Source of the DNA: Chloroflexota bacterium
GTDB lineage: Bacteria; Chloroflexota; Anaerolineae; Anaerolineales; Villigracilaceae
Assembly (NCBI GenBank): GCA_016191845.1
Contig: JACPVF010000016.1
Coordinates: forward strand, 124,001-188,000
Length of the DNA stretch: 64,000 bases
Direction: 5' to 3'
A program made the position numbers and the translations under genes. The notes under the pieces were generated by a model. The model had not been told where the DNA came from. It saw only the letters and a list, made by a program, of their open reading frames with translations, and ran no database searches. Positions 1 to 64,000 of this stretch are shown in pieces. Position 1 is the stretch's first letter, and every line of letters begins with the position of its first letter.

Positions 1-1
1 G

Positions 2-2623
2 GGGTTGATTGGCATCGTGCTGGTCTTCCTGGTCAGTTGGCTGGGCTCTCAAGCGCGCGTCCTCAGCAACTCCATTTCCGAAGCCAGGAACCTCTCCGAC
101 CAGATCGATTACAGCATCGCCATCCTGGTCTCCCAGGCGGGGGAGGATAGCCCCTTTTCCTATCAGCGCCTGATCGAGAAATTTGCCACCCTCGATAACG
201 TGATCGCCATCCACATCGTGGATGATCGGGGCGTGATCATCGCCGATAACGACCAGGCTCGCATCGGGGAATCCTTTGCCGACCCCATGATCGTCGATGC
301 CCTCGCGAACGAACACAACAGTCAGCAGGTGATCGGGCGCACGATCGTCTTCGTGCGCCCCCTGCATGGGCAGGCCTACACCTCGTCGATGCACGACGTG
401 CTGGGCGTTTTGTGGCTCGAGATGGACATGACCCCCTCCTATCAGCGCGCCCAGGGCGATATCCTCCTGACCCTGCTGATCGGCCTGGCGGGCTTTGCCC
501 TCATCTTCTATTGGTATTACCGCGTCACACAGGACGGCCTGATCGACCGCCTGCTCGTGGTCGAAGACGGCCTGCGTCAGGTGGAGAAGGGCGACCTCTA
601 CCGCCATATCGAGATCGGCACTCTCTTCGGCAGCCCCGACGAGATCAACGGGCTGGCTGACCGCTTCAATCGCATGCTCACCAGCCTGCGCCGTCAGCGC
701 GGTTTCGAGGAACTGACCTCCCGCCTGGCCGCCCGTTTCATGAACGCGCCCACCGACGAGATGGACCTGGAGATTCGCGATGCCCTGCGTCAGCTGGGGA
801 AACTCTTCCAGGCCGACCGCAGCTACATCTTCGAGTTTTCGCGGGATGAGCGGGTGATGAATAACACCTACGAATGGTGCGCCCTGGGCATCGAGCCGCA
901 GATCGCAAACCTGCAGAATGTGCCCGTGGATTCCTTCCCCTGGTGGATGCAGACCCTCCATCGCCTTGAGGTCATCAGCGTGCCGCGCGTCAGTGCCATG
1001 CCGCCCCAGGCGGCCAGCGAACAGGCCATCCTGGCGGAGCAGGGCATCCAGTCGGTGCTGGTCGCGCCCATGCTGTCTGATGCGGGCTTGTTCGGTTTCA
1101 TCGGCTTCGACTCCGTCCATGCCGAGCGGGCCTGGGCGGGCGAGGAGATCCACCTGTTGAGCGTGGTGACGGGCATCATCGCCAATACCATCGTCCGCCA
1201 GCGCTCCCAGCAGGAATTGCAGAACCAGCGCGACTTCGCCCTGCAGGTCATGAATACCGTGCGCCAGGGGCTCACCGTCACCGACCTCGAAGGCAGGTAC
1301 GAATACGTCAACCCGGCCTTCGCACAGATGCTCAAGCGCATCCCCCGCGAGTTGATCGGCCAGCGCGAGCAGGACGTGTTCCACCCCGACGACTGGCAGC
1401 GCATCATCGACCTGCAGAAGGGGACGGGCGCCCGCGCGGTCACCGCCACCGCCCGTCTGTTCGCCGCCGATGGGACGGTCGTCCACTCGCTGGTCAGCCG
1501 TTCGCCCCGCATCCGCGATGGACAGGGCATCGGCAACATTGCCGCCGTCGTGGACCTGACCGAGCAGCTCGCCGCCGAGGAACGCCTGCGCCAGTCCGAG
1601 GCGCGCAACCGTGCCTTCCTCAACGCCATCCCCGACCTCATCCTCCGCCTCGACCGCAACGGCACCTTCCTCGATTTCAAGACGGGCGACGACCGCCAGT
1701 TGGTCACCTCTCCTTCGGAGATCCTGGGCAGGCCCATCACCACTTTACTGCCTGCCGGCGTGGCGGGCCAGGCAGCCCAGGCCATTCAGCAGGCTTTGCA
1801 GACCTCCACCCCGCAGGTCTTTGAATACAGCCTGGGGCACGAGTCGGGTTCGAACCAGCACACCTATGAGGCCCGCCTGGTGGCCAGTGGCGAGGACGAG
1901 GTCATTGCCGTCATCCACGATATCAGCGAGCGCGCCCGCCTCGAACAGATGAAGACCGATTTCATCAACCGCGCCTCGCACGAACTGCGCACCCCGCTCA
2001 CCACCGCCTTGTTGATGACCGACCTGCTGGATGGCGAGGATTCCCGCCCGAACGAATGGAAGGAATACTGGCAGATCCTCAAACAGGAGCTCCAGCGTGA
2101 GCGCCTGATCCTCGAGGACGTGTTGATGGTGGGCCGCCTCGAAAGCGGACACTACCGTATCTCGGCCGCCCCCACCGACCTGCGGCCGATCCTCGAGGAA
2201 TCCCTGGCTGCCGTCCGCCCCCAGGCCAGCCAGAAGCAGGTGCACCTCTCCCTCGAAGCGGACGATTCCCTGCCCCTGTTGCTTGGGTCGGCCGAGGCCT
2301 TCTCGCACATCCTCGTCAACCTGCTCTCGAACGCCGTCAAATTCTCGCGGACCGGCGGACGGGTGCAGGTTGTCGTTCGCGCAGACCGCGGCGGGGCCTC
2401 CGTGCGCATCGCCGACCAGGGCATCGGCATCCCGCCCGAGGATCTGCCGCACCTTACCTCGCGCTTCTTCCGCGCCGCCAATGCCACCCAGCAGGAGATT
2501 CCCGGCAGCGGCATGGGCCTCTACATCGTCAGGTCCATCCTCGAAGAACTGGGCGGCAAGTGGAAGATCCATTCCCGCCTCGGCCTTGGCACCACCGTCT
2601 CGGTCTGGCTGGCGGGGACCTAG
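2..2623 (+). CDS. Multidomain sensor histidine kinase (5' end outside window)
   Basis: Membrane sensor kinase of a two-component system. The frame is open to the window edge and the first visible residues are already inside a membrane segment, so the N-terminus is missing. Counting from base 5, the order is: extracytoplasmic sensor region (about 20-150), second membrane helix (154-172), HAMP (173-237), GAF (240-402), two PAS domains (410-528 and 535-650), HisKA with the phospho-acceptor His in ASHELRTP (near 659), and a HATPase domain with N box NLLSNAVKFS, G1 DQGIGIP and G2 GSGMGLYIV. All catalytic boxes are intact. No response regulator follows, so the partner is upstream of the window or unlinked. 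A strong terminator follows directly. The ligand is unknown. Confidence 0.93.
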   Translation, partial: GLIGIVLVFLVSWLGSQARVLSNSISEARNLSDQIDYSIAILVSQAGEDSPFSYQRLIEKFATLDNVIAIHIVDDRGVIIADNDQARIGESFADPMIVDALANEHNSQQVIGRTIVFVRPLHGQAYTSSMHDVLGVLWLEMDMTPSYQRAQGDILLTLLIGLAGFALIFYWYYRVTQDGLIDRLLVVEDGLRQVEKGDLYRHIEIGTLFGSPDEINGLADRFNRMLTSLRRQRGFEELTSRLAARFMNAPTDEMDLEIRDALRQLGKLFQADRSYIFEFSRDERVMNNTYEWCALGIEPQIANLQNVPVDSFPWWMQTLHRLEVISVPRVSAMPPQAASEQAILAEQGIQSVLVAPMLSDAGLFGFIGFDSVHAERAWAGEEIHLLSVVTGIIANTIVRQRSQQELQNQRDFALQVMNTVRQGLTVTDLEGRYEYVNPAFAQMLKRIPRELIGQREQDVFHPDDWQRIIDLQKGTGARAVTATARLFAADGTVVHSLVSRSPRIRDGQGIGNIAAVVDLTEQLAAEERLRQSEARNRAFLNAIPDLILRLDRNGTFLDFKTGDDRQLVTSPSEILGRPITTLLPAGVAGQAAQAIQQALQTSTPQVFEYSLGHESGSNQHTYEARLVASGEDEVIAVIHDISERARLEQMKTDFINRASHELRTPLTTALLMTDLLDGEDSRPNEWKEYWQILKQELQRERLILEDVLMVGRLESGHYRISAAPTDLRPILEESLAAVRPQASQKQVHLSLEADDSLPLLLGSAEAFSHILVNLLSNAVKFSRTGGRVQVVVRADRGGASVRIADQGIGIPPEDLPHLTSRFFRAANATQQEIPGSGMGLYIVRSILEELGGKWKIHSRLGLGTTVSVWLAGT

Positions 2624-2644
2624 CCTGTACAGCCCAATATCTCA

Positions 2645-2672
2645 CGGCGGAGGGCCCCCTCCGCCGTTTTTT
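2645..2672 (+). terminator. Rho-independent terminator of the histidine kinase gene
   Basis: A 10-bp perfect GC-rich stem (CGGCGGAGGG at 2645-2654 with CCCTCCGCCG at 2657-2666) is followed at once by six T. It starts about 20 bases after the kinase stop codon. Confidence 0.9.
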
Positions 2673-2683
2673 GTCCCCTTTGC

Positions 2684-2698
2684 TGAAATCGTTTTCAA
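2684..2698 (+). promoter_or_regulatory. LacI/CcpA-type operator-like palindrome
   Basis: TGAAATCGTTTTCA is an almost perfect palindrome centred on CG, the hallmark of LacI-family operators. Its reverse complement shares TTGAAAACGATT with a site upstream of gap (54151-54166). It lies just after the kinase terminator and next to AT-rich palindromes. No promoter or gene is obvious right beside it, so function is uncertain. Confidence 0.35.
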
Positions 2699-3034
2699 AT
2701 TCCCTATAAGGGAATTTTTATTTCTAGGCAGGGATTGGGCGATTCCCTTATAGGGATTGACTCAATCCTAGGAAAGAAAAAAATTTTTCCTTGCTTGAAA
2801 TTTAAATTTCTAGGAAGGAAATTCGTTATGAATGTCAACGGGATGGAAAAGGGCAAATTCGTGCTTTTTTGTTCATTTTTTAAATGCTGGTGGTAAGATA
2901 AAATGACTATGTAAAAGAGTTTTTTGAAGTGAAAGATCATTAAAAAGATATTTGTATAAGTAAGACAATCCAGGCGTGTTTTATAATCTTTACTATCCTA
3001 GAAAGGGAGTTTCCATCATCCAACATGTGGTCTT

Positions 3035-3119
3035 GTCATTGCGAGCCCAATAGGGCGAAGTAATCTCCGAATTGGCGAGCCAGATTGCTTCGTCGGACTA
3101 CGCCCTCCTCACAATGACG
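3035..3119. repeat. MITE-like palindromic element, copy 1
   Basis: An imperfect palindrome of about 85 bp with ends GTCATTGCGAG and CCTCACAATGAC, and internal AGATTGCTTCG opposite GAAGTAATCT. A related element lies at 8788-8882. I recall the ATTGCTTCG / CTCGCAATGAC family as a non-coding palindromic repeat seen in many bacterial genomes. There is no coding potential. Confidence 0.7.
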
Positions 3120-3371
3120 AGATTTTTGATTTCGATGTTAGACACTCACAATTATCTGTAATGTAGTAAAGGTTGAGGTAAAATCTTATACTGGTATGCA
3201 GCGATTAGATTTTCCTTTGTGTATTCACCTTTTAATACATAAACCTTATTCTTTTTCCTCAGAGCCATTTTTTGAGGTTATGGTTGCTTTCTCGCACAAG
3301 AAGCAAAGTATGTAGATTAATAATATAAAATGATAATAAATTTGTTGCGGGTATCCGATTCAGGGAGTATC

Positions 3372-5060
3372 GTGGCAAAATTATATCCAGAGTATCTTCC
3401 CGAGAGTATATATAGTGATCCAAAGCGGAGCGCAGAGAAAAGGGTTTTTGAAGCGCTTTCAAAATTGCCATCTTTGTTTGTAGTTTTCTATAGCGTTGCA
3501 TGGCAGGCGCGAAAAGATGGTTATACCCGCGACGGCGAGGCGGATTTTGTTATTGCTCATCCTGACCTTGGGGTTTTGGTGTTTGAAGTCAAAGGTGGTG
3601 GCGTTGCATATGACGCGGCCACAGGACAATGGACAACGACCGATCGGTATGGTCAGTCTTTTGTGATTGATCCTGTCGAGCAGGCGAAGAAAAGCCATTA
3701 CACCTTGCTGGAGAAATTTAAAGACTTGCCAGAGTGGGACAGTGCCCGCTTTCTAACCATTGGGCACGCCATTTGTTTTCCTGATATCGTTGTTGAAAAT
3801 AAATCCCTACGATTGGATTTATCGCGCGATATTGTGGTTGACCATAATGATCTGGCGAAGATCGAAGAGACGATTCAACGCGTATTTGAGCATTATGCGG
3901 ATAAAACCAGACGCGCGCCTTTAGGGAGAGATCGTTTGGCTATCGTTGAGGGCTTACTAGCAAGATCATTCAAGATGACTACACCGTTGGGGGTGGAATT
4001 AGATAACGAGGATAAAAGACTAATTGAACTGACCGAGCGGCAGTTTATGCTGCTCGATTTTCTGGCTTCACGACGCAGGGCATTGATCGCTGGATGTGCT
4101 GGATCAGGAAAGACTATGCTGGCGGTTGAAAAGGCAAGGCAACTTCACGAGCAGGGATTCAATGTGCTGTTAACTTGCTTTAATTTGGCTTTGGCGGAAG
4201 ACCTTGCAAAGCGCCTACCTGATATAACTGTTTTGCATTTTCATGGTTTGTGCAGGGAAGTTGCAAAAGAAGTAGGTTTTACAATACAGTCTGTTTCGGA
4301 TCAGCAAAAATATTACGATGAGACGCTCCCTGAAATGCTATTGAAGGCAGTGGACGAAACAGGACCGATGTTTGACGCCATCATCGTGGATGAAGGACAA
4401 GACTTCCTTGAAACCTATTGGGTAGCCCTTGCGAGCCTTCTAAACGAGAAGGAAGGGATTTTCTATGTTTTCTATGATGACAACCAGAACCTGTATGGCG
4501 GTGGAGAATCGCTCAAGGGAATTGTGAACGAAGAGCCCTTTTTACTGACAGAGAATTGCAGGAATACAAAAGCAATTCACAAGGTTGTAAGCGCATTTTA
4601 TAGCGACAGAAAAAGAATCGGGTGCAAAGGTCCCGAGGGACGGACGCCTGAACTGCATGAATATAAAGACTCTGCAGAGTTGCTCAAAGGGGTACAAAGC
4701 GTATTGAACAAGTTGGTGAATGAAGAGCATGTCGCCGCTGAGGAAATTGTAATTCTGACGCCATACGCGCAGGAAAAGACTTCATTTAAAATTGGAACAA
4801 GACTTGGCAACTTCACCCTTTCGGACCTTCCTCCTCAGCGCAGGAATGAAATTCAGGCAACGACGATTCACAAGTTCAAAGGCTTGGAGCGGAAAGTCGT
4901 GATCATAACGGAAGTGGATGATAAATTTAGGTACAATCCAGAGACGCTTATGTACGTGGGAAGTTCGCGCGCCCGCACACACTTGATATTCTTTGTGGCA
5001 CAAAATGCACCGACCGAAATCAAATCCCAGATCGAAGCGGATTGTAAGCCAACGCGATAG
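3372..5060 (+). CDS. NERD-domain superfamily I helicase (defence operon, gene 1)
   Basis: Predicted DNA helicase with an N-terminal nuclease-related NERD domain, 562 residues. I chose the GTG at 3372 because AGGGAG lies 5 bases upstream; an ATG 14 codons earlier (3330) has no ribosome site. The NERD region (about 10-190) shows GEADFVI followed by FEVKGGG, the acidic and ExK residues of the fold. The UvrD/Rep-like part has Walker A GCAGSGKT (near 242), Walker B IIVDEGQDF (near 337), HKFKGLE (near 497) and the motif VI region SSRART. It probably acts on or cuts invading DNA, but the substrate is unknown. It opens a same-strand run of six tightly spaced genes; 17 bases separate it from the next. 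Codon use is more AT-rich than in the housekeeping genes, which fits transfer. Confidence 0.88.
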   Translation: MAKLYPEYLPESIYSDPKRSAEKRVFEALSKLPSLFVVFYSVAWQARKDGYTRDGEADFVIAHPDLGVLVFEVKGGGVAYDAATGQWTTTDRYGQSFVIDPVEQAKKSHYTLLEKFKDLPEWDSARFLTIGHAICFPDIVVENKSLRLDLSRDIVVDHNDLAKIEETIQRVFEHYADKTRRAPLGRDRLAIVEGLLARSFKMTTPLGVELDNEDKRLIELTERQFMLLDFLASRRRALIAGCAGSGKTMLAVEKARQLHEQGFNVLLTCFNLALAEDLAKRLPDITVLHFHGLCREVAKEVGFTIQSVSDQQKYYDETLPEMLLKAVDETGPMFDAIIVDEGQDFLETYWVALASLLNEKEGIFYVFYDDNQNLYGGGESLKGIVNEEPFLLTENCRNTKAIHKVVSAFYSDRKRIGCKGPEGRTPELHEYKDSAELLKGVQSVLNKLVNEEHVAAEEIVILTPYAQEKTSFKIGTRLGNFTLSDLPPQRRNEIQATTIHKFKGLERKVVIITEVDDKFRYNPETLMYVGSSRARTHLIFFVAQNAPTEIKSQIEADCKPTR

Positions 5061-5077
5061 ACTCAGGAATCAGACTT

Positions 5078-8000
5078 ATGAAGTATCGTGACCTTATTCA
5101 ATTCGAGCCAGTTGTTGATGTAATTCAGCTTCGCCAGGCGGACGAGAAGAAACGTGCCGAGAAGTTGGTCTCAACGTACGTGATCTCCGACCGCATGACG
5201 GACGTGATTTTGCACCGCATTCTGCCCAGCCTGAGTATCGGCGGCGAGAAGCCAGGTGACGGACTGTTCATCGTCGGTAACTATGGGACGGGTAAATCGC
5301 ACTTGATGTCCATTGTGACTGCGATTGCAGAGCACAAGGATTTATTGAAGCACGTGACTCACCCTGCGGTCGTTGAGGGATTAAAGCCGATTGCAGGGAA
5401 ATATAAAGTTGTACGCCAGGAAACGGGTGCGACTGAAAAGAACCTGCGCGACATCGTCCTTGAGGATTTGGAAAAGCACCTCAAAGAAATGGGGGTGAAA
5501 TATCACTTCCCTCCGATGGATAAGGCTTCGAGCAACAAGGAATTAATCGTCGAGATGATGGAAGTTTTCCAGAAGGTTTATCCTGGCTACGGTTTGCTGG
5601 TGGCGATGGACGAATTGCTGGATTATTTACGCGCTCGCAAAGATACCGAATTGGTACTGGACCTGAACTTCCTGCGCGAGATCGGTGAGGCGTGTGAAAT
5701 TACGCCCTTCCGCTTTATGGCAGGTATTCAGGAATCGTTGTTCGATAGCCCGCGCTTCCAATTTGCAGCGGACTCGATTCGTCGCGTGAAGGCACGCTTT
5801 GAGCAGGTGCGTATTGTGCGTGAAGATATGGCATACGTGGTCTCGCGCAGATTGCTAGCGAAGAATGATGGACAGCGTAAACAGGTTCGCAAGCACTTGG
5901 AGAAATTCACCAAGTTATACGCTGCAATGGCGGAGCATATTGATGAGTATGTGGAACTCTTCCCCATTCATCCCGCCTATTTGGAAGTGTTTGAGCAGGT
6001 GAATGTTGTTGAGAAGCGTGACCTATTAAAAGCGCTCAGCAAGCAGATGGAAAACCTGCTCGATCAGGATGTGCCAGCCAATGAGACAGGCTTGTTCTCG
6101 TTTGACTCATATTGGGCAATCTTGAATGATGATCCGTCTTACCGTTCGGTGCCAGAGATTCGGGATGTGCAGGATAAGGCGCGGGTGCTGGCAGAGCGTG
6201 TTCGGACGGCGCCGAATGTCAAGGATTACCGACCCGCCGCGAACAAGATCATCGCCGCGCTGGCAGTTCATCGCCTGACGTTGAATGATTTGTATGCGCC
6301 CGTCGGGTTGACTCCCGCTGAGTTGCGCGACAATTTGTGTATTTATCTGCCCATCCCCGAGCAGGAAGCGGACTTTCTTTTGACTTCGGTGGAAGCCGTG
6401 TTGCAGGAAGTCTCCCGTGCGGTGAATGGGCAATTCATCTCGCACAATAAAGAGAACGACCAGTACTATCTCGACCTGAAAAAAGATATTGACTTTGACG
6501 CGCTGATTGACCAACGCGCTTCGTCCTTGGATGAAACCCAACTAAATCGCTACTTCTTCGACATGCTGGCGCGTGGCTTGGAGTTGACCGATAGCGCGTA
6601 CGTGCCTGGGTTCCGCATTTGGGAGCGGGAACTGGCGTGGACGGGTCAGGGGATGACGCGCAAGGGATATGTATTCTTAGGGGCGCCGAACGAACGCTCG
6701 ACCGCCCAGCCAGAGCGCGATTTCTACATCCATTTTCTTGCGCCGTTTTCAACGGAAAAGATCAAGTTAGATAAGAAGGCTGACGAGGTGTATTTCGCGC
6801 TCGGACAAAAGGATGATGACTTCGAGCAGACCATGAAGCGCTATGCGGGTGCGCGTGAGATGAGTTCGATCTCATCAGGGAGCAACAAGGAGCAATACGA
6901 GCGTAAGGCGGATACCTTTGGGCGCAAGTTAAATACCTGGCTGAGAGAAAACATTACGCGGGCGGTCACGATTCGCTACAAAGGCGAAGAGATGACCGTG
7001 CCAGAGGCATTGTCGAAACATCGCCTGACCATTCGCGATCTATCGCTGCGTGAGCAAGTTTTCAAACTGGCTTCGGCATTTTTGAGCGAGCAATTTCAAA
7101 AGCAGTATCCGCTTTACCCGAAGTTCAGCGGCATTGACTTTACCTTCGAGACGTTGACCCAAGCCACAGACGGCACGTTACGCGCGATTGCAGGCAGTTC
7201 TGCCACAAAGCCCGCGCAAGTGGTCTTGGAAGGGTTAGGACTCGCTCACATGGAAAACGGCGAGTTGACCTTCACCACCGAAGACAGCCCGTATGCCAAG
7301 CACGTGTTGAAATCGCTGTTTGCGTTGGACGCCAGTAAGGTACTCAACCGCAAGGATTTGATCGGCGGTCCGAGCAATGCCGAAGTGGATCATAAATTTG
7401 GGTTGGAGCCTGAATGGATGATGGTGGTTTTGCTCGCGTTGGTGAGACAAGGCGAGATCACGCTGAACCTGCCTGGGATCCGAATCGATTCGACCAATTT
7501 GGATGAGGCGGCGCGGATGGGCGTGGAAACGCTGATGAAGTTCACCGCGGTTAGCCGCCCGAAGCCCATCCCTGAACAATCGCTGAGGGTGTTATTCGCC
7601 AGCCTTGACCTGCCCGAAAATTTGGTGACTGATCCAAAGAAACTAGAATTGGCTCCCATTCAGTTGGAAGCGTCGGTTAGCGCAGAATTGAATCTGGTGG
7701 TGCGCTTGCTGGAAAATTTGCGCGAAGGTCCGCGCTATTGGCGCGAGTCGCTTTACTCGGCGGCGCAGTTGCAGGAATTACGCAGTGAGTTGACCGAGTA
7801 CAAGAATTTTCTGACTTCGCTGCAGGCGCTCAACAGCCCTGGCAAGTTGCGCAACTTCTCCACGGGACAGGGCGAGGTGCGCCAAGTGATGCGGACGCGC
7901 AAAGTGGTGGGCGAGATCAAAGCCTTGTATGAGTTGATCCAAGCCGTGCAGCCGCAGTTGGAGTATGTCTATTCGTCGGAAGTGAATTTGCCGCTGGATG

Positions 8001-8782
8001 ACGCATGGCATACATCGGTTGAGAAAACGCGCGCGGAACATTTGAAACTTTTAGCCACGCCCGCTGAACGGACAAAGCCCACAACGGTCACGCGCTTGAA
8101 AGGCGGACTTTCCAATTTGCAGGACGCGTACGTGAAGCGCTACGTGGAATTGCACGCGTTGGCGCGGTTGGATTCGTCGCTCGACGCACAGAAAAAGCGC
8201 GTGACGGCAGACCCGAAATGGGTGCAGTTACGCGCGCTGAGCGGACTAGAATTTTTGCAAGGCAATGACCTGCGCAAGTTGGAAGCCCAGATGGGCGAAG
8301 TCCGCTCGTGTCCCAATCTGAATCCGAAGGATATGCAATTCACCACGGTTTGCCCCGCGTGCGGATATTCGCCGCGCGCGCAGGGCGTTGAGAAATCGGC
8401 AGGAGGGCAACTGCACGAGTTGACCGAGAAATTGGACGCGCTGCACAAGCAATGGATCAATGCGTTGATCACCAGTTTGAAGAGCGACAGCGCGCAGGCG
8501 ACGCTGAAAATGGTGGAGCCAAAAGGACGCGAGCAGGTCAATGAGTTCCTGCAAACGAAGCAACTGCCCGAGAAGATCACCGACCGTTTTATCACGGCGT
8601 TGAAGGATACGCTGCAAGGGTTGGAGATCGTTGAGTTTGAAGGCAGTGATTTCCTGCTGGCGCTCACCCGCCCTGGAATGCCCTGCACGCCCGAAGAGTT
8701 GAGCGCGCGTTATCAAAAATTCCTTGCCGAACATATGAAGGGCAAAGACCCTGCCAAAGTCCGAATCCGAATTGATTGGTAA
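5078..8782 (+). CDS. DUF6079-like large P-loop ATPase (defence operon, gene 2)
   Basis: A 1234-residue P-loop ATPase resembling DUF6079 and, more distantly, the BrxC/PglY ATPases of BREX/Pgl systems. The family name is from memory. Walker A GNYGTGKSH is near residue 67 and a Walker-B-like LLVAMDEL near 175, both in the N-terminal AAA-like part. The middle is long and helical. Near 1077-1100 a candidate zinc-binding set runs from SCPNLNP to VCPACGY (three Cys visible, so the site may be incomplete). The ATG has AGGA about 10 bases upstream. In related defence systems such ATPases couple the methylase to target recognition or translocation, and by inference the same may hold here. A MITE-like element is inserted between this gene and the methyltransferase. 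Confidence 0.8.
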   Translation: MKYRDLIQFEPVVDVIQLRQADEKKRAEKLVSTYVISDRMTDVILHRILPSLSIGGEKPGDGLFIVGNYGTGKSHLMSIVTAIAEHKDLLKHVTHPAVVEGLKPIAGKYKVVRQETGATEKNLRDIVLEDLEKHLKEMGVKYHFPPMDKASSNKELIVEMMEVFQKVYPGYGLLVAMDELLDYLRARKDTELVLDLNFLREIGEACEITPFRFMAGIQESLFDSPRFQFAADSIRRVKARFEQVRIVREDMAYVVSRRLLAKNDGQRKQVRKHLEKFTKLYAAMAEHIDEYVELFPIHPAYLEVFEQVNVVEKRDLLKALSKQMENLLDQDVPANETGLFSFDSYWAILNDDPSYRSVPEIRDVQDKARVLAERVRTAPNVKDYRPAANKIIAALAVHRLTLNDLYAPVGLTPAELRDNLCIYLPIPEQEADFLLTSVEAVLQEVSRAVNGQFISHNKENDQYYLDLKKDIDFDALIDQRASSLDETQLNRYFFDMLARGLELTDSAYVPGFRIWERELAWTGQGMTRKGYVFLGAPNERSTAQPERDFYIHFLAPFSTEKIKLDKKADEVYFALGQKDDDFEQTMKRYAGAREMSSISSGSNKEQYERKADTFGRKLNTWLRENITRAVTIRYKGEEMTVPEALSKHRLTIRDLSLREQVFKLASAFLSEQFQKQYPLYPKFSGIDFTFETLTQATDGTLRAIAGSSATKPAQVVLEGLGLAHMENGELTFTTEDSPYAKHVLKSLFALDASKVLNRKDLIGGPSNAEVDHKFGLEPEWMMVVLLALVRQGEITLNLPGIRIDSTNLDEAARMGVETLMKFTAVSRPKPIPEQSLRVLFASLDLPENLVTDPKKLELAPIQLEASVSAELNLVVRLLENLREGPRYWRESLYSAAQLQELRSELTEYKNFLTSLQALNSPGKLRNFSTGQGEVRQVMRTRKVVGEIKALYELIQAVQPQLEYVYSSEVNLPLDDAWHTSVEKTRAEHLKLLATPAERTKPTTVTRLKGGLSNLQDAYVKRYVELHALARLDSSLDAQKKRVTADPKWVQLRALSGLEFLQGNDLRKLEAQMGEVRSCPNLNPKDMQFTTVCPACGYSPRAQGVEKSAGGQLHELTEKLDALHKQWINALITSLKSDSAQATLKMVEPKGREQVNEFLQTKQLPEKITDRFITALKDTLQGLEIVEFEGSDFLLALTRPGMPCTPEELSARYQKFLAEHMKGKDPAKVRIRIDW

Positions 8783-8787
8783 ATTCC

Positions 8788-8882
8788 ATGTCACTGTGAG
8801 GAGGCTGAAAGCCGACGAAGCAGTCCCTTTGCACAGTGAGATTGCTTCGCCGCAAAGAACAAAGACGCGGCTCGCAATGACA
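8788..8882. repeat. MITE-like palindromic element, copy 2
   Basis: About 95 bp bounded by ATGTCACTGTGAG and CTCGCAATGACAT, which are near-perfect inverted ends. It contains AGATTGCTTCG and belongs to the same family as 3035-3119. It fills almost the whole 125-bp gap between the ATPase and the methyltransferase, the only large gap in the operon. It may form an RNA hairpin inside the operon transcript. Confidence 0.7.
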
Positions 8883-8907
8883 TCTACACTTGAATGATTG
8901 GTAAACC

Positions 8908-11685
8908 ATGCCGAGAAAAAAGCAGACCAACATCGAACAGCCCGAATTGATCGCGGAAGAAGCGGCGGAGTATATCGTCTCGCCTGATGAAGAAGCCCTG
9001 CGCACGGAATATCGCCAGCGGCTGGCAGAGGCGTTAAAAGACCCTGAGTTTCGCCAGATTGAAGGCTTTCCCATCGGGGAAGATGAAGCGATTCTCGCGC
9101 TGTCTGACCCGCCTTATTACACGGCTTGCCCCAACCCGTTTTTGAATGAGATCGTGGAGAAGTGGCGGCAGGAACGCGCCGCGCTGCGCGATGAATTAGG
9201 CTTGCCCAACGATGAACCTGCGAGAAGCAAGTACGCCATCCGCGAAAATATGCCGACCAAGAATTATCACCGTGAGCCGTTTGCCGCGGACGTTTCGGAG
9301 GGCAAGAACGACCCGATCTACAACGCGCATTCGTATCACACCAAAGTGCCGCATAAAGCCATTATGCGCTACATCCTGCATTACACCGACCCTGGCGATG
9401 TGGTCTTGGACGGTTTTTGCGGGACAGGCATGACAGGTGTTGCTGCACAGATATGTGGTGATAAAAAGACTGTAGAGAGTCTTGGCTACTCAGTTAAAGG
9501 AAATGAAATCATTGACGAAGGTAAAAAAACACTTTCACGCTTAGGTACTCGTAAAGCAGTCCTTAATGATTTATCCCCAGCAGCAACTTTTATCTCATCT
9601 AATTACAACGCATATGCCAATGCGCGTACTTTTGAACGAGAAGCCAAGCGAATCTTAAAAGAAGTTGAAGAAGAATGTGGTTGGATGTACGAGACTACAC
9701 ACACTGACGGAAAAACCAAAGGAAAGATAAATTTTACGGTTTGGTCGGATGTATTTGTATGTCCAAATTGTAGTAATGAAATAATTTTTTGGGATATAGC
9801 AGTTGACAAGAATAAAGGTGAAGTAAGCGACACATGGAATTGCCCTAGTTGCGCTACCCTGCTTGCAAAAAATCCAGCAAAGAACAGCGGCGCGCAAAAA
9901 GCAGATCGCGCTTGGGAAACTATTTTTGATCAGGCTCTTGGAGTCACGACCCGCAGGACGAAGTTTTATCCTGTGATCATCAATTATTCTGTGGGAAGCA
10001 AACGATTTGAAAAGCGCCCTGACAAGGCAGACTTATCGATGGTGCAAAAAATCGATGATATGCCTATATCATTTTGGTATCCATCTAGCCGCATGCGTGA
10101 TGGCGATGAAAGCAGAAGAAACGATGAGCATGGAATCACTCATGTTCATCATTTTTACACACATCGAAATCTGTTGGTTTTATCTGCTATTTGGAATAAG
10201 GTTAGGCAAAGTAGCGAAAAAAGGTGTCTCTTTTGGTTTACATCCACTCTTACGTGGTGTGGAAAAGAAAACCGACTTCACTTAGGAAATTACTTCGGAA
10301 AAACTGGTGGTGTCATCACAAGTCTTCGGGGAACTTGGTATATTGCTTCTTTATCGGTTGAAACAAATGTTATCGAAAGATTTCGGCTTCGATTAAGCAG
10401 TTCCCAGTATGAAAGCAATTTCCGCCTTGGCGATTCTTTAATTTCAACGCAATCAATTACTTCTATTCAATTACTAAAAGACGAGTCTATTGACTATATA
10501 TTTATCGATCCACCTTTCGGGTCTAACCTTATGTATTCAGAATTGAATTATATATGGGAGGCATGGCTTCAAGTCATAAATAATAATGTCTCGGAAGCAA
10601 TCGTTAATAAAACTCAACGTAAAAAATTGCGGGATTACCAATCGCTTATGGAACTTAGTTTCAAGGAGTTTTATCGCCTTCTTAAACCTGGGCGATGGAT
10701 GACTGTTGAATTTCATAATTCTCAAAATTCTGTTTGGAACTCAATCCAAGAAGCAATTCTTTTTTCGGGCTTTATGGTCGCAGATGTTAGAACGCTAGAT
10801 AAAGGAAAAGCAACCTTTAAACAAGTGACGACAACCTCAGCGGTAAAGCAGGATTTGGTAATATCAGCCTATAAACCAACGGCGGAATTTGAACGGAAAT
10901 TCATCACAGAAGCAGGTACTCCTCAAGGGGCTTGGGATTTTATCCGCGAACACTTGGAGCACATTCCATTGCCGTCTCTACAAAAAGGCAATATTGAGCC
11001 ACTGAGTGAACGTATGCCTTATCTTCTATATGACCGCATGGTAGCATTTCACATTCAACGCGGGTTAACCGTTCCGCTTTCCTCACCTGAGTTCTATCAA
11101 GGCTTGAGTCAACGGTTTTTGGAACGAGAAGGCATGGTCTTCACTGCCGCGCAAGCCGCCGCCTACGATAAATTACGCCTGCAAGCCGAGCGCGTCGAGC
11201 AACTGGCTTTGTTCGTCACGGACGAAAGTTCCGCCCGCCAGTGGCTGCGTCAGGAATTGGAACATGAGCCAAAAACCTACGGCGACCTGCAACCGAAATT
11301 TGTCCAGCAGTTACACCAGTCCAAGTATGAAGACCTGCCCGAACTCAAAGTCATTTTGGAGCAAGCCTTCCTGCAAGATGACAAAGGTCGCTGGTATGTC
11401 CCCGACCCAGAGCGCGCCGCAGACCTTGAGAAACTACGTCAAAACGCCTTGCTGCGTGAGTTCAACGAATACCGCAAGGGCAAAGGCAGGCTGAAAGTCT
11501 TCCGCAGCGAAGCCGTCCGCGCAGGGTTTAGTGTCGCCTGGCGCGAGCGCGAGTATGACGTCATTGTGGAGATTGCCGAGCGTATGCCCGAGTCCGTGCT
11601 GCAGGAAGATCAGCAGTTGCTCATGTATTATCACAACGCTGGGCTACGTCAGTCCAGTCAACCCAAGCAGGAGAATCTTTTGTAA
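8908..11685 (+). CDS. DNA adenine/cytosine-N4 methyltransferase with zinc ribbon (defence operon, gene 3)
   Basis: A 925-residue DNA methyltransferase. It carries the SAM-binding motif VVLDGFCGTGMTG (near 165-177) and the catalytic motif DPPFGS (near 534). A second SDPPYYTACPNPF stands near 66, so the motif order is unusual. A zinc ribbon CPNC...CPSC lies between about 286 and 315, as in 'adenine-specific methylase with Zn-ribbon' proteins. It would modify host DNA so that the rest of the system spares it, which is an inference from BREX/DISARM/Hma. The ends (to about 9420 and after about 11100) are GC-rich like neighbouring genes, while the middle is strikingly AT-rich, suggesting exchange of the recognition region. 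The next gene starts 12 bases downstream. Confidence 0.88.
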   Translation: MPRKKQTNIEQPELIAEEAAEYIVSPDEEALRTEYRQRLAEALKDPEFRQIEGFPIGEDEAILALSDPPYYTACPNPFLNEIVEKWRQERAALRDELGLPNDEPARSKYAIRENMPTKNYHREPFAADVSEGKNDPIYNAHSYHTKVPHKAIMRYILHYTDPGDVVLDGFCGTGMTGVAAQICGDKKTVESLGYSVKGNEIIDEGKKTLSRLGTRKAVLNDLSPAATFISSNYNAYANARTFEREAKRILKEVEEECGWMYETTHTDGKTKGKINFTVWSDVFVCPNCSNEIIFWDIAVDKNKGEVSDTWNCPSCATLLAKNPAKNSGAQKADRAWETIFDQALGVTTRRTKFYPVIINYSVGSKRFEKRPDKADLSMVQKIDDMPISFWYPSSRMRDGDESRRNDEHGITHVHHFYTHRNLLVLSAIWNKVRQSSEKRCLFWFTSTLTWCGKENRLHLGNYFGKTGGVITSLRGTWYIASLSVETNVIERFRLRLSSSQYESNFRLGDSLISTQSITSIQLLKDESIDYIFIDPPFGSNLMYSELNYIWEAWLQVINNNVSEAIVNKTQRKKLRDYQSLMELSFKEFYRLLKPGRWMTVEFHNSQNSVWNSIQEAILFSGFMVADVRTLDKGKATFKQVTTTSAVKQDLVISAYKPTAEFERKFITEAGTPQGAWDFIREHLEHIPLPSLQKGNIEPLSERMPYLLYDRMVAFHIQRGLTVPLSSPEFYQGLSQRFLEREGMVFTAAQAAAYDKLRLQAERVEQLALFVTDESSARQWLRQELEHEPKTYGDLQPKFVQQLHQSKYEDLPELKVILEQAFLQDDKGRWYVPDPERAADLEKLRQNALLREFNEYRKGKGRLKVFRSEAVRAGFSVAWREREYDVIVEIAERMPESVLQEDQQLLMYYHNAGLRQSSQPKQENLL

Positions 11686-11697
11686 AGGGGCTTTTTT

Positions 11698-14600
11698 ATG
11701 TCACGAACACTGAAACAATGGGAAGCATATCTCTCGAAGCAAATGCCGCGCGTTCGGCTGTTGTCCGAACTTGGGCTGAACTATGAAGATATGCTGGAGA
11801 TCGCCAATCTCATCAAGGGGGAGAACAAAAGGCACAAGAACGTCCGCCAAACAACCAAAGACCTGGTTGACGATTATCCCTGCACGTTTGTGGCTTTCCT
11901 TGCTGCCTTCGCCGCACAAAACACCGAACGAGAATTTTGGGACGCGGTTGCGCGGCTGATCGAAGTCACGGGTACGGAATTGAACAACGCCCGCTGGCGC
12001 AATCATTTTATTGACATACTCAAAGAACGCAAGAAACCTGTTTTTGAAGACATAAGTTTTGTCTATGTCGCCAACATGCGCATTCATGGCGGAATCCCTG
12101 CTTATTCCCTGCGGGACTTCTTCGCCAATATGCTGCTCCCTTCGATTGAAAATCCCGAATATATTGAACTCAAGGGCAAAGAACTGCGCGACGCGCTTTT
12201 GGCGCGTTCTGTTGTTCAAATCTTTACCGATTCCACCGTGCGTAACTTCTTTGAAAACACCGAAGAAATCGGCGTTAAGTATCTCGAAGATTGTCGCACT
12301 GTCGCAAAGTCCTATCTTTCCAGCAGGCAAATTCCCAACCTGCACGGGCTTCCCAATTACGTCCTTGAAAAACTAACCAACTTCCTTGAATATCAAGAGG
12401 ATGAAAAGCGCGGACTGCGCCGCCCGCGAATCAAATTCGACCCCGAAGGCGATGGCTTGCTGGTCGAGTTGCCCGAAGAACCCATCAGCGGCGTGGATGT
12501 GCGCGGTGGTCAAGTCCGCTGGCAGGTGAAGCAAAATCAAAGAACGCTGCACAATCTATCCGCCCGCATTGTCCGCAGCGGCAGGGATGTCCACTCGGAA
12601 GAGCAAATACTTCCGTTAGGCTTTCTCATCGAGCCGTTTCAAGTCACCTTCAGTTTGCCAAATCAGGATGGCGAATTTGCCCAAATCCGCGAATGGACTT
12701 TTGACGTCCGCTCACAGGAATTTCCCGACCTTTTGGTTTTCCGCAGCGAAGACGGCAGTCTCGTCCGCTGGAGTCAAGCGCTCCCCGCGCAGGATTTACT
12801 ACTCGTTCACCCCAAAGATGTTTCGCTGGAATTCGACGGGGACGCGCGACTCATCCACACCCCCGATATGTACGCGGCAGGCTGGCAAAACTGGCGGGCG
12901 GAATATCGCGCTCTCGGACAGGGGACGCTTTCGTTAGTTAGAAATGGCGAGGCATTTGCCACGGTTGCCATTCAAAAACAACTTGAATTGCCGCGCTTGA
13001 CGGGCGAAGTCCTCCAACCCAATCTCGATCACAAACCGCTCTATCTTGGCGGCGCGCCCATATTGCGCATCCCTCTCCGCGCTGGCGTGGATATGGGCGA
13101 AGAACTCAAACGCTGGCATATCGAAATCAACTCCGCGTGGGAAGCCGAGCCGTACGTCCGTCAGGAATTCAACTTAACGAACTATCTTGAATTTTTAGAC
13201 GGGGAAGACTCCGCGCTGAAATTCAATCTTGCGGCGGTTTTGGGCGACGCCCCAAAAGGAACCTACACCCTGCGCGTGCGCGGTCCGCGCGAAACGGATT
13301 TAGAGATTCCCTTCCGCGTCTGGTCTTCGCTCCGCATTGAAGACTTGCCCGAATACGTCCTGCCTGCCGAAGATTCAAAAGTCATCCTGCGTTTTTCGTT
13401 GCCCGAACAAGCAATGTTGGAAGCGCAAGCAGGCGCAACGGGAATCGACATCACAGGTCAGCGCGGAAAATTTGCCGTCGCGTTGGATGAAACCGTCGCA
13501 GAACTCAACCTAAACCTGACCTGGGCGCGTGAGTCAACGGTCGTTCATGTGCCTGTTTCCATTCCTGTTCCGCGTATCAAGTGGCGTTTGGTCATGGGCG
13601 AAGAATCCAAAGTGGAGTGGAGCAATCGCTCACTCCGCAAACCTGCCGACGCATTTTTACAATCCACACAAACGCCCGCCTTGCTTGTTCAACTGCCAGG
13701 GATTGAAGATCACAAAAACCTGATCCTGCGCCTGATTGACCCTGAAAACCCAAGCCAAGCCTTGCAGGAGTTCACCGCCCAAGCCAGCGTGTTGGGAAGT
13801 GGTCATGCGCGTTTTCTTCTCGCGGCAAAAGATACCATCGCCCAAAACAGGGACGTCTCCGTTTTCGAGTTTCAATTACTGCTGGTCAACAAAGAGGGAC
13901 TGTATCAACCTGTTCCCCTGTTTTCCTTGACGCGCGATATTGACGTGTCCAATGTCCGTATTGAAGAAATGGATGGTAGTTTGTTTCTTTTGTGGGATGA
14001 ACCTTCACCGCTCAAAAATCGGCGCGTGTTTATCCGTTCACTGTGGAAAGTCTGGGCGGACAACTGGAATATTAGAATCCCCGACGACGTGCGCGGCAAA
14101 TTTGACCTGCTTGCCGCGGGATATGGCTTGCCGCCATCATGGTATGAGGTCCACTTTTACGTTGCGCCATCATGGGAGCAGGATATTCAGTCCGCGCCTG
14201 AACATTCGACTTTCATCGTCAAGGTAATTTCACCTGAAGACCAACTTGCCTGGTTGGAAGTGAATCTGCAAAAGAAACCCGATACCGTTTTCGCAAATCA
14301 CTTCGAGCGGGCTTGCGTTTACGCCACCATTGGCGAAACTACAAAACGAGACGCGGAAATTCAAACATGCTATTCGCAAGTTGACAAAGCAAAACATAAA
14401 GATTTATTTGCCTTCCATGAATGGCTCGAACCATACGACCCCAACACAAGGCGTGCGCTCCGCATGAAGATGTACGGTCCCGATTTGCTTCGGAAACTGT
14501 TTACAGATTACAAACCAAACCATGTCTTTCGGCAGAAATACCTGAGTTATGTGCTCCAGTCCAACCTTAGACCCGATAGCGCCGTCGTGTTGCTAGACAA

Positions 14601-15495
14601 TGAGAGCGACCCCGCGCTTGTTTTCCACGCGCTGCGAGAATTGGTCAAGCGACAGGATTCTCGCTTTATCGTTAGCGTCAAGAAACTTGTGGGCGCAGGG
14701 AGACTGTCAGACTTGGACGCGATTAAGTTGTTATCAATGGACGAGCAACATTCCTTATCTGAACTGGAATCGAGCGAGCCTGATACCATCACTTTGCGGC
14801 TGCTTTCTGGTTTGCTCCGTAGTAAAGATGAACTCCTTGCGGCGCTGTCAAACGAAAAAATCTACAGCCTAGCCAAAGCCGAATTAGACCCAGAGGCCGT
14901 CAAAAAATATCTTGGCATTCTTATTGAACGCCAGGATCAGCATGGAATTGAATTCGTTATGGAACTTTTCCAAAGCGGGCGTTTACGCGGCGATGAAGTA
15001 ACCGAGTTATTGGGAAGAAACCCGAAGTTTTCAGCATATGTCTTATCCAGCGCGCCGCACGCTCACGCGCACGCCATTCAGGTTTCAGAAATTGCGCGAA
15101 AATACCCCCTTGAAACAGGATATATTCTGGTTGGCATGTACATAAAAATCCGCGCTGGCTGGTGCAGGGTTGACTCGATTGAAGACATCAGCGGCGTGAA
15201 ACTATCATACGCTGCCAAAGACAATACAGAGATCAGGTTGCAAGTCACGCTCCATCCCGATTCACCTTACGCGACAATGGGTATTATAGACATGGAAGAT
15301 GGAAAATTAAATCTTGTAAATACTGGCAAGTATTACCAATGTACAAAGTGTGGTTATGTTGCTAATGACTACAACATCATCTTGCGTCAACACACGCGGG
15401 AAGCTCACGATGGCATTGGGGGGGCATTTGCTCCCATCTCAACCCGCGTTTCTATTGGCGACAATCTGGAATTTAGTTTATCGCTCCCGAAATAG
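11698..15495 (+). CDS. Large protein of unknown function with C-terminal C2H2 zinc finger (defence operon, gene 4)
   Basis: 1265 residues; I do not recognise the family. The N-terminal 250 residues look helical. The middle (about 260-900) alternates short beta-like stretches and reads like a series of immunoglobulin-like or beta-sandwich modules. A helical stretch follows (about 900-1150). A finger CTKCGY...HTREAH (C-x2-C-x13-H-x4-H) lies near 1214-1236. No Walker, nuclease or methylase motif is visible. The ATG has a good ribosome site (AAAGGGG, 7 bases away). It sits between methyltransferase and helicase with gaps of 12 and 10 bases, so it is surely part of the operon. The finger suggests nucleic-acid or protein binding, possibly a target recognition or scaffold subunit. 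This is an inference only. Confidence 0.7.
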   Translation: MSRTLKQWEAYLSKQMPRVRLLSELGLNYEDMLEIANLIKGENKRHKNVRQTTKDLVDDYPCTFVAFLAAFAAQNTEREFWDAVARLIEVTGTELNNARWRNHFIDILKERKKPVFEDISFVYVANMRIHGGIPAYSLRDFFANMLLPSIENPEYIELKGKELRDALLARSVVQIFTDSTVRNFFENTEEIGVKYLEDCRTVAKSYLSSRQIPNLHGLPNYVLEKLTNFLEYQEDEKRGLRRPRIKFDPEGDGLLVELPEEPISGVDVRGGQVRWQVKQNQRTLHNLSARIVRSGRDVHSEEQILPLGFLIEPFQVTFSLPNQDGEFAQIREWTFDVRSQEFPDLLVFRSEDGSLVRWSQALPAQDLLLVHPKDVSLEFDGDARLIHTPDMYAAGWQNWRAEYRALGQGTLSLVRNGEAFATVAIQKQLELPRLTGEVLQPNLDHKPLYLGGAPILRIPLRAGVDMGEELKRWHIEINSAWEAEPYVRQEFNLTNYLEFLDGEDSALKFNLAAVLGDAPKGTYTLRVRGPRETDLEIPFRVWSSLRIEDLPEYVLPAEDSKVILRFSLPEQAMLEAQAGATGIDITGQRGKFAVALDETVAELNLNLTWARESTVVHVPVSIPVPRIKWRLVMGEESKVEWSNRSLRKPADAFLQSTQTPALLVQLPGIEDHKNLILRLIDPENPSQALQEFTAQASVLGSGHARFLLAAKDTIAQNRDVSVFEFQLLLVNKEGLYQPVPLFSLTRDIDVSNVRIEEMDGSLFLLWDEPSPLKNRRVFIRSLWKVWADNWNIRIPDDVRGKFDLLAAGYGLPPSWYEVHFYVAPSWEQDIQSAPEHSTFIVKVISPEDQLAWLEVNLQKKPDTVFANHFERACVYATIGETTKRDAEIQTCYSQVDKAKHKDLFAFHEWLEPYDPNTRRALRMKMYGPDLLRKLFTDYKPNHVFRQKYLSYVLQSNLRPDSAVVLLDNESDPALVFHALRELVKRQDSRFIVSVKKLVGAGRLSDLDAIKLLSMDEQHSLSELESSEPDTITLRLLSGLLRSKDELLAALSNEKIYSLAKAELDPEAVKKYLGILIERQDQHGIEFVMELFQSGRLRGDEVTELLGRNPKFSAYVLSSAPHAHAHAIQVSEIARKYPLETGYILVGMYIKIRAGWCRVDSIEDISGVKLSYAAKDNTEIRLQVTLHPDSPYATMGIIDMEDGKLNLVNTGKYYQCTKCGYVANDYNIILRQHTREAHDGIGGAFAPISTRVSIGDNLEFSLSLPK

Positions 15496-15505
15496 TAGAG
15501 GAAAA

Positions 15506-18500
15506 ATGACAAGTCAATCTAGCAACAAAAAAAATACTATCCACCCTATTGACACTACTAATCATATCCGTAACACATACATTCGCTACCTGAAAACCAT
15601 CAAGCCATTTCAGGATGAGGGCTTCCGTGACGCCTTTGCCAAAGCACTCGAAGAGCCAAACATGTTGGTCAAAGGTCCGCTGGTAGAGATTGCGCTCCCT
15701 TACAAAAAAGGTGCAAGCATTGAAGACTTGGTGAAAGAAGGTGTGCTTTCTCCAAAGTTTGCTGAATTGAATTCGCCCGATTTGCCTTACAACCGTCCGC
15801 TATATGAACATCAGGTCAAGGCAATTCGAAAAGCCGTCAAAGAAAGAAATCTAATCGTCGCAACGGGTACTGGCTCAGGTAAAACCGAGACATTCTTAGT
15901 TCCCATCTTGAACTATTTGTTCAGAGAAGAAGAAGCGGGCACATTAAGCAAACCTGGCGTCCGCGCCATGCTGTTATATCCCATGAACGCGCTGGCAAAC
16001 GACCAGATGAAACGCCTGCGCCGCCTGTTGATGAATTATCCCCAAATTACGTTTGGACGATATATTGGTGAGACGGATAATGAAGAAAACAGGGAAAAAG
16101 CAAAAGCAAACTTCAAGAGAATTTACCCCCAAGAAGAAATTCGTGACAACGAGTTAATCACCCGTCCCGAAATGCAAAAAACGCCGCCGCATATTTTACT
16201 TACCAACTATGCGATGTTAGAGTATTTGTTATTACGTCCCATAGACTCCAGCCTGTTCGACGGAGAGACAGGGAAATATTGGCATTTTATTGCTCTCGAC
16301 GAAGCCCACGTCTACGATGGCGCCAACGCAACTGAAATGGCAATGCTCTTACGCCGTTTGGCTGATCGCGTGGTCGGAGATAAATTGGGTAAATTACAGG
16401 TCATTGCCACCAGCGCGACTCTTGGCGGCGGCAGGAAGGATTTTCCAGAAGTCATCGAGTTTGCCAAGAATCTTTTCAATAAATCATTTGAGTGGGACGA
16501 GGATGATCCTGAGCGGCAGGATATTATCGAGGCAGATCGCGTACCAATCGAAAGCCTCGGAACGATTTGGGGAGCAGGCAATCCTACGTTGTATAAAGAG
16601 TTAGCGGATTTGGTGGAAAATCGCCCATCTGATGAGGGTGAGGCGACAGCCTATCTCTCGAAATTGGACGCCGTATTCCAAAAGCAGAAAGTAAATGCCC
16701 CACTGCAAACCGCTGCTGCCGAAGCAAAGAAGGAAAAGACCGCAGTTTTACAACGCTATCTGTACGAAATTTTGCGTGGCGACAAAAATGTTCATGCAGT
16801 CTTGAATTCGCTCAAGGAAAAGAACGCGCGACAACTCGAAGACCTGGCTAAAGACGTTTTTCCTGATGATCCCGACTCGCCCGAGGCATTGATCAATTTG
16901 GTCATGCTGGCTGTTTTCGCGCGCGCAGATTCCGATAGTATGCCTCTGCTTCCCGCCCGCTATCATGTCTTTGCCCGCGCATTGGAAGGCGCTTTTGTAT
17001 GCTTGAACGAAGAAGCCCACAAAAAACTCCCGCCCGAAAAGCAGGAAAGATTGTTCCTCCGCAGGCAAAAATATTGTCCGCACTGCAAAAGCCGTGTGTT
17101 TGAGTTAGCAACTTGCACACGCTGCGGAACGGCATATCTAATCGGCGTTGAAAGGGAAGGACATAGCATTCATGAAGAAAAAGAAGGCGTGAAACTTGTC
17201 AGCGGTGGAACATATTTGATTCAAAATAGCGTGCTATACAGTTCGCCTGTAGCCAGACAGACGGAATACTTCACCCTTGAATCGAAATTTGCGGAAATTG
17301 ACGAAGATGAATTTATCTCCGACCCAGATTCTACCCCTGACGACTTGAATGAAAACTTGAATTCAAGCGAACTTCTCTTATGCCGTTCATGCGGTCGCAT
17401 TCGATCTGGCAACGCCGAAAAATGCGACTGCCAGGGGACTTTTATCAAAATCAGCAAAGTGGAATTGGGCAGAAAGCAAACCCTGAGAAGATGTGTGAGT
17501 TGTTCCGTACGTTCCAGCGGTGGAGTGGTGTACCGCTTTCTAACAGGTCAGGATGCGCCTGTCAGCGTGCTTGCAGATGCGCTTTACCAACATGTTCCCG
17601 CTTCAAAAGCACAAGATAGCGATGAGTTACCTGGATACGGGCGCAAAATGTTAAACTTTACAGATAGCCGTCAAAATGCAGCCTTCTTTGCTCCGTATTT
17701 AGAGCGGGCGCACGGGCGGAATCTGCGCCGCAGATTGATTATGTTGGCATTGGAAAAAGATCCAGAGGCTATAAATGGCAATCTTCGCTTACATACATTT
17801 ATGGAACGTTTAGCATTCCAAATAGGTGAAGAAAAGGTTTTTCCAGAAAATGAATCCAATTCTGATAAAGAAAAGCGAGCCGCCATTTGGCTAATGCAGG
17901 AATTCTCACCGCCGTTGGATCGTAGAATTAGCCTCGAAGGTTTGGGACTTTTACGTTTTGAGCCTGATATTTCAGAGAATTGGATAGTTCCGCCATTTCT
18001 GCAAGCAGACCCTTGGAATTTAACTCGCGAACAGGCATTTCGTCTTATTGTAAATTTGCTCAACACACTTCGCTTCCAAGGCGCAATAACATATCTCTTA
18101 AATGAAAAAACCGATTTATTCATGAACGCCAAAGATACAGATTTGTTGGCGGTCGCTAAAGATGCTTTTGCTCCGCGTACAAAGACGTCCAGTTTTAAGC
18201 AAGACTTGTCAGCAAAAGGAAAGGAAAATATTTTTCGTTGGACACCCGCGGCTCCCTATGCAAATGCTCGTTCCAATTATCTAAAGCGCATTCTTCTCAC
18301 CCGAAAGTACAAATTCAATGCAGACGACGCCGTCAGGAATCTGCTAAATGAACTTTGGGATTACTTAACAAGGTCGAATACATGGATCAGTTGCTTTGAA
18401 AATCGAGATATTCCAAAGGAGGGTTCTGTAAAGAGGCTTTCCCACAAAGTCTGGAAAATCATCCCAACAGGCTCTAATTATGCTGGCTGGATGGTTTGTG

Positions 18501-20530
18501 ACAAATGCCAAAATATTACCCATGGATCCATTGATGATGTCTGCCCAACCTATGCCTGCGAAGGAATGCTTAGACCCCTTACTGAAAAATCCATAGGCTT
18601 CCAAGATAATTTGTACAAAGATGAATACCTATCCAGCACTCCTGTGGTTCTTACTGCTAATGAGCATACCGCCCAATGGACCGCAAAGGAAGCCGCAAAC
18701 GTACAAAATCAATTTATCCAGGGCAAAGTTAACGTATTGAGTTGCTCCACGACTTTCGAGTTAGGCGTAGACGTAGGCGATTTGCAGGCAGTTCTCATGC
18801 GAAATATGCCACCTACCACCGCCAATTACATTCAGCGCGCGGGTCGTGCAGGACGTCGTACCGATTCTGCTGCTTACGTGCTTACGTTTGCCCAGCGCCG
18901 CTCTCATGATCTCAACTATTTTACTAAGCCTGAAACAATGGTGACTGGGAAGATCAAGCCGCCCATTGCCGTTTTGTCCAACGAGAAAATCATCCGCAGA
19001 CATTTGCACTCGGTTGTGTTCTCGGCATTTTTCCGCTGGGCGTACGATTCTGAAGGCAGAACTTTCAAGACTATCTCTGAATTTTTGCTGGACGGTTCAG
19101 AAACGGGCATAGATTTATTTAAAAAGTTTTTAGCCCAAAAGCCAAAAGACATTCAGGATTCACTCCTTCGTGTTATCCCAGGTGGATTGTTAGACGATCT
19201 TGGCGTCAAAGATTGGGGATGGATTAAAGGCTTACTTGACCCTGATGAGCCAAAATCTTTTGATTTGGCGATACGCGATTATTTGGATGAAATCCAGAAA
19301 TTAGAAGACCTCCGCAAAGAAGCACGCGAAAGAGATGACGCACAAAGCGATAAAGAAGCAAGTAGATTAAGAAAAATCATCGAGCAAATCCGCGACAGAC
19401 AGTTGTTGGGCTTTCTTGGAACAAGAAATGTTTTGCCTAAATACGGATTTCCAACAGATGTTGTTGAATTGAAGACAAATCATTTGTCGGCAATTGAAGA
19501 GGCTACCAAGGTCCAACTGGAGCGTGACCTCAGAATGGCTATTTCTGAGTTTGCTCCTGGCAGCGAGGTGGTTGCTGCAAAAAGAATCTGGAAAAGCCAG
19601 GGGGTTCGCTTGCTTCCAAACAAGAAATGGGAGGAAATTTTTTATTCCGTTTGCAAAAAGTGTAATAGATTCCATTGGGGTTACGCGGAATCTGAGATAC
19701 CTCCAACGTGCAAATCTTGCTCAGAACCGCTTCCAGCAAAAGTTAAATACATCAATCCTGAGCAGGGCTTTATTGCTGCCAATGATACTGAAAGCCCAGG
19801 CGAATCCGCGCCCCAGAGAACCTACGCAAGCCAGGTTTATTTCACTGAATATCGAGGCTCAAAAGATGAAACTCAAGATAAAGGCGATCTTGAATTTGAC
19901 GGTGCCCTTTCTTCATCTAGTTTACAGGTTTACAAAAAATATTCCCAGCACGGCTGGCTGGCGTTGGTCAATGACGGTTTCGGGCGTGGCTTCAAAATAT
20001 GTGATCGGTGCGGTTGGTCTGAACCTGTAAATTTCACGCCTGGATTGAAAGGTAGATCGTCTCATAAAAATCCTCTGACAGGGAAAGATTGTAAAGGAAG
20101 TACGACTAACTACCATTTAGGTCACCGTTTCATGACTGACGTGTTGGATCTTAGTTTAGATGGCAGATTACAGTCACTGTATAGCCGTTCCGCCATGATG
20201 TCGCTCATGTATGCAATGCTTGATGGCTCTAGTGAAGCCCTTGGTATTCGACGCGATGATGTAGATGGCACTTTATTTTACAAGGACTTCCAACGCCCGC
20301 CTCATATAATTCTTTATGACACGGTTCCAGGTGGTGCAGGGCATGTTGAACGTATAAGTAAAAAAATGTCTTTGGTACTAGATGCTGCGTTAAGCAAAGT
20401 CTCTGCGTGTGAATGCGGCGAAGATACAAGTTGTTATAATTGCCTTCGTAATTACAGAAATCAGTTCTATCACGATGATTTGCAGCGTGGTATGGCAATC
20501 GAATTATTGAAGGCTATATTGAATAAATGA
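15506..20530 (+). CDS. DEAD/DEAH helicase with DUF1998/MZB C-terminus (defence operon, gene 5)
   Basis: A 1674-residue superfamily II helicase. The ATG at 15506 is chosen because AGAGG lies 4 bases upstream and the previous gene stops 10 bases before; reading further upstream overlaps gene 4 in another frame. Walker A is in ATGTGSGKTET (near 119), the DEAH box in ALDEAHVYDG (near 264), and motif VI in QRAGRAGRRTD (near 1110). The end carries the DUF1998/MZB signature, a four-cysteine cluster CECG...CYNCLRNY near 1635. At least four more paired-cysteine knuckles occur (near 526, 626, 998 and 1385), more than usual. DISARM and related systems use a helicase plus DUF1998 pair; here both are in one chain. 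It overlaps the next gene by 4 bases (ATGA). Confidence 0.9.
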   Translation: MTSQSSNKKNTIHPIDTTNHIRNTYIRYLKTIKPFQDEGFRDAFAKALEEPNMLVKGPLVEIALPYKKGASIEDLVKEGVLSPKFAELNSPDLPYNRPLYEHQVKAIRKAVKERNLIVATGTGSGKTETFLVPILNYLFREEEAGTLSKPGVRAMLLYPMNALANDQMKRLRRLLMNYPQITFGRYIGETDNEENREKAKANFKRIYPQEEIRDNELITRPEMQKTPPHILLTNYAMLEYLLLRPIDSSLFDGETGKYWHFIALDEAHVYDGANATEMAMLLRRLADRVVGDKLGKLQVIATSATLGGGRKDFPEVIEFAKNLFNKSFEWDEDDPERQDIIEADRVPIESLGTIWGAGNPTLYKELADLVENRPSDEGEATAYLSKLDAVFQKQKVNAPLQTAAAEAKKEKTAVLQRYLYEILRGDKNVHAVLNSLKEKNARQLEDLAKDVFPDDPDSPEALINLVMLAVFARADSDSMPLLPARYHVFARALEGAFVCLNEEAHKKLPPEKQERLFLRRQKYCPHCKSRVFELATCTRCGTAYLIGVEREGHSIHEEKEGVKLVSGGTYLIQNSVLYSSPVARQTEYFTLESKFAEIDEDEFISDPDSTPDDLNENLNSSELLLCRSCGRIRSGNAEKCDCQGTFIKISKVELGRKQTLRRCVSCSVRSSGGVVYRFLTGQDAPVSVLADALYQHVPASKAQDSDELPGYGRKMLNFTDSRQNAAFFAPYLERAHGRNLRRRLIMLALEKDPEAINGNLRLHTFMERLAFQIGEEKVFPENESNSDKEKRAAIWLMQEFSPPLDRRISLEGLGLLRFEPDISENWIVPPFLQADPWNLTREQAFRLIVNLLNTLRFQGAITYLLNEKTDLFMNAKDTDLLAVAKDAFAPRTKTSSFKQDLSAKGKENIFRWTPAAPYANARSNYLKRILLTRKYKFNADDAVRNLLNELWDYLTRSNTWISCFENRDIPKEGSVKRLSHKVWKIIPTGSNYAGWMVCDKCQNITHGSIDDVCPTYACEGMLRPLTEKSIGFQDNLYKDEYLSSTPVVLTANEHTAQWTAKEAANVQNQFIQGKVNVLSCSTTFELGVDVGDLQAVLMRNMPPTTANYIQRAGRAGRRTDSAAYVLTFAQRRSHDLNYFTKPETMVTGKIKPPIAVLSNEKIIRRHLHSVVFSAFFRWAYDSEGRTFKTISEFLLDGSETGIDLFKKFLAQKPKDIQDSLLRVIPGGLLDDLGVKDWGWIKGLLDPDEPKSFDLAIRDYLDEIQKLEDLRKEARERDDAQSDKEASRLRKIIEQIRDRQLLGFLGTRNVLPKYGFPTDVVELKTNHLSAIEEATKVQLERDLRMAISEFAPGSEVVAAKRIWKSQGVRLLPNKKWEEIFYSVCKKCNRFHWGYAESEIPPTCKSCSEPLPAKVKYINPEQGFIAANDTESPGESAPQRTYASQVYFTEYRGSKDETQDKGDLEFDGALSSSSLQVYKKYSQHGWLALVNDGFGRGFKICDRCGWSEPVNFTPGLKGRSSHKNPLTGKDCKGSTTNYHLGHRFMTDVLDLSLDGRLQSLYSRSAMMSLMYAMLDGSSEALGIRRDDVDGTLFYKDFQRPPHIILYDTVPGGAGHVERISKKMSLVLDAALSKVSACECGEDTSCYNCLRNYRNQFYHDDLQRGMAIELLKAILNK

Positions 20531-21255
20531 GGACATCTGAGTATCTTGTAGGTTTTGATCGATTTATTGCTTTAGACTGGGCAAATTATACTTTGGGTTT
20601 GTTATCCTACCCTGGGGATGAGGCGGCCAAAATGTCTGAACTTAAATCTTGGTTGTCCTTATATATTTCTGGCAAGGAAGCTTCTCAGAAAACAGCAAAT
20701 GTCCTTGCTCGTTTATGGCTTCGTGCTACCCCTGAGATATCTATATTTAAGAAATACGCTGTGAGCCTTGCCCCTGAATTAAGAAAAGATGAATTGATGT
20801 ATTTACATTGGGGTATGTCTTTATTGGTTTTTCCACTTTTTCATGAAGTGTGTACTCAAGTTGGAAGGCTTCTTTTTCTGCAATCCAGCGTATCACGTCG
20901 TGAAATTCAAATCCGCATGGCAGAAAAATATAGCAATCAGAGTACGATTCCTCGATCCGTGAATCGCATACTGCAAACGCTTGTCGCCTGGGGATTGCTT
21001 CAGGAAATATCACCTCGCGAACTAAGTGCGAAGCGGCAAGCCCCTTCGAATATTTTAATTAAAGCATGGTTGATTGAATGTGCTGTGTTTTCCGCGCCAT
21101 CAAAAAAGGTATCCCTCCATGGACTCTATAAAAATCCGATTCTCTTTCCTTTTGAATTTCATGAAGATCTTAGCTGGATTGTTAATAAATCGGATAAATT
21201 GTTTTTGGAACGAGATGGGAATAATTTGGAATATGTAGTATGGCTCGATATGTGA
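20527..21255 (+). CDS. Small winged-helix-like protein (defence operon, gene 6)
   Basis: 242 residues, starting inside the stop codon of the helicase gene (ATGA), so translation is probably coupled. I do not recognise the family with certainty. Residues about 118-160 (SRREIQIRMAEKY then RSVNRILQTLVAWGLL) look like a helix-turn-helix or winged-helix unit of the kind in BrxA (DUF1819)-like proteins. The rest is mostly helical, with no catalytic motif seen. Possible roles are a DNA-binding adaptor of the system or its regulator. Codon use is AT-rich. No terminator is obvious after the stop; a degenerate 21-bp repeat array begins about 30 bases downstream. Confidence 0.7.
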   Translation: MRTSEYLVGFDRFIALDWANYTLGLLSYPGDEAAKMSELKSWLSLYISGKEASQKTANVLARLWLRATPEISIFKKYAVSLAPELRKDELMYLHWGMSLLVFPLFHEVCTQVGRLLFLQSSVSRREIQIRMAEKYSNQSTIPRSVNRILQTLVAWGLLQEISPRELSAKRQAPSNILIKAWLIECAVFSAPSKKVSLHGLYKNPILFPFEFHEDLSWIVNKSDKLFLERDGNNLEYVVWLDM

Positions 21256-21285
21256 CTTTCTTTCGAGCTTATGTGGTTATCCCTC

Positions 21286-21704
21286 CCTGAATTTTTTCCC
21301 TCGGCATTGTAAGGATGAATATCGGCCCTGTGAGATCGATTTCCTGCCCTGATTTGCCTTCTTGTAGCCCTGCGCGGGGCATTCCCCATCCTAAAATTCC
21401 TTCTCGTTACCTTGCAAGAACTACTCCCCGCCCTGAAATTCGTTCTCTATACCTTGCAAGAATGAATTGCAATCTTGTAACGATCATGCCCCATCTCGAA
21501 ATTCCTTCTCGCAGCCCTGCATGATCGAATCCCCGCCTTGCAATTTGTTCTTTCGATCCTGAATGAATAAATTGCGGGCTTGCAAGAACTATTCCCCACC
21601 CTGCAATCCGTTCTTTCAACCCCGCGAGGATGAATGACAAGCCTACAAGGATGATTCCCCGCCCTGGCTTCCCTTCATTTTGTCTTGCAGGGATGAATTA
21701 CAGA
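21286..21704. repeat. Degenerate 21-bp tandem repeat array with A/B/C higher-order pattern
   Basis: Twenty consecutive units of 21 bp, in register with no indels except a first unit one base short. Most begin C(C/T)TG. Three unit types recur: A ends in ATTCCCCGC-like sequence, B carries AATTCGTTCT-like sequence, C carries GATGAATTGC-like sequence. From 21286 the order reads B C AB AB AB ABC AB ABC ABC ABC. A minus-strand frame (21640-21407) reads as a 7-residue-multiple repeat with RERISGRG-like cores, but start, ribosome site and flanks do not support a gene. The array fills the gap between the defence-like operon and the next gene. Confidence 0.85.
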
Positions 21705-21785
21705 ATTCATAGGTGGCTCGATAAACCGAAAAAGAGAAAGGGACTCGAATGAAACCCCGCATGCTAAATCTTCCCCTCGTGCCTA

Positions 21786-21794
21786 TGCTATACT
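21786..21794 (+). promoter_or_regulatory. Extended -10 promoter (TGCTATACT)
   Basis: TG at 21786-21787, one base, then TATACT at 21789-21794 match an extended -10 box. There is no clear -35 box. The start codon of the downstream membrane protein gene is 36 bases further on. Confidence 0.45.
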
Positions 21795-21830
21795 GAACGA
21801 GACGATTTGCGCGGGTGGGAGGACGGGCCT

Positions 21831-23573
21831 ATGCGGTACCTGTTGGAGAAATTTCCATCCATTTCGGCGTCCGAGCGTCAGGCCCTGGCGGCCTTGGGGA
21901 TCGCCGATACAGACCAACTGCTCGCTGCGGCTGCCCTGCCGTCCCGTCGGGAGGACCTGGCGCGGCGGGGCGGAATTTCCTTCGAGCGGCTCACCCGCCT
22001 GGCGGGGCTGTCCGATCTGGTCCGTGTCAAAGGGGTTGGGCCTGCGCTGGCGGAGGCCCTCGTCGATTCGGGTATGGCGGGGAACATCCAGCAATTGATC
22101 GGGCATGCCTCCGACCTGCCCGCTCTGCGTCAGGCCCTGCTGGACCATGCGGAACAGGCGGGCCTGCATCCTCCGCACGTTTCGGTTGCGCAGTGGGGGG
22201 AGATCTGTGCCGAGTCCCGCGAGCTGCGTCCGCGCCTGCTGCTGAATTCCCAGAAACCCGACCCACAGTTCCGCCGTGACCTGTTTGCGTATGCCTGGAA
22301 GGAACGCAAACAGTCCCTGAAGCTCAACCTGGGAATCTTTGCCGCGGTGCTGGTGCCCATCTTGCTTTTGATGATCGGCGCCTGGGTATATGTCAATAGT
22401 CTGGCCTCGAAGCCCCTCTCGCCCTATGACGACATCAATCGACTCTATACGGCCGCCTGGCTGGCCAATTTTTTCTTGTTGGAGCGCAGCCTCCTGGTCG
22501 TGGCCGCTCTCCTGATGGGCATGGTCGCCCTGTTGACTCTGGCGTACGAGGGCGTTAATCATCTTCAAGCCACTTGGCTGGTGCTCTTCCTGTTCTCCAC
22601 CCCTGGCCAGCGGGAATTCTACCAGCGCGTCAATGCCCTCGATCTCAAGAAACAAACCCGCGCCCTGTGGTGGATGGTGGCCCTGCTGGCCTTGATGGCC
22701 CTGATCCTGGTGGGCTTTGCCCTTGGAGCCATGTTCGATGAGTCCGCCCTGTCCAGTGGGACGTTGAATAACACGGCCCTCCTGGCGGCCTTTTCGTGGG
22801 TCACCATTCCGTTTGGCGTCCTCATGGGCGTGGTGGCCTCTGTCCCGGTCCTGGCCTTCCTGTGGAAGGAATTCCCCGCGGGCAGCAAATACGACCGCGA
22901 CCACGCCCGCCGCTACTCCATCTACTACATGCTCAAGATCCTGATGCTGCCCGTCCTGGTCGTCTTCCTGTCACAGGTCATCATCCCCTTTGCCTTTTCG
23001 TGGCATACGGCCATCGTGAAGGACCGTCTGGCCCCCCAGGCGCGCGCTGCAATTCTGGAAACGAGGCAGGAACTGGCAGCCGTGCCGTTGACGGATGGGG
23101 AGAAACCGCTTTGGCGGGATTATGCGCTCTCGGTGGTGGATGAAACCATCCTGACCGGGATCGACTCGCGGGCCTTGATCGTGACCCCAGAGGATACCTC
23201 GGCGGTCGATCTGATCGTCCCCGCCGCCCTGAACATGGTGGTGTGGATCGCCCTGACGGCCATCCTCTTGCTCTTCGTGATCCCGTATTTGATTCTCGGC
23301 GGCTGGGGGCGCGGACTGTCCTATATCTTCATCCTGTGGATTTCCTTCTCCCTCGAAAACTGGCTGACGGCCATCTCTCCCACCTGGTTTCAGCTGCCCC
23401 GCGGCGGGGTCATCACCGGGTTGTTTGTCGCTGTCTTTATTTTCATCAACGCCCTGTTCTTCGATTGGCTCTTCGACGTCGGCACCCAGCGCAAAAAGGT
23501 CTGCCCCGCCTGCAAGACCGAACTGGACCGCGAATCCCTGTTCTGCTCCGAGTGCGGCTTTCAGCAGGAGTAA
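21831..23573 (+). CDS. Helix-hairpin-helix (DUF4332-like) polytopic membrane protein with zinc ribbon
   Basis: 580 residues, unknown function. The ATG at 21831 has GGGAGG 8 bases upstream; a TTG eight codons earlier is less likely. The N-terminal 110 residues contain VRVKGVGPALAEALVDSG, a helix-hairpin-helix core of the DUF4332 type usually linked to DNA binding or protein contacts. About eight hydrophobic segments follow, starting near residue 175. The C-terminus is a zinc ribbon, CPACK then CSECGF (near 558-577). A HhH domain, a membrane domain and a zinc ribbon in one chain is an odd mix. The next gene follows after a 110-base gap with its own -10-like TATAAT (23606-23611). Confidence 0.75.
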   Translation: MRYLLEKFPSISASERQALAALGIADTDQLLAAAALPSRREDLARRGGISFERLTRLAGLSDLVRVKGVGPALAEALVDSGMAGNIQQLIGHASDLPALRQALLDHAEQAGLHPPHVSVAQWGEICAESRELRPRLLLNSQKPDPQFRRDLFAYAWKERKQSLKLNLGIFAAVLVPILLLMIGAWVYVNSLASKPLSPYDDINRLYTAAWLANFFLLERSLLVVAALLMGMVALLTLAYEGVNHLQATWLVLFLFSTPGQREFYQRVNALDLKKQTRALWWMVALLALMALILVGFALGAMFDESALSSGTLNNTALLAAFSWVTIPFGVLMGVVASVPVLAFLWKEFPAGSKYDRDHARRYSIYYMLKILMLPVLVVFLSQVIIPFAFSWHTAIVKDRLAPQARAAILETRQELAAVPLTDGEKPLWRDYALSVVDETILTGIDSRALIVTPEDTSAVDLIVPAALNMVVWIALTAILLLFVIPYLILGGWGRGLSYIFILWISFSLENWLTAISPTWFQLPRGGVITGLFVAVFIFINALFFDWLFDVGTQRKKVCPACKTELDRESLFCSECGFQQE

Positions 23574-23683
23574 GGGAAAATGCACATGCGTTTGCGAACT
23601 TGTTCTATAATTTGATTATTCTGTTTGTTCCTGGTTTGTCCGTATCCGACGCGTACACTGGAAAGGCCCAAAAGGAGAGCAAC

Positions 23684-24445
23684 ATGGCACAGGAAGCTGC
23701 AGACATCGAGGTCTCGAAGGACAGTATCAAGCTATCCTATCGTCGCTACCTCTCGGATAGTTCGGCTGGCTTTATCCTCCTGCTTTCCCTGATCTGGATC
23801 TTTTTCCGCGAATTCAAGGACATCGCCAAGGCCCTTCCCTCCGAAGTCTTGTTGTTTGCCGGGCTGATGCTCTTCCTGCTGGCTACCCCCGTGGGCATGT
23901 TGATCAATGTGTTGAGTTGGCTCACCCTGGAGGGTCGTCAGGAGGCCATCGAGCGCAGGATCGTTTCGGGTAAATTTTGGCTGCCCGAGTGGTTGACGTC
24001 CACCCTCCAATATCTAAAGGAAGAATACTTGTTTGAGGAGTGCAAGACTCTCTTTGGGTTGAATGAACGTAACTGGCGAAGCTCCTATGAGAAACTTCGG
24101 ACCGCGGTCGAGGTGAGATACCCCGGGGTGATCGCCGCCACCGAGCCGATTCGCGGTTTCACCATCTTCCTCAGGAATATCGTGCTCCTGCTGTTCGTGG
24201 TCCTGGGATACAGGATGCTGGTTTATATCCGTTTCGGCTGGCATAACTTGAATGGGGTGATTCTGTTGCTGTATTTGGTCTCCTTCCTGCTCCCCTTTCT
24301 ACTCCTTCGCTTGAGCGCCATGACGGTCTTTTATTATCATGTTCAGGTCTTTTTCTGGGCAAAGACCCTGGGGTATACCATTCAGGAGGGCAGGGTGCTT
24401 CCTCCTTCGGATGAAAAGCGCGAAAGGGCCCAGCCGCCTGAATGA
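23684..24445 (+). CDS. Membrane protein of unknown function
   Basis: 253 residues. The start ATG has AAAGGAG 8 bases upstream; the reading frame is open further up but overlaps the previous gene. At least four hydrophobic segments are visible (about 27-43, 58-80, 167-185, 195-215), separated by a soluble stretch with aromatic and charged residues (about 85-160) that is probably cytoplasmic. No known motif. It overlaps the following GGCT-like gene by four bases (ATGA), so the two are co-translated, but no functional link is evident. Confidence 0.72.
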   Translation: MAQEAADIEVSKDSIKLSYRRYLSDSSAGFILLLSLIWIFFREFKDIAKALPSEVLLFAGLMLFLLATPVGMLINVLSWLTLEGRQEAIERRIVSGKFWLPEWLTSTLQYLKEEYLFEECKTLFGLNERNWRSSYEKLRTAVEVRYPGVIAATEPIRGFTIFLRNIVLLLFVVLGYRMLVYIRFGWHNLNGVILLLYLVSFLLPFLLLRLSAMTVFYYHVQVFFWAKTLGYTIQEGRVLPPSDEKRERAQPPE

Positions 24446-25053
24446 GTCGACAATTCCTGTTTGGATATGGAAGCCTGATCAATCAGGAGAGCCGTTCGAT
24501 CACGGGCATAACGAAGAACCCCGTGGTGATCACCGTCCAGGGCTTCGAACGTTCCTGGTGCGTCCAGTCCCCCTCCATGCGCCTGACCGGCCTGGGCATT
24601 TTCCCCAACGCGGACGCCTGTTGCAACGGCGTGCTGGTGGAGCTCGACCCCGACCAACTGGCAGCCTTCGACGAGCGGGAGTTGGGCGGCTCCGACGAGA
24701 ACTATGCGCGGGTCCAGGTCCCACGTCGGGCAATCGAGGGTCCGTCCCTGCCCGAGTTGGCCATCGTTTGGGCCTACATCGTTCGCAAGCCGTCCCTTCC
24801 CACCCCGCCATTCCCGATCGCCCAGTCCTATCTGGATGTGATCCTGATGGGTTGTCTGGAGTTTGGGGAACCCTTTGCCGACGAATTTGTCCGCACCACC
24901 TCGGGCTGGGACTCTCCCTGGGTGGACGACCGTTCCTTTCCGCGGTATGTGCGCCACCTCGCTGCGGGGGCTGCTCTGCCTCGGGTGGACGACGTTTTGA
25001 AGCAAACCATCCCCGCGGCATGGCTGCGCAGGGTTGTGGATTCTGGGATGTAG
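24442..25053 (+). CDS. Gamma-glutamylcyclotransferase-like protein
   Basis: 203 residues. The N-terminal FGYGSL motif (residues 7-12) is the signature of the GGCT/AIG2 fold, which forms the pocket for gamma-glutamyl substrates that cyclise to 5-oxoproline. The acidic residues of DERELGG (near 77) are in the expected place for the catalytic Glu. The C-terminal 80 residues go beyond the minimal fold. It overlaps the upstream membrane protein gene by ATGA. The true substrate is not known; many members of the fold have other substrates. Confidence 0.75.
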   Translation: MSRQFLFGYGSLINQESRSITGITKNPVVITVQGFERSWCVQSPSMRLTGLGIFPNADACCNGVLVELDPDQLAAFDERELGGSDENYARVQVPRRAIEGPSLPELAIVWAYIVRKPSLPTPPFPIAQSYLDVILMGCLEFGEPFADEFVRTTSGWDSPWVDDRSFPRYVRHLAAGAALPRVDDVLKQTIPAAWLRRVVDSGM

Positions 25054-25066
25054 CGGGTACCTCGTC

Positions 25067-26047
25067 ATGAAGACACGCCTTCTCCTCCTCGTTGGACTCC
25101 TAGTCCTGCTCCTGGCTTGCAATCTGCCTGCCGCTGCGCCCACCCCCGACCTGATGGCGACCCTGGCCGCCTCCACGCCCCAGGTGGGCGCCACCCCGTC
25201 CGCGCCTGTCCCCGAGGATGACGAGCCGCACGGCCATATCGTCTTCACCTGCCAGATCTTCAAGGTGCAGGCCGCCAACCAGATCTGTATCGTCAACGCC
25301 GACGGCACGGGCTACCGCCGCCTCACCACCGACGACTCGCGCCAGCACTATTACCCGTCCCTCTCGCCCGACGGCCTCAGCCTGGTCTACGCCGCCTTCC
25401 GCGAGGCGGGCGTCTACGAGATCTACGAGATGACCCTGGCGGATGGCTCCGTCCGTCCGCTGACCGACCGCCTGGGCGTGGTCAACGCCCCCGAGATCTC
25501 CCCCGACGGGACGCAGATCGTCTTCACCCATTGGATCGCCGCCACGGACCGCAACGAGCTCTGGATCATGGCCCGCGACGGCTCCCGTCCCCACCGCCTG
25601 GCCGACGTCACAGGCTGGGACCCCACCTGGTCTCCCGACGGAACCCGGATCCTCTTCGCCTCGAACCGCGGCGGCCCCAATCAACTTTGGGTCATGGATC
25701 TCGACGGCTCGAACCTGCATCCGGTCAGCAACCTGCCCGCCCTGCGTGGCCGCAGCGACTGGTCCGCGCTCGGGGAGATCGTCACCTACTCGGGCGAACC
25801 CTGGAAGCGCGAACTCTTCCTGATGAATGCCGATGGCTCGGGGCAGCGGCAGCTCACCCCAGCGGGCGGCAACAGCCAGGGCCCCAGTTTCTCGCCCGAT
25901 GGCCGCTGGGTCGTCTTCACCGCCTACTTCGACCATCCGAACGACGACCACGGCTGCGAACTCTACCTGCTGCGCACCGATGGCACCGACCTGCGCCGCC
26001 TCACCGAAAACGCCTACTGCGACTACCAGCCGCGCTGGGGACCGTAA
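25067..26047 (+). CDS. TolB-like beta-propeller lipoprotein
   Basis: 326 residues. The ATG at 25067 gives a classic lipoprotein signal: MKTR, a Leu-rich core, then lipobox LLAC at residues 16-19. A Pro/Ala/Thr linker (20-55) is followed by repeated PD40/WD40-like blades, with SPDG motifs recurring about every 40-45 residues (YPSLSPDG, APEISPDG, DPTWSPDG, GPSFSPDG). It is a cell-surface propeller of the TolB/DPP-IV N-terminal type, probably for protein or ligand contact. There are no catalytic residues. It starts 13 bases after the GGCT-like gene. Confidence 0.88.
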   Translation: MKTRLLLLVGLLVLLLACNLPAAAPTPDLMATLAASTPQVGATPSAPVPEDDEPHGHIVFTCQIFKVQAANQICIVNADGTGYRRLTTDDSRQHYYPSLSPDGLSLVYAAFREAGVYEIYEMTLADGSVRPLTDRLGVVNAPEISPDGTQIVFTHWIAATDRNELWIMARDGSRPHRLADVTGWDPTWSPDGTRILFASNRGGPNQLWVMDLDGSNLHPVSNLPALRGRSDWSALGEIVTYSGEPWKRELFLMNADGSGQRQLTPAGGNSQGPSFSPDGRWVVFTAYFDHPNDDHGCELYLLRTDGTDLRRLTENAYCDYQPRWGP

Positions 26048-26100
26048 TCCTTCGCCCGCGCTGGAGTACAATAAGCCGACATTTCACATTGGAGTACCTC

Positions 26101-26445
26101 ATGGGTTTTCTTGATTCCCTCTTCGGACCTTCGGTCCCTTCCATCACCGCCGAGGAATTGAGCCAGCGGCTCAAGGTCGGCAAGCATCCCATCGTGCTGG
26201 ACGTGCGCCAGCCCGAGGAGTTCCGTCAGATGCACATCGCGGGCGCGCGGCTGATCCCCCTGCGTGAGCTGCAGCGTCGCATGGGCGAACTGCCCGCCAA
26301 CCGCGAGATCGTCTGCATCTGCGCCTCGGGCAGCCGCAGCAGGTCCGCGGCCAAGCTGCTCATCAAGGCAGGCTACAAGGTCGTGGAAGTGGCGGGCGGC
26401 ATGCACGCCTGGCGCCGCCTCAGCCTGCCCGTGCAAAAGGGATAG
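26101..26445 (+). CDS. Rhodanese-like sulfurtransferase
   Basis: 114 residues, a single rhodanese domain. The active-site loop is CASGSRS, with the sulfur-carrying Cys near residue 74; VLDVRQPEEF and GGMHAW are the flanking family motifs. The 20 N-terminal residues (GFLDSLFGPSVPSIT) precede the domain. The ATG has GGAG 7 bases upstream, and TACAAT at 26067-26072 may be its -10 box. It would carry sulfur from thiosulfate or a persulfide to an acceptor; no partner is next to it. A strong terminator follows. Confidence 0.9.
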   Translation: MGFLDSLFGPSVPSITAEELSQRLKVGKHPIVLDVRQPEEFRQMHIAGARLIPLRELQRRMGELPANREIVCICASGSRSRSAAKLLIKAGYKVVEVAGGMHAWRRLSLPVQKG

Positions 26446-26458
26446 CCTCCCCGAATCA

Positions 26459-26492
26459 AAACCAGGCCAGCAGCTGCTGGCCTGGTTTTTTT
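26459..26492 (+). terminator. Rho-independent terminator after the rhodanese gene
   Basis: A perfect palindrome (ACCAGGCCAGCAG at 26461-26473 with CTGCTGGCCTGGT at 26474-26486) runs into seven or more T. It closes the 21.8-26.4 kb plus-strand block. Confidence 0.95.
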
Positions 26493-26494
26493 AT

Positions 26495-26548
26495 TCGTCC
26501 TTCGACTGCGGGTCTCGCAATTTGCGCTCGGCCCTCCGCTCAGGACGA
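26495..26548. repeat. REP-like TTCGACTGCG/CCGCTCAGGA palindrome
   Basis: Inverted ends TCGTCCT (26495-26501) and AGGACGA (26542-26548) surround TTCGACTGCG and CCGCTCAGGA, the two halves of a short palindrome family found elsewhere in the window (30253, 44299, 52137, 61752). It lies between convergent genes. Confidence 0.55.
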
Positions 26549-26632
26549 GAATTGATCACTCAGGATGCTGGAGCAACACCACATGCCTTTCCCCTTCAGA
26601 CCTTCGTGCTCTTTGTGTTCTTTGTGGTGAAT

Positions 26633-28381
26633 CTATTCCGTTGCGCCCGTCGCCTTCATATCCTTCAAATTCAATTGATAGCCGATGCGCCCGTTGTACT
26701 CGTTGACCTCGTAGGTGAACAGCAGGTCCACGCGCGGCGGCATGTCCTTCTGCCATTCGCCCAGGTTGAAGCCGATCGCGTCGTGGCTGTAGCCGCGCTC
26801 GTCCTCGACCACCAGCTTGAGATGTTTACTGTCCGCGCCGACCGTGCGTGAGGCGCGCACCTTCACATCGCGCGCCACGAAGGCCACCTCGCGGTTGCCG
26901 TAGCCCGTCGGTTCGAGGCGGCTGAGGACCTGGATCAGCTCGGGGCGCAGCTGGCTGAGGCGCACTTCGACGTCGGCCGTCAGCGTGGGACGCAGGTTCT
27001 GACCGTCGAGTTTTTTCCTGGCGATGGAGGTCAACCGCTCCACCAGCTCGGGCAGGTTCCCGTTGCGGACGGTGAATCCCGCTGCCGCGGCGTGCCCGCC
27101 ATGTCGGACCAGCAGGTCCGCGCACAGGTCGAGCGCATCCGTGATGTGGAACTCGGGGATCGAGCGGCACGAGCCGCGCGTCTCCTCGGGCCCCTGCGAC
27201 GCCACGATGGCGGGCAGGTAATATTTCTCGGTCAGGCGCGAGGCGGCCAGGCCGATCACGCCCGAATTGAAGTTCTCGTCGGCGGCGAAGAGCAGGTAAT
27301 GTTTTTCCTCCGCCTTGGCCAGCGCGATCTCCTCGGCCTTGATCTGCATCTCGCGCGTGATGCGCTGACGCTCGGTGTTCTGCAGGTTGAGCACCTGCGC
27401 CAGTTCGCCCGCGCGGAAGACGTCCTGCGTGGTAAGCAACTCGAAGGCAGCCAGCGCCTCCTTCAGACGGCCCGCCGCGTTCAGGCGCGGACCCAGGTTG
27501 AAACCGATGTTGCCCGCATTGACCTTCTTCAGGTCCAGGCCCGCCACACCCGCCAGCGAGAAGAGTCCCTGACGCTGGGTCTGGCGCATCTGGTTCAGGC
27601 CGCGCCGCACCAGCACGCGGTTCTCGCCCACCAGCGGGGCCAGATCGGCCACGGTGCCGAGCGCCACCAGGTCGAGGGTATTTTCCAGCAGCGGGCGGCC
27701 GCCGTCCACGGCCCAGCGGCCGTCTTCCATTTTCAAGCCGCCGCCCATCACCAACGCCTCGGCCAGTTTGTAGGCGATGCCCACGCCCGCCAGGTCCTTG
27801 TCGGGATAGGTGTCGCCGTGCTGTTTGGGGTTGATGACGGCCAGGGCGGGCGGCAGGTCGCCCTCGGCGGGATGATGGTGGTCGCTGATGATCAGGTCCA
27901 GGCCGATCTCGCGCGCGTGCTGGGCCTCGTCGGGCGAGCGGATGCCGCAATCGACGGTGATGACCAGCTTGACGCCGTCGGCCTGGAGGTGGTCGAGCGC
28001 TTCCTTGTTGAGGCCGTAGCCTTCTTCGAAGCGATTGGGGATGTACCCGCGCACGTCTGCGCCCAGGGCTTGCAGCACTTCCACCAGCAGGGCCGTGGCG
28101 GTCACTCCATCCACGTCGTAGTCGCCGTAGATGGCGATCGGCTCACGATGGTCGAGGGCCGTCAGGATGCGCTCCACGGCGGCCTGCATGCCCGTCATCT
28201 GATAGGGATCGGTGTCGAAGTCGGGCTGTGCGTCGAGGAAGGCCCGCGCCTCGGCGGGGTCCGCATACCCGCGGTTGAACAGGATCTGCCGCAGGATGGG
28301 CGGAAAGGGCGCCAGGGCCGCATCCGCTTCGGGGGTGAGCAGGGGCGGCACGATCCAGCGCTTGGGTCGGGATAGGCTCAT
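26633..28381 (-). CDS. recJ: Single-stranded-DNA-specific exonuclease RecJ
   Basis: 582 residues, near the usual RecJ size. RecJ degrades single-stranded DNA 5' to 3' in recombination and mismatch and base-excision repair, using two metal ions. Visible motifs are AIYGDYDVDGVTA (near 87), VDCGI (motif II), ISDHHHP (the DHH motif, near 168), GTVADLAPL and the DHHA1 region RHGGHAAAAGF, followed by the OB-like C-terminal domain. The start overlaps the stop of the upstream membrane protein gene (ATGA); reading further up is that gene in another frame. It ends convergent with the rhodanese gene. Confidence 0.95.
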   Translation of the reverse strand: MSLSRPKRWIVPPLLTPEADAALAPFPPILRQILFNRGYADPAEARAFLDAQPDFDTDPYQMTGMQAAVERILTALDHREPIAIYGDYDVDGVTATALLVEVLQALGADVRGYIPNRFEEGYGLNKEALDHLQADGVKLVITVDCGIRSPDEAQHAREIGLDLIISDHHHPAEGDLPPALAVINPKQHGDTYPDKDLAGVGIAYKLAEALVMGGGLKMEDGRWAVDGGRPLLENTLDLVALGTVADLAPLVGENRVLVRRGLNQMRQTQRQGLFSLAGVAGLDLKKVNAGNIGFNLGPRLNAAGRLKEALAAFELLTTQDVFRAGELAQVLNLQNTERQRITREMQIKAEEIALAKAEEKHYLLFAADENFNSGVIGLAASRLTEKYYLPAIVASQGPEETRGSCRSIPEFHITDALDLCADLLVRHGGHAAAAGFTVRNGNLPELVERLTSIARKKLDGQNLRPTLTADVEVRLSQLRPELIQVLSRLEPTGYGNREVAFVARDVKVRASRTVGADSKHLKLVVEDERGYSHDAIGFNLGEWQKDMPPRVDLLFTYEVNEYNGRIGYQLNLKDMKATGATE

Positions 28382-29661
28382 TGCAGCCCCACCAGGCGCA
28401 GCAGGGTTTGGGTCCACATGTCGAACCAACTGATCTTGAAGGTGTCTTTGAACATGATGTATAGTCCGATGAAGTTCATGAATACGGAGGCCAGGATCAA
28501 GGCGATGGCGGGCTTGTCCATCTTGCGGATGCCGTCGGCCAGCAGGATCAACAGGAAGACCAGCACGTCCAGCAGGTAGCGATAGCCGTATTGGACGTAG
28601 CCTGGCGCGTGATACATCCATACTGCCAGCGTGACGGGTGTCAGCGCGGCCAGCGCCGAGAGGGTCAGCGGGTTGCCTTTCAACCGCGCGCGAAAGACAT
28701 ATACCAGCGCGGGCGTGGTCAGGAAGACGCTCATGCCGAGCGGGTTGAAGAAATCGGTGATGTGCTTGAAGCCGCGCGGCGTGTTCAGGTCGGGGCACAT
28801 CTGGTTGACGGTGGGCAGCGGGTCGCCAGGGAGGTTCGGCAGGCCCGCCAATGAGATATAGATATTGCACGGCATGTAGCGTGGGTTGAAGCCGCCGTAC
28901 TTTGCATATAGCTCGGTCAACTGTTTCGAGCCTTCCACGTAGCCATAGCCGAAATCGAGCAGGTTGCCGAAGCGCAGCAGGTTGTAGCCCAACATCACGA
29001 CCAGCGCCAGAGCGAAGGTCCCCGCGAAGGGCAGCGACTTGAGCAGCCAGGTCCGCACCGTTTCCCTGCGCAGGAAATGATAGAGCAGGAAGAAGACCGC
29101 CGCAAACAGCAGGGTCGGCCGCGAGAGCGCCGCCAGCCCCAGCCAGAGGCCTGCCAGCCAGGGACGTTTGTCGATCAGCGTCTCGCGCACGAACAACAGC
29201 GTGAACAGGACGGCTGTCACCTGCGCGTTGAACCAGACCGAGCCAACGCTGGAGATCCACCAGTTCACCGTCCCTGCCGCGAACAGGACCGTCAGCCAGA
29301 TGCGCTTCGAGGGGCTTTCCTCTCCGCCCAGGCGTCCCAGCAGGTCATAGGCCAGCGCGGCATTTACCGCGGCCACGACCACGCTGAACAGCACGTCGCT
29401 GACTCCCAGCCCGAAGACCGCCACGAAGGGCAGGTAGAGCAGGGCGGGCGCCAGCGCGCCTGGGACGTAGAGTTTGCCGTCGAAATGGATCAGGTCGTAG
29501 GGCGCACCGCCATAGTTCATCAGGTCGAGATGGCCATGCAGGAAGGCATCCGCCAGGTACACGTATTGCTGCATGCCTGTCTGTTTGAAGAGCATGGCCC
29601 CCACGCTGAATCCGTAAAAAAGCAGGGCGAGGATGAAGGCAACCCAGAAAGAACGTTTCAT
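28378..29661 (-). CDS. GT-C-like polytopic membrane protein (possible glycosyltransferase)
   Basis: 427 residues with about ten hydrophobic segments. The first loop after TM1 carries Asp and Gly residues (HGHLDLMNYGG), and LALAALSRPTL lies further on, an arrangement seen in GT39/GT-C family transferases that use polyprenyl-phosphate sugars. The acceptor and donor cannot be told. The start has no ribosome site, but a TATACT box on the minus strand (29672-29677) lies 10 bases upstream, so the mRNA may have almost no leader. Its stop overlaps recJ (ATGA); the pairing with recJ looks incidental. Confidence 0.7.
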   Translation of the reverse strand: MKRSFWVAFILALLFYGFSVGAMLFKQTGMQQYVYLADAFLHGHLDLMNYGGAPYDLIHFDGKLYVPGALAPALLYLPFVAVFGLGVSDVLFSVVVAAVNAALAYDLLGRLGGEESPSKRIWLTVLFAAGTVNWWISSVGSVWFNAQVTAVLFTLLFVRETLIDKRPWLAGLWLGLAALSRPTLLFAAVFFLLYHFLRRETVRTWLLKSLPFAGTFALALVVMLGYNLLRFGNLLDFGYGYVEGSKQLTELYAKYGGFNPRYMPCNIYISLAGLPNLPGDPLPTVNQMCPDLNTPRGFKHITDFFNPLGMSVFLTTPALVYVFRARLKGNPLTLSALAALTPVTLAVWMYHAPGYVQYGYRYLLDVLVFLLILLADGIRKMDKPAIALILASVFMNFIGLYIMFKDTFKISWFDMWTQTLLRLVGLQ

Positions 29662-29710
29662 GGATTGGCGAAGTATAAACGGGGAGCGGGATGCGTGGAA
29701 GGGTCGAGGG

Positions 29711-29716
29711 TATAAT
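29711..29716 (+). promoter_or_regulatory. -10 box TATAAT of gene 29733-30248
   Basis: A consensus -10 hexamer followed by the ribosome site GGAGGG (29724-29729) and ATG at 29733. No clear -35 box is seen at 17 bp. Confidence 0.5.
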
Positions 29717-29732
29717 TGTGCACGGAGGGCTT

Positions 29733-30248
29733 ATGCCGACACCTGCTGCTGACGAGAAATTGACGACCGTGATGATCTATTCCCATAATATGCTGGTGCG
29801 TGGGGATGTGCTGACCAAACAAAGCATGCGCGTGAGCATCTGGCTGCGCACGCAGGGCGTGCCGAACTATGTACACCTGTTCAAGCCGCAGGTGCTGGTC
29901 CTCGGCGGACCTGCGCCCAGAACGCTGACCTACGAAGAGATGTTCTTCCCCACGCCGCAGGTGGTCGGGTTCCACATCGCGCCGCCCGCCGCCGACCCTG
30001 TGGATTATGATGCCAGTGAAGCGGGCCGCCGCCTGGTGGACGTCTCCCTGATGATCGGCTCGTTCATGCTCAAGGCCAGGGCGCGCATCTCCAGCCAGAC
30101 CGATTTCGCCACCAGCATCGACGTGGCCCGCGCCGCCTGGATGTCGATCTACGAGGCCGAGATCAGTCATCCCGCCCTGCCGCAGATGGGCGTAATGCAT
30201 GTACCCATGCTGCTGGTGCGACCCGAGCAGGTCAGTTTTGCGCTATAA
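29733..30248 (+). CDS. Conserved-looking protein of unknown function
   Basis: 171 residues; I do not recognise it. The ATG at 29733 follows GGAGGG by 3 bases; an ATG 14 codons upstream would put the promoter box inside the gene. It is soluble, alpha/beta in composition, without signal peptide or membrane segment. It contains SMRVSIWLRTQGVPNYVHLF (near 30-50) and an acidic middle. It is divergent from the recJ block and is followed by a DUF2721 membrane protein 72 bases later. Confidence 0.65.
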   Translation: MPTPAADEKLTTVMIYSHNMLVRGDVLTKQSMRVSIWLRTQGVPNYVHLFKPQVLVLGGPAPRTLTYEEMFFPTPQVVGFHIAPPAADPVDYDASEAGRRLVDVSLMIGSFMLKARARISSQTDFATSIDVARAAWMSIYEAEISHPALPQMGVMHVPMLLVRPEQVSFAL

Positions 30249-30252
30249 CTAT

Positions 30253-30308
30253 CTTCGCCCTGCATGCACTGTGCCGCAGGCACACGTGAGCGGAGCCGAA
30301 GGGCGAAG
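30253..30308. repeat. REP-like palindrome between genes
   Basis: CTTCGCCCT (30253-30261) pairs with AGGGCGAAG (30300-30308); inside lie GTGCCGCAGGCAC and GAGCGGAGCCGAAGGG, the latter resembling other TTCGACTGCGCTCAGGG-type repeats here. It could form a stable RNA hairpin in the message between the two genes. Confidence 0.5.
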
Positions 30309-30320
30309 GATCGAATCATT

Positions 30321-30716
30321 ATGGAAATCACTCTAACCACCCCGTCCTTGTTGTTCCCCGCCATCTCCCTGCTGATGCTGGCTTACACCAACCGCTTCCT
30401 GACCCTGGCCACCATCATCCGCGGATTGCACGACCGCTATCAGACCCAGCAGGATGAGAACCTGGTCCGACAGATCGCCAACCTGCGCTACCGCGTGTAC
30501 CTGATCCGTAACATGCAGATCGCGGGCGTGCTCAGCCTGTTGTTCTGCGTGGTCAGCATGTTCTCGCTTTTCGCGGGTTGGATCATGGTGGGGCAGTGGG
30601 TCTTTGGCATTGCCTTGCTCCTGATGATGGTCTCGATGGGCATTTCCCTGCGAGAATTGCAGGTCTCCGTCGGTGCATTGGACCTGTTGCTGAATGAGAT
30701 GGGCAAAGGCAAATAG
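30321..30716 (+). CDS. DUF2721 family membrane protein
   Basis: 131 residues, chosen start MEITLTTPSLLFPAISLLML. Three hydrophobic helices are visible (about 9-24, 70-88, 93-112), with a charged cytoplasmic stretch RGLHDRYQTQQDENLVRQI between the first two. This is the layout of DUF2721, a family without known function. AAGGA lies about 12 bases upstream. Sixteen bases separate it from the double-MerR gene. Confidence 0.8.
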   Translation: MEITLTTPSLLFPAISLLMLAYTNRFLTLATIIRGLHDRYQTQQDENLVRQIANLRYRVYLIRNMQIAGVLSLLFCVVSMFSLFAGWIMVGQWVFGIALLLMMVSMGISLRELQVSVGALDLLLNEMGKGK

Positions 30717-30732
30717 CCTTCATCGACTGTTG

Positions 30733-31497
30733 ATGTCAGCCCAGAAAATTTTTCGCACCTCTGACCTGGCCCGCGCGGCGGGAGTGCATCCCAACACGGT
30801 ACGGCTTTACGAGCGATGGGGATTAATTCCCCCTGTCGAGCGGACCCGCTCTGGCTACCGCATCTTCCATCAATCCCATCTCGACTGCCTGAAACTGGCG
30901 CGCAAGATCTACTCGGCTCCCTACCCTGGCAGGGGATTCCGTGCATTGGGGAACGAGATCATTCAGTGTGCCGTGGCGGATGACTGGTCGGCGGCGCTGG
31001 AAAAAGCACGGGTGCATCTCTCCGTGGTCGAAGCGGAACTGGAACGGGCCGAGGCCGCCGCCGACCTGCTGGAACATTGGGCGCAGCACCTGACGGAGGC
31101 GGCCGACGATCCGCCGCTGTCGATCGGGGAAGTGGCCAGGCTGCTGGGCGTCAGTGTGGACATCGTCCGCAATGCGGAGCGCAATGGATTGATCACGGTC
31201 CCGCGCAACTCATACAACGGATACCGCTTGTTTCGGAGGAGGGAGATCGAACGGCTGCAGATCATCCGCATGCTGACCAGGGCGGGGTACAGCCACATGG
31301 CGATCCTGCGCATGTTCCTCGAACTGGACGCAGGCAATACCCGCGACCTGAAGAAAATCCTCGATACCCCGCGCGCCGACGAGGATATCTTCACCGCCGC
31401 CGACCGCTGGTTGACCACCTTGCAGGCCCAGCAAAAGATGGCGCGGGAAGTCGTCGGGATGGTTTTGGAGGTCATCGAGTCTGGGAGGATCCATTAG
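30733..31497 (+). CDS. Transcription regulator with two MerR-type DNA-binding domains
   Basis: 254 residues. The first MerR helix-turn-helix plus wing is near 8-45 (RTSDLARAAGVHPNTVRLYE then GLIPP, SGYRIF). A helical linker follows, then a second MerR domain near 130-200 (SIGEVARLLGVSVDIVRNAE then NGYRLFRRREIERL). Ordinary MerR proteins have one such domain and dimerise; two in one chain is unusual and may let a monomer bind a whole palindrome. No metal-binding Cys pair is seen at the C-terminus, so a heavy-metal sensor is unlikely. The start ATG has no clear ribosome site. It lies directly upstream of the two-component system. Confidence 0.85.
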   Translation: MSAQKIFRTSDLARAAGVHPNTVRLYERWGLIPPVERTRSGYRIFHQSHLDCLKLARKIYSAPYPGRGFRALGNEIIQCAVADDWSAALEKARVHLSVVEAELERAEAAADLLEHWAQHLTEAADDPPLSIGEVARLLGVSVDIVRNAERNGLITVPRNSYNGYRLFRRREIERLQIIRMLTRAGYSHMAILRMFLELDAGNTRDLKKILDTPRADEDIFTAADRWLTTLQAQQKMAREVVGMVLEVIESGRIH

Positions 31498-31536
31498 GGC
31501 GGCCTTTCAGGAGACCATTTCCATTTTCCGCAGGGA

Positions 31537-31542
31537 TATAAT
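31537..31542 (+). promoter_or_regulatory. -10 box TATAAT giving a probable leaderless response-regulator mRNA
   Basis: TATAAT ends 7 bases before the ATG at 31550, the normal -10 to +1 distance, and no ribosome site lies between. No convincing -35 box. Confidence 0.5.
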
Positions 31543-31549
31543 AGTTACC

Positions 31550-32242
31550 ATGTCCAAGCATATTTTGCTGGTCGATGACGATGCGCTCATGCGCCGCAGC
31601 CTGGCCTTCAACCTGGAGCAGGCGGGATTCCGCGCCAGCACGGCCGCCAACGCGGAAGACGCGCTGGCCCTGGCGCGCCAGTCGCCGCCCAACCTGGTGC
31701 TGCTCGATATCGGTCTGCCGGGCATGGATGGGCTGGATGCCATCAAGCGTTTCAAGGAACAGTTTCGCGTGCCCGTCATCTTCGTCACGGCGCGCCGCCG
31801 CAACATGGACGAAGTGGTCGGCCTGGAGCTGGGTGCGGATGACTACGTCACCAAGCCCTTCGACGTGGACGTACTGGTCGCGCGCATCAAGGCCGTGCTG
31901 CGCCGCAACGAGTCCGCGCCTGAGCCTGCTCCCGTCCTGACGTTGACTGTGGACGACTTGAGCCTGGATGCGGTCGCGCATACGGTCATGCTGGCAGGGC
32001 GGAGCGTGAGTCTTTCACCCAGGGAGTTCAGCCTGTTGCAGGCCCTGGCGAGTGAGCCCAACCGTGTGCGTTCGGTGGACGAGTTGCTGGCCAGCGTGTG
32101 GGGCGCGGAGTTCGTCGGCCAGCCGCAGGTGGTATACGTGCACATCCGCTGGCTGCGCGAAAAATTGGAGGCCAACCCCGAGCAGCCCAGGCGCATCGTC
32201 ACCGTGCGTGGCGTGGGTTACAAGTTGGTGGGAGGCAAATAA
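31550..32242 (+). CDS. OmpR/PhoB-family response regulator
   Basis: 230 residues. The receiver domain has the acidic pair DDD (10-12), the phospho-acceptor Asp in LLDIGLPGMDG (near 53), a Thr in FVTARRR (near 81) and Lys in VTKPF (near 103). The C-terminal winged helix starts near 125 and ends in IRWLREKLEANP and RIVTVRGVGYKL, typical of OmpR/PhoB. It overlaps the kinase start by one base (TAATG), so the pair is translationally coupled. Three 11-bp direct repeats before the following htrA gene (33669-33701) look like its binding sites. Confidence 0.95.
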   Translation: MSKHILLVDDDALMRRSLAFNLEQAGFRASTAANAEDALALARQSPPNLVLLDIGLPGMDGLDAIKRFKEQFRVPVIFVTARRRNMDEVVGLELGADDYVTKPFDVDVLVARIKAVLRRNESAPEPAPVLTLTVDDLSLDAVAHTVMLAGRSVSLSPREFSLLQALASEPNRVRSVDELLASVWGAEFVGQPQVVYVHIRWLREKLEANPEQPRRIVTVRGVGYKLVGGK

Positions 32243-33660
32243 TGTTCCGCACCCTGCGTCAACGCCTCGTGTGGAGTCAGATCCTGCCGCTGCTATTGAT
32301 CCTGCCGTTGATGGGCGTGCTGCTGGTCTACTCGCTCGAAGGCCAGGTGCTCATCCCACAATTGGCCAAGAATTTGGTCGGCAATGCGCGCCTGCTGGCG
32401 GAGATCAGCAACGCCGAGTTCGAGCTATGGGGCGATCCGATCCTGTTCGAGAATTTGATCTCGCGCGTGCAGCTTTCCAGCGACATCCAGGTCATGTTCC
32501 TGGATGGACGCGGCAAGATTTTGTATTCCAGCAACCCCAGCGACCCTTCGCAGACGGCAACGGGCGTTTCGCCTACAGGCCTGTCCAGGGCCCTGGGCGG
32601 ACATGAAGCCGCGCTGACCAATTATTCGATCCTCAACTTGAGCAATGTAGTGGTGGACGTGTACGAGCCCGTCATCGATGCGGGCGGACGGGTGATCGGC
32701 ATCGTGCGCCTGTCGTATCGACTGGGCTCGCTGTACGATATCTTCGAACAGTTGCGCGGACAGATTCTGTGGGCGTTGGGCCTGGGTTTGATTCTCAGCA
32801 TCGTGCTGGGAACCTGGCTGGCTTTCAGTATCAGCCGCCCTGTGCGGGAGGTGACCGACGCCATTTACAACCTGGCCGCAGGCCAGCGTAGTGAGCCCGT
32901 GCAGGAATATGGTCCGCAGGAATTGCGCTCGCAGGCGCGGGCTGTCAACTTCCTGGTGGATGAATTGCACAGCATGGAAGCCTCGCGCCGACAGTTGCTG
33001 GCCAACGTGGTGCATGAGTTGGGACGTCCGCTGGGAGCGCTGCGCTCGGCCATCCACTCGCTGCGCAAGGGTGCGGCATCTGACCCTGCCTTGCTCGAAG
33101 ACCTGACGCGCGGCATGGACGAGGAGACCCTGCGGCTGGAGTACGTCCTGAACGAACTGGCCAACCTGTACGACAAGGCGCGCGGTCCGCTCGAGTTGAA
33201 TCGTCAGCCTGTCGAAATGGCGGATTGGCTGCGAGGGGTGCTGTCCCCGTGGAAATCGGCGGCAGAGGAGAAGCACCTGCTTTGGCGGGACCAGCTTCCC
33301 GTGTCGCTGCCGACCCTGTCCATTGATGGGATGCGGATGGCGGAAGTGGTGGGAAATCTGCTCAGCAATGCGGTCAAGTACACCCCTGCAGGTGGTACGG
33401 TCACCATCTCGGCGGGCGCCGACGATACATCCTTCTGGCTGACGGTGGCGGATACGGGTGTGGGCATCCTGCCCGACGAACGCGAGAAGATCTTCCAGCC
33501 GTTCTATCGCGGCGAGACGGGACGGCGCATCAAGCAGGGCATGGGCCTGGGCTTGACCATCGCGCGCGAGATCGTTTTGGCGCATGGCGGCGAACTCCGC
33601 GTGGAGAGCGAGCCAGGTCAGGGCGGCGCTTTTACGTTGTCCCTGCCGCTGGGTTCATAA
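32242..33660 (+). CDS. Sensor histidine kinase, partner of the upstream response regulator
   Basis: 472 residues. One membrane helix is at 13-33, an extracytoplasmic sensor loop (about 34-170), a second helix (about 174-196), HAMP (197-250), HisKA with His258 in VVHELGRP, then HATPase with NLLSNAVKYTP, DTGVGI and GMGLGLTIA. The H box is unusual: the canonical HELRTP Thr, needed for phosphatase activity in many HisKA kinases, is replaced by Arg, so it may be a weak phosphatase. It is followed by htrA, as in the CpxAR-degP and CiaRH-htrA layouts, which suggests envelope stress sensing. Confidence 0.93.
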   Translation: MFRTLRQRLVWSQILPLLLILPLMGVLLVYSLEGQVLIPQLAKNLVGNARLLAEISNAEFELWGDPILFENLISRVQLSSDIQVMFLDGRGKILYSSNPSDPSQTATGVSPTGLSRALGGHEAALTNYSILNLSNVVVDVYEPVIDAGGRVIGIVRLSYRLGSLYDIFEQLRGQILWALGLGLILSIVLGTWLAFSISRPVREVTDAIYNLAAGQRSEPVQEYGPQELRSQARAVNFLVDELHSMEASRRQLLANVVHELGRPLGALRSAIHSLRKGAASDPALLEDLTRGMDEETLRLEYVLNELANLYDKARGPLELNRQPVEMADWLRGVLSPWKSAAEEKHLLWRDQLPVSLPTLSIDGMRMAEVVGNLLSNAVKYTPAGGTVTISAGADDTSFWLTVADTGVGILPDEREKIFQPFYRGETGRRIKQGMGLGLTIAREIVLAHGGELRVESEPGQGGAFTLSLPLGS

Positions 33661-33668
33661 GGTTTTCT

Positions 33669-33701
33669 TAAACTTCCCGTAGACTTTCCATAAAGACGCC
33701 C
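33669..33701 (+). promoter_or_regulatory. Three 11-bp direct repeats, probable response-regulator binding sites
   Basis: TAAACTTCCCG, TAGACTTTCCA and TAAAGACGCCC are contiguous 11-mers, the spacing (one helix turn) at which OmpR-family dimers bind in tandem. They end 14 bases before the -10 box TATACT (33716-33721), so they cover the -35 position, as for a class II activator. Confidence 0.55.
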
Positions 33702-33715
33702 GGGCGGCCTCCTCG

Positions 33716-33721
33716 TATACT
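33716..33721 (+). promoter_or_regulatory. -10 box TATACT of htrA
   Basis: TATACT lies 27 bases before the htrA ATG, with the ribosome site AAGGAGG between. There is no consensus -35, which fits a promoter dependent on the response regulator. Confidence 0.5.
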
Positions 33722-33748
33722 GGCGGGGAATGAATCAAGGAGGCTCCC

Positions 33749-35404
33749 ATGAAATCCAAGTATGTACCATTAAGTGTGATCGTGGTGGTCGTCAGCCTGA
33801 TGCTGGCGGCTTGTAATGCCAGCGGATTGACCCCCGCCGCTCCCCAGGCTGCGCCAACCACGGCAGCCGCTGCACCCCAGGTGCAACAGTCCCAGCCTTC
33901 GCAAGGGGCGGCTGTTTCTTTGGACGCATATCAGAGCACATTGGAGGGCATTTACGTGCAGGTCAACCCGTCGGTGGTGAGCATTCGTGTGGTGCAGGAA
34001 CAGAAGAGTTCCAACCTCGGTCAGAACAACCCGCTGTTCAATCTGCCAGGTTTCCAGGACTTCTTCGGCTCGCCGAACGGAAATAATGCGCAGCCGTCCA
34101 CGCCGCAGTACAGCCAGGCGCTCGGATCGGGCTTTGTCTGGAACCAGGACGGCTACATCGTGACCAATAATCACGTCGTCAGCGGTGCATCCAAGATCGA
34201 GGTCCAGTTTGCTGACGGCGCGACGCTCTCGGCCAGGCTGGTCGGCGCGGACCCCGACAGCGATCTGGCGGTAATCCAGGTCGATAACCCTGGCTTTGCG
34301 CTCACGCCCATCACGGTCAGTGATTCCTCGCAGGTCAAGGTGGGACAGGTGGCGGTGGCGATCGGCAATCCGTTTGGCCTGGAGAACACCATGACGGTCG
34401 GCATCGTCAGCGCCCTGGGACGCAGCCTGCCTGCCAGTGAAGGCAGCTCGGTCAACGGCGCGACCTACACCATCCCCGATATCATTCAGACCGACGCCCC
34501 CATCAACCCAGGCAACTCGGGCGGTCCGTTGGTGAACGATCAGGGTGCACTGATCGGTGTCAACTCGGCCATCGAATCACAGGCCGGCACCAACTCGGGC
34601 ATCGGCTTCGCCATCCCATCGACCATTGTCAGCCGCGTCGTGCCCGAACTGATTCAGAACGGCAAGTATGAACATCCCTACGTCGGCATCAGCGGCACCA
34701 GCCTGACCCCCGACCTGGCCACGGCCATGAAGCTCGACGCCACCCAGCGCGGCGCCCTGGTGGAAGAAGTGATGCCCAACAGCCCCGCCGACAAGGCCAA
34801 CCTGCGCGGCAGCTCGCAACAGACCACCATCGACGGCCAGAACGTCAACGTGGGCGGCGACGTGATCACCGCCATCGACGGCAGCGCAGTCAAGTCCATG
34901 GACGACATCATCGCCTACCTGGCCGACCACACCAACGTGGGGCAGAAGGTCACGCTGACCTTCCTGCGCGACGGGAAGCAACAAACCGCGGAACTCACCC
35001 TCGAAGCGCGTCCTGCCGCTACATCCACACAGCAGGCCAGCAGCGGCAACTCGGCCGCGTCGGGCGCTTGGCTTGGCATCGCCGCCGAGGACCTGACCCC
35101 TGCGATCGCCAAGGAAATGAATCTGCCTGAGAACCAAAGCGGCATCCTGGTGGAGCAGGTGCAGGCGGGCAGCCCCGCCGACCAGGCAGGCCTGCAGGGT
35201 AGTTTCAAGCCGCTGTTGATCAACGGGACGCGGGTGCTGGTGGGCGGCGACGTGATCACCGCGATCGATGGCACGCCCATCGCCGCCTTCGACGACCTGC
35301 AAGCCTTCATGCAGACCGCCAAGCCTGGTCAGCAGGTCAAGCTGACCATCCTGCGCGACGGCAAGGAACAAACCCTGACCGTCACCCTGGCGGCTCATCC
35401 CTAG
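33749..35404 (+). CDS. htrA: HtrA/Deg-type serine protease lipoprotein with two PDZ domains
   Basis: 551 residues. The lipobox LAAC (near 19-22) after a hydrophobic signal indicates a lipid-anchored extracytoplasmic protein; a low-complexity Ala/Pro/Gln linker follows. The trypsin-like domain has His142 (TNNHVV), Asp172 (DSDLAVI) and Ser257 (GNSGGPL). Two PDZ domains follow (about 305-410 and 430-545), each with a GGDVITAIDG core. HtrA proteases degrade or refold damaged envelope proteins. The gene has its own promoter with probable binding sites for the adjacent two-component system. Confidence 0.95.
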   Translation: MKSKYVPLSVIVVVVSLMLAACNASGLTPAAPQAAPTTAAAAPQVQQSQPSQGAAVSLDAYQSTLEGIYVQVNPSVVSIRVVQEQKSSNLGQNNPLFNLPGFQDFFGSPNGNNAQPSTPQYSQALGSGFVWNQDGYIVTNNHVVSGASKIEVQFADGATLSARLVGADPDSDLAVIQVDNPGFALTPITVSDSSQVKVGQVAVAIGNPFGLENTMTVGIVSALGRSLPASEGSSVNGATYTIPDIIQTDAPINPGNSGGPLVNDQGALIGVNSAIESQAGTNSGIGFAIPSTIVSRVVPELIQNGKYEHPYVGISGTSLTPDLATAMKLDATQRGALVEEVMPNSPADKANLRGSSQQTTIDGQNVNVGGDVITAIDGSAVKSMDDIIAYLADHTNVGQKVTLTFLRDGKQQTAELTLEARPAATSTQQASSGNSAASGAWLGIAAEDLTPAIAKEMNLPENQSGILVEQVQAGSPADQAGLQGSFKPLLINGTRVLVGGDVITAIDGTPIAAFDDLQAFMQTAKPGQQVKLTILRDGKEQTLTVTLAAHP

Positions 35405-35424
35405 CTTTCTCCCTCCTCACGCAA

Positions 35425-35457
35425 AGGCGACATCCCGGAAGGGATGTCGCCTGATTT
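35425..35457. terminator. Hairpin between convergent htrA and aldo/keto reductase
   Basis: AGGCGACATCCC (35425-35436) pairs perfectly with GGGATGTCGCCT (35441-35452) around GGAA. The T tract after it is short (GATTTAAG), so termination may be moderate. It probably serves both strands. Confidence 0.7.
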
Positions 35458-35487
35458 AAGCGAATATGAAATGTGTTGAGCGCGCCG

Positions 35488-36477
35488 TTATCGTCCCAGG
35501 ATGCGGGTAATCTCGGCCATCTGGTCGGCGGTCAGCGGACCGAAGTCCATGGCCTTGCAGTTCTCCTCCACCTGCTTCACAGTGCGGAAGCCAGGGATCG
35601 GCACGGTCTTGGGGCTGCGCGCCCATAGCCAGGCCAGCGCGCCCTGGGCGAGGCTGCGCCCGTTGCTGGTCAGGATCTCACGCAAGGCGGCCACCTTCTT
35701 CATATAGTCTGCGCTGGCCACGCCGTCCTTGAAGTACTTCATCCACTCGGGGCTTTTCTGTCCGCGCACATCGTCAGCGGAGGGCTGGACGGCACCCGTG
35801 TATTTGCCCGTCAGCAGGCCCATCGCCAGCGGACCGCGGTTGATGGCGGCCAGGTTCTCGCGTTCGCAGATGGCCAGGATGGCGGCATTGTCATCCAGCA
35901 CGTTCAATTCTACCTGGATGGTCGAGCAGTGTTTGCCGCCCGCAAAGAATTCAGCGCTCTTGGGAAAGTCGGTGCTCCAGCCGTAGGCGCGGATCTTGCC
36001 TTCGGCCACCAACTCCTCGAGCGTGTCGCGCACGGGACCCGCCTGCTCGGGCGGGAAGCCGTTGTCGTGGAACTGGTACAGGTCGATGACGTCGGTTTCG
36101 AGGCGGCGCAGGGAGTCTTCACAGGCGCGGCGGATGCCTGCGGGGGTGACGTCGCTGCCCGTCACCTGACGGGTGGTCTCGTCGAACACGGCATTGAACT
36201 TGGTGGCGATCACCACCTGTCCGCGTTTGCCCTTGAGCGCCTTTGCCAGCACCCGTTCGCTGTGGCCCGCGCCATAGACATTGGCCGTGTCGAAGAAGGT
36301 CGCGCCCAGGTCCAGTGCGGCATGGATGGCGCGGATCGACTCGTTGTCGTCCACCTCACCCCAACCCAACGGCGTCTCACCGCTCCAGAACGGTCCGCCG
36401 ATGGCCCAACAGCCCATGCCCATGGCGCTGATCTCGATGTTCGAACGCCCCAGAGTCCTTGTCATTTTTGCTTTCAT
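35488..36477 (-). CDS. Aldo/keto reductase (paralogue 1)
   Basis: 329 residues. The start codon is preceded by AGGAG. It is an NADPH-dependent (beta/alpha)8-barrel oxidoreductase with GMGCWAIGG, the catalytic Asp-Tyr part FFDTANVYGAGHSE, Lys in VIATKF, His in YQFHD and the cofactor motif PIPGFRTVKQVEEN. It closely resembles the upstream gene 36498-37499, so the two are tandem duplicates 20 bases apart in one operon. The substrate cannot be told. A MocR regulator is divergent to the pair and may control it. Confidence 0.93.
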   Translation of the reverse strand: MKAKMTRTLGRSNIEISAMGMGCWAIGGPFWSGETPLGWGEVDDNESIRAIHAALDLGATFFDTANVYGAGHSERVLAKALKGKRGQVVIATKFNAVFDETTRQVTGSDVTPAGIRRACEDSLRRLETDVIDLYQFHDNGFPPEQAGPVRDTLEELVAEGKIRAYGWSTDFPKSAEFFAGGKHCSTIQVELNVLDDNAAILAICERENLAAINRGPLAMGLLTGKYTGAVQPSADDVRGQKSPEWMKYFKDGVASADYMKKVAALREILTSNGRSLAQGALAWLWARSPKTVPIPGFRTVKQVEENCKAMDFGPLTADQMAEITRILGR

Positions 36478-36497
36478 GTTGTTCTCCTGAATGAGAT

Positions 36498-37499
36498 TTA
36501 TGCGCGGCCCAGGATGCGGTCGATCTCGGCCATTTGCGCCGCACTGAGCGGACCAAATTCCAGGGCCCTGCAATTTTCTTCCACTTGCGCCACGGTCTTG
36601 AAGCCAGGGATCGGCACCGTCAGCGGACTGCGAGCCCAGATCCAAGCCAGGGCGCCCTGGGCCAGGGTCCGTCCGCCGCTGGTCAGCACCTCGCGGATGG
36701 AGGCCAGTTTGTCGAGCCAGTCCTGTGTGGGCTTGCCGCCCTTGAAGCCAGGGTGCCACTCGGCGTGGTGACGCACATCATCATCGGCGAAAGTGCTGTT
36801 GGGCGCGAACTTGCCTGTCAGCAGGCCCATGCCCAACGGACCGCGGTTGATGCTGGCCAGGTTCTGGGCCTCACAGAAAGCCAGCAACTCCATATTACCA
36901 TCCAATACGCTCAACTGTTGTTGGACCACGCTGCAATTCGGCGAAGTGGAAAAGGCCTGGATCGCGTCGGTGCGGTCGGTGCTCCAGCCATAGGCGCGGA
37001 TCTTGCCCTGCTTCACCAGGTCCTCGAGCACATCGCGGGCTTCCAGCGCGCGTTCGACGGTCAAGCCCCAGACGTGCAGTTGATACACATCGATGTAATC
37101 GGTGCCCAGGCGTCTCAGGCTGTCCTCGGCACTTTCGCGCAGATGACTGGCCACATTGCTTTCTTCTTCCTTTGCGTCGAAATGCTTCACGACCTTGGAA
37201 GCCTCGTCCACCTGATAGCCGAACTTGGTGGCGATCACGACCTGGTCGCGCCTGCCTTTGAAGGCCTGGGACAGCAGCTTTTCGCTGTGGCCTGCGCCAT
37301 AATTGGCGGCTGTATCGAAGAAGGTCACGCCCAGGTCAAGGGCGTGTCGAAGGGCGCGGAGAGACTCAGCGTCGTCCACGCCGCTCCAGCCAGCGGGGGA
37401 GCCGTTGAAGGTCCAGGGTCCGCCCACGGCCCAGCAGCCCAGGCCCAATGCACTGACCTGGATTCCAGATCGTCCAAGGGTACGGATGAGAGTTGTCAT
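36498..37499 (-). CDS. Aldo/keto reductase (paralogue 2)
   Basis: 333 residues, first gene of the pair. The ATG at 37499 follows GGAGA; an earlier in-frame start is unlikely because it lies in the control region. Motifs are GLGCWAVGG, FFDTAANYGAGHSE, VIATKFGY, YQLHVWG and PIPGFKTVAQVEEN. Compared with its neighbour it has an extra loop, HFDAKEEESN (near 120). It is divergent from the MocR regulator with 124 bases between start codons. PdxR/MocR regulators often sit beside vitamin B6 genes and some aldo/keto reductases reduce pyridoxal, so a B6 role is possible but unproven. Confidence 0.93.
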   Translation of the reverse strand: MTTLIRTLGRSGIQVSALGLGCWAVGGPWTFNGSPAGWSGVDDAESLRALRHALDLGVTFFDTAANYGAGHSEKLLSQAFKGRRDQVVIATKFGYQVDEASKVVKHFDAKEEESNVASHLRESAEDSLRRLGTDYIDVYQLHVWGLTVERALEARDVLEDLVKQGKIRAYGWSTDRTDAIQAFSTSPNCSVVQQQLSVLDGNMELLAFCEAQNLASINRGPLGMGLLTGKFAPNSTFADDDVRHHAEWHPGFKGGKPTQDWLDKLASIREVLTSGGRTLAQGALAWIWARSPLTVPIPGFKTVAQVEENCRALEFGPLSAAQMAEIDRILGRA

Positions 37500-37611
37500 G
37501 CGGGTTCTCCAGAGGAAAGAAATGCTTGTCTGATTGGCATTATAGGGCGGAGGTGGAATTAATTGTAGTGCCACTTTCACCCAATTTCCTTAAGTCCACT
37601 CAATTTGACGA

Positions 37612-37617
37612 TATACT
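37612..37617 (+). promoter_or_regulatory. -10 box TATACT, probable leaderless MocR mRNA
   Basis: TATACT ends 6 bases before the ATG at 37624 and no ribosome site is present. The 35 bases upstream hold two CCACT...CAATTT half-repeats (from 37571 and 37596), possible binding sites for the MocR protein itself. Confidence 0.4.
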
Positions 37618-37623
37618 GCCTGC

Positions 37624-39063
37624 ATGCGTATTCCCCTTGACCGCTCGAACGGCATCCCCTTATATCAACAGATCGAGGCCTGGTTGCGGCAAAATATCCT
37701 CTCGGGCGGCCTGCCCACGGATACACGTCTGCCTGCCACGCGCAGCCTGGCCGATGAGTTGGGCGTCAGCCGCATCACGGTCCAGAATGCCTATGCCGTT
37801 CTGGAAAGCGACGGGCTGATCCTGACCCGCGAGGGCAGTGGAACCTTTGTCGCGCCTGTCCCGCGCCTGGGATGGGCGGAGGAAGTTGATGGCGGCGATT
37901 GGCCGCTTTGGCAGGCGCAGTTCGAGGGTCAGGCTGCCGTCTCGCCCCCGCAGACAAGACATCCCGACCTGATCTCTTTCACGGGTGTGGGCGACCCGCG
38001 GCATTTTCCGTTTAGGGAATTTTCCCGCACCATCCAGGAGGTGCTGCGGCGCGACGGGACTGCGGCTCTCGAATACGGCTCCTTCGACAACGGCCATTTG
38101 CCGCTGCGCGAGACGGTCATTCATATCCTGGCCAGCCAGGGAATTCAATCGCGTCCCGAGCACGTGTTGATTACCTCGGGGTCCCAGCAGGGACTGGCCT
38201 TGGTGTGCCAGGTGTTGCTCCAGGCGGGAGACGTGGTGCTGGTCGAGAAGCCGACCTATAACCTGGCGCTGGAGTTATTCCGTTCGTTGGGGTTGAAGGT
38301 GGTTGGCATCCCTGTCGACAGGAACGGCATGCAGGTGGAGGAATTGGAGCCTCTGCTTCAGCAGCATTGCCCGCGCCTGATCTACACCATCCCAAATTTC
38401 CAGAACCCAAGTGGAGCCTGCCTGAGCAGCGCGCGCCGCCGACAACTCCTTGCCCTGGCTGACCGTTACAACGTGCCTATTCTGGAGGATGACTTTGCGG
38501 GCGACCTGCGTTACGAGGGGCGCTCCCAACCTGCCATCAAATCCTTCGACCCTGGCGGGCGGGTGATCTATCTTGGGACCTTTTCCAAGATGTTGATGCC
38601 TGGGTTACGGGTGGGATATCTGCTGGCGCATGGCCCCGTTTTCGAGCAATTCGTGTGTCAAAAGCGTGTACTCGACCTGACCACCACGCCATTGATGCAG
38701 CGCGCCCTCGACCGCTACGTGACCATTGGCCGCTACCAGGCCTATCTGCGACGCTCAGTGCGCTTGTTCCGTCAGCGACGGGATGCCATGGTTACGGCCG
38801 TCCAGCGCTATCTGCCCGAGGCAGCCTTCTCCATCCCGCAGGGTGGACTGTTCCTCTGGTTGAAATTCGCAGATGGGTTCTCTTCGTCACGGCTGTTGCC
38901 CGTGGCCTTGTCGCTGGGTGTGGAATTTGCGCCAGGCGTGCGCTTTTTTGCCGACTCCGCCGAGGGGGAACCATATTTGCGACTCAACTTTGCGTCGTGC
39001 ACCCCGCAGGAAATTGAAACAGGCATTCGCCGTTTGCGACAGGCGGTCGAGACGCTTTCGTAA
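37624..39063 (+). CDS. MocR/PdxR-type regulator (GntR helix-turn-helix fused to aminotransferase fold)
   Basis: 479 residues. The N-terminal GntR winged helix (about 10-75) has PLYQQIEAWLRQNILSG, LPATRSLADELGVSR and GTFV. The aminotransferase-like domain (about 115-475) has SGSQQGL, the Asn/Asp of IYTIPNFQNPSG and EDDFAGDLRYEG, and the PLP-binding Lys in GTFSKMLMPGLRVGY. Such proteins sense pyridoxal phosphate or an amino-acid adduct and switch transcription. It is divergent from two aldo/keto reductases, its likely targets. Confidence 0.93.
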   Translation: MRIPLDRSNGIPLYQQIEAWLRQNILSGGLPTDTRLPATRSLADELGVSRITVQNAYAVLESDGLILTREGSGTFVAPVPRLGWAEEVDGGDWPLWQAQFEGQAAVSPPQTRHPDLISFTGVGDPRHFPFREFSRTIQEVLRRDGTAALEYGSFDNGHLPLRETVIHILASQGIQSRPEHVLITSGSQQGLALVCQVLLQAGDVVLVEKPTYNLALELFRSLGLKVVGIPVDRNGMQVEELEPLLQQHCPRLIYTIPNFQNPSGACLSSARRRQLLALADRYNVPILEDDFAGDLRYEGRSQPAIKSFDPGGRVIYLGTFSKMLMPGLRVGYLLAHGPVFEQFVCQKRVLDLTTTPLMQRALDRYVTIGRYQAYLRRSVRLFRQRRDAMVTAVQRYLPEAAFSIPQGGLFLWLKFADGFSSSRLLPVALSLGVEFAPGVRFFADSAEGEPYLRLNFASCTPQEIETGIRRLRQAVETLS

Positions 39064-39124
39064 CCCTCCATTGGGACACCAGGGTTGTAGAATGGAAGAA
39101 AAACGCCTGTGCCAACGGAGAAAA

Positions 39125-41647
39125 ATGAATTCCAACATCATCATTCGCAACGCACGCCTGCACAACCTGAAAAACGTGACCCTTGAAATCCCCAAGAACC
39201 AGCTCATCGTCATGACGGGGCTGTCGGGGTCGGGCAAATCCACGCTGGCATTCGACATCATTCACAAGGAAAGTCTGCGCCAATTATTCGAGTCTCTCGG
39301 TATCGTCACGGACGGACTCGCCAAACCGCCCGTGGACTCCATCATCGGCTTGTCGCCCTCCATCAGCGTGGACCAGCACCTGACGAATCACAGTCCCCGC
39401 TCGACGGTTGGAACCGTCACCGAAGTCTTCACCTACCTGCGAGTCCTGTTTGCCCGTCTCGGTCATCGCCCCTGCCCCAAATGTGGAAAAGATGTCCCGC
39501 CGCCGACGTATGAATCGGACGATGAAAGCTGGCAGGAAGAAAGTGATGAAAGCCCCGACGGAACCTATCCCTGCCCGCATTGCGGCGCGGCTGTGCCTGA
39601 GATGGGCATGGCGAACTTCTCGTTCAACAAGCCCGCGGGAGCCTGCCCGACCTGCACGGGTCTGGGCGTGGTGCGCCAACCCATCGTCAGCCGCCTCGTG
39701 GACGAAAGCAAGAGCATCCCCGAACTCCCCGTCGATGGCTGGATCGAATTCCACGGCACGCACTACAGCCAGATCATGAGAAACGCTGGCAAGTACTTTG
39801 GCTTCGAGTTTGACACGTCCAAACCCGTCAAAGATTTCACCCCCGTCCAGCGCGACCTGTTTTTGTACGGCAGCGACAGCCCGCAGTTCCGCCGTCACTA
39901 CCCAAACGTCAAGCCACCCGCCACCAACGCGCAGGGGCGCTTCGAGGGCGTGGTCACCAACCTTCAGCGGCGCTACAACGAACACGCCACCAACGCCACC
40001 TATCTCGAAAAGCTGGAACATCTCTTCACCACCCAACCCTGTCTCGACTGCGAAGGCACGCGCCTGCGACCCGAAAGCCGCGCTGTCACCGTCGCGGGTG
40101 AAACCATCATCAAGATTTCGCACCTGCCGCTGAACGACCTCGACGCGTGGATCAAGTTCCTACCGCCGCATTTCACCGCCGAGGAAATGCGAATCGCCCA
40201 GCCGATCTTGGATGACCTGAACGAGCGGATTGGGCGGCTGCTGGAAGTGGGAGTCGGCTACCTGAGTTTGGAACGTTCCTCGCCGACTCTTTCTGCGGGT
40301 GAAGCCCAACGCCTGAGGCTGGCTGCCCTGCTTGGGTCTGGTCTGACGGGCGTGCTTTACATCCTCGACGAGCCGACGATTGGTCTGCATTCCCGCGATA
40401 CGCAGCGGCTGATCAACGTCATGCGGAGATTGCGCGACCTCGGTAACACCGTGCTGGTTGTGGAACACGACCTCGAAATGATTCAAGCCGCCGACTACCT
40501 CATCGACGTGGGACCTGGCGCGGGCAAACACGGCGGACAAATCGTCGCCGCTGGCACACCTGCCGAAGTGTCGAAGAATCAAAACTCGTTGACGGGCGCG
40601 TTCATCGCGGGGACAACCTCCGTGCCGATTCCCGAACGTCGCCGCGAACCCAATCACAAGGCGCTGACCATCAACGGCGCACGTCAGTTCAACCTGCACA
40701 ATCTGACGGTGAAGATTCCGCTTGGGCTGTTGGTCGCCGTCACGGGCGTCTCAGGCTCGGGAAAGTCCTCGCTGATCTTCGACATCCTTGACGTGGCAGC
40801 GCGTCAGAAGCTAAACGGCGCGAATGACTTGCCAGGCGAACACGATTCCATCACGGGCTGGGAACATATCGACAAGGTCATCACCATTGACCAGGCGCAC
40901 ATCGGGCGCATCCCGCGTTCGAACGCCGCGACGTACTCCGACACGTTCACGCCCATCCGCGAGGCGTTTGCCGCCACGCCCGAAGCGAAGAAGAACAAAA
41001 TCACCGCGCGGCATTTCTCGTTCAACGTCCCAGGCGGACGCTGTGAACGCTGCGAAGGCGCAGGCACGCTGACGGTCAAAATGCATTTCCTGCCCGATGT
41101 CGAGGTGCGTTGCCCCGCCTGTCGCGGACATCGCTTCAAGAAGGAGACTCTTGCCGTCAAGTATCGCGGCTACGACATCTCGCAAGTGCTGAACATGACC
41201 GTGGAAGAAGCGCTGGCTTTGTTCACCGATGTCCCCGCTGCGGTTTCGCGCCTGAAAGTGATGTCCGATGTCGGCTTGGGCTACCTGCAACTCGGTCAGC
41301 CCGCAACGACATTATCTGGTGGAGAAGCCCAGCGCGTCAAACTCGCCAAAGAGTTGGGACGCCGCTCGACGGGTCGCACCCTCTACCTGCTCGACGAACC
41401 CACCACGGGTCTGCATCCCGCCGACACCGCCCGCCTGCTTGAAGTCCTACAACGCCTCGTGGACGCGGGCAACAGCGTCATCGTCGTCGAGCACAACCTT
41501 GACTTGGTCAAAGCCGCGGACTGGGTCATCGACCTCGGTCCCGAAGGCGGCATGGCAGGCGGCGAACTCATCGCCGAAGGCACGCCCGAAGACGTGGCAA
41601 AGGTCGAAAGGTCATATACGGGGCAGTGCTTGAAGGGGATGTTGTAG
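39125..41647 (+). CDS. UvrA-like ABC ATPase lacking the UvrB-binding domain (UvrA2 type)
   Basis: 840 residues, about 100 shorter than canonical UvrA. GGAG lies 6 bases before the ATG. It has Walker A GLSGSGKST (near 33), the zinc module CPHCG...CPTCTGLG (near 155-180), signature LSAGEAQRLRLA, Walker B LYILDEPTIGLHS, then the second half with GVSGSGKSS (near 540), zinc module CERCEG...CPACRG, signature LSGGEAQRVKLA and LYLLDEPTTGLHP. Between CPKCG and the first zinc module, where UvrB docks in true UvrA, only a short acidic linker (YESDDESWQEESDESPDG) remains. It therefore probably acts in damage tolerance or drug resistance, not classical excision repair. Confidence 0.9.
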   Translation: MNSNIIIRNARLHNLKNVTLEIPKNQLIVMTGLSGSGKSTLAFDIIHKESLRQLFESLGIVTDGLAKPPVDSIIGLSPSISVDQHLTNHSPRSTVGTVTEVFTYLRVLFARLGHRPCPKCGKDVPPPTYESDDESWQEESDESPDGTYPCPHCGAAVPEMGMANFSFNKPAGACPTCTGLGVVRQPIVSRLVDESKSIPELPVDGWIEFHGTHYSQIMRNAGKYFGFEFDTSKPVKDFTPVQRDLFLYGSDSPQFRRHYPNVKPPATNAQGRFEGVVTNLQRRYNEHATNATYLEKLEHLFTTQPCLDCEGTRLRPESRAVTVAGETIIKISHLPLNDLDAWIKFLPPHFTAEEMRIAQPILDDLNERIGRLLEVGVGYLSLERSSPTLSAGEAQRLRLAALLGSGLTGVLYILDEPTIGLHSRDTQRLINVMRRLRDLGNTVLVVEHDLEMIQAADYLIDVGPGAGKHGGQIVAAGTPAEVSKNQNSLTGAFIAGTTSVPIPERRREPNHKALTINGARQFNLHNLTVKIPLGLLVAVTGVSGSGKSSLIFDILDVAARQKLNGANDLPGEHDSITGWEHIDKVITIDQAHIGRIPRSNAATYSDTFTPIREAFAATPEAKKNKITARHFSFNVPGGRCERCEGAGTLTVKMHFLPDVEVRCPACRGHRFKKETLAVKYRGYDISQVLNMTVEEALALFTDVPAAVSRLKVMSDVGLGYLQLGQPATTLSGGEAQRVKLAKELGRRSTGRTLYLLDEPTTGLHPADTARLLEVLQRLVDAGNSVIVVEHNLDLVKAADWVIDLGPEGGMAGGELIAEGTPEDVAKVERSYTGQCLKGML

Positions 41648-41685
41648 AAAATGGAGGGGCGGACAGCTGTCCGCCCCTCACATCT

Positions 41686-42660
41686 TTATTCAGAAACCGT
41701 GATGACTATCTTGCCGCGTGCGTGCCCCGCGCCGAGATAGCGCAAGGCCTCCGCCGCTTCCTGCAATGGATAGCGTCTATCGATGACGGACTTGATCCTG
41801 TTTGTTTCCAGAAGTTCCTTGATCGTCAATAAATCTTTTTGGTTCGGCTTTGCAGAGAGCAGTTTTAACTTTCTACCGTCCTTCTCGGACATCAACGGCC
41901 CCAGAAGCATGGCCTCGAACATCTGCTTGAATTTCCCGCCTGCCATGATGTAAACTCCCTGCGGGGTCAGGGCGCGTTTATATGCCGCAATCGGATGATA
42001 TCCATTGGCCGCCAGGATCAGGTCATAGCGTACGTCGCTTTTGGTGAAATCTTCTTTTGTATAGTCGATGACGTGGTCCGCACCAAGTGAACGGACCATC
42101 TCCATATTCCGTGGGCTGCACACAGCCGTGACCTCGGCGCCGAACGATTTGGCGATCTGCACGGCGAAGGTTCCCACGCCGCCCGAAGCCCCCTGGATCA
42201 GTACTTTTTGCCCCGGCTGGATTTGGCCTTCGTCTCGTAATCCTTGCAGGGCGGTGATGGCCGCCAATGGGGCTGCCGCCGCTTCCTCGAAGGGCAGCTT
42301 CGACGGCTTCCATGTTAGAGCGCTTTCAGGAGCCAATGCATATTCCGCAAGACTTCCACTGCCTTGCAAAAAGATATCGCCGAAGACTTCATCGCCGACT
42401 TTGAACTGCCTGACGTCCGCCCCAATCGCCTCGACTATTCCTGCTACATCCGAGCCGAGGATGTTGAACTTCGGCTTGAACAGGCCCATCGTAAAGCGGA
42501 CGAGAAAGATGTCGGCGGTCAGCAGGTGCCAGTCAGCGGCGTTGATCGAGGCCGTATGGACCTTGATTAGAACCTCGTTTGCCTTGGGCTTGGGTTTATC
42601 GATCTCTCTTAGCTGTAGGACATCGGGTGTTCCGTAATTTTCGTACATTATTGCTTTCAT
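41686..42660 (-). CDS. MDR-family NAD(P)H-dependent alcohol dehydrogenase / quinone oxidoreductase
   Basis: 324 residues. The start is preceded by GGAGG. The catalytic GroES-like domain is N-terminal (VLIKVHTASINAADWHLL); the Rossmann motif is GASGGVGTFAVQIAKSFGA (near 150-170). The zinc-ligand residues of classical alcohol dehydrogenases are absent, as in quinone oxidoreductase-like members. The C-terminus RYPLQEAAEALRYLGAGHARGKIVI is typical. The substrate is unknown. It ends close to and convergent with the UvrA2 gene. Confidence 0.92.
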   Translation of the reverse strand: MKAIMYENYGTPDVLQLREIDKPKPKANEVLIKVHTASINAADWHLLTADIFLVRFTMGLFKPKFNILGSDVAGIVEAIGADVRQFKVGDEVFGDIFLQGSGSLAEYALAPESALTWKPSKLPFEEAAAAPLAAITALQGLRDEGQIQPGQKVLIQGASGGVGTFAVQIAKSFGAEVTAVCSPRNMEMVRSLGADHVIDYTKEDFTKSDVRYDLILAANGYHPIAAYKRALTPQGVYIMAGGKFKQMFEAMLLGPLMSEKDGRKLKLLSAKPNQKDLLTIKELLETNRIKSVIDRRYPLQEAAEALRYLGAGHARGKIVITVSE

Positions 42661-42724
42661 CGGGCTTCCTCCAGGGCGGTTTATGACTTTGCAAGATGAT
42701 TGATATACGGCGAATATGCTGGAA

Positions 42725-42755
42725 AGTGTCTGAAAAGTCGAAAATTCCAGACACT
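42725..42755. promoter_or_regulatory. Inverted repeat AGTGTCTG/CAGACACT
   Basis: An 8-bp perfect inverted repeat with 15 bases between, between the MDR gene start and the next terminator. It may be an operator of the minus-strand MDR gene or part of a second terminator. Confidence 0.35.
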
Positions 42756-42760
42756 GAAAT

Positions 42761-42786
42761 AAAAAAGCCCCCGAATATTCGGAGGC
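42761..42786 (-). terminator. Rho-independent terminator of small gene 42803-43087
   Basis: On the minus strand GCCTCCGAATATTCGGGGGC forms a stem with one imperfect pair, followed by six T (42766-42761). It starts 17 bases after the stop codon. Confidence 0.85.
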
Positions 42787-42802
42787 ATCTCGATCTGCCG
42801 AC

Positions 42803-43087
42803 CTAACAACTCTGTCCATTGTCGTACACGTAACAAGCATCGCCCTGATACATGTGCCAGTCGTGGTAGAAATCGGCCAATTCTTTCAGATAGGATTCTA
42901 GCTTCTCTTTGCCACTGATGATGCGCTTCCCATCCTGAATGGCGGGCAGGCTCACATCCGCTCCGAGGCGGGCGGGGACCTCCTCGGGCGTCAGGGTCAC
43001 GCGCTCGAAGCCGATCACCATGTCGCGCAATTCCGCTTCGACGATGTCAGCGGGCTGACTTTGGATTTCTCGAAAAACAGTGATCAT
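42803..43087 (-). CDS. Small protein of unknown function
   Basis: 94 residues. The start MITVFREIQ is chosen because GAGGAG lies 6 bases upstream. It is soluble and acidic, with a conserved-looking TPEEVPARLGADVSLPAIQDG and a C-terminus WHMYQGDACYVYDNGQSC with two Cys. The central LPAIQDGKRIISGKEKLESY looks like the end of a glutaredoxin-like fold, but no CxxC redox motif is present. It is divergent from the ROK kinase and has its own terminator. Confidence 0.65.
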   Translation of the reverse strand: MITVFREIQSQPADIVEAELRDMVIGFERVTLTPEEVPARLGADVSLPAIQDGKRIISGKEKLESYLKELADFYHDWHMYQGDACYVYDNGQSC

Positions 43088-43171
43088 GGGAGTCTCCTCT
43101 ATATCGTTTCCTGCCTTGGATGTCGTGGCGGGTACGCAACTTACCTGGTCGGTTTGGGTTGCTATCGGCGT

Positions 43172-43177
43172 TATAAT
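43172..43177 (+). promoter_or_regulatory. -10 box TATAAT upstream of the ROK gene
   Basis: A consensus -10 hexamer 46 bases before the ATG. No good -35 box. AGGAG (about 13 bases before the ATG) is the ribosome site. Confidence 0.45.
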
Positions 43178-43223
43178 GTGACGTTGCATGGACGAAAATC
43201 AATCAGGAGATTGAAAAGAACTT

Positions 43224-44255
43224 ATGAGCAAAAACGTTTATATCGGCACAGACGGCGGCGCGACCACATCCAAAGTAGGCGGGGTCTGGAGCGATGGCTC
43301 GACCATTTCGACGAAATTATTACAATCCTCCACGAACTCGAAGAGCGGCCCCGAAGCGGTGGTCCGCAGTTGGGTCGAGGCGGTCAGTTCCTACCTGGCC
43401 CAGCATGATCTGACCTGGGAGCAGGTCAGTGGGGTAGGGCTGGCGGTGCCTGGTCCCTTTCAACGTTATGGCGTTTTTGATCATTCGGCCAACCTGCCCG
43501 ACGAATTCACGGGCTTTGATGTACATACCGCCTATAGCAACGCCCTCGCCGAGCGTGCAGGGCGTGCCATTCCGCTGACGGTAGGCAACGATGGCGACAT
43601 GGGTGGCATCGCCGAGGCTCAGCATGCGCGCGGCAATGACAATGGCACCGTGCTCATGCTGGCGCCAGGTTCGGGCCTGGGTTGTGCCTATATCGATCGG
43701 CATGGGCTGGCTCTGGACGGCGACACTCTGGCAGGCATGGAAGGCGGTCATATGCCCGCGGCCCTGCACTTGTTGGGCGCCAAACCCTATCCATGCGGAT
43801 GCGGACGCACCTGGGGCTGCATCGAGGTCTATACCTGCCTTTCGGGATTGCCTTATCTGTTGGCTGAAAAGTTGGAACAATATCCTGAACACGACCTGGC
43901 CAAGTCGACCCTGAGCATGAAGGAACGCGCCTTCAGCCTGCGCGGACTGGCCCAGCGCGGCGATCCACTTGCCACCGAGTTGTTCGATTTCCAGGCGAAG
44001 GCCCTGGGTCTGCACCTCGCCAACCTGGCAATGGCGCTCGACCCGCGCTATGTGGTCATCGGCGGTGGCCTGATGGATCCCGAAGCCACCACCACCGCCT
44101 TTCGTGAGCGCTACCTGGATATCGTCCGCTCGACGGCCCGCGAGTATCTGTGGCCGTATCAGCGCGGCACGATCAATATCGTCCCCGCGGCGCTGGGAGA
44201 TTTGTCCCAGGCCATCGGCGCAGCTCTGGCAGCCTTGTATAAGAATCGGGCGTAA
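43224..44255 (+). CDS. ROK-family sugar kinase
   Basis: 343 residues. The phosphate-binding motif GTDGGATTSKVGGVW is at the N-terminus, the catalytic Asp in VGNDGDMGG (near 128), and the ROK zinc motif CGCGRTWGCIEVYTC (near 192-206) has the expected Cys residues. ALDPRYVVIGGGL is the C-terminal ATP-site motif. ROK kinases phosphorylate glucose, N-acetylglucosamine, N-acetylmannosamine or allose; which one cannot be told. There is no N-terminal helix-turn-helix, so it is an enzyme, not a repressor. A strong terminator follows. Confidence 0.9.
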   Translation: MSKNVYIGTDGGATTSKVGGVWSDGSTISTKLLQSSTNSKSGPEAVVRSWVEAVSSYLAQHDLTWEQVSGVGLAVPGPFQRYGVFDHSANLPDEFTGFDVHTAYSNALAERAGRAIPLTVGNDGDMGGIAEAQHARGNDNGTVLMLAPGSGLGCAYIDRHGLALDGDTLAGMEGGHMPAALHLLGAKPYPCGCGRTWGCIEVYTCLSGLPYLLAEKLEQYPEHDLAKSTLSMKERAFSLRGLAQRGDPLATELFDFQAKALGLHLANLAMALDPRYVVIGGGLMDPEATTTAFRERYLDIVRSTAREYLWPYQRGTINIVPAALGDLSQAIGAALAALYKNRA

Positions 44256-44266
44256 GCGAAAAACAA

Positions 44267-44293
44267 AATCCCCAGAAATTCTGGGGATTTTTT
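44267..44293. terminator. Bidirectional terminator between the ROK gene and htpG
   Basis: AATCCCCAGA (44267-44276) pairs with TCTGGGGATT (44280-44289), with six T on the plus side and a T-rich tract on the minus side, between two convergent genes. Confidence 0.9.
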
Positions 44294-44298
44294 CTTTA

Positions 44299-44340
44299 CC
44301 CTGAGCGGAGCGAGGCGACGGCCGAGCGCAGTCGAAGGAC
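44299..44340. repeat. REP-like CCCTGAGCGGAG...GCAGTCGAAGG element
   Basis: CCCTGAGCGGAG and GAGCGCAGTCGAAGGAC are the two halves of the short palindrome family found in other gaps of this window (26495, 30253, 52137, 61752). Non-coding, between convergent genes. Confidence 0.5.
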
Positions 44341-44350
44341 AGAGGTATTT

Positions 44351-46213
44351 TTATTCGCCGAGTGCCGCATCCATCAATTGCTGTACGCGCGCGACCATGC
44401 TGGAAGGATCGGGGTGCAGGCCCTCGACCAGCAGCGCGCTGTCGTAGACCTGCTCGATGATCATGGTCCCCAACTCGGAAGCCGCATCCAGCTTGAGCAG
44501 CTTCTTCAGGATGGGGTGAGTGGGATTCAATTCCAGGATCTTCTTCGGCATCTCGTATTCCTTGCCGAGGTAACGGTACACACGCTGGAGCTCGGGATTT
44601 ATCGCCCCATCCACATCCGCCAAACGGGCGACGGACTGCGACAGGCGGTGGCTGGCGCGGACGTCGGTCACACGCTCGCCGAGGACCTGCTTGAAGTGTT
44701 CGATCAGCCCGTTGAAGTCGGCCTCGGGAATCTTCTCCGCCTCGGCCTGTTCCTGTTCCTTTTGGGGAATCTCCGCCTGGGCCACGTTCTGCAACTCATA
44801 GTCCTTGTATTTGCGCAGGCCCATCAGCATGAACGAGTCCATTGGGTCGGTCAGCAGCAGCACTTCCACGCCCTGCCCGTGGAAGTAATCCAGGTGCGGG
44901 CTGCGCAGCACGGCCTTGGGGTCCTCGCCGACGATATAGTAGATGGCCTTCTGGTCGGGTTTCATGCGCCCGACATAATCCTCCAGTGAGGACCAGGCCT
45001 CGGGTTTCTGGTTCGTCTTGAAGCGCAGCAGCGGGTGGATGCTTTCCTCGCCCATCGGGTTGGCCGCGACACCCTGTTTAAGGTAGCCGCCAAATTCCTG
45101 CCAGAAGATGTTGTACTTCTCGGCATCGTTTTTAGCCAATGCCTCAAGCTCCTTCATCACCTGCCCCGTGACGACCTTCTTCAACTTGGGCATCAGTCCC
45201 ACCGATTGCACGGTCTCACGTGAGACATTGAGTGGCAAATCTTCTGAGTCGACCACGCCTTGCACGAAGCGCAGGTAGTCGGGCAGCAGGTCCTTGTTGT
45301 ATTCGTCGATCAGGATGTTGCGCGAGTACAGTTTCAGACCGTCGTCCTTGCGCAACGAGAAGATGCCGCGCTCGCCCTTGCCTGGAATGTAAAGCAATGC
45401 ATATAGTTGAACCGGGGCATCGGTCGAAACATGAACACGCAACAGCGGGTCGTCGAAATCCAGCGTTAACTGGTGGTAGAAATCCTTGTACTGCTCCTCG
45501 GTCACCTCCTGTCTGGAGGTGCGCCACAGCGAGGTCTGTTTGTTGACCTGCTTCTCGTCCGCGCCGACGTAGATGGGGAAGCCGATGTAATCCGAATGCT
45601 TGTGGATGATGTTCTTGAGGCGGTATTCCTCGGCGAACTCGGCGGCATCCTCCTTGAGCTTGATCTCGATCTTTGTGCCGCGCTCGGCCATCTCGGCAGG
45701 GCTGACCTGGTAGTTGTCCTCGCCTGTGGCATACCAGGTCACGGCCTTGGCACGCGGCTTGTACGAGCGCGAGGTGACCCGCACCCATTCCGCCACCATG
45801 AACACGGAGTAGAAGCCTACGCCGAACTGCCCGATGGCCTGGGTGAAATCCACCTTTTTATCCTTGGCGGCCTCGATAAATTTGCGCGCACCCGATTGCG
45901 CGATGGTGCCCAGATTTTCCATGATCTCGTCGCGGGTCATGCCAATGCCCGTGTCCTGGATGATCAGCGTGCGGGACTCCTTGTCCGCGTGGATGCGGAT
46001 GGACATCTCCGCGTCAGGGTCGAGCACGTCGCAGTTGGTCAACATCTCGAAGCGGATGCGGTTGAGGGCGTCGGAGGCGTTCGAAAGCAGCTCGCGCAGG
46101 AAGACTTCACGGTCCTTGTATAGCGAATGGATCAGGATGTTGAGCAGTTGTTTGGTCTCGGCCTTGAACGAGTAGGATTGCGCCTCGTCGCGCGTGGCAG
46201 CGGTGTCGGTCAT
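44351..46213 (-). CDS. htpG: Hsp90-family chaperone HtpG
   Basis: 620 residues, normal for bacterial Hsp90. The ATG is preceded by AGGAGG. The GHKL ATPase domain shows LRELLSNASDALNRIR, the ADP-binding DTGIGMT and GTIAQSGARKF, and the lid GQFGVGFYSVFMVA. The middle domain (about 230-495) and the C-terminal dimerisation domain follow. An ATP-driven dimeric cytosolic chaperone. An inverted repeat AATGCT-N13-AGCATT (46235-46259) lies in the leader; no CIRCE-type element was seen. Confidence 0.97.
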   Translation of the reverse strand: MTDTAATRDEAQSYSFKAETKQLLNILIHSLYKDREVFLRELLSNASDALNRIRFEMLTNCDVLDPDAEMSIRIHADKESRTLIIQDTGIGMTRDEIMENLGTIAQSGARKFIEAAKDKKVDFTQAIGQFGVGFYSVFMVAEWVRVTSRSYKPRAKAVTWYATGEDNYQVSPAEMAERGTKIEIKLKEDAAEFAEEYRLKNIIHKHSDYIGFPIYVGADEKQVNKQTSLWRTSRQEVTEEQYKDFYHQLTLDFDDPLLRVHVSTDAPVQLYALLYIPGKGERGIFSLRKDDGLKLYSRNILIDEYNKDLLPDYLRFVQGVVDSEDLPLNVSRETVQSVGLMPKLKKVVTGQVMKELEALAKNDAEKYNIFWQEFGGYLKQGVAANPMGEESIHPLLRFKTNQKPEAWSSLEDYVGRMKPDQKAIYYIVGEDPKAVLRSPHLDYFHGQGVEVLLLTDPMDSFMLMGLRKYKDYELQNVAQAEIPQKEQEQAEAEKIPEADFNGLIEHFKQVLGERVTDVRASHRLSQSVARLADVDGAINPELQRVYRYLGKEYEMPKKILELNPTHPILKKLLKLDAASELGTMIIEQVYDSALLVEGLHPDPSSMVARVQQLMDAALGE

Positions 46214-46234
46214 GGGGGTTCCTCCTGAATCAAA

Positions 46235-46259
46235 AATGCTCCGACCATCCCGAAGCATT
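46235..46259 (-). promoter_or_regulatory. Inverted repeat in the htpG leader
   Basis: AATGCT and AGCATT, 13 bases apart, 22-46 bases upstream of the htpG start. It could be a repressor site, but a 6-bp repeat can arise by chance. Confidence 0.3.
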
Positions 46260-46403
46260 GAAGAAAACGGGATCGTCGTGTGGGTGTCCTGTTTTCGCCC
46301 TGTATTTTATCGCGACTGGGGTTGGAAAAATATTAGAGAAATGTCAAATTTTTGGGGTTTTTGCCGGGACGGGGCGGCGAAGCCGTCTGGCCAGACCGCC
46401 CGC

Positions 46404-46443
46404 CCCGTGAGCGAAGCAAAATAGGGTGCACGCTGTGTTGGGC
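46404..46443 (-). repeat. attC-like 40-bp repeat, copy 1
   Basis: Read on the minus strand this starts GCCCAAC (consensus RYYYAAC) followed by ACAGCGTGCACCC and a hairpin-prone stretch. It matches 47192-47231 at 35 of 40 positions without gaps. It begins 28 bases after the stop of the minus-strand gene 46472-46993, as an attC follows a cassette gene. The opposite core GTTRRRY was not found downstream, so it is partial or degenerate. Confidence 0.45.
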
Positions 46444-46471
46444 GGCAAAAACGAAACCGCCTATGTTTCAC

Positions 46472-46993
46472 TCATGCAGCTGCTGCGGCTGCAGAATCCA
46501 TATGCATCATCACCGTCAAATACCACCCGAGTAACACCATCCAGGGCATTTCGGGTATATTCCTTGCAAGAGGATGAATCTCTGTCACAGACGACATGTG
46601 CAGTATTCCGCCAATTTTTCTGTAACTAATCAGCGATTCACCCTGCTCTGTTTTGAATTCATACTGAGTAGACCAAAAGTTTGTATTGGCTGGATATTTC
46701 CGTCCATCAAGTAGTTCTAGCGTTCCTCCTCCACTCCACGTATTGTTTCTGAAGGTTGCCAAGTCAGTCTCCGATTCCGCTGCACGAATGGTTACTTTCG
46801 TTTGCCAGAAACCGACCCGTTTAAAAGTCCAGGTACCATCGGCGCTTGTGGCAGTAGCGAAAGAGCCCAGGGAACTTCGAAAACGTAAAGTTGCAGCAAT
46901 CATTTCCCCAGCATGCAATTCATACTCCATCTTCAGTGCATGGGGCTGAATCCATTTCAATTCGTGTCCAACTAATTCGGCTAGTTTCACCAT
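46472..46993 (-). CDS. Hypothetical protein, possible integron cassette gene
   Basis: 173 residues, unrecognised. AAAGGAA lies 7 bases before the ATG. It is predicted rich in beta strands up to about residue 140 (repeated aromatic/charged alternation: WTFKRVGFWQTKVTIRAAES), of the kind seen in LURP1/tubby-like folds, then a hydrophobic segment EMPWMVLLGWYLTVMMHM and an Ala6 tail that could sit in a membrane. Attc-like repeats lie at both ends. Base use is more AT-rich than in neighbouring htpG and GrpB genes, which fits a mobile cassette. Confidence 0.6.
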   Translation of the reverse strand: MVKLAELVGHELKWIQPHALKMEYELHAGEMIAATLRFRSSLGSFATATSADGTWTFKRVGFWQTKVTIRAAESETDLATFRNNTWSGGGTLELLDGRKYPANTNFWSTQYEFKTEQGESLISYRKIGGILHMSSVTEIHPLARNIPEMPWMVLLGWYLTVMMHMDSAAAAAA

Positions 46994-47191
46994 GGTCAGT
47001 TTCCTTTGAGAAGATCGTTTGAAATGAACATTGTATTACCGCATCTTGTTCTTTTGCCGCCGAGCGGTTTGCGGCATCGTCCCCGAGCGGAGCGAGTGGG
47101 ATACCCGCATGTATGCGGGCGTGGACTTTGCTTGGGAACAGGAAGAACTCGAAGCCACGCTTCGTGAAATGCTCGCCATAGGTGTTGCACG

Positions 47192-47231
47192 CCCGTGAGC
47201 AAAGCGAAACGGGGTGCACGCTTTGTTGGGC
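47192..47231 (-). repeat. attC-like 40-bp repeat, copy 2
   Basis: On the minus strand GCCCAACAAAGCGTGCACC follows the gene 47262-47681 by about 30 bases and precedes gene 46472-46993. The sequence strongly recalls the 5' half of integron attC sites. A hairpin CCCGTGAGC...GAAACGGGG lies inside. The matching GTTRRRY core was not found within the next 200 bases. Confidence 0.45.
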
Positions 47232-47261
47232 AACCTGCCTGCTGACATAATAATTGGTAAT

Positions 47262-47681
47262 CTAAGTGACCTTTATAGCTTTCTTTCTCCATAGGATGTA
47301 AATTGGCGTGAATATAACTGCAATTCCTACGCCCAAAATGGCACCGAGACCGAGTGACCCAACGATCGTTGTGACAGCGTACGCATCATTGCTAACAACC
47401 TTCGTGCTCCCGTCTGCAAATGTGCAAATGCCTTCCACGGTCTGACCGAATGAATTTGGATCGGATCCCACTTGGGTAATTGGACCGCGTTTTTCGGTTA
47501 TATCTATGGCGCCAGGGCAGTGATATGACCTCACAATTTTTCGGTTGATCGTGTCTATGCCAGATAGAGGCAGTCCCAACGCGATTGAAGATCCGAAGAT
47601 AATCCCAAATAAGATCAGCAGCAAGGTTATCCAATCAGTTGCTCGCTCTCCCCAGTTCTGTTTATTTTTATCAGACTTCAT
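47262..47681 (-). CDS. Small membrane protein, possible integron cassette gene
   Basis: 139 residues, unrecognised. GGAG lies 8 bases before the ATG. Two membrane helices are visible (about 17-37 and 105-130) with a loop of about 65 residues that contains two Cys (SYHCPGAIDI and EGICTFADG), possibly a disulfide outside the cell. The C-terminus is basic (WRKKAIKV). AT-rich relative to neighbours. Preceded by a GTTGGGC core (47741-47747) and followed by an attC-like repeat, as expected for a gene cassette. Confidence 0.6.
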   Translation of the reverse strand: MKSDKNKQNWGERATDWITLLLILFGIIFGSSIALGLPLSGIDTINRKIVRSYHCPGAIDITEKRGPITQVGSDPNSFGQTVEGICTFADGSTKVVSNDAYAVTTIVGSLGLGAILGVGIAVIFTPIYILWRKKAIKVT

Positions 47682-47740
47682 GACATAACTCCAAAGATAT
47701 GGTGATTATGTGAGGCTGTGAACATGTTTTGTACTTGGTT

Positions 47741-47790
47741 GCCCAACTAGTGGATATGCGGCCGCCGTATAACGGCTTTTGGATGGCCGA
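47741..47790 (-). repeat. attC-like 3' core with adjacent hairpin
   Basis: On the minus strand GCCGTTATACGGCGGC, then ATATCCACTA, then GTTGGGC at 47747-47741, which is the GTTRRRY consensus at the 3' end of attC sites. It lies directly upstream of the gene 47262-47681, the position expected for a preceding cassette's attC end. Confidence 0.4.
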
Positions 47791-47929
47791 GCCTCGCCGT
47801 TTAATCTCCCAAACCAATTAGGACCTTAGACGGCCACGAGTTAAAACATACTGAGTAAATTATACTCCGCCTCTTTCGCATAGGTCAACGTACAACCCAT
47901 TTCACCCTGCCAACCCCCGATATCCGCCC

Positions 47930-48463
47930 CTACATGCACACATTCTGCCGCCAGTCGCGCGCCTCTGCCAGCGTCTTCTGGATGAACTCCGTCTTGGCCT
48001 CAGCATAATCGTTGCTGGTCGGCCAGTCGCGCGCGGCCAGCTCGCGTTTGTGCGCCTCGTACGCCTGCCGCGCCGCCTGGTTGCCGCGCAGATAATCGCG
48101 GAAGAGCAGGTGGTCCACCCACCAATCGCTGTTGATCTCCACCAGGTGGATGTGATGCGTGCGCACGCCCTCCGCATTCGACTTGCGGAAATACCGCCGC
48201 TGCGGCGTCTCCGCCTCGAAGGCCTGCACGTACTCGTACCCCAGCGCCACGATCGGCTGGATGCAGAACTCGTCCGCTTCCACCAGCGACGGCACCCCGA
48301 TCAGGATGTCGAGGATCGGCTTGGCCGCCAGCCCGGGCACGGATGTTGAGCCGATGTGCTGGATGCTGGTCACGTGCCTGCGCAGGGCGTCCATCAGGTG
48401 GGCCTTCTCCTGCTCGAACAGGGTTGGCCAGGCGGGGTCATAAGCTTGGAGGATAATTTTCAT
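47930..48463 (-). CDS. GrpB-family protein (nucleotidyltransferase fold)
   Basis: 177 residues. The ATG at 48463 is chosen because AAGGTGA lies 10 bases upstream and MKIILQAYDPAWP is the usual family start; an ATG 13 codons earlier is possible. QHIGSTSVPGLAAKPILDI (near 35-53) is the family motif, with the GS and Asp residues of a nucleotidyltransferase-like site. HHIHLVEINSDWWVDHLLFRDYLR is the conserved second half. Function is unknown; some relatives are fused to dephospho-CoA kinase. Confidence 0.88.
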   Translation of the reverse strand: MKIILQAYDPAWPTLFEQEKAHLMDALRRHVTSIQHIGSTSVPGLAAKPILDILIGVPSLVEADEFCIQPIVALGYEYVQAFEAETPQRRYFRKSNAEGVRTHHIHLVEINSDWWVDHLLFRDYLRGNQAARQAYEAHKRELAARDWPTSNDYAEAKTEFIQKTLAEARDWRQNVCM

Positions 48464-48575
48464 TTGCGTATAGTCACCTTTCTGTAAATTTCTAAGAGAC
48501 ATATTGTCAACTGGCAGCGTAGGAACCCCGTCAAAGTCATGTGAATCCGTGTCATCCGCGCCCAGATCTGGACCC

Positions 48576-49775
48576 TCAGGCGAGCTCCGTGACCTGAGCC
48601 GTATCCCGCCGATGGAGCAGAGTCAGCCCCAGGACGCTGGTCAGGCCGATGGTCAGTGCCCCGATCCAGATCGCACGCGGAGCGATGGCGTCGTTCAGCG
48701 CCCCGCCAATTAACGGAGCCAGGGTGCGGGCCAGGCCCCATCCAAACCAGTAGATGCTCATGTATCGTCCGCGCAAGTGGGCGGGCGCGCGGTCAGCCAC
48801 GTACTTGCTGGCGGTCGGCACCAGGGTCAACTCGCCGAAGGTCAGGATCACCATGCTCAGCCAGAATCCCCAGAAGCCCGACATGAGCGCCACGCTGCCC
48901 ACGCCCACCGCATAGATCAGCATCCCAGCCGCCGCCACGGGCAGCGTCTTGTAACGGCGTGTGAACAAGGTGACGGGATATTGAATGAAGACGCACATCA
49001 GCGCATTGGTGGTGGGGATCCAGCCGTAGAGCGCCTCCGAGATGCCGAAATTGGTCTTGGCATATACGGGCATCAGCACCCACAACATGGTCGGTGCGAT
49101 CAGGCCCAGGCCCATGGTCAGCACGAAGGCCATGTACCCGCCGTCGCGGAAGACATCCTCGTAGCCGCCCTGCGTCGCATCTTCGGCTGCCAAGGCTGTG
49201 GAATGCCCGTTCTTTTGGAGCGTCTCACGCGCCAGGAAGAACAGCAGCACGCTGTAGCTGAGGAAGCCCGCCGCCGCGCCGTAGAAGGCCAGGTTGTAGG
49301 AGCGTGCCGCCAGGAAGCCGCCCACCGCGGGTCCCAGCGCAAAGGCCGCGTTGTTGGCGATGCGGTTGATGGCGTAGGCGTCGGTGCGATGCTCCGAGGG
49401 GATCATGTCGGCCAGCATCGCGTCGGCGCCCACCTGGTAGAGCGGATTCGACAGGCCGATGATTACCATCAGCAGCGCGAACTGCGGATACGTGCTGGCA
49501 TTCATCAGGAAGAAATAGGCCAGGCCGTTGACCGTCAGGCTGAAGTTCATCACCAGTTTGCGCCCGAAGCGGTCGGCCACCCAGCCTGCCAGGAAGGAGG
49601 CGGCCAGCCCCGTCCCCGCGTTGATCGAGATCAGCGTGGCCACGGCACTGAGCGGCAGGTTCAGCTTTCCGCTGGCGTAGATGAGCAGGAACGGCCAGAT
49701 CATGCTGCCGCCTGCCGTGCTGAGGACGATGCCGACGATCATGAGCCAGTACTGACGTGGGTATTTGAAGTTCAT
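48576..49775 (-). CDS. Major facilitator superfamily transporter
   Basis: 399 residues with about 12 hydrophobic helices. The start MNFKYPRQYWLMIVG is preceded by AAGGAA. The loop between helices 2 and 3 has GWVADRFGRKLVMN, the MFS motif A (G-x3-D-R-x-G-R-[KR]). A long central loop (about 185-205) splits the two halves. It resembles the MdtG/YfkF-type drug efflux group, but the substrate cannot be predicted. It follows pnp on the same strand with 100 bases between. Confidence 0.9.
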   Translation of the reverse strand: MNFKYPRQYWLMIVGIVLSTAGGSMIWPFLLIYASGKLNLPLSAVATLISINAGTGLAASFLAGWVADRFGRKLVMNFSLTVNGLAYFFLMNASTYPQFALLMVIIGLSNPLYQVGADAMLADMIPSEHRTDAYAINRIANNAAFALGPAVGGFLAARSYNLAFYGAAAGFLSYSVLLFFLARETLQKNGHSTALAAEDATQGGYEDVFRDGGYMAFVLTMGLGLIAPTMLWVLMPVYAKTNFGISEALYGWIPTTNALMCVFIQYPVTLFTRRYKTLPVAAAGMLIYAVGVGSVALMSGFWGFWLSMVILTFGELTLVPTASKYVADRAPAHLRGRYMSIYWFGWGLARTLAPLIGGALNDAIAPRAIWIGALTIGLTSVLGLTLLHRRDTAQVTELA

Positions 49776-49875
49776 GGATTCCTTGTTGGATGCTTTCTTC
49801 GATTCTACCTGACCGAACGGACAAAAAAGGACGAGCCCTGTGCAGGACCCGTCCTCTGAGTGTCGTTGGTGCGGA

Positions 49876-52104
49876 CTAGTGGCGGTTGCCGCCGCGACGA
49901 TCTCCGCCGCCTCGTCCACCACGGTCCCCGCCGCGCCCACCGCCGCCAGGGCGGCCGCCGCCACCGGGTTTACGCTGGTCCTTTTCGCGCGCTTCCTCGG
50001 CGGTCCAGCCTTCGAGCACGGCCTGGCGCGAGAGGCGGATCTTGCCCTGCGGGTCGATGTCGGTCACCATCACGGTGATCTCGTCGCCCATGCCGACCAC
50101 GTCCTCCACCTTGTTGACGCGCTCACTGTCGAGCTGCGAGATGTGAACGAGTCCGTCCAAACCAGGCAGGATCTCCACGAAGGCGCCGAAGGCCTCGATG
50201 CGCACGACCTTGCCCGTGTAGATGCGGCCGATCTCAGCGCTCTCACCCAGCGACTCGACGCGCTGGCGCGCGATCTCCGCGCCCGTGCCCTCGGTCGAGG
50301 CGATGTAGACGGTACCGTCTTCCTCGATATCGATCTTGGTGCCCGTCTCTTCCTGCAGGGCGCGGATGTTCTTGCCGCCCGGGCCGATCAGCGCGCCGAT
50401 CTTGTCCACGGGGATCTTGACCGTGATAATGCGCGGGGCATGCGGCTTCAGTTCGGAGCGAGGCTGGTCGATGACTTCCAGCATCTTTTCCATGATGGAC
50501 ATGCGCGCGGTGTGAGCCTGCGCCAGGGCTTCCTTCATCATCTGGGCGCTCAGGCCGCTGATCTTGATGTCCATCTGCAGGGCGGTGATGCCCGCTGCGG
50601 TGCCCGCCACCTTGAAGTCCATGTCGCCGAGGTGATCCTCGGTGCCCTGGATATCGGTCAGGATCTGGTAGCGGCCCGTATCATCGGTGATCAGGCCCAT
50701 CGCCACGCCCGAGACGGGCGCCTTGATCGGCACGCCCGCGTCCATCAGGGCCAGGGTCGAGCCGCAGACGGAGCCCATCGAGGTCGAGCCGTTGGAGGAC
50801 AGCGCCTCCGACACGACGCGGATGGTGTACGGGAAGGATTCTTCCGCGGGAAGCACAGGCTCGAGCGCGCGTTCCGCCAAAGCGCCGTGACCGACCTCGC
50901 GCCGGCTCTGGCCGCGCAGGGGTTTGACCTCGCCCGTGGAGAAGGGCGGGAAGTTGTAGTGGTGCATGTAGCGCTTGCTGTTGATCGGGGTCAGGTTGTC
51001 CAGTTCCTGCGCGTCGCCGAGCGTGCCCAACGTGGCGAAGGACAGCACCTGGGTCTCACCGCGGGTGAACAGGCCGGTGCCGTGCGCGCGCGGCGAAAGG
51101 CCCACCTCACACCAGATCGGGCGGATCTCGTTGGGGGTGCGGCCGTCGGGGCGTTTGCCCATGCCGAGGATGCGCTCGCGCACGATCTTGTGCTCGGCCT
51201 CGCTGAACGCAGACTTGACATCCTTTTCAGATGGGGCGTTCTCGACGCCGGTGGCGCACATTTCGGCCACCAGGGCGCTCTGCAACTCGTCCATGCCGCC
51301 GTAGAACTCGGCCTTGCTGAGCGGCTTGTCGAGCAGTTCGTTCATCGGCCCGTTGACGCGCTCGAAGACCTGCTTCTGGAGTTCCTCGTTGGCCGTGGCA
51401 ATGGTCGGCTGGCGCTTGGCCTTGCCGACTTCGGCGGCCATTTGCAGCTGCAGGTCGATGATCGGCTGGATGGAGCGGTGGCCCAGTTCGAGGGCCTGCA
51501 CCATCACGTCTTCGGGAATCTCGTTCGCGCCGCACTCGACCATCAGGATGGCTTCTTTGGTGCCCGCCAGGCGCAGGTCCAGGTCAGATTCGTCCATTTC
51601 GGCGAAGGTCGGGTTGATGACGAATTCGCCGTTGACGCGGCCCACGCGCACCGCGCCGACGGGTCCGCCCCAGGGGATGTCCGAGATCATGATCGCAGCC
51701 GAGGCGGCGTTGATGGCCAGGATGTCGAGCGGGTACACGCCGTCTGCGGAGAGCGAGTACATGATGACCTGGACCTCGTTGCGCATGCCGTGCTGGAAGA
51801 GCGGGCGCAGTGGACGGTCGGTCAGGCGCGAGACGAGGATCGAGTCGGTCGAGGCGCGGCCTTCGCGGCGGAAGAACGAGCCGGGGATCTTGCCGCCGGC
51901 GTACATGCGCTCTTCAAAATCGACGGACAGTGGGAAGAAGTCGATGCCTTCGCGCACGCCGCCCATGGTGGCAGCCGCGAAGACGATGGCCTCGTCGGTG
52001 CCAAATGTGACCGCACCACCCGCCTGACCGGCCAGTTTGCCAGTCTCATAGGTAAGCGTGCGCGAGCCGACGACAGTCGAATATCGTTTTGCTTCGGGTT
52101 TCAT
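49876..52104 (-). CDS. pnp: Polyribonucleotide nucleotidyltransferase (PNPase)
   Basis: 742 residues. The start is preceded by AGGAG. It is the phosphate-dependent 3'-5' exoribonuclease of the RNA degradosome. Two RNase PH domains are visible (GSFFRREGRASTDSILVSRLTDRPLRPLF in the first half; GTGLFTRGETQVLSFATLG and LPAEESFPYTIRVVSEALSSNGSTSMGSV in the second), then KH (IGALIGPGGKNIRALQEETG) and S1 (GKVVRIEAFGAFVEILPGLDGLVHIS). The last 35 residues are a Gly/Arg-rich disordered tail that is not part of the core enzyme. Downstream of rpsO in the usual rpsO-pnp order. Confidence 0.97.
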   Translation of the reverse strand: MKPEAKRYSTVVGSRTLTYETGKLAGQAGGAVTFGTDEAIVFAAATMGGVREGIDFFPLSVDFEERMYAGGKIPGSFFRREGRASTDSILVSRLTDRPLRPLFQHGMRNEVQVIMYSLSADGVYPLDILAINAASAAIMISDIPWGGPVGAVRVGRVNGEFVINPTFAEMDESDLDLRLAGTKEAILMVECGANEIPEDVMVQALELGHRSIQPIIDLQLQMAAEVGKAKRQPTIATANEELQKQVFERVNGPMNELLDKPLSKAEFYGGMDELQSALVAEMCATGVENAPSEKDVKSAFSEAEHKIVRERILGMGKRPDGRTPNEIRPIWCEVGLSPRAHGTGLFTRGETQVLSFATLGTLGDAQELDNLTPINSKRYMHHYNFPPFSTGEVKPLRGQSRREVGHGALAERALEPVLPAEESFPYTIRVVSEALSSNGSTSMGSVCGSTLALMDAGVPIKAPVSGVAMGLITDDTGRYQILTDIQGTEDHLGDMDFKVAGTAAGITALQMDIKISGLSAQMMKEALAQAHTARMSIMEKMLEVIDQPRSELKPHAPRIITVKIPVDKIGALIGPGGKNIRALQEETGTKIDIEEDGTVYIASTEGTGAEIARQRVESLGESAEIGRIYTGKVVRIEAFGAFVEILPGLDGLVHISQLDSERVNKVEDVVGMGDEITVMVTDIDPQGKIRLSRQAVLEGWTAEEAREKDQRKPGGGGRPGGGGRGGDRGGRGGGDRRGGNRH

Positions 52105-52122
52105 TGATTTGTCTCCTGTGAT

Positions 52123-52167
52123 GTGCAAAATGCCTGCCCTGAGCGTAGTCGAAGGGCCATTTTGCAC
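52123..52167 (-). repeat. pnp leader hairpin built from a REP-like repeat
   Basis: GTGCAAAATG (52123-52132) pairs perfectly with CATTTTGCAC (52158-52167); inside, GCCCT (52136-52140) pairs with AGGGC (52153-52157) around GAGCGTAGTCGA. It lies 19 bases upstream of the pnp start. In enteric bacteria a hairpin in the pnp leader is the RNase III/PNPase autoregulation site; this position suggests a similar role. Confidence 0.6.
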
Positions 52168-52256
52168 CGATGAAAAGATTCCGCCTCGGGTCAGGGACTG
52201 AAGAGCGGGCACAACTGCGGTTGTTCGCGCTATTCAATTCCTGACGGCGGTTTAAG

Positions 52257-52291
52257 AAGACCCTAACGGTCTTTAAGACCGTTAGGGTCTT
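52257..52291 (-). terminator. Perfect 17-bp inverted repeat after rpsO
   Basis: AAGACCCTAACGGTCTT and its exact complement flank a single base, immediately after the rpsO stop. The stem itself ends in weak T tracts. It shares GACCCTAA...TTAGGGTC with a repeat after tpiA (59275-59307), so it belongs to a repeated palindrome family. It may end transcription or protect the rpsO 3' end from PNPase. Confidence 0.75.
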
Positions 52292-52296
52292 GACTT

Positions 52297-52569
52297 CTAC
52301 TTGCGGCGCAGGTTCAGGCGGTCGGTTACTTCGATGTAACGCGCGTAGCCCGTCTTGCGCAGGTAGGCCAGCAATCTGCGGCGCTGGCCGACCAGCTTGA
52401 GCAGGCCGCGGCGGCACGATTCATCGTGTTTGTTCGCACGCAGGTGCTCGGTCAACTGCTGGATGCGGTTGGTCAGAATGGCGATCTGGACTTCGGGAGA
52501 ACCGGTGTCGGTCTCGTGGCGGTGAAAATCCTGAATCGCCTGGGTCTTGACTTCCTTAGCGAGAGGCAT
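52297..52569 (-). CDS. rpsO: 30S ribosomal protein S15
   Basis: 90 residues, the normal S15 size. It has the family signature [19 protein letters not shown] and [29 protein letters not shown] lies close upstream of the ATG. It binds 16S rRNA central domain and is an early assembly protein. First gene of the rpsO-pnp unit; divergent from yvcK. Confidence 0.98.
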
Positions 52570-52721
52570 GACGTTTGCTTCCTTTCTCTGTAGATTTGCA
52601 GGTCTCCATGTCCGCAGCGTGAACCGCGGGGCAGGACCAGTCACGGGCGAGGATTATACCAGAAAAAGACGGGTCGGCAACTGCTGCAGCGGGCGTGACG
52701 AGGAGGCGGGCCTGCTTTTAA

Positions 52722-52750
52722 TTGACTCTCCCCGCCAAAACTGCTAGACT
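52722..52750 (+). promoter_or_regulatory. Sigma-70-type promoter of yvcK
   Basis: TTGACT (52722-52727), exactly 17 bp, TAGACT (52745-52750). The ATG at 52758 lies 7 bases after the -10 box, so transcription should start at or one base before the start codon. No ribosome site is present, which means a leaderless message. Confidence 0.75.
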
Positions 52751-52757
52751 TGTGCAT

Positions 52758-54083
52758 ATGAAATCATCTTCATGGCGCGCTCAAGTGGAGGAAAACCTGC
52801 GACAGTTCCTGCGCTGGTTCAAGCCCGGGCTAGGAGTCAAACGCTGGCTGGCGCTCATCCTGTTGGGGATCACCCTGTTAGGTGTGGGCTTTGCCATCTT
52901 CCTGCTCGATCTGTACCGTACCGATTGGGGCAATCAATTCATCCTGACCATCCTATCCTATGCCTCGTTGCGCTTCCTGCCGCGCGAACTTCGCGTGGTC
53001 ATCTTTGGCGGACTGGGCATCGGGCTGGTCGTCTTCGGCATCTGGGAGTTGAACCGCTCCCTGCTGCGCCCGTTCATGCGCCCGGGCCGCGCTGTGGTGG
53101 ACGAACTGGCCTCCTTTCGCCGCCTCGAGCGGGGACCGCGCGTGGTTGCCATCGGTGGCGGGCATGGGTTGGCTTCTCTCCTGCGCGGACTCAAGGAACA
53201 CACCCGCAACCTGACTGCCGTGGTCACCGTTGCCGACGACGGCGGCTCCTCGGGGCGTTTGCGCGAGACTTTCGGTATCCTGCCCCCGGGCGATATCCGT
53301 AATTGTCTGGCGGCGCTCTCCAACGATGAAGCGTTGCTCACGCAGCTCTTCCAATACCGCTTCAGTGGTTCGTCTGGGTTGGATGGGCACTCGTTTGGCA
53401 ATCTGTTCATCACCGCCTTGAGTGATATTACAGGCAGCTTCGAGGAAGCGGTGGCCGAGTCGGGGCGGGTGTTGTCGGTGCATGGACGTGTGCTCCCGTC
53501 CACACTGCACGACGTCAAGCTGGTGGCCGATATCCAGATGCCGCACCTGCCGCATGAGGTCCGCGTGGAAGGGGAGAGCCGCATCCCTGAAGTGGCGGGA
53601 CGAGTCCGCCGTGTCTGGCTCGAACCCAACAACGCGCCCGCCTTCCCGCCTGTGCTGCAATCCCTGCTTTCGGCCGAGATGGTGATCGTCGGCCCAGGCA
53701 GCCTGTACACCAGCCTGTTGCCCAATCTGCTCGTGCAGGATCTGCTGGCCGCCTTGCGTGTCAGTCGCGCGGTCAAGGTCTTCGTGTGCAATATTGCCGC
53801 CCAGAAAGGGGAGACGGATGCCTACAGTTGCTACGATCACGTCCGCGCGTTGGAGGAACACGTGGGCGAAGATTTGTTCGACGTGGTGCTGTGCAACGAC
53901 AATTATGACGAAAGCCTGAATCAGGACGTGGAGTGGGTCCGCGCCGATGAGCGTTCCCTCCGCGACACCCGTCTCTACACCGCTGATCTGGTGGATGTGG
54001 CCCACCCCTGGCGGCATGATTCCATCAAGCTGGCCCAGGTGCTGATGGACCTGTATTATGAGCGTACGGGACCACTCGCCTGA
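52758..54083 (+). CDS. yvcK: YvcK/CofD-like protein with N-terminal membrane anchor
   Basis: 441 residues. The C-terminal 320 residues are the YvcK (gluconeogenesis factor) domain: VAIGGGHGLASLLRGLKE, VTVADDGGSSGRLRE, PPGDIRNCLAALS, HSFGNLFITAL, GPGSLYTSLLPNLLV. YvcK binds UDP-sugars and supports growth on gluconeogenic carbon and cell-wall synthesis. The first 115 residues, absent in Bacillus YvcK, hold two or three membrane helices (about 28-49, 85-108), so this form is membrane-bound. The gene has a clear promoter and a probable leaderless start. It is directly followed by gap. Confidence 0.93.
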   Translation: MKSSSWRAQVEENLRQFLRWFKPGLGVKRWLALILLGITLLGVGFAIFLLDLYRTDWGNQFILTILSYASLRFLPRELRVVIFGGLGIGLVVFGIWELNRSLLRPFMRPGRAVVDELASFRRLERGPRVVAIGGGHGLASLLRGLKEHTRNLTAVVTVADDGGSSGRLRETFGILPPGDIRNCLAALSNDEALLTQLFQYRFSGSSGLDGHSFGNLFITALSDITGSFEEAVAESGRVLSVHGRVLPSTLHDVKLVADIQMPHLPHEVRVEGESRIPEVAGRVRRVWLEPNNAPAFPPVLQSLLSAEMVIVGPGSLYTSLLPNLLVQDLLAALRVSRAVKVFVCNIAAQKGETDAYSCYDHVRALEEHVGEDLFDVVLCNDNYDESLNQDVEWVRADERSLRDTRLYTADLVDVAHPWRHDSIKLAQVLMDLYYERTGPLA

Positions 54084-54150
54084 GTTAGTTGTATGCCCAC
54101 ACAAATAGCAGTATAATCTTTATATCGGTCGGTTTTTGCTGTATGTCACA

Positions 54151-54166
54151 TTGAAAACGATTACAA
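54151..54166 (+). promoter_or_regulatory. LacI/CcpA-type operator upstream of gap
   Basis: TTGAAAACGATTACAA fits the catabolite-response consensus WTGNAANCGNWNNCW at every position. It ends 6 bases before the -35 box of the gap promoter, a position where such proteins activate or tune glycolytic genes. A matching site lies at 2684-2698. Confidence 0.5.
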
Positions 54167-54171
54167 TCGAC

Positions 54172-54200
54172 CTGACAATTTGCCCAAATTAGGGTAAAAT
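54172..54200 (+). promoter_or_regulatory. Promoter of the gap operon
   Basis: CTGACA (54172-54177), 17 bp, TAAAAT (54195-54200). The leader is about 40 bases and has GGAGG 7 bases before the ATG at 54246. Confidence 0.65.
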
Positions 54201-54245
54201 ACAAAGTGATAAAAATCACAAACATTTCCATTTTGGAGGCATATC

Positions 54246-55304
54246 ATGACAGTGAAAGTTGGTATTAATGGGTTCGGTCGCATCGGTCGCCAGGTTCTCA
54301 AGGCGATTCGCGATTATTACCCGCAGGAACTCGAAGTCGTTGCGTTCAACGACATTGGCGACATGAAGACCATGGCGCACCTGCTCAAGTACGACTCGAC
54401 CTATGGCCGTTTCAATGGCACTGTCGAGTTCTCTGAAGATGGCCTGCACATCGATGGCAAGAAGGTCAAGGTCTTCAAGGAGACCGACCCGTCCAATATC
54501 CCGTGGAAAGACCTGGGCATCGATATCGTCATCGAGTCGACCGGTCTGTTCACCATCAAGGAAGACGGCGTCAACAAGAAGGGCAAGACCGTCAAGGGCG
54601 CAGTCAACCACATCACCGCGGGCGGTGCCAAGAAGGTCATCATCTCGGCTCCCGCCGAAGGTGAAGACCTGACTGTCGTGTTGGGCGTCAACGAAGACAA
54701 GTACGATCCCGCCAAGCACCACGTCGTTTCGAACGCGTCCTGCACCACGAACTGTCTGGCTCCCGCTGCCAAGGTCGTGCATGACCTGTTCACCATCAAG
54801 CGCGCTTTCATGACCACTGTGCACTCCTACACCAACGATCAGAAGGTGTTGGACATGCCGCATTCGGACTTGCGCCGCGCCCGCGCCTCGGGCCTGAACA
54901 TCATCCCGACCACGACCGGCGCCGCCAAGGCCATTGCCCTGGTCATCCCCGACCTGAAGGGCAAGTTCGACGGCTATTCCCTGCGCGTCCCGACGCCCAC
55001 CGTCTCGGTTGTTGACTTCACCGCTGAGATCGAAAAGGAAACCACCACCGAAGAACTGCGCCAGGCCTTCCGCGATGCTGCCAAGTCTCCGCGCTTCAAG
55101 GGCATCCTCGAAGCCGTGGACGAGCCCCTGGTCAGCATGGACTTCAAGGGCAGCCCGTACAGCTCCTCGGTCGACCTGCCCTTCACCAGCGTCCTCGGCA
55201 AGGAGAAGAGCACCTTCATCAAGGTCGTCACCTGGTACGACAATGAATGGGGTTACTCGGTCCGCACCGCTGACCTGGCCGCCCTGATGGCGAAGAGCCT
55301 TTAG
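54246..55304 (+). CDS. gap: Glyceraldehyde-3-phosphate dehydrogenase
   Basis: 352 residues. The NAD-binding start is [15 protein letters not shown]; the catalytic Cys166 lies in SNASCTTNC, the active-site His in TVHSYTNDQ, then the S-loop and [11 protein letters not shown] at the end. It oxidises glyceraldehyde 3-phosphate with NAD and phosphate, in the cytosol. First gene of gap-pgk, with a strong promoter and operator upstream. A hairpin (55321-55347) separates it from pgk. Confidence 0.97.
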
Positions 55305-55320
55305 ACCCCCTCCCTGCCTC

Positions 55321-55347
55321 CCCCATTTTCAGAAACTGAAAATGGGG
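55321..55347 (+). other. Intercistronic hairpin between gap and pgk
   Basis: CCCCATTTTCAG pairs perfectly with CTGAAAATGGGG around AAA. There is no T tract, so it is more likely an mRNA-stability or processing element than a terminator. Such elements set different gap and pgk levels in other bacteria. Confidence 0.6.
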
Positions 55348-55373
55348 GAGGAGTGAGTTAAGTAGGAGTCAAC

Positions 55374-56546
55374 ATGGACAAGAAAACTGTCAAAGATATC
55401 GATCTCAAGGGCAAGCGCGTGCTCATGCGCGTGGACTTCAACGTCCCGATGGCCGACGGAAAAGTGACCGACGACAAGCGCATCAAGGCCGCCCTGCCGA
55501 CCATCCAATACGTGCTCGAGCAGGGCGCGTCGGTGATGTTGATGAGTCACCTTGGCCGTCCCAAGGGCGGACCCGACCCCGAGTTCAGCCTGAAGCCTGC
55601 CGCTGAGACCCTGGCTGGCTTGCTCGGCCGCCCCGTGCAAATGGCGCCCGATTGTGTCGGTCCCGAAGCCGCGAAGATGGCCCAGGCCCTCAAGCCCGGT
55701 GACGTGCTGATGCTCGAGAATACCCGCTTCCATGCGGGCGAGGAAAAGAACGACCTCGACCTGGCCAAGCAGATGGCTGCACTCGGCGACGTGTATGTCG
55801 ACGATGCGTTCGGCTCGGCTCATCGTGCGCACTCGTCCACCGAGGGTGTGGCCCGCTTCCTGCCCGCCGTGTCAGGCTTCCTGATGGAACAGGAGCTGGA
55901 ATATCTCGGCCGCGCTGTCTCCAACCCTGAGCATCCCTACGTGGCGATCCTCGGCGGCGCCAAGATCAGCGACAAGATCCTGGTGGTCGAGACCCTGCTT
56001 GCCAAGTGCGACAAGCTCATCATCGGCGGCGGCATGGCCAACACCTTCCTGGCTGCCAAGGGCTACAACATGCAGGACAGCCTGGTTGAAGCCGCTTCCA
56101 TCGAAACGGCCAAGTCCCTGCTTGCCAAGTCTGGCAATAAGTTGATCCTGCCCGTGGACGCGGTCATCGCGGACGCCTTCGCGCCTGAGGCCAACACTCA
56201 GGTCGTCGACGCGGACAAGATCCCCGCGGGCTGGCGTATGATGGATGTGGGTCCGAAGACGCTTGAGCTGTACAAGAAGGAACTGAGCGGCGCCAAGCTG
56301 ATCGTCTGGAACGGCCCCGTAGGCGTGTTCGAGATGCCGAAGTTCGCTGAAGGTACCTTTGCCCTGGCGCGGATGCTGGCCGAGTCGGGCGCGACCACCG
56401 TCATCGGCGGCGGCGACAGCGCCAGCGCGGTCAAGAAGGCGGGCGTTGCCAAGCAGATGACGCACGTCTCGACGGGCGGCGGTGCTTCGCTGGAGTTCCT
56501 GGAAGGCAAGGAACTGCCAGGCGTGGCGGCCCTGCTCCCGAAGTAG
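55374..56546 (+). CDS. pgk: Phosphoglycerate kinase
   Basis: 390 residues. TAGGAG lies 6 bases before the ATG. It has the N-domain signature [21 protein letters not shown] and [11 protein letters not shown], and the nucleotide-domain motifs [17 protein letters not shown] and GGGDSASAV. Makes ATP from 1,3-bisphosphoglycerate. Same transcript as gap; a strong terminator follows. Confidence 0.98.
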
Positions 56547-56553
56547 TCTCACG

Positions 56554-56585
56554 AAGGATGGGCGCGCAAGCGCCCATCCTTTTTT
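56554..56585 (+). terminator. Rho-independent terminator after pgk
   Basis: AAGGATGGGCG (56554-56564) pairs with CGCCCATCCTT (56571-56581), then T up to 56585. Confidence 0.93.
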
Positions 56586-56687
56586 GACGGCTTCAGCGCG
56601 GAATTGTTCTCGTGCTGTGAGTTGTTGCAGGTACATTGCGTTACCTGGCGTTTACACACAGGCCACACCGAATTCACAGCCCTCGAC

Positions 56688-56693
56688 TATAAT
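56688..56693 (+). promoter_or_regulatory. -10 box TATAAT of the Ser/Thr kinase gene
   Basis: A consensus -10 hexamer 38 bases before the ATG, after the pgk terminator. No clear -35 box. Confidence 0.5.
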
Positions 56694-56730
56694 CGATAAA
56701 AATTCTTGGAGCAGGCGCAAGGAATAGTGT

Positions 56731-58482
56731 ATGTCGTTCAATATCGGTGAAAATGTCGGGCCATATCGCATTGTCGAGCAGTTGGGTCAGGGCGGGATGG
56801 CGACTGTGTACAAGGCCTATCATGCCGCGCTCGACCGCTATGTGGCGCTTAAAGTATTGCATCCTGCGTTCAATGAAGACAAGTCGTTCGAGTTGCGTTT
56901 TCAGCGCGAGGCGCGCGTGGTGGCGAAGCTCGAACATCCCAACATTGTGCCGATCTATGATTACGCCGAGCACGAACATCGTCCCTATCTGGTGATGAAG
57001 TTCATCGAGGGCGAGACGCTCAAGGCCCGCCTGCAGCGTGGACCGCTTTTGTCCGAGGAGATTCAGCAGGTGGTGGATTCGGTCGGGGCGGCGCTCTCGT
57101 ACGCGCACCGACAGGGAATCCTGCACCGCGACATCAAGCCGTCGAACGTGCTGATCGCCGCGGACAACACGATGTACCTGGCGGACTTCGGCTTGGCGCG
57201 CATTGCCCAGGCGGGAGAATCCACACTGTCGTCTGATTCGATCATGGGCACGCCTCAGTACATCTCGCCCGAGCAAGCCATGGGCAAGAAGGAACTGGAT
57301 AACGGCACGGACATTTATTCCTTCGCGGTGATGTTGTACGAAATGGTGGTGGGTCAGGTCCCGTTCAACGCAGATACGCCCTTCTCGATCATCCACGATC
57401 ACATTTACACGCCGTTGCCCATGCCGCGCAAGGTCAACGTCAAGGTGCCCGAGGCCGTGGAGCGGGTGCTGCTCAAGGCGCTTTCGAAGGATCGCGCCGA
57501 CCGTTATGCCACCGTCGATGATTTGGTGCAGGCCTTCAAGCAGGCCTGGATCGCGGCGGGCGTCCCGATGCGCGGCACGGCCATCACGCTGCCGCGCTCC
57601 GCTGCGATGCAACCGACCCTGCCACCCGCTCCCAATGGCGGGAAAACCGTCGAAGCGGAATCAGGCCAGGGGTCCAAAAAGAAATCGTTCCCGTGGGCTA
57701 TTGTCGCGGGGGGGATTGTCCTCCTTCTGTGCGTACTCGTCGGGCTGGCGGCCTTCCGCAATGGCGGATTGCTCCGCAGGCGGCTGAATCCCACACCCTT
57801 GCCGCCTCCGACTCAGGCGCTCGGCAATCCGCCGCCGATGGCGACCCTGATGCCTGGCACACCCAACGGGAACCTGCCTCCGTTGGACGAGGCACAAAAG
57901 AATCCCAACGACCCGAACGCGCAATTGACACTGGCCCTATCCTATTGGGATACGGGGCAGCGACGGCTGGCGCTGGAAACGCTGACCAAGGCGGCCAACC
58001 TGGCGCCGCAGGACCGCGTCTTTTTGACGAAAGCCGCACAGGAGTTCCAGGCCCGTCAGGCCTGGGTGCCTGCCAGTGCCATGTATGTGCGATTGGCGCG
58101 GACCTACCCGCAGAACGAGTCGGCTCCGCCCGAGGTGATGGAAGCCCTGCGCGAGGCGGCCTACAAGGCGGCGGGCGAAACGGACTTTGGCCTGTTCCTG
58201 CAGATGGACATGCTCGAACGTGCGGACCAACCCCTGGCCCTGGTCGTTCGCGGGCGGGCGGCGTTGTTCGGCGGCAAGATCGACGAGGCGCGCAGTCTGT
58301 TGGACCAGGCCCGCAAGTTGAAGCCCGACTTGCACGAGGCCGCGCTATTGGAAGCGGAGATTCTTCTCAAGGAAAATCGCGGCGAGGACGCCCGTCCTTT
58401 GCTGGCAGACATCAGCTCCAACTCGACCTATCCAGAGTGGATGCGCGTGATGGCAAAAGAATTGCTCGATACTCTACCCTAA
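56731..58482 (+). CDS. Membrane Ser/Thr protein kinase with TPR-like C-terminus
   Basis: 583 residues. The Hanks-type kinase domain (about 12-275) has the glycine loop GQGGMATVY, Lys41 in VALKVL, catalytic Asp134 in HRDIKPSN, DFGLAR and GTPQYISPEQ; all active-site residues are present. One membrane helix (about 323-345) follows a Pro-rich linker. The outer 220 residues are helical and TPR-like (PNDPNAQLTLALSYWDTGQRRLALETL). It lies between pgk and tpiA with its own promoter, and tpiA starts 17 bases after its stop, so the kinase and tpiA are co-transcribed. Confidence 0.93.
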   Translation: MSFNIGENVGPYRIVEQLGQGGMATVYKAYHAALDRYVALKVLHPAFNEDKSFELRFQREARVVAKLEHPNIVPIYDYAEHEHRPYLVMKFIEGETLKARLQRGPLLSEEIQQVVDSVGAALSYAHRQGILHRDIKPSNVLIAADNTMYLADFGLARIAQAGESTLSSDSIMGTPQYISPEQAMGKKELDNGTDIYSFAVMLYEMVVGQVPFNADTPFSIIHDHIYTPLPMPRKVNVKVPEAVERVLLKALSKDRADRYATVDDLVQAFKQAWIAAGVPMRGTAITLPRSAAMQPTLPPAPNGGKTVEAESGQGSKKKSFPWAIVAGGIVLLLCVLVGLAAFRNGGLLRRRLNPTPLPPPTQALGNPPPMATLMPGTPNGNLPPLDEAQKNPNDPNAQLTLALSYWDTGQRRLALETLTKAANLAPQDRVFLTKAAQEFQARQAWVPASAMYVRLARTYPQNESAPPEVMEALREAAYKAAGETDFGLFLQMDMLERADQPLALVVRGRAALFGGKIDEARSLLDQARKLKPDLHEAALLEAEILLKENRGEDARPLLADISSNSTYPEWMRVMAKELLDTLP

Positions 58483-58499
58483 CCTGAAAAGAGAGAACC

Positions 58500-59258
58500 A
58501 TGAGAACCCCATTCGTTGCTGGAAACTGGAAGATGAACAAGACGGTCGCTGAAGCGCGCGACCTGGTCTTCAAGATGAACATGAAACTGCGCGAGATCAA
58601 GGGCGTGGAAAAGGTGTTGTGTCCGCCCGCCATGTCGCTGTTGGCCATCTCGGCCTTGCTCGAAGGCACCGACACAGGCCTGGGCGCGCAGAACATGCAC
58701 TGGGAAGAGAAGGGCGCCTTCACGGGTGAGATCTCCGCCGCGATGGTGAAGGAATATTGCGGTTACGTGATCCTCGGTCACTCGGAGCGCCGCGCCTATT
58801 TCGCCGAGACGGATGAGACCGTCAACCGCAAGATGCTGGCTGCGCAGAAGGCGGGCCTGACTCCCATTGTGTGCGTGGGCGAGACGCTCGAAGAATACGA
58901 ATCGCGCCGCACCGCGGACGTGGTCGCTCGTCAGGTGGAAAAGGGTCTGGCCAATCTCGACTCCGCTTTTGCGCCGAAAATGGTGGTGGCCTATGAGCCC
59001 ATCTGGGCCATCGGCACGGGCAAGGCTTCGAACGGGCCCGAGGCCAATGCCGTGGTGGCCGACGTCATCCGTCCCGCGCTGGCGCGCCTGTACGGTACTG
59101 AGACGGCGCAGGCCATCCGCGTGTTGTACGGTGGCTCGGTCACGGCGGCCAATGCGGCCGAGTTCTTCGGTCAGCCCGATATCGACGGGGCGTTGGTCGG
59201 CGGCGCCAGCCTCAAGGAAGAGGAATTCGTCGCTATTGTGAAGGCCGCAGCGAAGTAG
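58500..59258 (+). CDS. tpiA: Triosephosphate isomerase
   Basis: 252 residues. AAGAGAG lies upstream of the ATG. Substrate Lys in AGNWKMNKT, His in VILGHSERR, catalytic Glu in VAYEPIWAIGTGKA and the phosphate-binding VLYGGSV and GALVGGASL are all intact. It interconverts dihydroxyacetone phosphate and glyceraldehyde 3-phosphate. Probably transcribed with the kinase gene; a palindrome follows. Confidence 0.98.
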   Translation: MRTPFVAGNWKMNKTVAEARDLVFKMNMKLREIKGVEKVLCPPAMSLLAISALLEGTDTGLGAQNMHWEEKGAFTGEISAAMVKEYCGYVILGHSERRAYFAETDETVNRKMLAAQKAGLTPIVCVGETLEEYESRRTADVVARQVEKGLANLDSAFAPKMVVAYEPIWAIGTGKASNGPEANAVVADVIRPALARLYGTETAQAIRVLYGGSVTAANAAEFFGQPDIDGALVGGASLKEEEFVAIVKAAAK

Positions 59259-59274
59259 TCCTATTAAAAATAAC

Positions 59275-59307
59275 AGACCCTAAAGGTTTTCAAAACCTTT
59301 AGGGTCT
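59275..59307. terminator. Perfect 16-bp inverted repeat after tpiA
   Basis: AGACCCTAAAGGTTTT and its exact complement flank one base. The following tract (TATCTTG) is only mildly T-rich. It is the same family as 52257-52291, so it acts as a repeated palindrome and perhaps as a partial terminator; the next start codon is only 10 bases away. Confidence 0.6.
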
Positions 59308-59316
59308 TATCTTGCC

Positions 59317-60075
59317 ATGCTTACTTCCTTCGACGGTCTGTTATGGTTTGTGCTGGCGCTGCTGGTGCTGCTGTGGCTCCAGCGCACGCTGCATCACGAG
59401 ATCCAGGCGATCTTCCTCATTGCCACGCGCAACCCCGCGCTGACGATGGGCCTGTTCTCGGTGTTGTTCTTCCCGGGTGTGTTCCTGCATGAGTTGAGCC
59501 ATTTCCTGATGGCGAAGTTGTTGATGGTGCGCACGGGCGGATTTTCGCTGATTCCCCATACGACCGACGATGGGCGTTTGCAACTCGGCTACGTGGAGAC
59601 GGCCCAGACCGACATGGCCCGCGACTCGCTGATCGGGATCGCCCCGCTGCTGACGGGCGGCCTGACCGTGGCGCTGATCGCCATCTTCCGTCTGAACCTG
59701 CTCCCGTTATGGGACCTGGTCCGCACCGCCCAGTTCGACCAATTCTGGCTTGGACTCTCGTTGGTGCCGCAGGTCCCCGACTTTGCCCTGTGGTTCTACC
59801 TGACCTTTGCCGTCAGTTCCACCATGATGCCCTCCGAATCGGACCGTCATGCCTGGCTGCCGTTGGGACTGCTGGTCGTCGGACTGCTGGCGCTGGCGCT
59901 CTTTGCAGGCGCTGGCCCGTGGATGCTGGAGACCGTCGCCCCGCCGCTGAACGCCTTCCTGCGCGGCGCGGCGCTGGTCTTTGCGCTGAGTGCATTGGTC
60001 CATGGCGCGCTGTCACTGCCCCTGTACGGAATCCACCGCCTGCTGACGCGGGCTACGGGGCTGGATGTGAAGTAG
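59317..60075 (+). CDS. Intramembrane M50-like metalloprotease-type protein
   Basis: 252 residues with six or more membrane helices. FLHELSHFLMAKLL places HExxH (His58, Glu59, His62) in a membrane helix, as in site-2 proteases. The expected third ligand, an Asp in a late helix (NxxPxxxxDG or similar), is not clearly present; NLLPLWDL (near 128) and PSESDR (near 170) are candidates, so activity is uncertain. MVRTGGFSLIP after HExxH is typical of the family. There is no ribosome site; the start is close after the palindrome. The target is unknown. Confidence 0.72.
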   Translation: MLTSFDGLLWFVLALLVLLWLQRTLHHEIQAIFLIATRNPALTMGLFSVLFFPGVFLHELSHFLMAKLLMVRTGGFSLIPHTTDDGRLQLGYVETAQTDMARDSLIGIAPLLTGGLTVALIAIFRLNLLPLWDLVRTAQFDQFWLGLSLVPQVPDFALWFYLTFAVSSTMMPSESDRHAWLPLGLLVVGLLALALFAGAGPWMLETVAPPLNAFLRGAALVFALSALVHGALSLPLYGIHRLLTRATGLDVK

Positions 60076-60102
60076 ATTGTGGCACTCACCAAACGAAATA
60101 TG

Positions 60103-60600
60103 CTAGAGATCTTTTTCAGGGTCCCAAAACCGATCTTTTTTCTTTATGTAGTAATAATATTTCCTTAAATCCTGGTCGGCACTCGTATTTAAATTTGCAG
60201 CAAAATTCTCTTTGGTTATCCCATTGAAATTGCAGGTATTAATAAAAAGTCGTTTCAAACCTTTTAATAACGCCTTGTCTGGGTTGCGTATTAATTCTAC
60301 AATGTGAGTCCTCAATAGCGTTGAAAAATACACAAGATTATCCTCCAATAAATTCTTGTCTATAAGTTCGTGATCTATCTCCTCTTTCAATATCCAACTT
60401 ATATCCATGCTTGTAAATTTTGGCTCAGATAGAAAACGAATTATGATGGCAGGGGTGACATAATCGATGTGTTCAACGCGGATGCCAAGAATAGAATTTT
60501 TATACGTATTGTCTTTTGCAATGTAAACAAATTCATATTCGGTAACTAGAAAACCGAAGTATTTTTGAACAAGTGTAGAAAATATATACTCAGATTTCAT
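60103..60600 (-). CDS. AT-rich hypothetical protein
   Basis: 165 residues, unrecognised. AAGGAAA lies about 6 bases before the ATG. Soluble, rich in Lys, Ile, Asn and Tyr, with a helical C-terminal half (LLKGLKRLFINTCNFNG) and the tail KYYYYIKKKDRFWDPEKDL. The base composition is far more AT-rich than its neighbours on both sides, so it was probably acquired. It may belong with the next upstream small gene (25 bases away). Confidence 0.6.
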   Translation of the reverse strand: MKSEYIFSTLVQKYFGFLVTEYEFVYIAKDNTYKNSILGIRVEHIDYVTPAIIIRFLSEPKFTSMDISWILKEEIDHELIDKNLLEDNLVYFSTLLRTHIVELIRNPDKALLKGLKRLFINTCNFNGITKENFAANLNTSADQDLRKYYYYIKKKDRFWDPEKDL

Positions 60601-60624
60601 TATATTTTCCTTGACCCGTACTAG

Positions 60625-60933
60625 TTACATCGTTAACTTAATAAGAATAACCACCCAAACCAGACAGATGATCAACGCTAATATTCCACCGACAAAACTG
60701 CTCCAGGCAAAAAACACCATGTTTTCGGAATCATCCATCATAAGCTTGTGATTATGGTCGGCTGCATCTGCGCCTCTCAATAGGCGAACCATTGCAAGAG
60801 AGATTTGCTGATTGAGGTGGAGAGATGGTTCTTTATAGCGTAATACTCTCCATCCGCGATGAATCTCGACCACAGAATAGATGATCAGAATTGGTATGAT
60901 GCAAAAAGCCTCATTCGCTTGATAAGTATCCAT
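60625..60933 (-). CDS. Small membrane protein of unknown function
   Basis: 102 residues. GAGGTG lies 4 bases before the ATG. Two hydrophobic helices (about 10-22 and 72-100) flank a polar stretch RGWRVLRYKEPSLHLNQQI and MVRLLRGADAADHNHKLMMDDSEN. No recognised family. It is close to the methyltransferase stop upstream and to the AT-rich gene downstream. Confidence 0.6.
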   Translation of the reverse strand: MDTYQANEAFCIIPILIIYSVVEIHRGWRVLRYKEPSLHLNQQISLAMVRLLRGADAADHNHKLMMDDSENMVFFAWSSFVGGILALIICLVWVVILIKLTM

Positions 60934-60954
60934 GTCACCTCTTGAAGTTGAAGA

Positions 60955-61689
60955 CTATTTCTTCTTCCATCTTGTGATCAACATCTTGACCCGCACCTGC
61001 ACACGTGCGTCGGCATTGGCCACAGCCCACGCTGATTGCGCGGACTGGTAGACGCTGTCTTCCAATTTCTCGAAGCCTTCCCACTCGTCTTCCATGAATT
61101 CCTTCATCTCGGACGGCGTGTCCCACGAATAGACGTAGCTGAAGAATTCCTCGCGCTCGCGGACGAACCATCCGCGTGACTCGGCTTCCTGCATGGCGCG
61201 GGTGGCGGCTTCATCGTCTGCAATGGCGATGGGCAGGTCGGTCAGGCGGCCCACTTCCACGCTGGACGCGCCCGAGGCGATCTCCACAGGCCAGCGCGCT
61301 TCGAGCGGACGCAGGTCGATTAGCACGCCATCGGGGACGAGCACTCTTCGGATTTCACCCAGAGCATGGACCATGCTCGCATGTTCCAGTCATCAGAGCG
61401 ACCAGGCCAGGATGGCGATGTCGAATTTCTCGTGCGGGAAGGGTAGATGGCGGGCGCTGGCCCCCGTCAGCGCGACGCGCGATTCGAGCCGCACGGGGCG
61501 GTCGGCGCAGGCCACGCGCAGGGCGTCCAGGTCGGGGTCGAAGGCGGTGACGTGGAGGGCTGAGTCAGCGTACAGCCAGGTCAGCCGCCCTTCGCCGCAG
61601 CCGACTTCCAGCACGCGTTTGTCGCGGAAGTCGGCAAAACGGTGAAGGGCTTTGCGTTCGAGGTTCTGGGGGTCACGTTGGAGGGTCAT
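60955..61689 (-). CDS. Class I SAM-dependent methyltransferase with two tandem in-frame UGA codons (possible selenoprotein)
   Basis: 244 codons in one frame if both UGA codons (61395-61393 and 61392-61390) are read through; otherwise two pieces of 98 and about 140 residues. AAGGA precedes the ATG at 61689. Motif I is VLEVGCGEGRL (near 26-36), then FDPDLDALR, and the motif IV region DIAILAWSL runs straight into UGA-UGA (positions 99-100), then LEHASMVHALGEIRRVLVPDGVLIDLRP. The sequence on both sides is intact methyltransferase with no other stop or frameshift. From memory, relatives read WSLCC here, so the UGAs replace Cys codons. A hairpin follows 11 bases after the second UGA. It may be a double-Sec protein or a pseudogene. 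The methyl acceptor is unknown. Confidence 0.7.
61362..61378 (-). promoter_or_regulatory. SECIS-like hairpin downstream of UGA-UGA
   Basis: On the minus strand GAGCATG, loop GTC, CATGCTC: a perfect 7-bp stem starting 11 bases after the second UGA. If the top G-C pair opens, the loop contains GGUC. I recall the E. coli fdhF SECIS as having 11 bases before the stem and GGUC in its loop. A bulged U seen in fdhF is not evident here. Confidence 0.4.
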
Positions 61690-61751
61690 AGGTCCTTATT
61701 TCGCGCTGCGAGGTCCCGTAAGGGGAGCGGAGGGGCGATGCTCTCTCGCCC

Positions 61752-61816
61752 CGCAGTCGAAGCGCAGCTTCTGGATGCAAATGCGCTTCGACTGCGCCGT
61801 GCATAGAGCGCACGGC
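61752..61816. repeat. Two adjacent hairpins of the TTCGACTGCG repeat family
   Basis: CGCAGTCGAAGCGCA (61752-61766) is exactly complementary to TGCGCTTCGACTGCG (61782-61796); next, GCCGTGC (61796-61802) pairs with GCACGGC (61810-61816), followed by TCCGCTCAGCGCG. It fills the gap between the amidase stop and the methyltransferase start on the minus strand, so it could end the amidase message. Confidence 0.6.
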
Positions 61817-61836
61817 TCCGCTCAGCGCGAATCACA

Positions 61837-63513
61837 TCACAAAACCGAATACAACACCTGCGGTGCTTTGCGCTCGACGAGATGCTCAGCAGCCAGGGCC
61901 AGGCGCAGCAGGGTGGCTTCGTCCCAGGGTTTGCCGATGGCCTGCATCCCGATGGGCAGGTCGTGCGCGGTGTAGCCTGCGGGGAAGGAGATGGCGGGCA
62001 GGCCCGTCAGGTTGGCGGCGGTGACGAAGCGCATAATCTCGACGGTGGTGGTCAGGTCTGAGTTGCCATCGGGCAGGGCATCGGCGGGGATGGCAGGCGC
62101 GGGGAGTCCCGTGGTGGGGGTCAGGATCACGTCCACGCTTTGGAAGGCATCCTTGAAATGCTGGATCATGCGCGTGCGGATGCGCTGCGCGGTGACGTAA
62201 TCGGTGGCAGTGAAGCGCCGCGCCAGCGCCAGGTTGAGACGCACGTCCAGTCCATGCTCGCGGTGATGATGCTGGTAAGTGGCGTTCATGGCTTGGGCCA
62301 TCTCGCTGGTGATGGTGACGGTGTGCGCGACGCGGTTGGCCTCCAGGTTCGGGATGACGATCTCGCGTACCTCGCAACTCAATGCCTCGAACTGCTTGAG
62401 CAGGGCCATGCACGTGCTGACCACTTCCGCTTCGGCATGACGGAACCAGGGCCAGTACACGCCGATCTTCAAGCCTTTCAGGTCGGAGTTCCAACCTGTC
62501 AGTGTGGGATCGGGTTGCAGCAACGAGGTCGGGTCCTTGAGGTCGGGACCAGCGATCAGGGCGTAGGTCAGGGCCGCATCAGTGGCGGAGCCCGCCAACG
62601 GTCCGACATGGGCGATGCTCCAGTCGAGCGGGGCCGCGCCAAATTCGCTGACGCGCCCGTAGGTGGCTTTCAATCCCACCACGCCGCAGAAGGAAGCAGG
62701 GATGCGGATCGAGCCGCCGCCGTCCGCGCCGATCGCCACGGGACACAATCCCGCCGCGACGGCTGCCGCCGAGCCGCTGGAACTTCCACCCGTGAAGTGG
62801 CCCACGTTATAGGGATTGCGCACCGTGCCGTGATGCGGGTTGAGGCCCGTCACATTGATGCCGATCTCATGCATGTTGGCCTTGCCGATCAACAGCGCGC
62901 CTGCCGCGCGCAGACGGGCCACGACGGTGGCGTCCTCTCTGGCGGGCGACTTGCCGAGAAAGGATGTGCCGACCGTGGTGGGATAGGGCGTCATATCCAG
63001 CTCGTCCTTGACGGCCACGGGCACACCGTCGAAGAGGCCGAGCGGCTTGCCATCCTTGAAGCGCTGCGTGGACTCGCGCGCCATGCGCATGACCTCCTCA
63101 CGGTCCACAGCGATGACCGCGCGCAGCGGCGGGTTGGATGTATTGCTGGCCTCGATGGCCTCCAGAACTTTTTTGGCGACTTCCTCAGGTGTGGTCTTGC
63201 CCGAGCGATAGGCCTCGGCGTACTCGTGGATACTGGCGAAGCGGAAGCCCTTGCCTTCGGAGGGTTGGGTCGGCCACTCGCGCTCGGGCACCGACGCCGC
63301 CTCGGTTTGCATCCGCCCCGTGTAATGGATGGGATAGTTCGTGGGCGCGTCATCGAAGTTCTGCTTGCGCAGCCAGTTGACGCCCGCGCTCTCGAACAGG
63401 CTGGGCGTGAGCAGCCCTCCCAGCGGCCCTTCGACCAGGGAAACAAAAAATTTCAGCAGTCCACCCGAAAGATAGGGTAGTTTGACGGACTTGAGATCGT
63501 AGACGTCTTTCAT
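61837..63513 (-). CDS. Amidase signature family enzyme
   Basis: 558 residues. The Ser-Ser-Lys triad motifs are present: Lys in VAVKDELDM (near 168), the Gly/Ser-rich signature [16 protein letters not shown] (near 240), and the nucleophile Ser region [21 protein letters not shown] (near 262-282). A 60-residue N-terminal extension ([19 protein letters not shown]...) precedes the domain and is longer than in GatA. The C-terminus [23 protein letters not shown] is typical. It hydrolyses an amide, with unknown substrate; gatB/gatC are not adjacent, so a GatA role is unlikely. Confidence 0.93.
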
Positions 63514-63561
63514 GGGTACCTCGATGAGATTTGTTTTGGGCGCAGTGTTTTGGACTTCAGC

Positions 63562-64000
63562 TTACCAGAGTCCGGGGAACAGGCGGTAGCGCGTCTTTTG
63601 CGTATACTCGCGGTAGCCTGTCAGTTCTTTCATCAATAGTTTTTCCTCATCCTTGGCGCGGACCGCCAGCAGGGGAATCAGCCCGAGCGAGGGCAGGAAG
63701 GCCCAGAATGATCCGAGCGCGAGCGGAGTGGCGCTCATCAATAGGATCATCCCCAGGTACATGGGATGGCGCACGAGCGCGTAAGGACCTGTCGTGATGA
63801 CCTTCTGTCCTTGTTCCACCTCGATGACGCGTGATGCATAGCTGTTGGTTTGCAGGACGAGGATATACAAACCATAGCCCGCCACCACGACCAGGTCCGC
63901 CAGCAGAACCAGCCAGACAGGAACCTGTGACCAGCCGTAGCGTTTATCGAAGCCCGGCAGGAGGAAGATGACCAGGAAATAGATGCTCGAAGCGGCGATG
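63562..64000 (-). CDS. Isoprenylcysteine carboxyl methyltransferase-like membrane protein (5' end outside window)
   Basis: The frame is open to the right edge (about 146 codons visible). Four hydrophobic segments and the C-terminal motif TGPYALVRHPMYLG then AKDEEKLLMKELTGYREYTQKTRYRLFPGLW are the signature of the ICMT/phospholipid methyltransferase (PEMT) family: RHPxYxG and ExxL...YxxYxxxxxRxxP bind SAM. Bacteria lack prenylated CaaX proteins, so the acceptor is probably a lipid or small molecule. Same strand as the amidase; 48 bases apart. Confidence 0.85.
   Translation of the reverse strand, partial: IAASSIYFLVIFLLPGFDKRYGWSQVPVWLVLLADLVVVAGYGLYILVLQTNSYASRVIEVEQGQKVITTGPYALVRHPMYLGMILLMSATPLALGSFWAFLPSLGLIPLLAVRAKDEEKLLMKELTGYREYTQKTRYRLFPGLW

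What the first reader, a model, noticed from the sequence alone, without database searches (positions are those of the whole stretch)
60955..61689. Methyltransferase with UGA-UGA at a Cys-Cys position and a SECIS-like hairpin 11 bases on
Seen: one reading frame of 244 codons is broken only by two adjacent UGA codons after DIAILAWSL; the flanks are intact methyltransferase. A perfect 7-bp stem, GAGCATG/CATGCTC, starts 11 bases after the second UGA and its top can open to a GGUC loop, the geometry I recall for E. coli fdhF. From memory, relatives have CC at this site. Bacterial selenoproteins usually replace Cys, so this may be a rare double-selenocysteine enzyme. The missing bulged U and the chance of a pseudogene are the weak points.
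Basis: partly seen in the sequence, partly recalled or inferred. Interest (0 to 1): 0.88.

Follow-up and report, generated by a model that had tools for sequence, protein, structure and literature searches.

The report
Methyltransferase with two adjacent selenocysteines
A family of bacterial methyl-transfer enzymes appears to carry two selenium-containing amino acids side by side in its active site, both directed by a single RNA hairpin, a combination not listed in the current catalogue of bacterial selenium proteins.

Summary
On the minus strand (61689..60955) one methyltransferase gene has UGA-UGA at codons 99-100. The genome has selA, selB, selC and selD. The position is UGA-UGA in 57 and UGA-Cys in 20 of 80 same-clade loci, UGA-UGA or UGA-Cys in 13 distant copies (about 26-38% identity), and Cys-Cys in 3 loci that also lost the hairpin; never UAA or UAG. 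The hairpin after the UGAs is 100% paired across 37 distinct sequences with compensatory, largely synonymous changes; the own SelD gene uses the same hairpin type. dN/dS is low on both sides of the UGAs. UU aligns with an active-site position of class I methyltransferases (TleD Cys156-His157). No NCBIfam model accepts it, and a 2026 catalogue of 119 prokaryotic selenoprotein families lists no adjacent Sec-Sec protein; the one precedent found is an algal PDI. Conclusion: a new double-selenocysteine methyltransferase family, one SECIS serving two consecutive UGAs. The substrate is unknown; a soft element (As, Se, Hg and the like) is my best guess. No protein or selenium measurement exists.

The parts
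60955..61689 (-). Coding sequence of the double-Sec methyltransferase, 244 residues with UU at 99-100, stop TAG at 60955-60957
   Evidence: Translation with TGA=U; homologues of the same length; purifying selection on both halves
61393..61395 (-). UGA 1, Sec99 (TGA in every UGA form; Cys only in the CC forms)
61390..61392 (-). UGA 2, Sec100 (UGA or UGU/UGC in relatives, at least 8 switches forced by well-supported branches)
61362..61378 (-). SECIS-type hairpin GAGCAUG-GUC-CAUGCUC; loop begins 18 nt after UGA 2 and 21 nt after UGA 1
   Evidence: Covariation; codon bias; fold; same type in own SelD gene
61585..61611 (-). SAM-binding motif I, residues 27-35 LEVGCGEGR (E28, G30, G32, G34 invariant in 49 rows)
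   Evidence: coordinates from the reading frame
61691..61700 (-). Possible ribosome-binding site (AAGGA) just upstream of the ATG
   Evidence: Sequence; inference

Best explanation
It is a real, conserved selenoprotein gene family of the class to which this Chloroflexota genome belongs: a class I SAM-dependent methyltransferase in which two consecutive UGA codons are both read as selenocysteine, directed by one hairpin (SECIS) that starts 10-11 nt after the second UGA. SHOWN by comparison: both codons sit at a Sec/Cys position, the hairpin is under RNA-level selection, the protein is under selection across the UGAs, and the genome has the decoding machinery. INFERRED: SelB delivers Sec-tRNA twice in a row at one hairpin; the neighbouring selenols lie in the methyl-acceptor pocket (they align with Cys156-His157 of TleD and the His-His position of AtmM-like enzymes) and hold or activate a soft substrate (a metalloid, selenium or metal species, or a thiol/selenol) for methyl transfer from SAM. 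That UU, UC and CC replace one another suggests that a pair of chalcogen side chains is what matters. I put 0.93 on Sec at both codons and about 0.4 on the soft-element methyl-transfer role.
For: Machinery: SelA 434 bits, SelB, tRNA-Sec by Rfam and ARAGORN, SelD with its own in-frame UGA. Conservation: 57 UGA-UGA, 20 UGA-Cys, 3 Cys-Cys of 80 loci; 13 distant copies also UGA-UGA or UGA-TGC with the same hairpin. Never UAA/UAG. Hairpin: 259 of 259 cells paired, 17 double changes, 0/500 shuffles; both covarying pairs involve mostly synonymous positions; hairpin His codon CAT 63/63 against 197 CAT:169 CAC elsewhere, Ala GCT/GCC 63/63 against 44% elsewhere; one relative changes His to Arg yet keeps the pairing by G-U (L130). 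CC forms lost the hairpin and are nested within UGA forms. SAM motif I intact and both U columns invariant at the Cys/Sec level. Good model, pLDDT 92.9, class I methyltransferase fold. UU aligns with TleD C156-H157, H157 being in the active site (PMC8159823).
Against: No protein, peptide or 75Se data. Single-hairpin decoding of two adjacent UGAs has no experimental precedent that I found in bacteria. A few isolated hairpins fold weakly (-6.7 to -7.4 kcal/mol), just short of the -7.5 rule. Substrate and reaction are not shown: neighbours differ between clades, so gene context gives only hints (YqeB/XdhC in one clade, an ArsM-like selenoprotein in one genome).
Confidence: 0.9

Rival explanations
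1. Only one UGA (the first) is decoded as Sec; the second mostly terminates, or is read as Cys/Trp by a near-cognate tRNA, so the working protein is UC-like.
For: 20 of 80 copies are UGA-Cys at the second position; the first codon is the strict one.
Against: A terminating second UGA would destroy the protein, yet the part after it is under purifying selection, and UGA-UGA is the commonest state and present in every distant clade. Both UGAs lie 16-37 nt from the loop, the published window for bacterial SECIS.
Confidence: 0.06
2. Split gene: translation stops at the UGAs and restarts just after, giving two half-proteins that assemble.
For: An in-frame ATG follows the UGAs in 28 of 61 distinct copies.
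Against: The next codon is ATT, ATC or TTT in 29 of 61; stops are never UAA or UAG; the codons alternate with Cys; one compact domain spans the site; the CC forms are one continuous frame.
Confidence: 0.02
3. Pseudogene or sequencing error.
For: Two stops in a frame are the usual mark of decay.
Against: The same two codons in dozens of independent assemblies from several families; dN/dS about 0.1-0.3.
Confidence: 0.005
4. A double-Sec protein whose role is in selenium-dependent molybdenum hydroxylase maturation (handling or methylating a selenium species), rather than methylating an external metalloid. Rival for the role only, not for the decoding.
For: In four genomes of one family (f105) the gene lies beside yqeB (315-339 bits in the three scanned, cut-off 220), and in two also beside an XdhC-type factor; XdhC is a candidate part of the Se-Mo trait (PMC2432076).
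Against: In the own clade the gene is not near yqeB; yqeB is in 137 of 152 genomes, so its presence says nothing.
Confidence: 0.2
5. A double-Sec metalloid methyltransferase that works like ArsM, with UU as the arsenic (or Sb, Hg, Te) ligand pair. A narrower form of the best explanation.
For: Vicinal Sec/Cys beside the SAM pocket; in one genome (G240) an ArsM-like gene with its own in-frame UGA in a UIAGA motif lies directly downstream.
Against: The pair is at another place than ArsM's UxxG; only one genome shows the link.
Confidence: 0.25

Closest known systems
MduS, methyltransferase domain-containing double selenoprotein (NCBIfam NF045649)
   Same: A methyltransferase domain and two Sec residues; the best NCBIfam hit that is a selenoprotein (50.5 bits).
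   Different: Far under the cut-off of 380 bits and only over the domain; profile of 338 positions against 244 residues; catalogued motif CxxU; absent from 152 own-family and 400 phylum genomes at 1e-60 and 1e-50.
Arsenite methyltransferase ArsM selenoproteins (NF008823 UxxG; NF041536, NF041537)
   Same: SAM-dependent class I methyltransferase with Sec; possible soft-element substrate.
   Different: Catalogued Sec motif is UxxG, and in the ArsM-like neighbour of G240 it lies at residue 198, beyond the domain, not at the UU site; no member passes these models.
Methyltransferase/UXPK-star double selenoprotein (NF047649)
   Same: Methyltransferase with two Sec.
   Different: 19.1 bits against a cut-off of 460 for the window protein.
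TleD, RebM, AtmM, SpnF class I small-molecule methyltransferases/cyclases
   Same: Fold (Z about 18-21) and the loop after strand 4, where UU takes the place of Cys-His or His-His.
   Different: No Sec; about 15-21% identity; sequence match ends with the Rossmann-like part.
Algal PDI_e (GUGUU motif)
   Same: Two consecutive Sec residues (PMC7539508).
   Different: Eukaryotic decoding, protein disulfide isomerase rather than methyltransferase.

Membership tests
Bacterial selenoprotein gene | In-frame UGA at a position that is Cys in homologues | tested here: met
   UU/UC/CC in 57/20/3 loci
Bacterial selenoprotein gene | SECIS hairpin: loop 16-37 nt downstream, 3-9 nt loop with early G, 4-16 bp stem, MFE <= -7.5 | tested here: met
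   Loop GUN at 18 and 21 nt, 7 bp, window hairpin -7.8 kcal/mol; a few relatives -6.7 to -7.4 as isolated hairpins; rules from PMC13188914
Bacterial selenoprotein gene | selA, selB, selC, selD in the genome | tested here: met
Bacterial selenoprotein gene | Selenium in the protein | not testable with these tools
   Needs 75Se or mass spectrometry
Class I SAM-dependent methyltransferase | Profile above curated cut-off, motif I, Rossmann-like fold | tested here: met
Class I SAM-dependent methyltransferase | Methyl transfer activity | not testable with these tools
   Needs enzyme assay
MduS (NF045649) | Score above 380 bits over a 338-position model | tested here: not met
   50.5 bits, positions 24-145 only
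ArsM arsenite methyltransferase (NF008823 and Sec forms) | Score above cut-off | tested here: not met
   Weak domain hits only for the 49 members (best E-values of NF041536/NF041537 about 6e-10)
CpaM corrinoid-associated methyltransferase (NF043040) | Score above 180 bits | tested here: not met
   54.9 bits for the window protein

The most novel reading that the evidence does not exclude
One bacterial SECIS directs two consecutive Sec insertions (SelB delivering twice at the same hairpin), and the resulting vicinal diselenol is the acceptor-side catalytic group of a methyltransferase: a chemistry for methylating or handling a soft element that no known methyltransferase uses.
Probability: 0.4. 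Interest if true: 0.9.

Novelty: new variant of a known kind. Interest (0 to 1): 0.8.

Why it matters
It adds a selenoprotein family with adjacent Sec-Sec, a motif absent from a 2026 catalogue of 119 prokaryotic families and found by me in the literature for only one algal protein. It makes a mechanistic question testable: how one hairpin serves two adjacent UGAs, with natural UU, UC and CC variants as a ready-made series. It also shows that standard annotation, which ends or starts such genes at UGA, is likely to cut this family in two across a whole environmental lineage.

Tried and rejected
Rfam on the gene region: no hit. Plasmids and phages: only generic methyltransferases, no full-length relative; viral contigs: only generic domain matches. 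YqeB co-occurrence: uninformative, near-universal. SelA co-occurrence: 142 of 152 genomes have SelA, also those with the CC form, so little contrast; the one SelA-negative genome with the gene is 78% complete. MduS in relatives, to compare Sec positions: none found, so where MduS carries its Sec relative to UU is unresolved. The primary papers on MduS and related families (Haft and Tolstoy 2025; Haft and Gwadz 2023) are not held, so a mention of this family there cannot be excluded beyond the review's table.

Full report
Observation. The feature lies on the minus strand. Read with TGA as Sec, 61689..60955 gives one 244-residue protein with UU at 99-100 and no other stop. The stem GAGCAUG/CAUGCUC begins 11 nt after the second UGA and its loop GUC 18 nt after it. 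A single Pfam methyltransferase domain runs through the site.

Machinery. The own genome (4.63 Mb, 99% complete) has SelA, SelB, tRNA-Sec with anticodon UCA and SelD, which itself has an in-frame UGA. After that UGA comes GGCGCAG-GUU-CUGCGCC, the same 7-bp stem and G-U loop type, 33 nt on. So the organism's SelB plausibly recognises this hairpin type.

Relatives. A scan of public genomes and searches of the phylum and own family gave 80 copies; 64 of 152 own-family genomes carry the gene. The two codons are UGA-UGA in 57, UGA-UGU/UGC in 20 and Cys-Cys in 3 (some loci are the same contig twice, 64 distinct stretches). A search with the most distant member, L049, found 12 further ones outside the own family; all of them, and L049 itself, have UGA-UGA or UGA-UGC and the hairpin. 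No copy has UAA or UAG. The tree puts CC once, nested among UGA forms, and needs at least 8 switches between UU and UC on well-supported branches; long branches make its deep part unsure.

RNA-level selection. In 61 distinct UGA copies the pair between the first base of codon +5 and the last base of codon +9 is A-U 37, G-C 22, G-U 2; between codon +4 base 3 and codon +10 base 1 it is G-C 57, A-U 3, G-U 1. Over 37 distinct sequences every cell is paired, with 17 double changes, and no shuffle of 500 reaches this; relatedness inflates such counts, but sliding the partner by one to three columns drops pairing to 20-60%. His in the stem is always CAT and Ala always GCT or GCC, unlike elsewhere in the same genes. 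CC forms have no hairpin.

Protein-level selection. dN/dS is about 0.1-0.3 before and after the UGAs in nearly all pairs; one near-identical pair is uninformative. With U counted as C, both columns are invariant in 49 proteins, as are the SAM motif glycines and the acidic residue D51.

Site. The model is good (pLDDT 92.9) and has the class I methyltransferase fold. In profile alignments UU falls on Cys156-His157 of TleD and on the His-His of AtmM. His157 is in TleD's active site (PMC8159823). Placing UU in the acceptor pocket is therefore inference from alignment; I had no coordinates to measure.

Context. Neighbours differ by clade. Own clade: alcohol dehydrogenase, amidase, isoprenylcysteine-methyltransferase-like proteins, radical SAM protein and a protein that looks like uracil phosphoribosyltransferase (by eye only), with no clear link. 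Family f105: yqeB in four of four (three confirmed by profile) and an XdhC-type factor in two, linked to selenium-dependent molybdenum hydroxylases. G240: ArsM-like gene with UGA in UIAGA directly downstream. Together these lean to a selenium or metalloid role, weakly.

Known or new. No NCBIfam model reaches its cut-off for the window protein, and the 49 members show only weak, shared-domain hits. The 2026 review's table of 119 families lists MduS, ArsM and UXPK-star methyltransferase selenoproteins, none with an adjacent Sec-Sec motif. The one Sec-Sec precedent found is algal PDI_e. Two primary papers behind the table were not readable here. I rate it a new variant of a known kind: a new selenoprotein family with an unusual decoding task. 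Sec at both codons is the firm part; the reaction is not.

Noticed in passing
L098 3455-4189 (G240, minus strand): ArsM-like methyltransferase with an in-frame TGA in WFA-U-IAGA, with a possible GGU-loop hairpin after it, next to a UU methyltransferase: probably a Sec-containing ArsM relative below all NCBIfam cut-offs.
   Followed up: partly
L141, L143, L147, L150: UU/UC methyltransferase beside yqeB in four genomes of family f105 and beside an XdhC-type factor in two.
   Followed up: partly
L097 5708-6145 and 10589-11020 (G064): Two paralogues about 4.9 kb apart, both UGA-Cys.
   Followed up: no
L012: A contig labelled Solirubrobacterales carries a copy nearly identical to an Anaerolineales one (L011): likely a mislabelled or contaminated assembly.
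   Followed up: no
G000:C18:85036-85887 (L030): A second, weaker SelD-like protein without UGA (63.5 bits, under the cut-off).
   Followed up: no
L130: Hairpin His codon changed to Arg (CAT to CGT) while the stem stays paired through G-U: a natural separation of RNA from protein constraint.
   Followed up: yes
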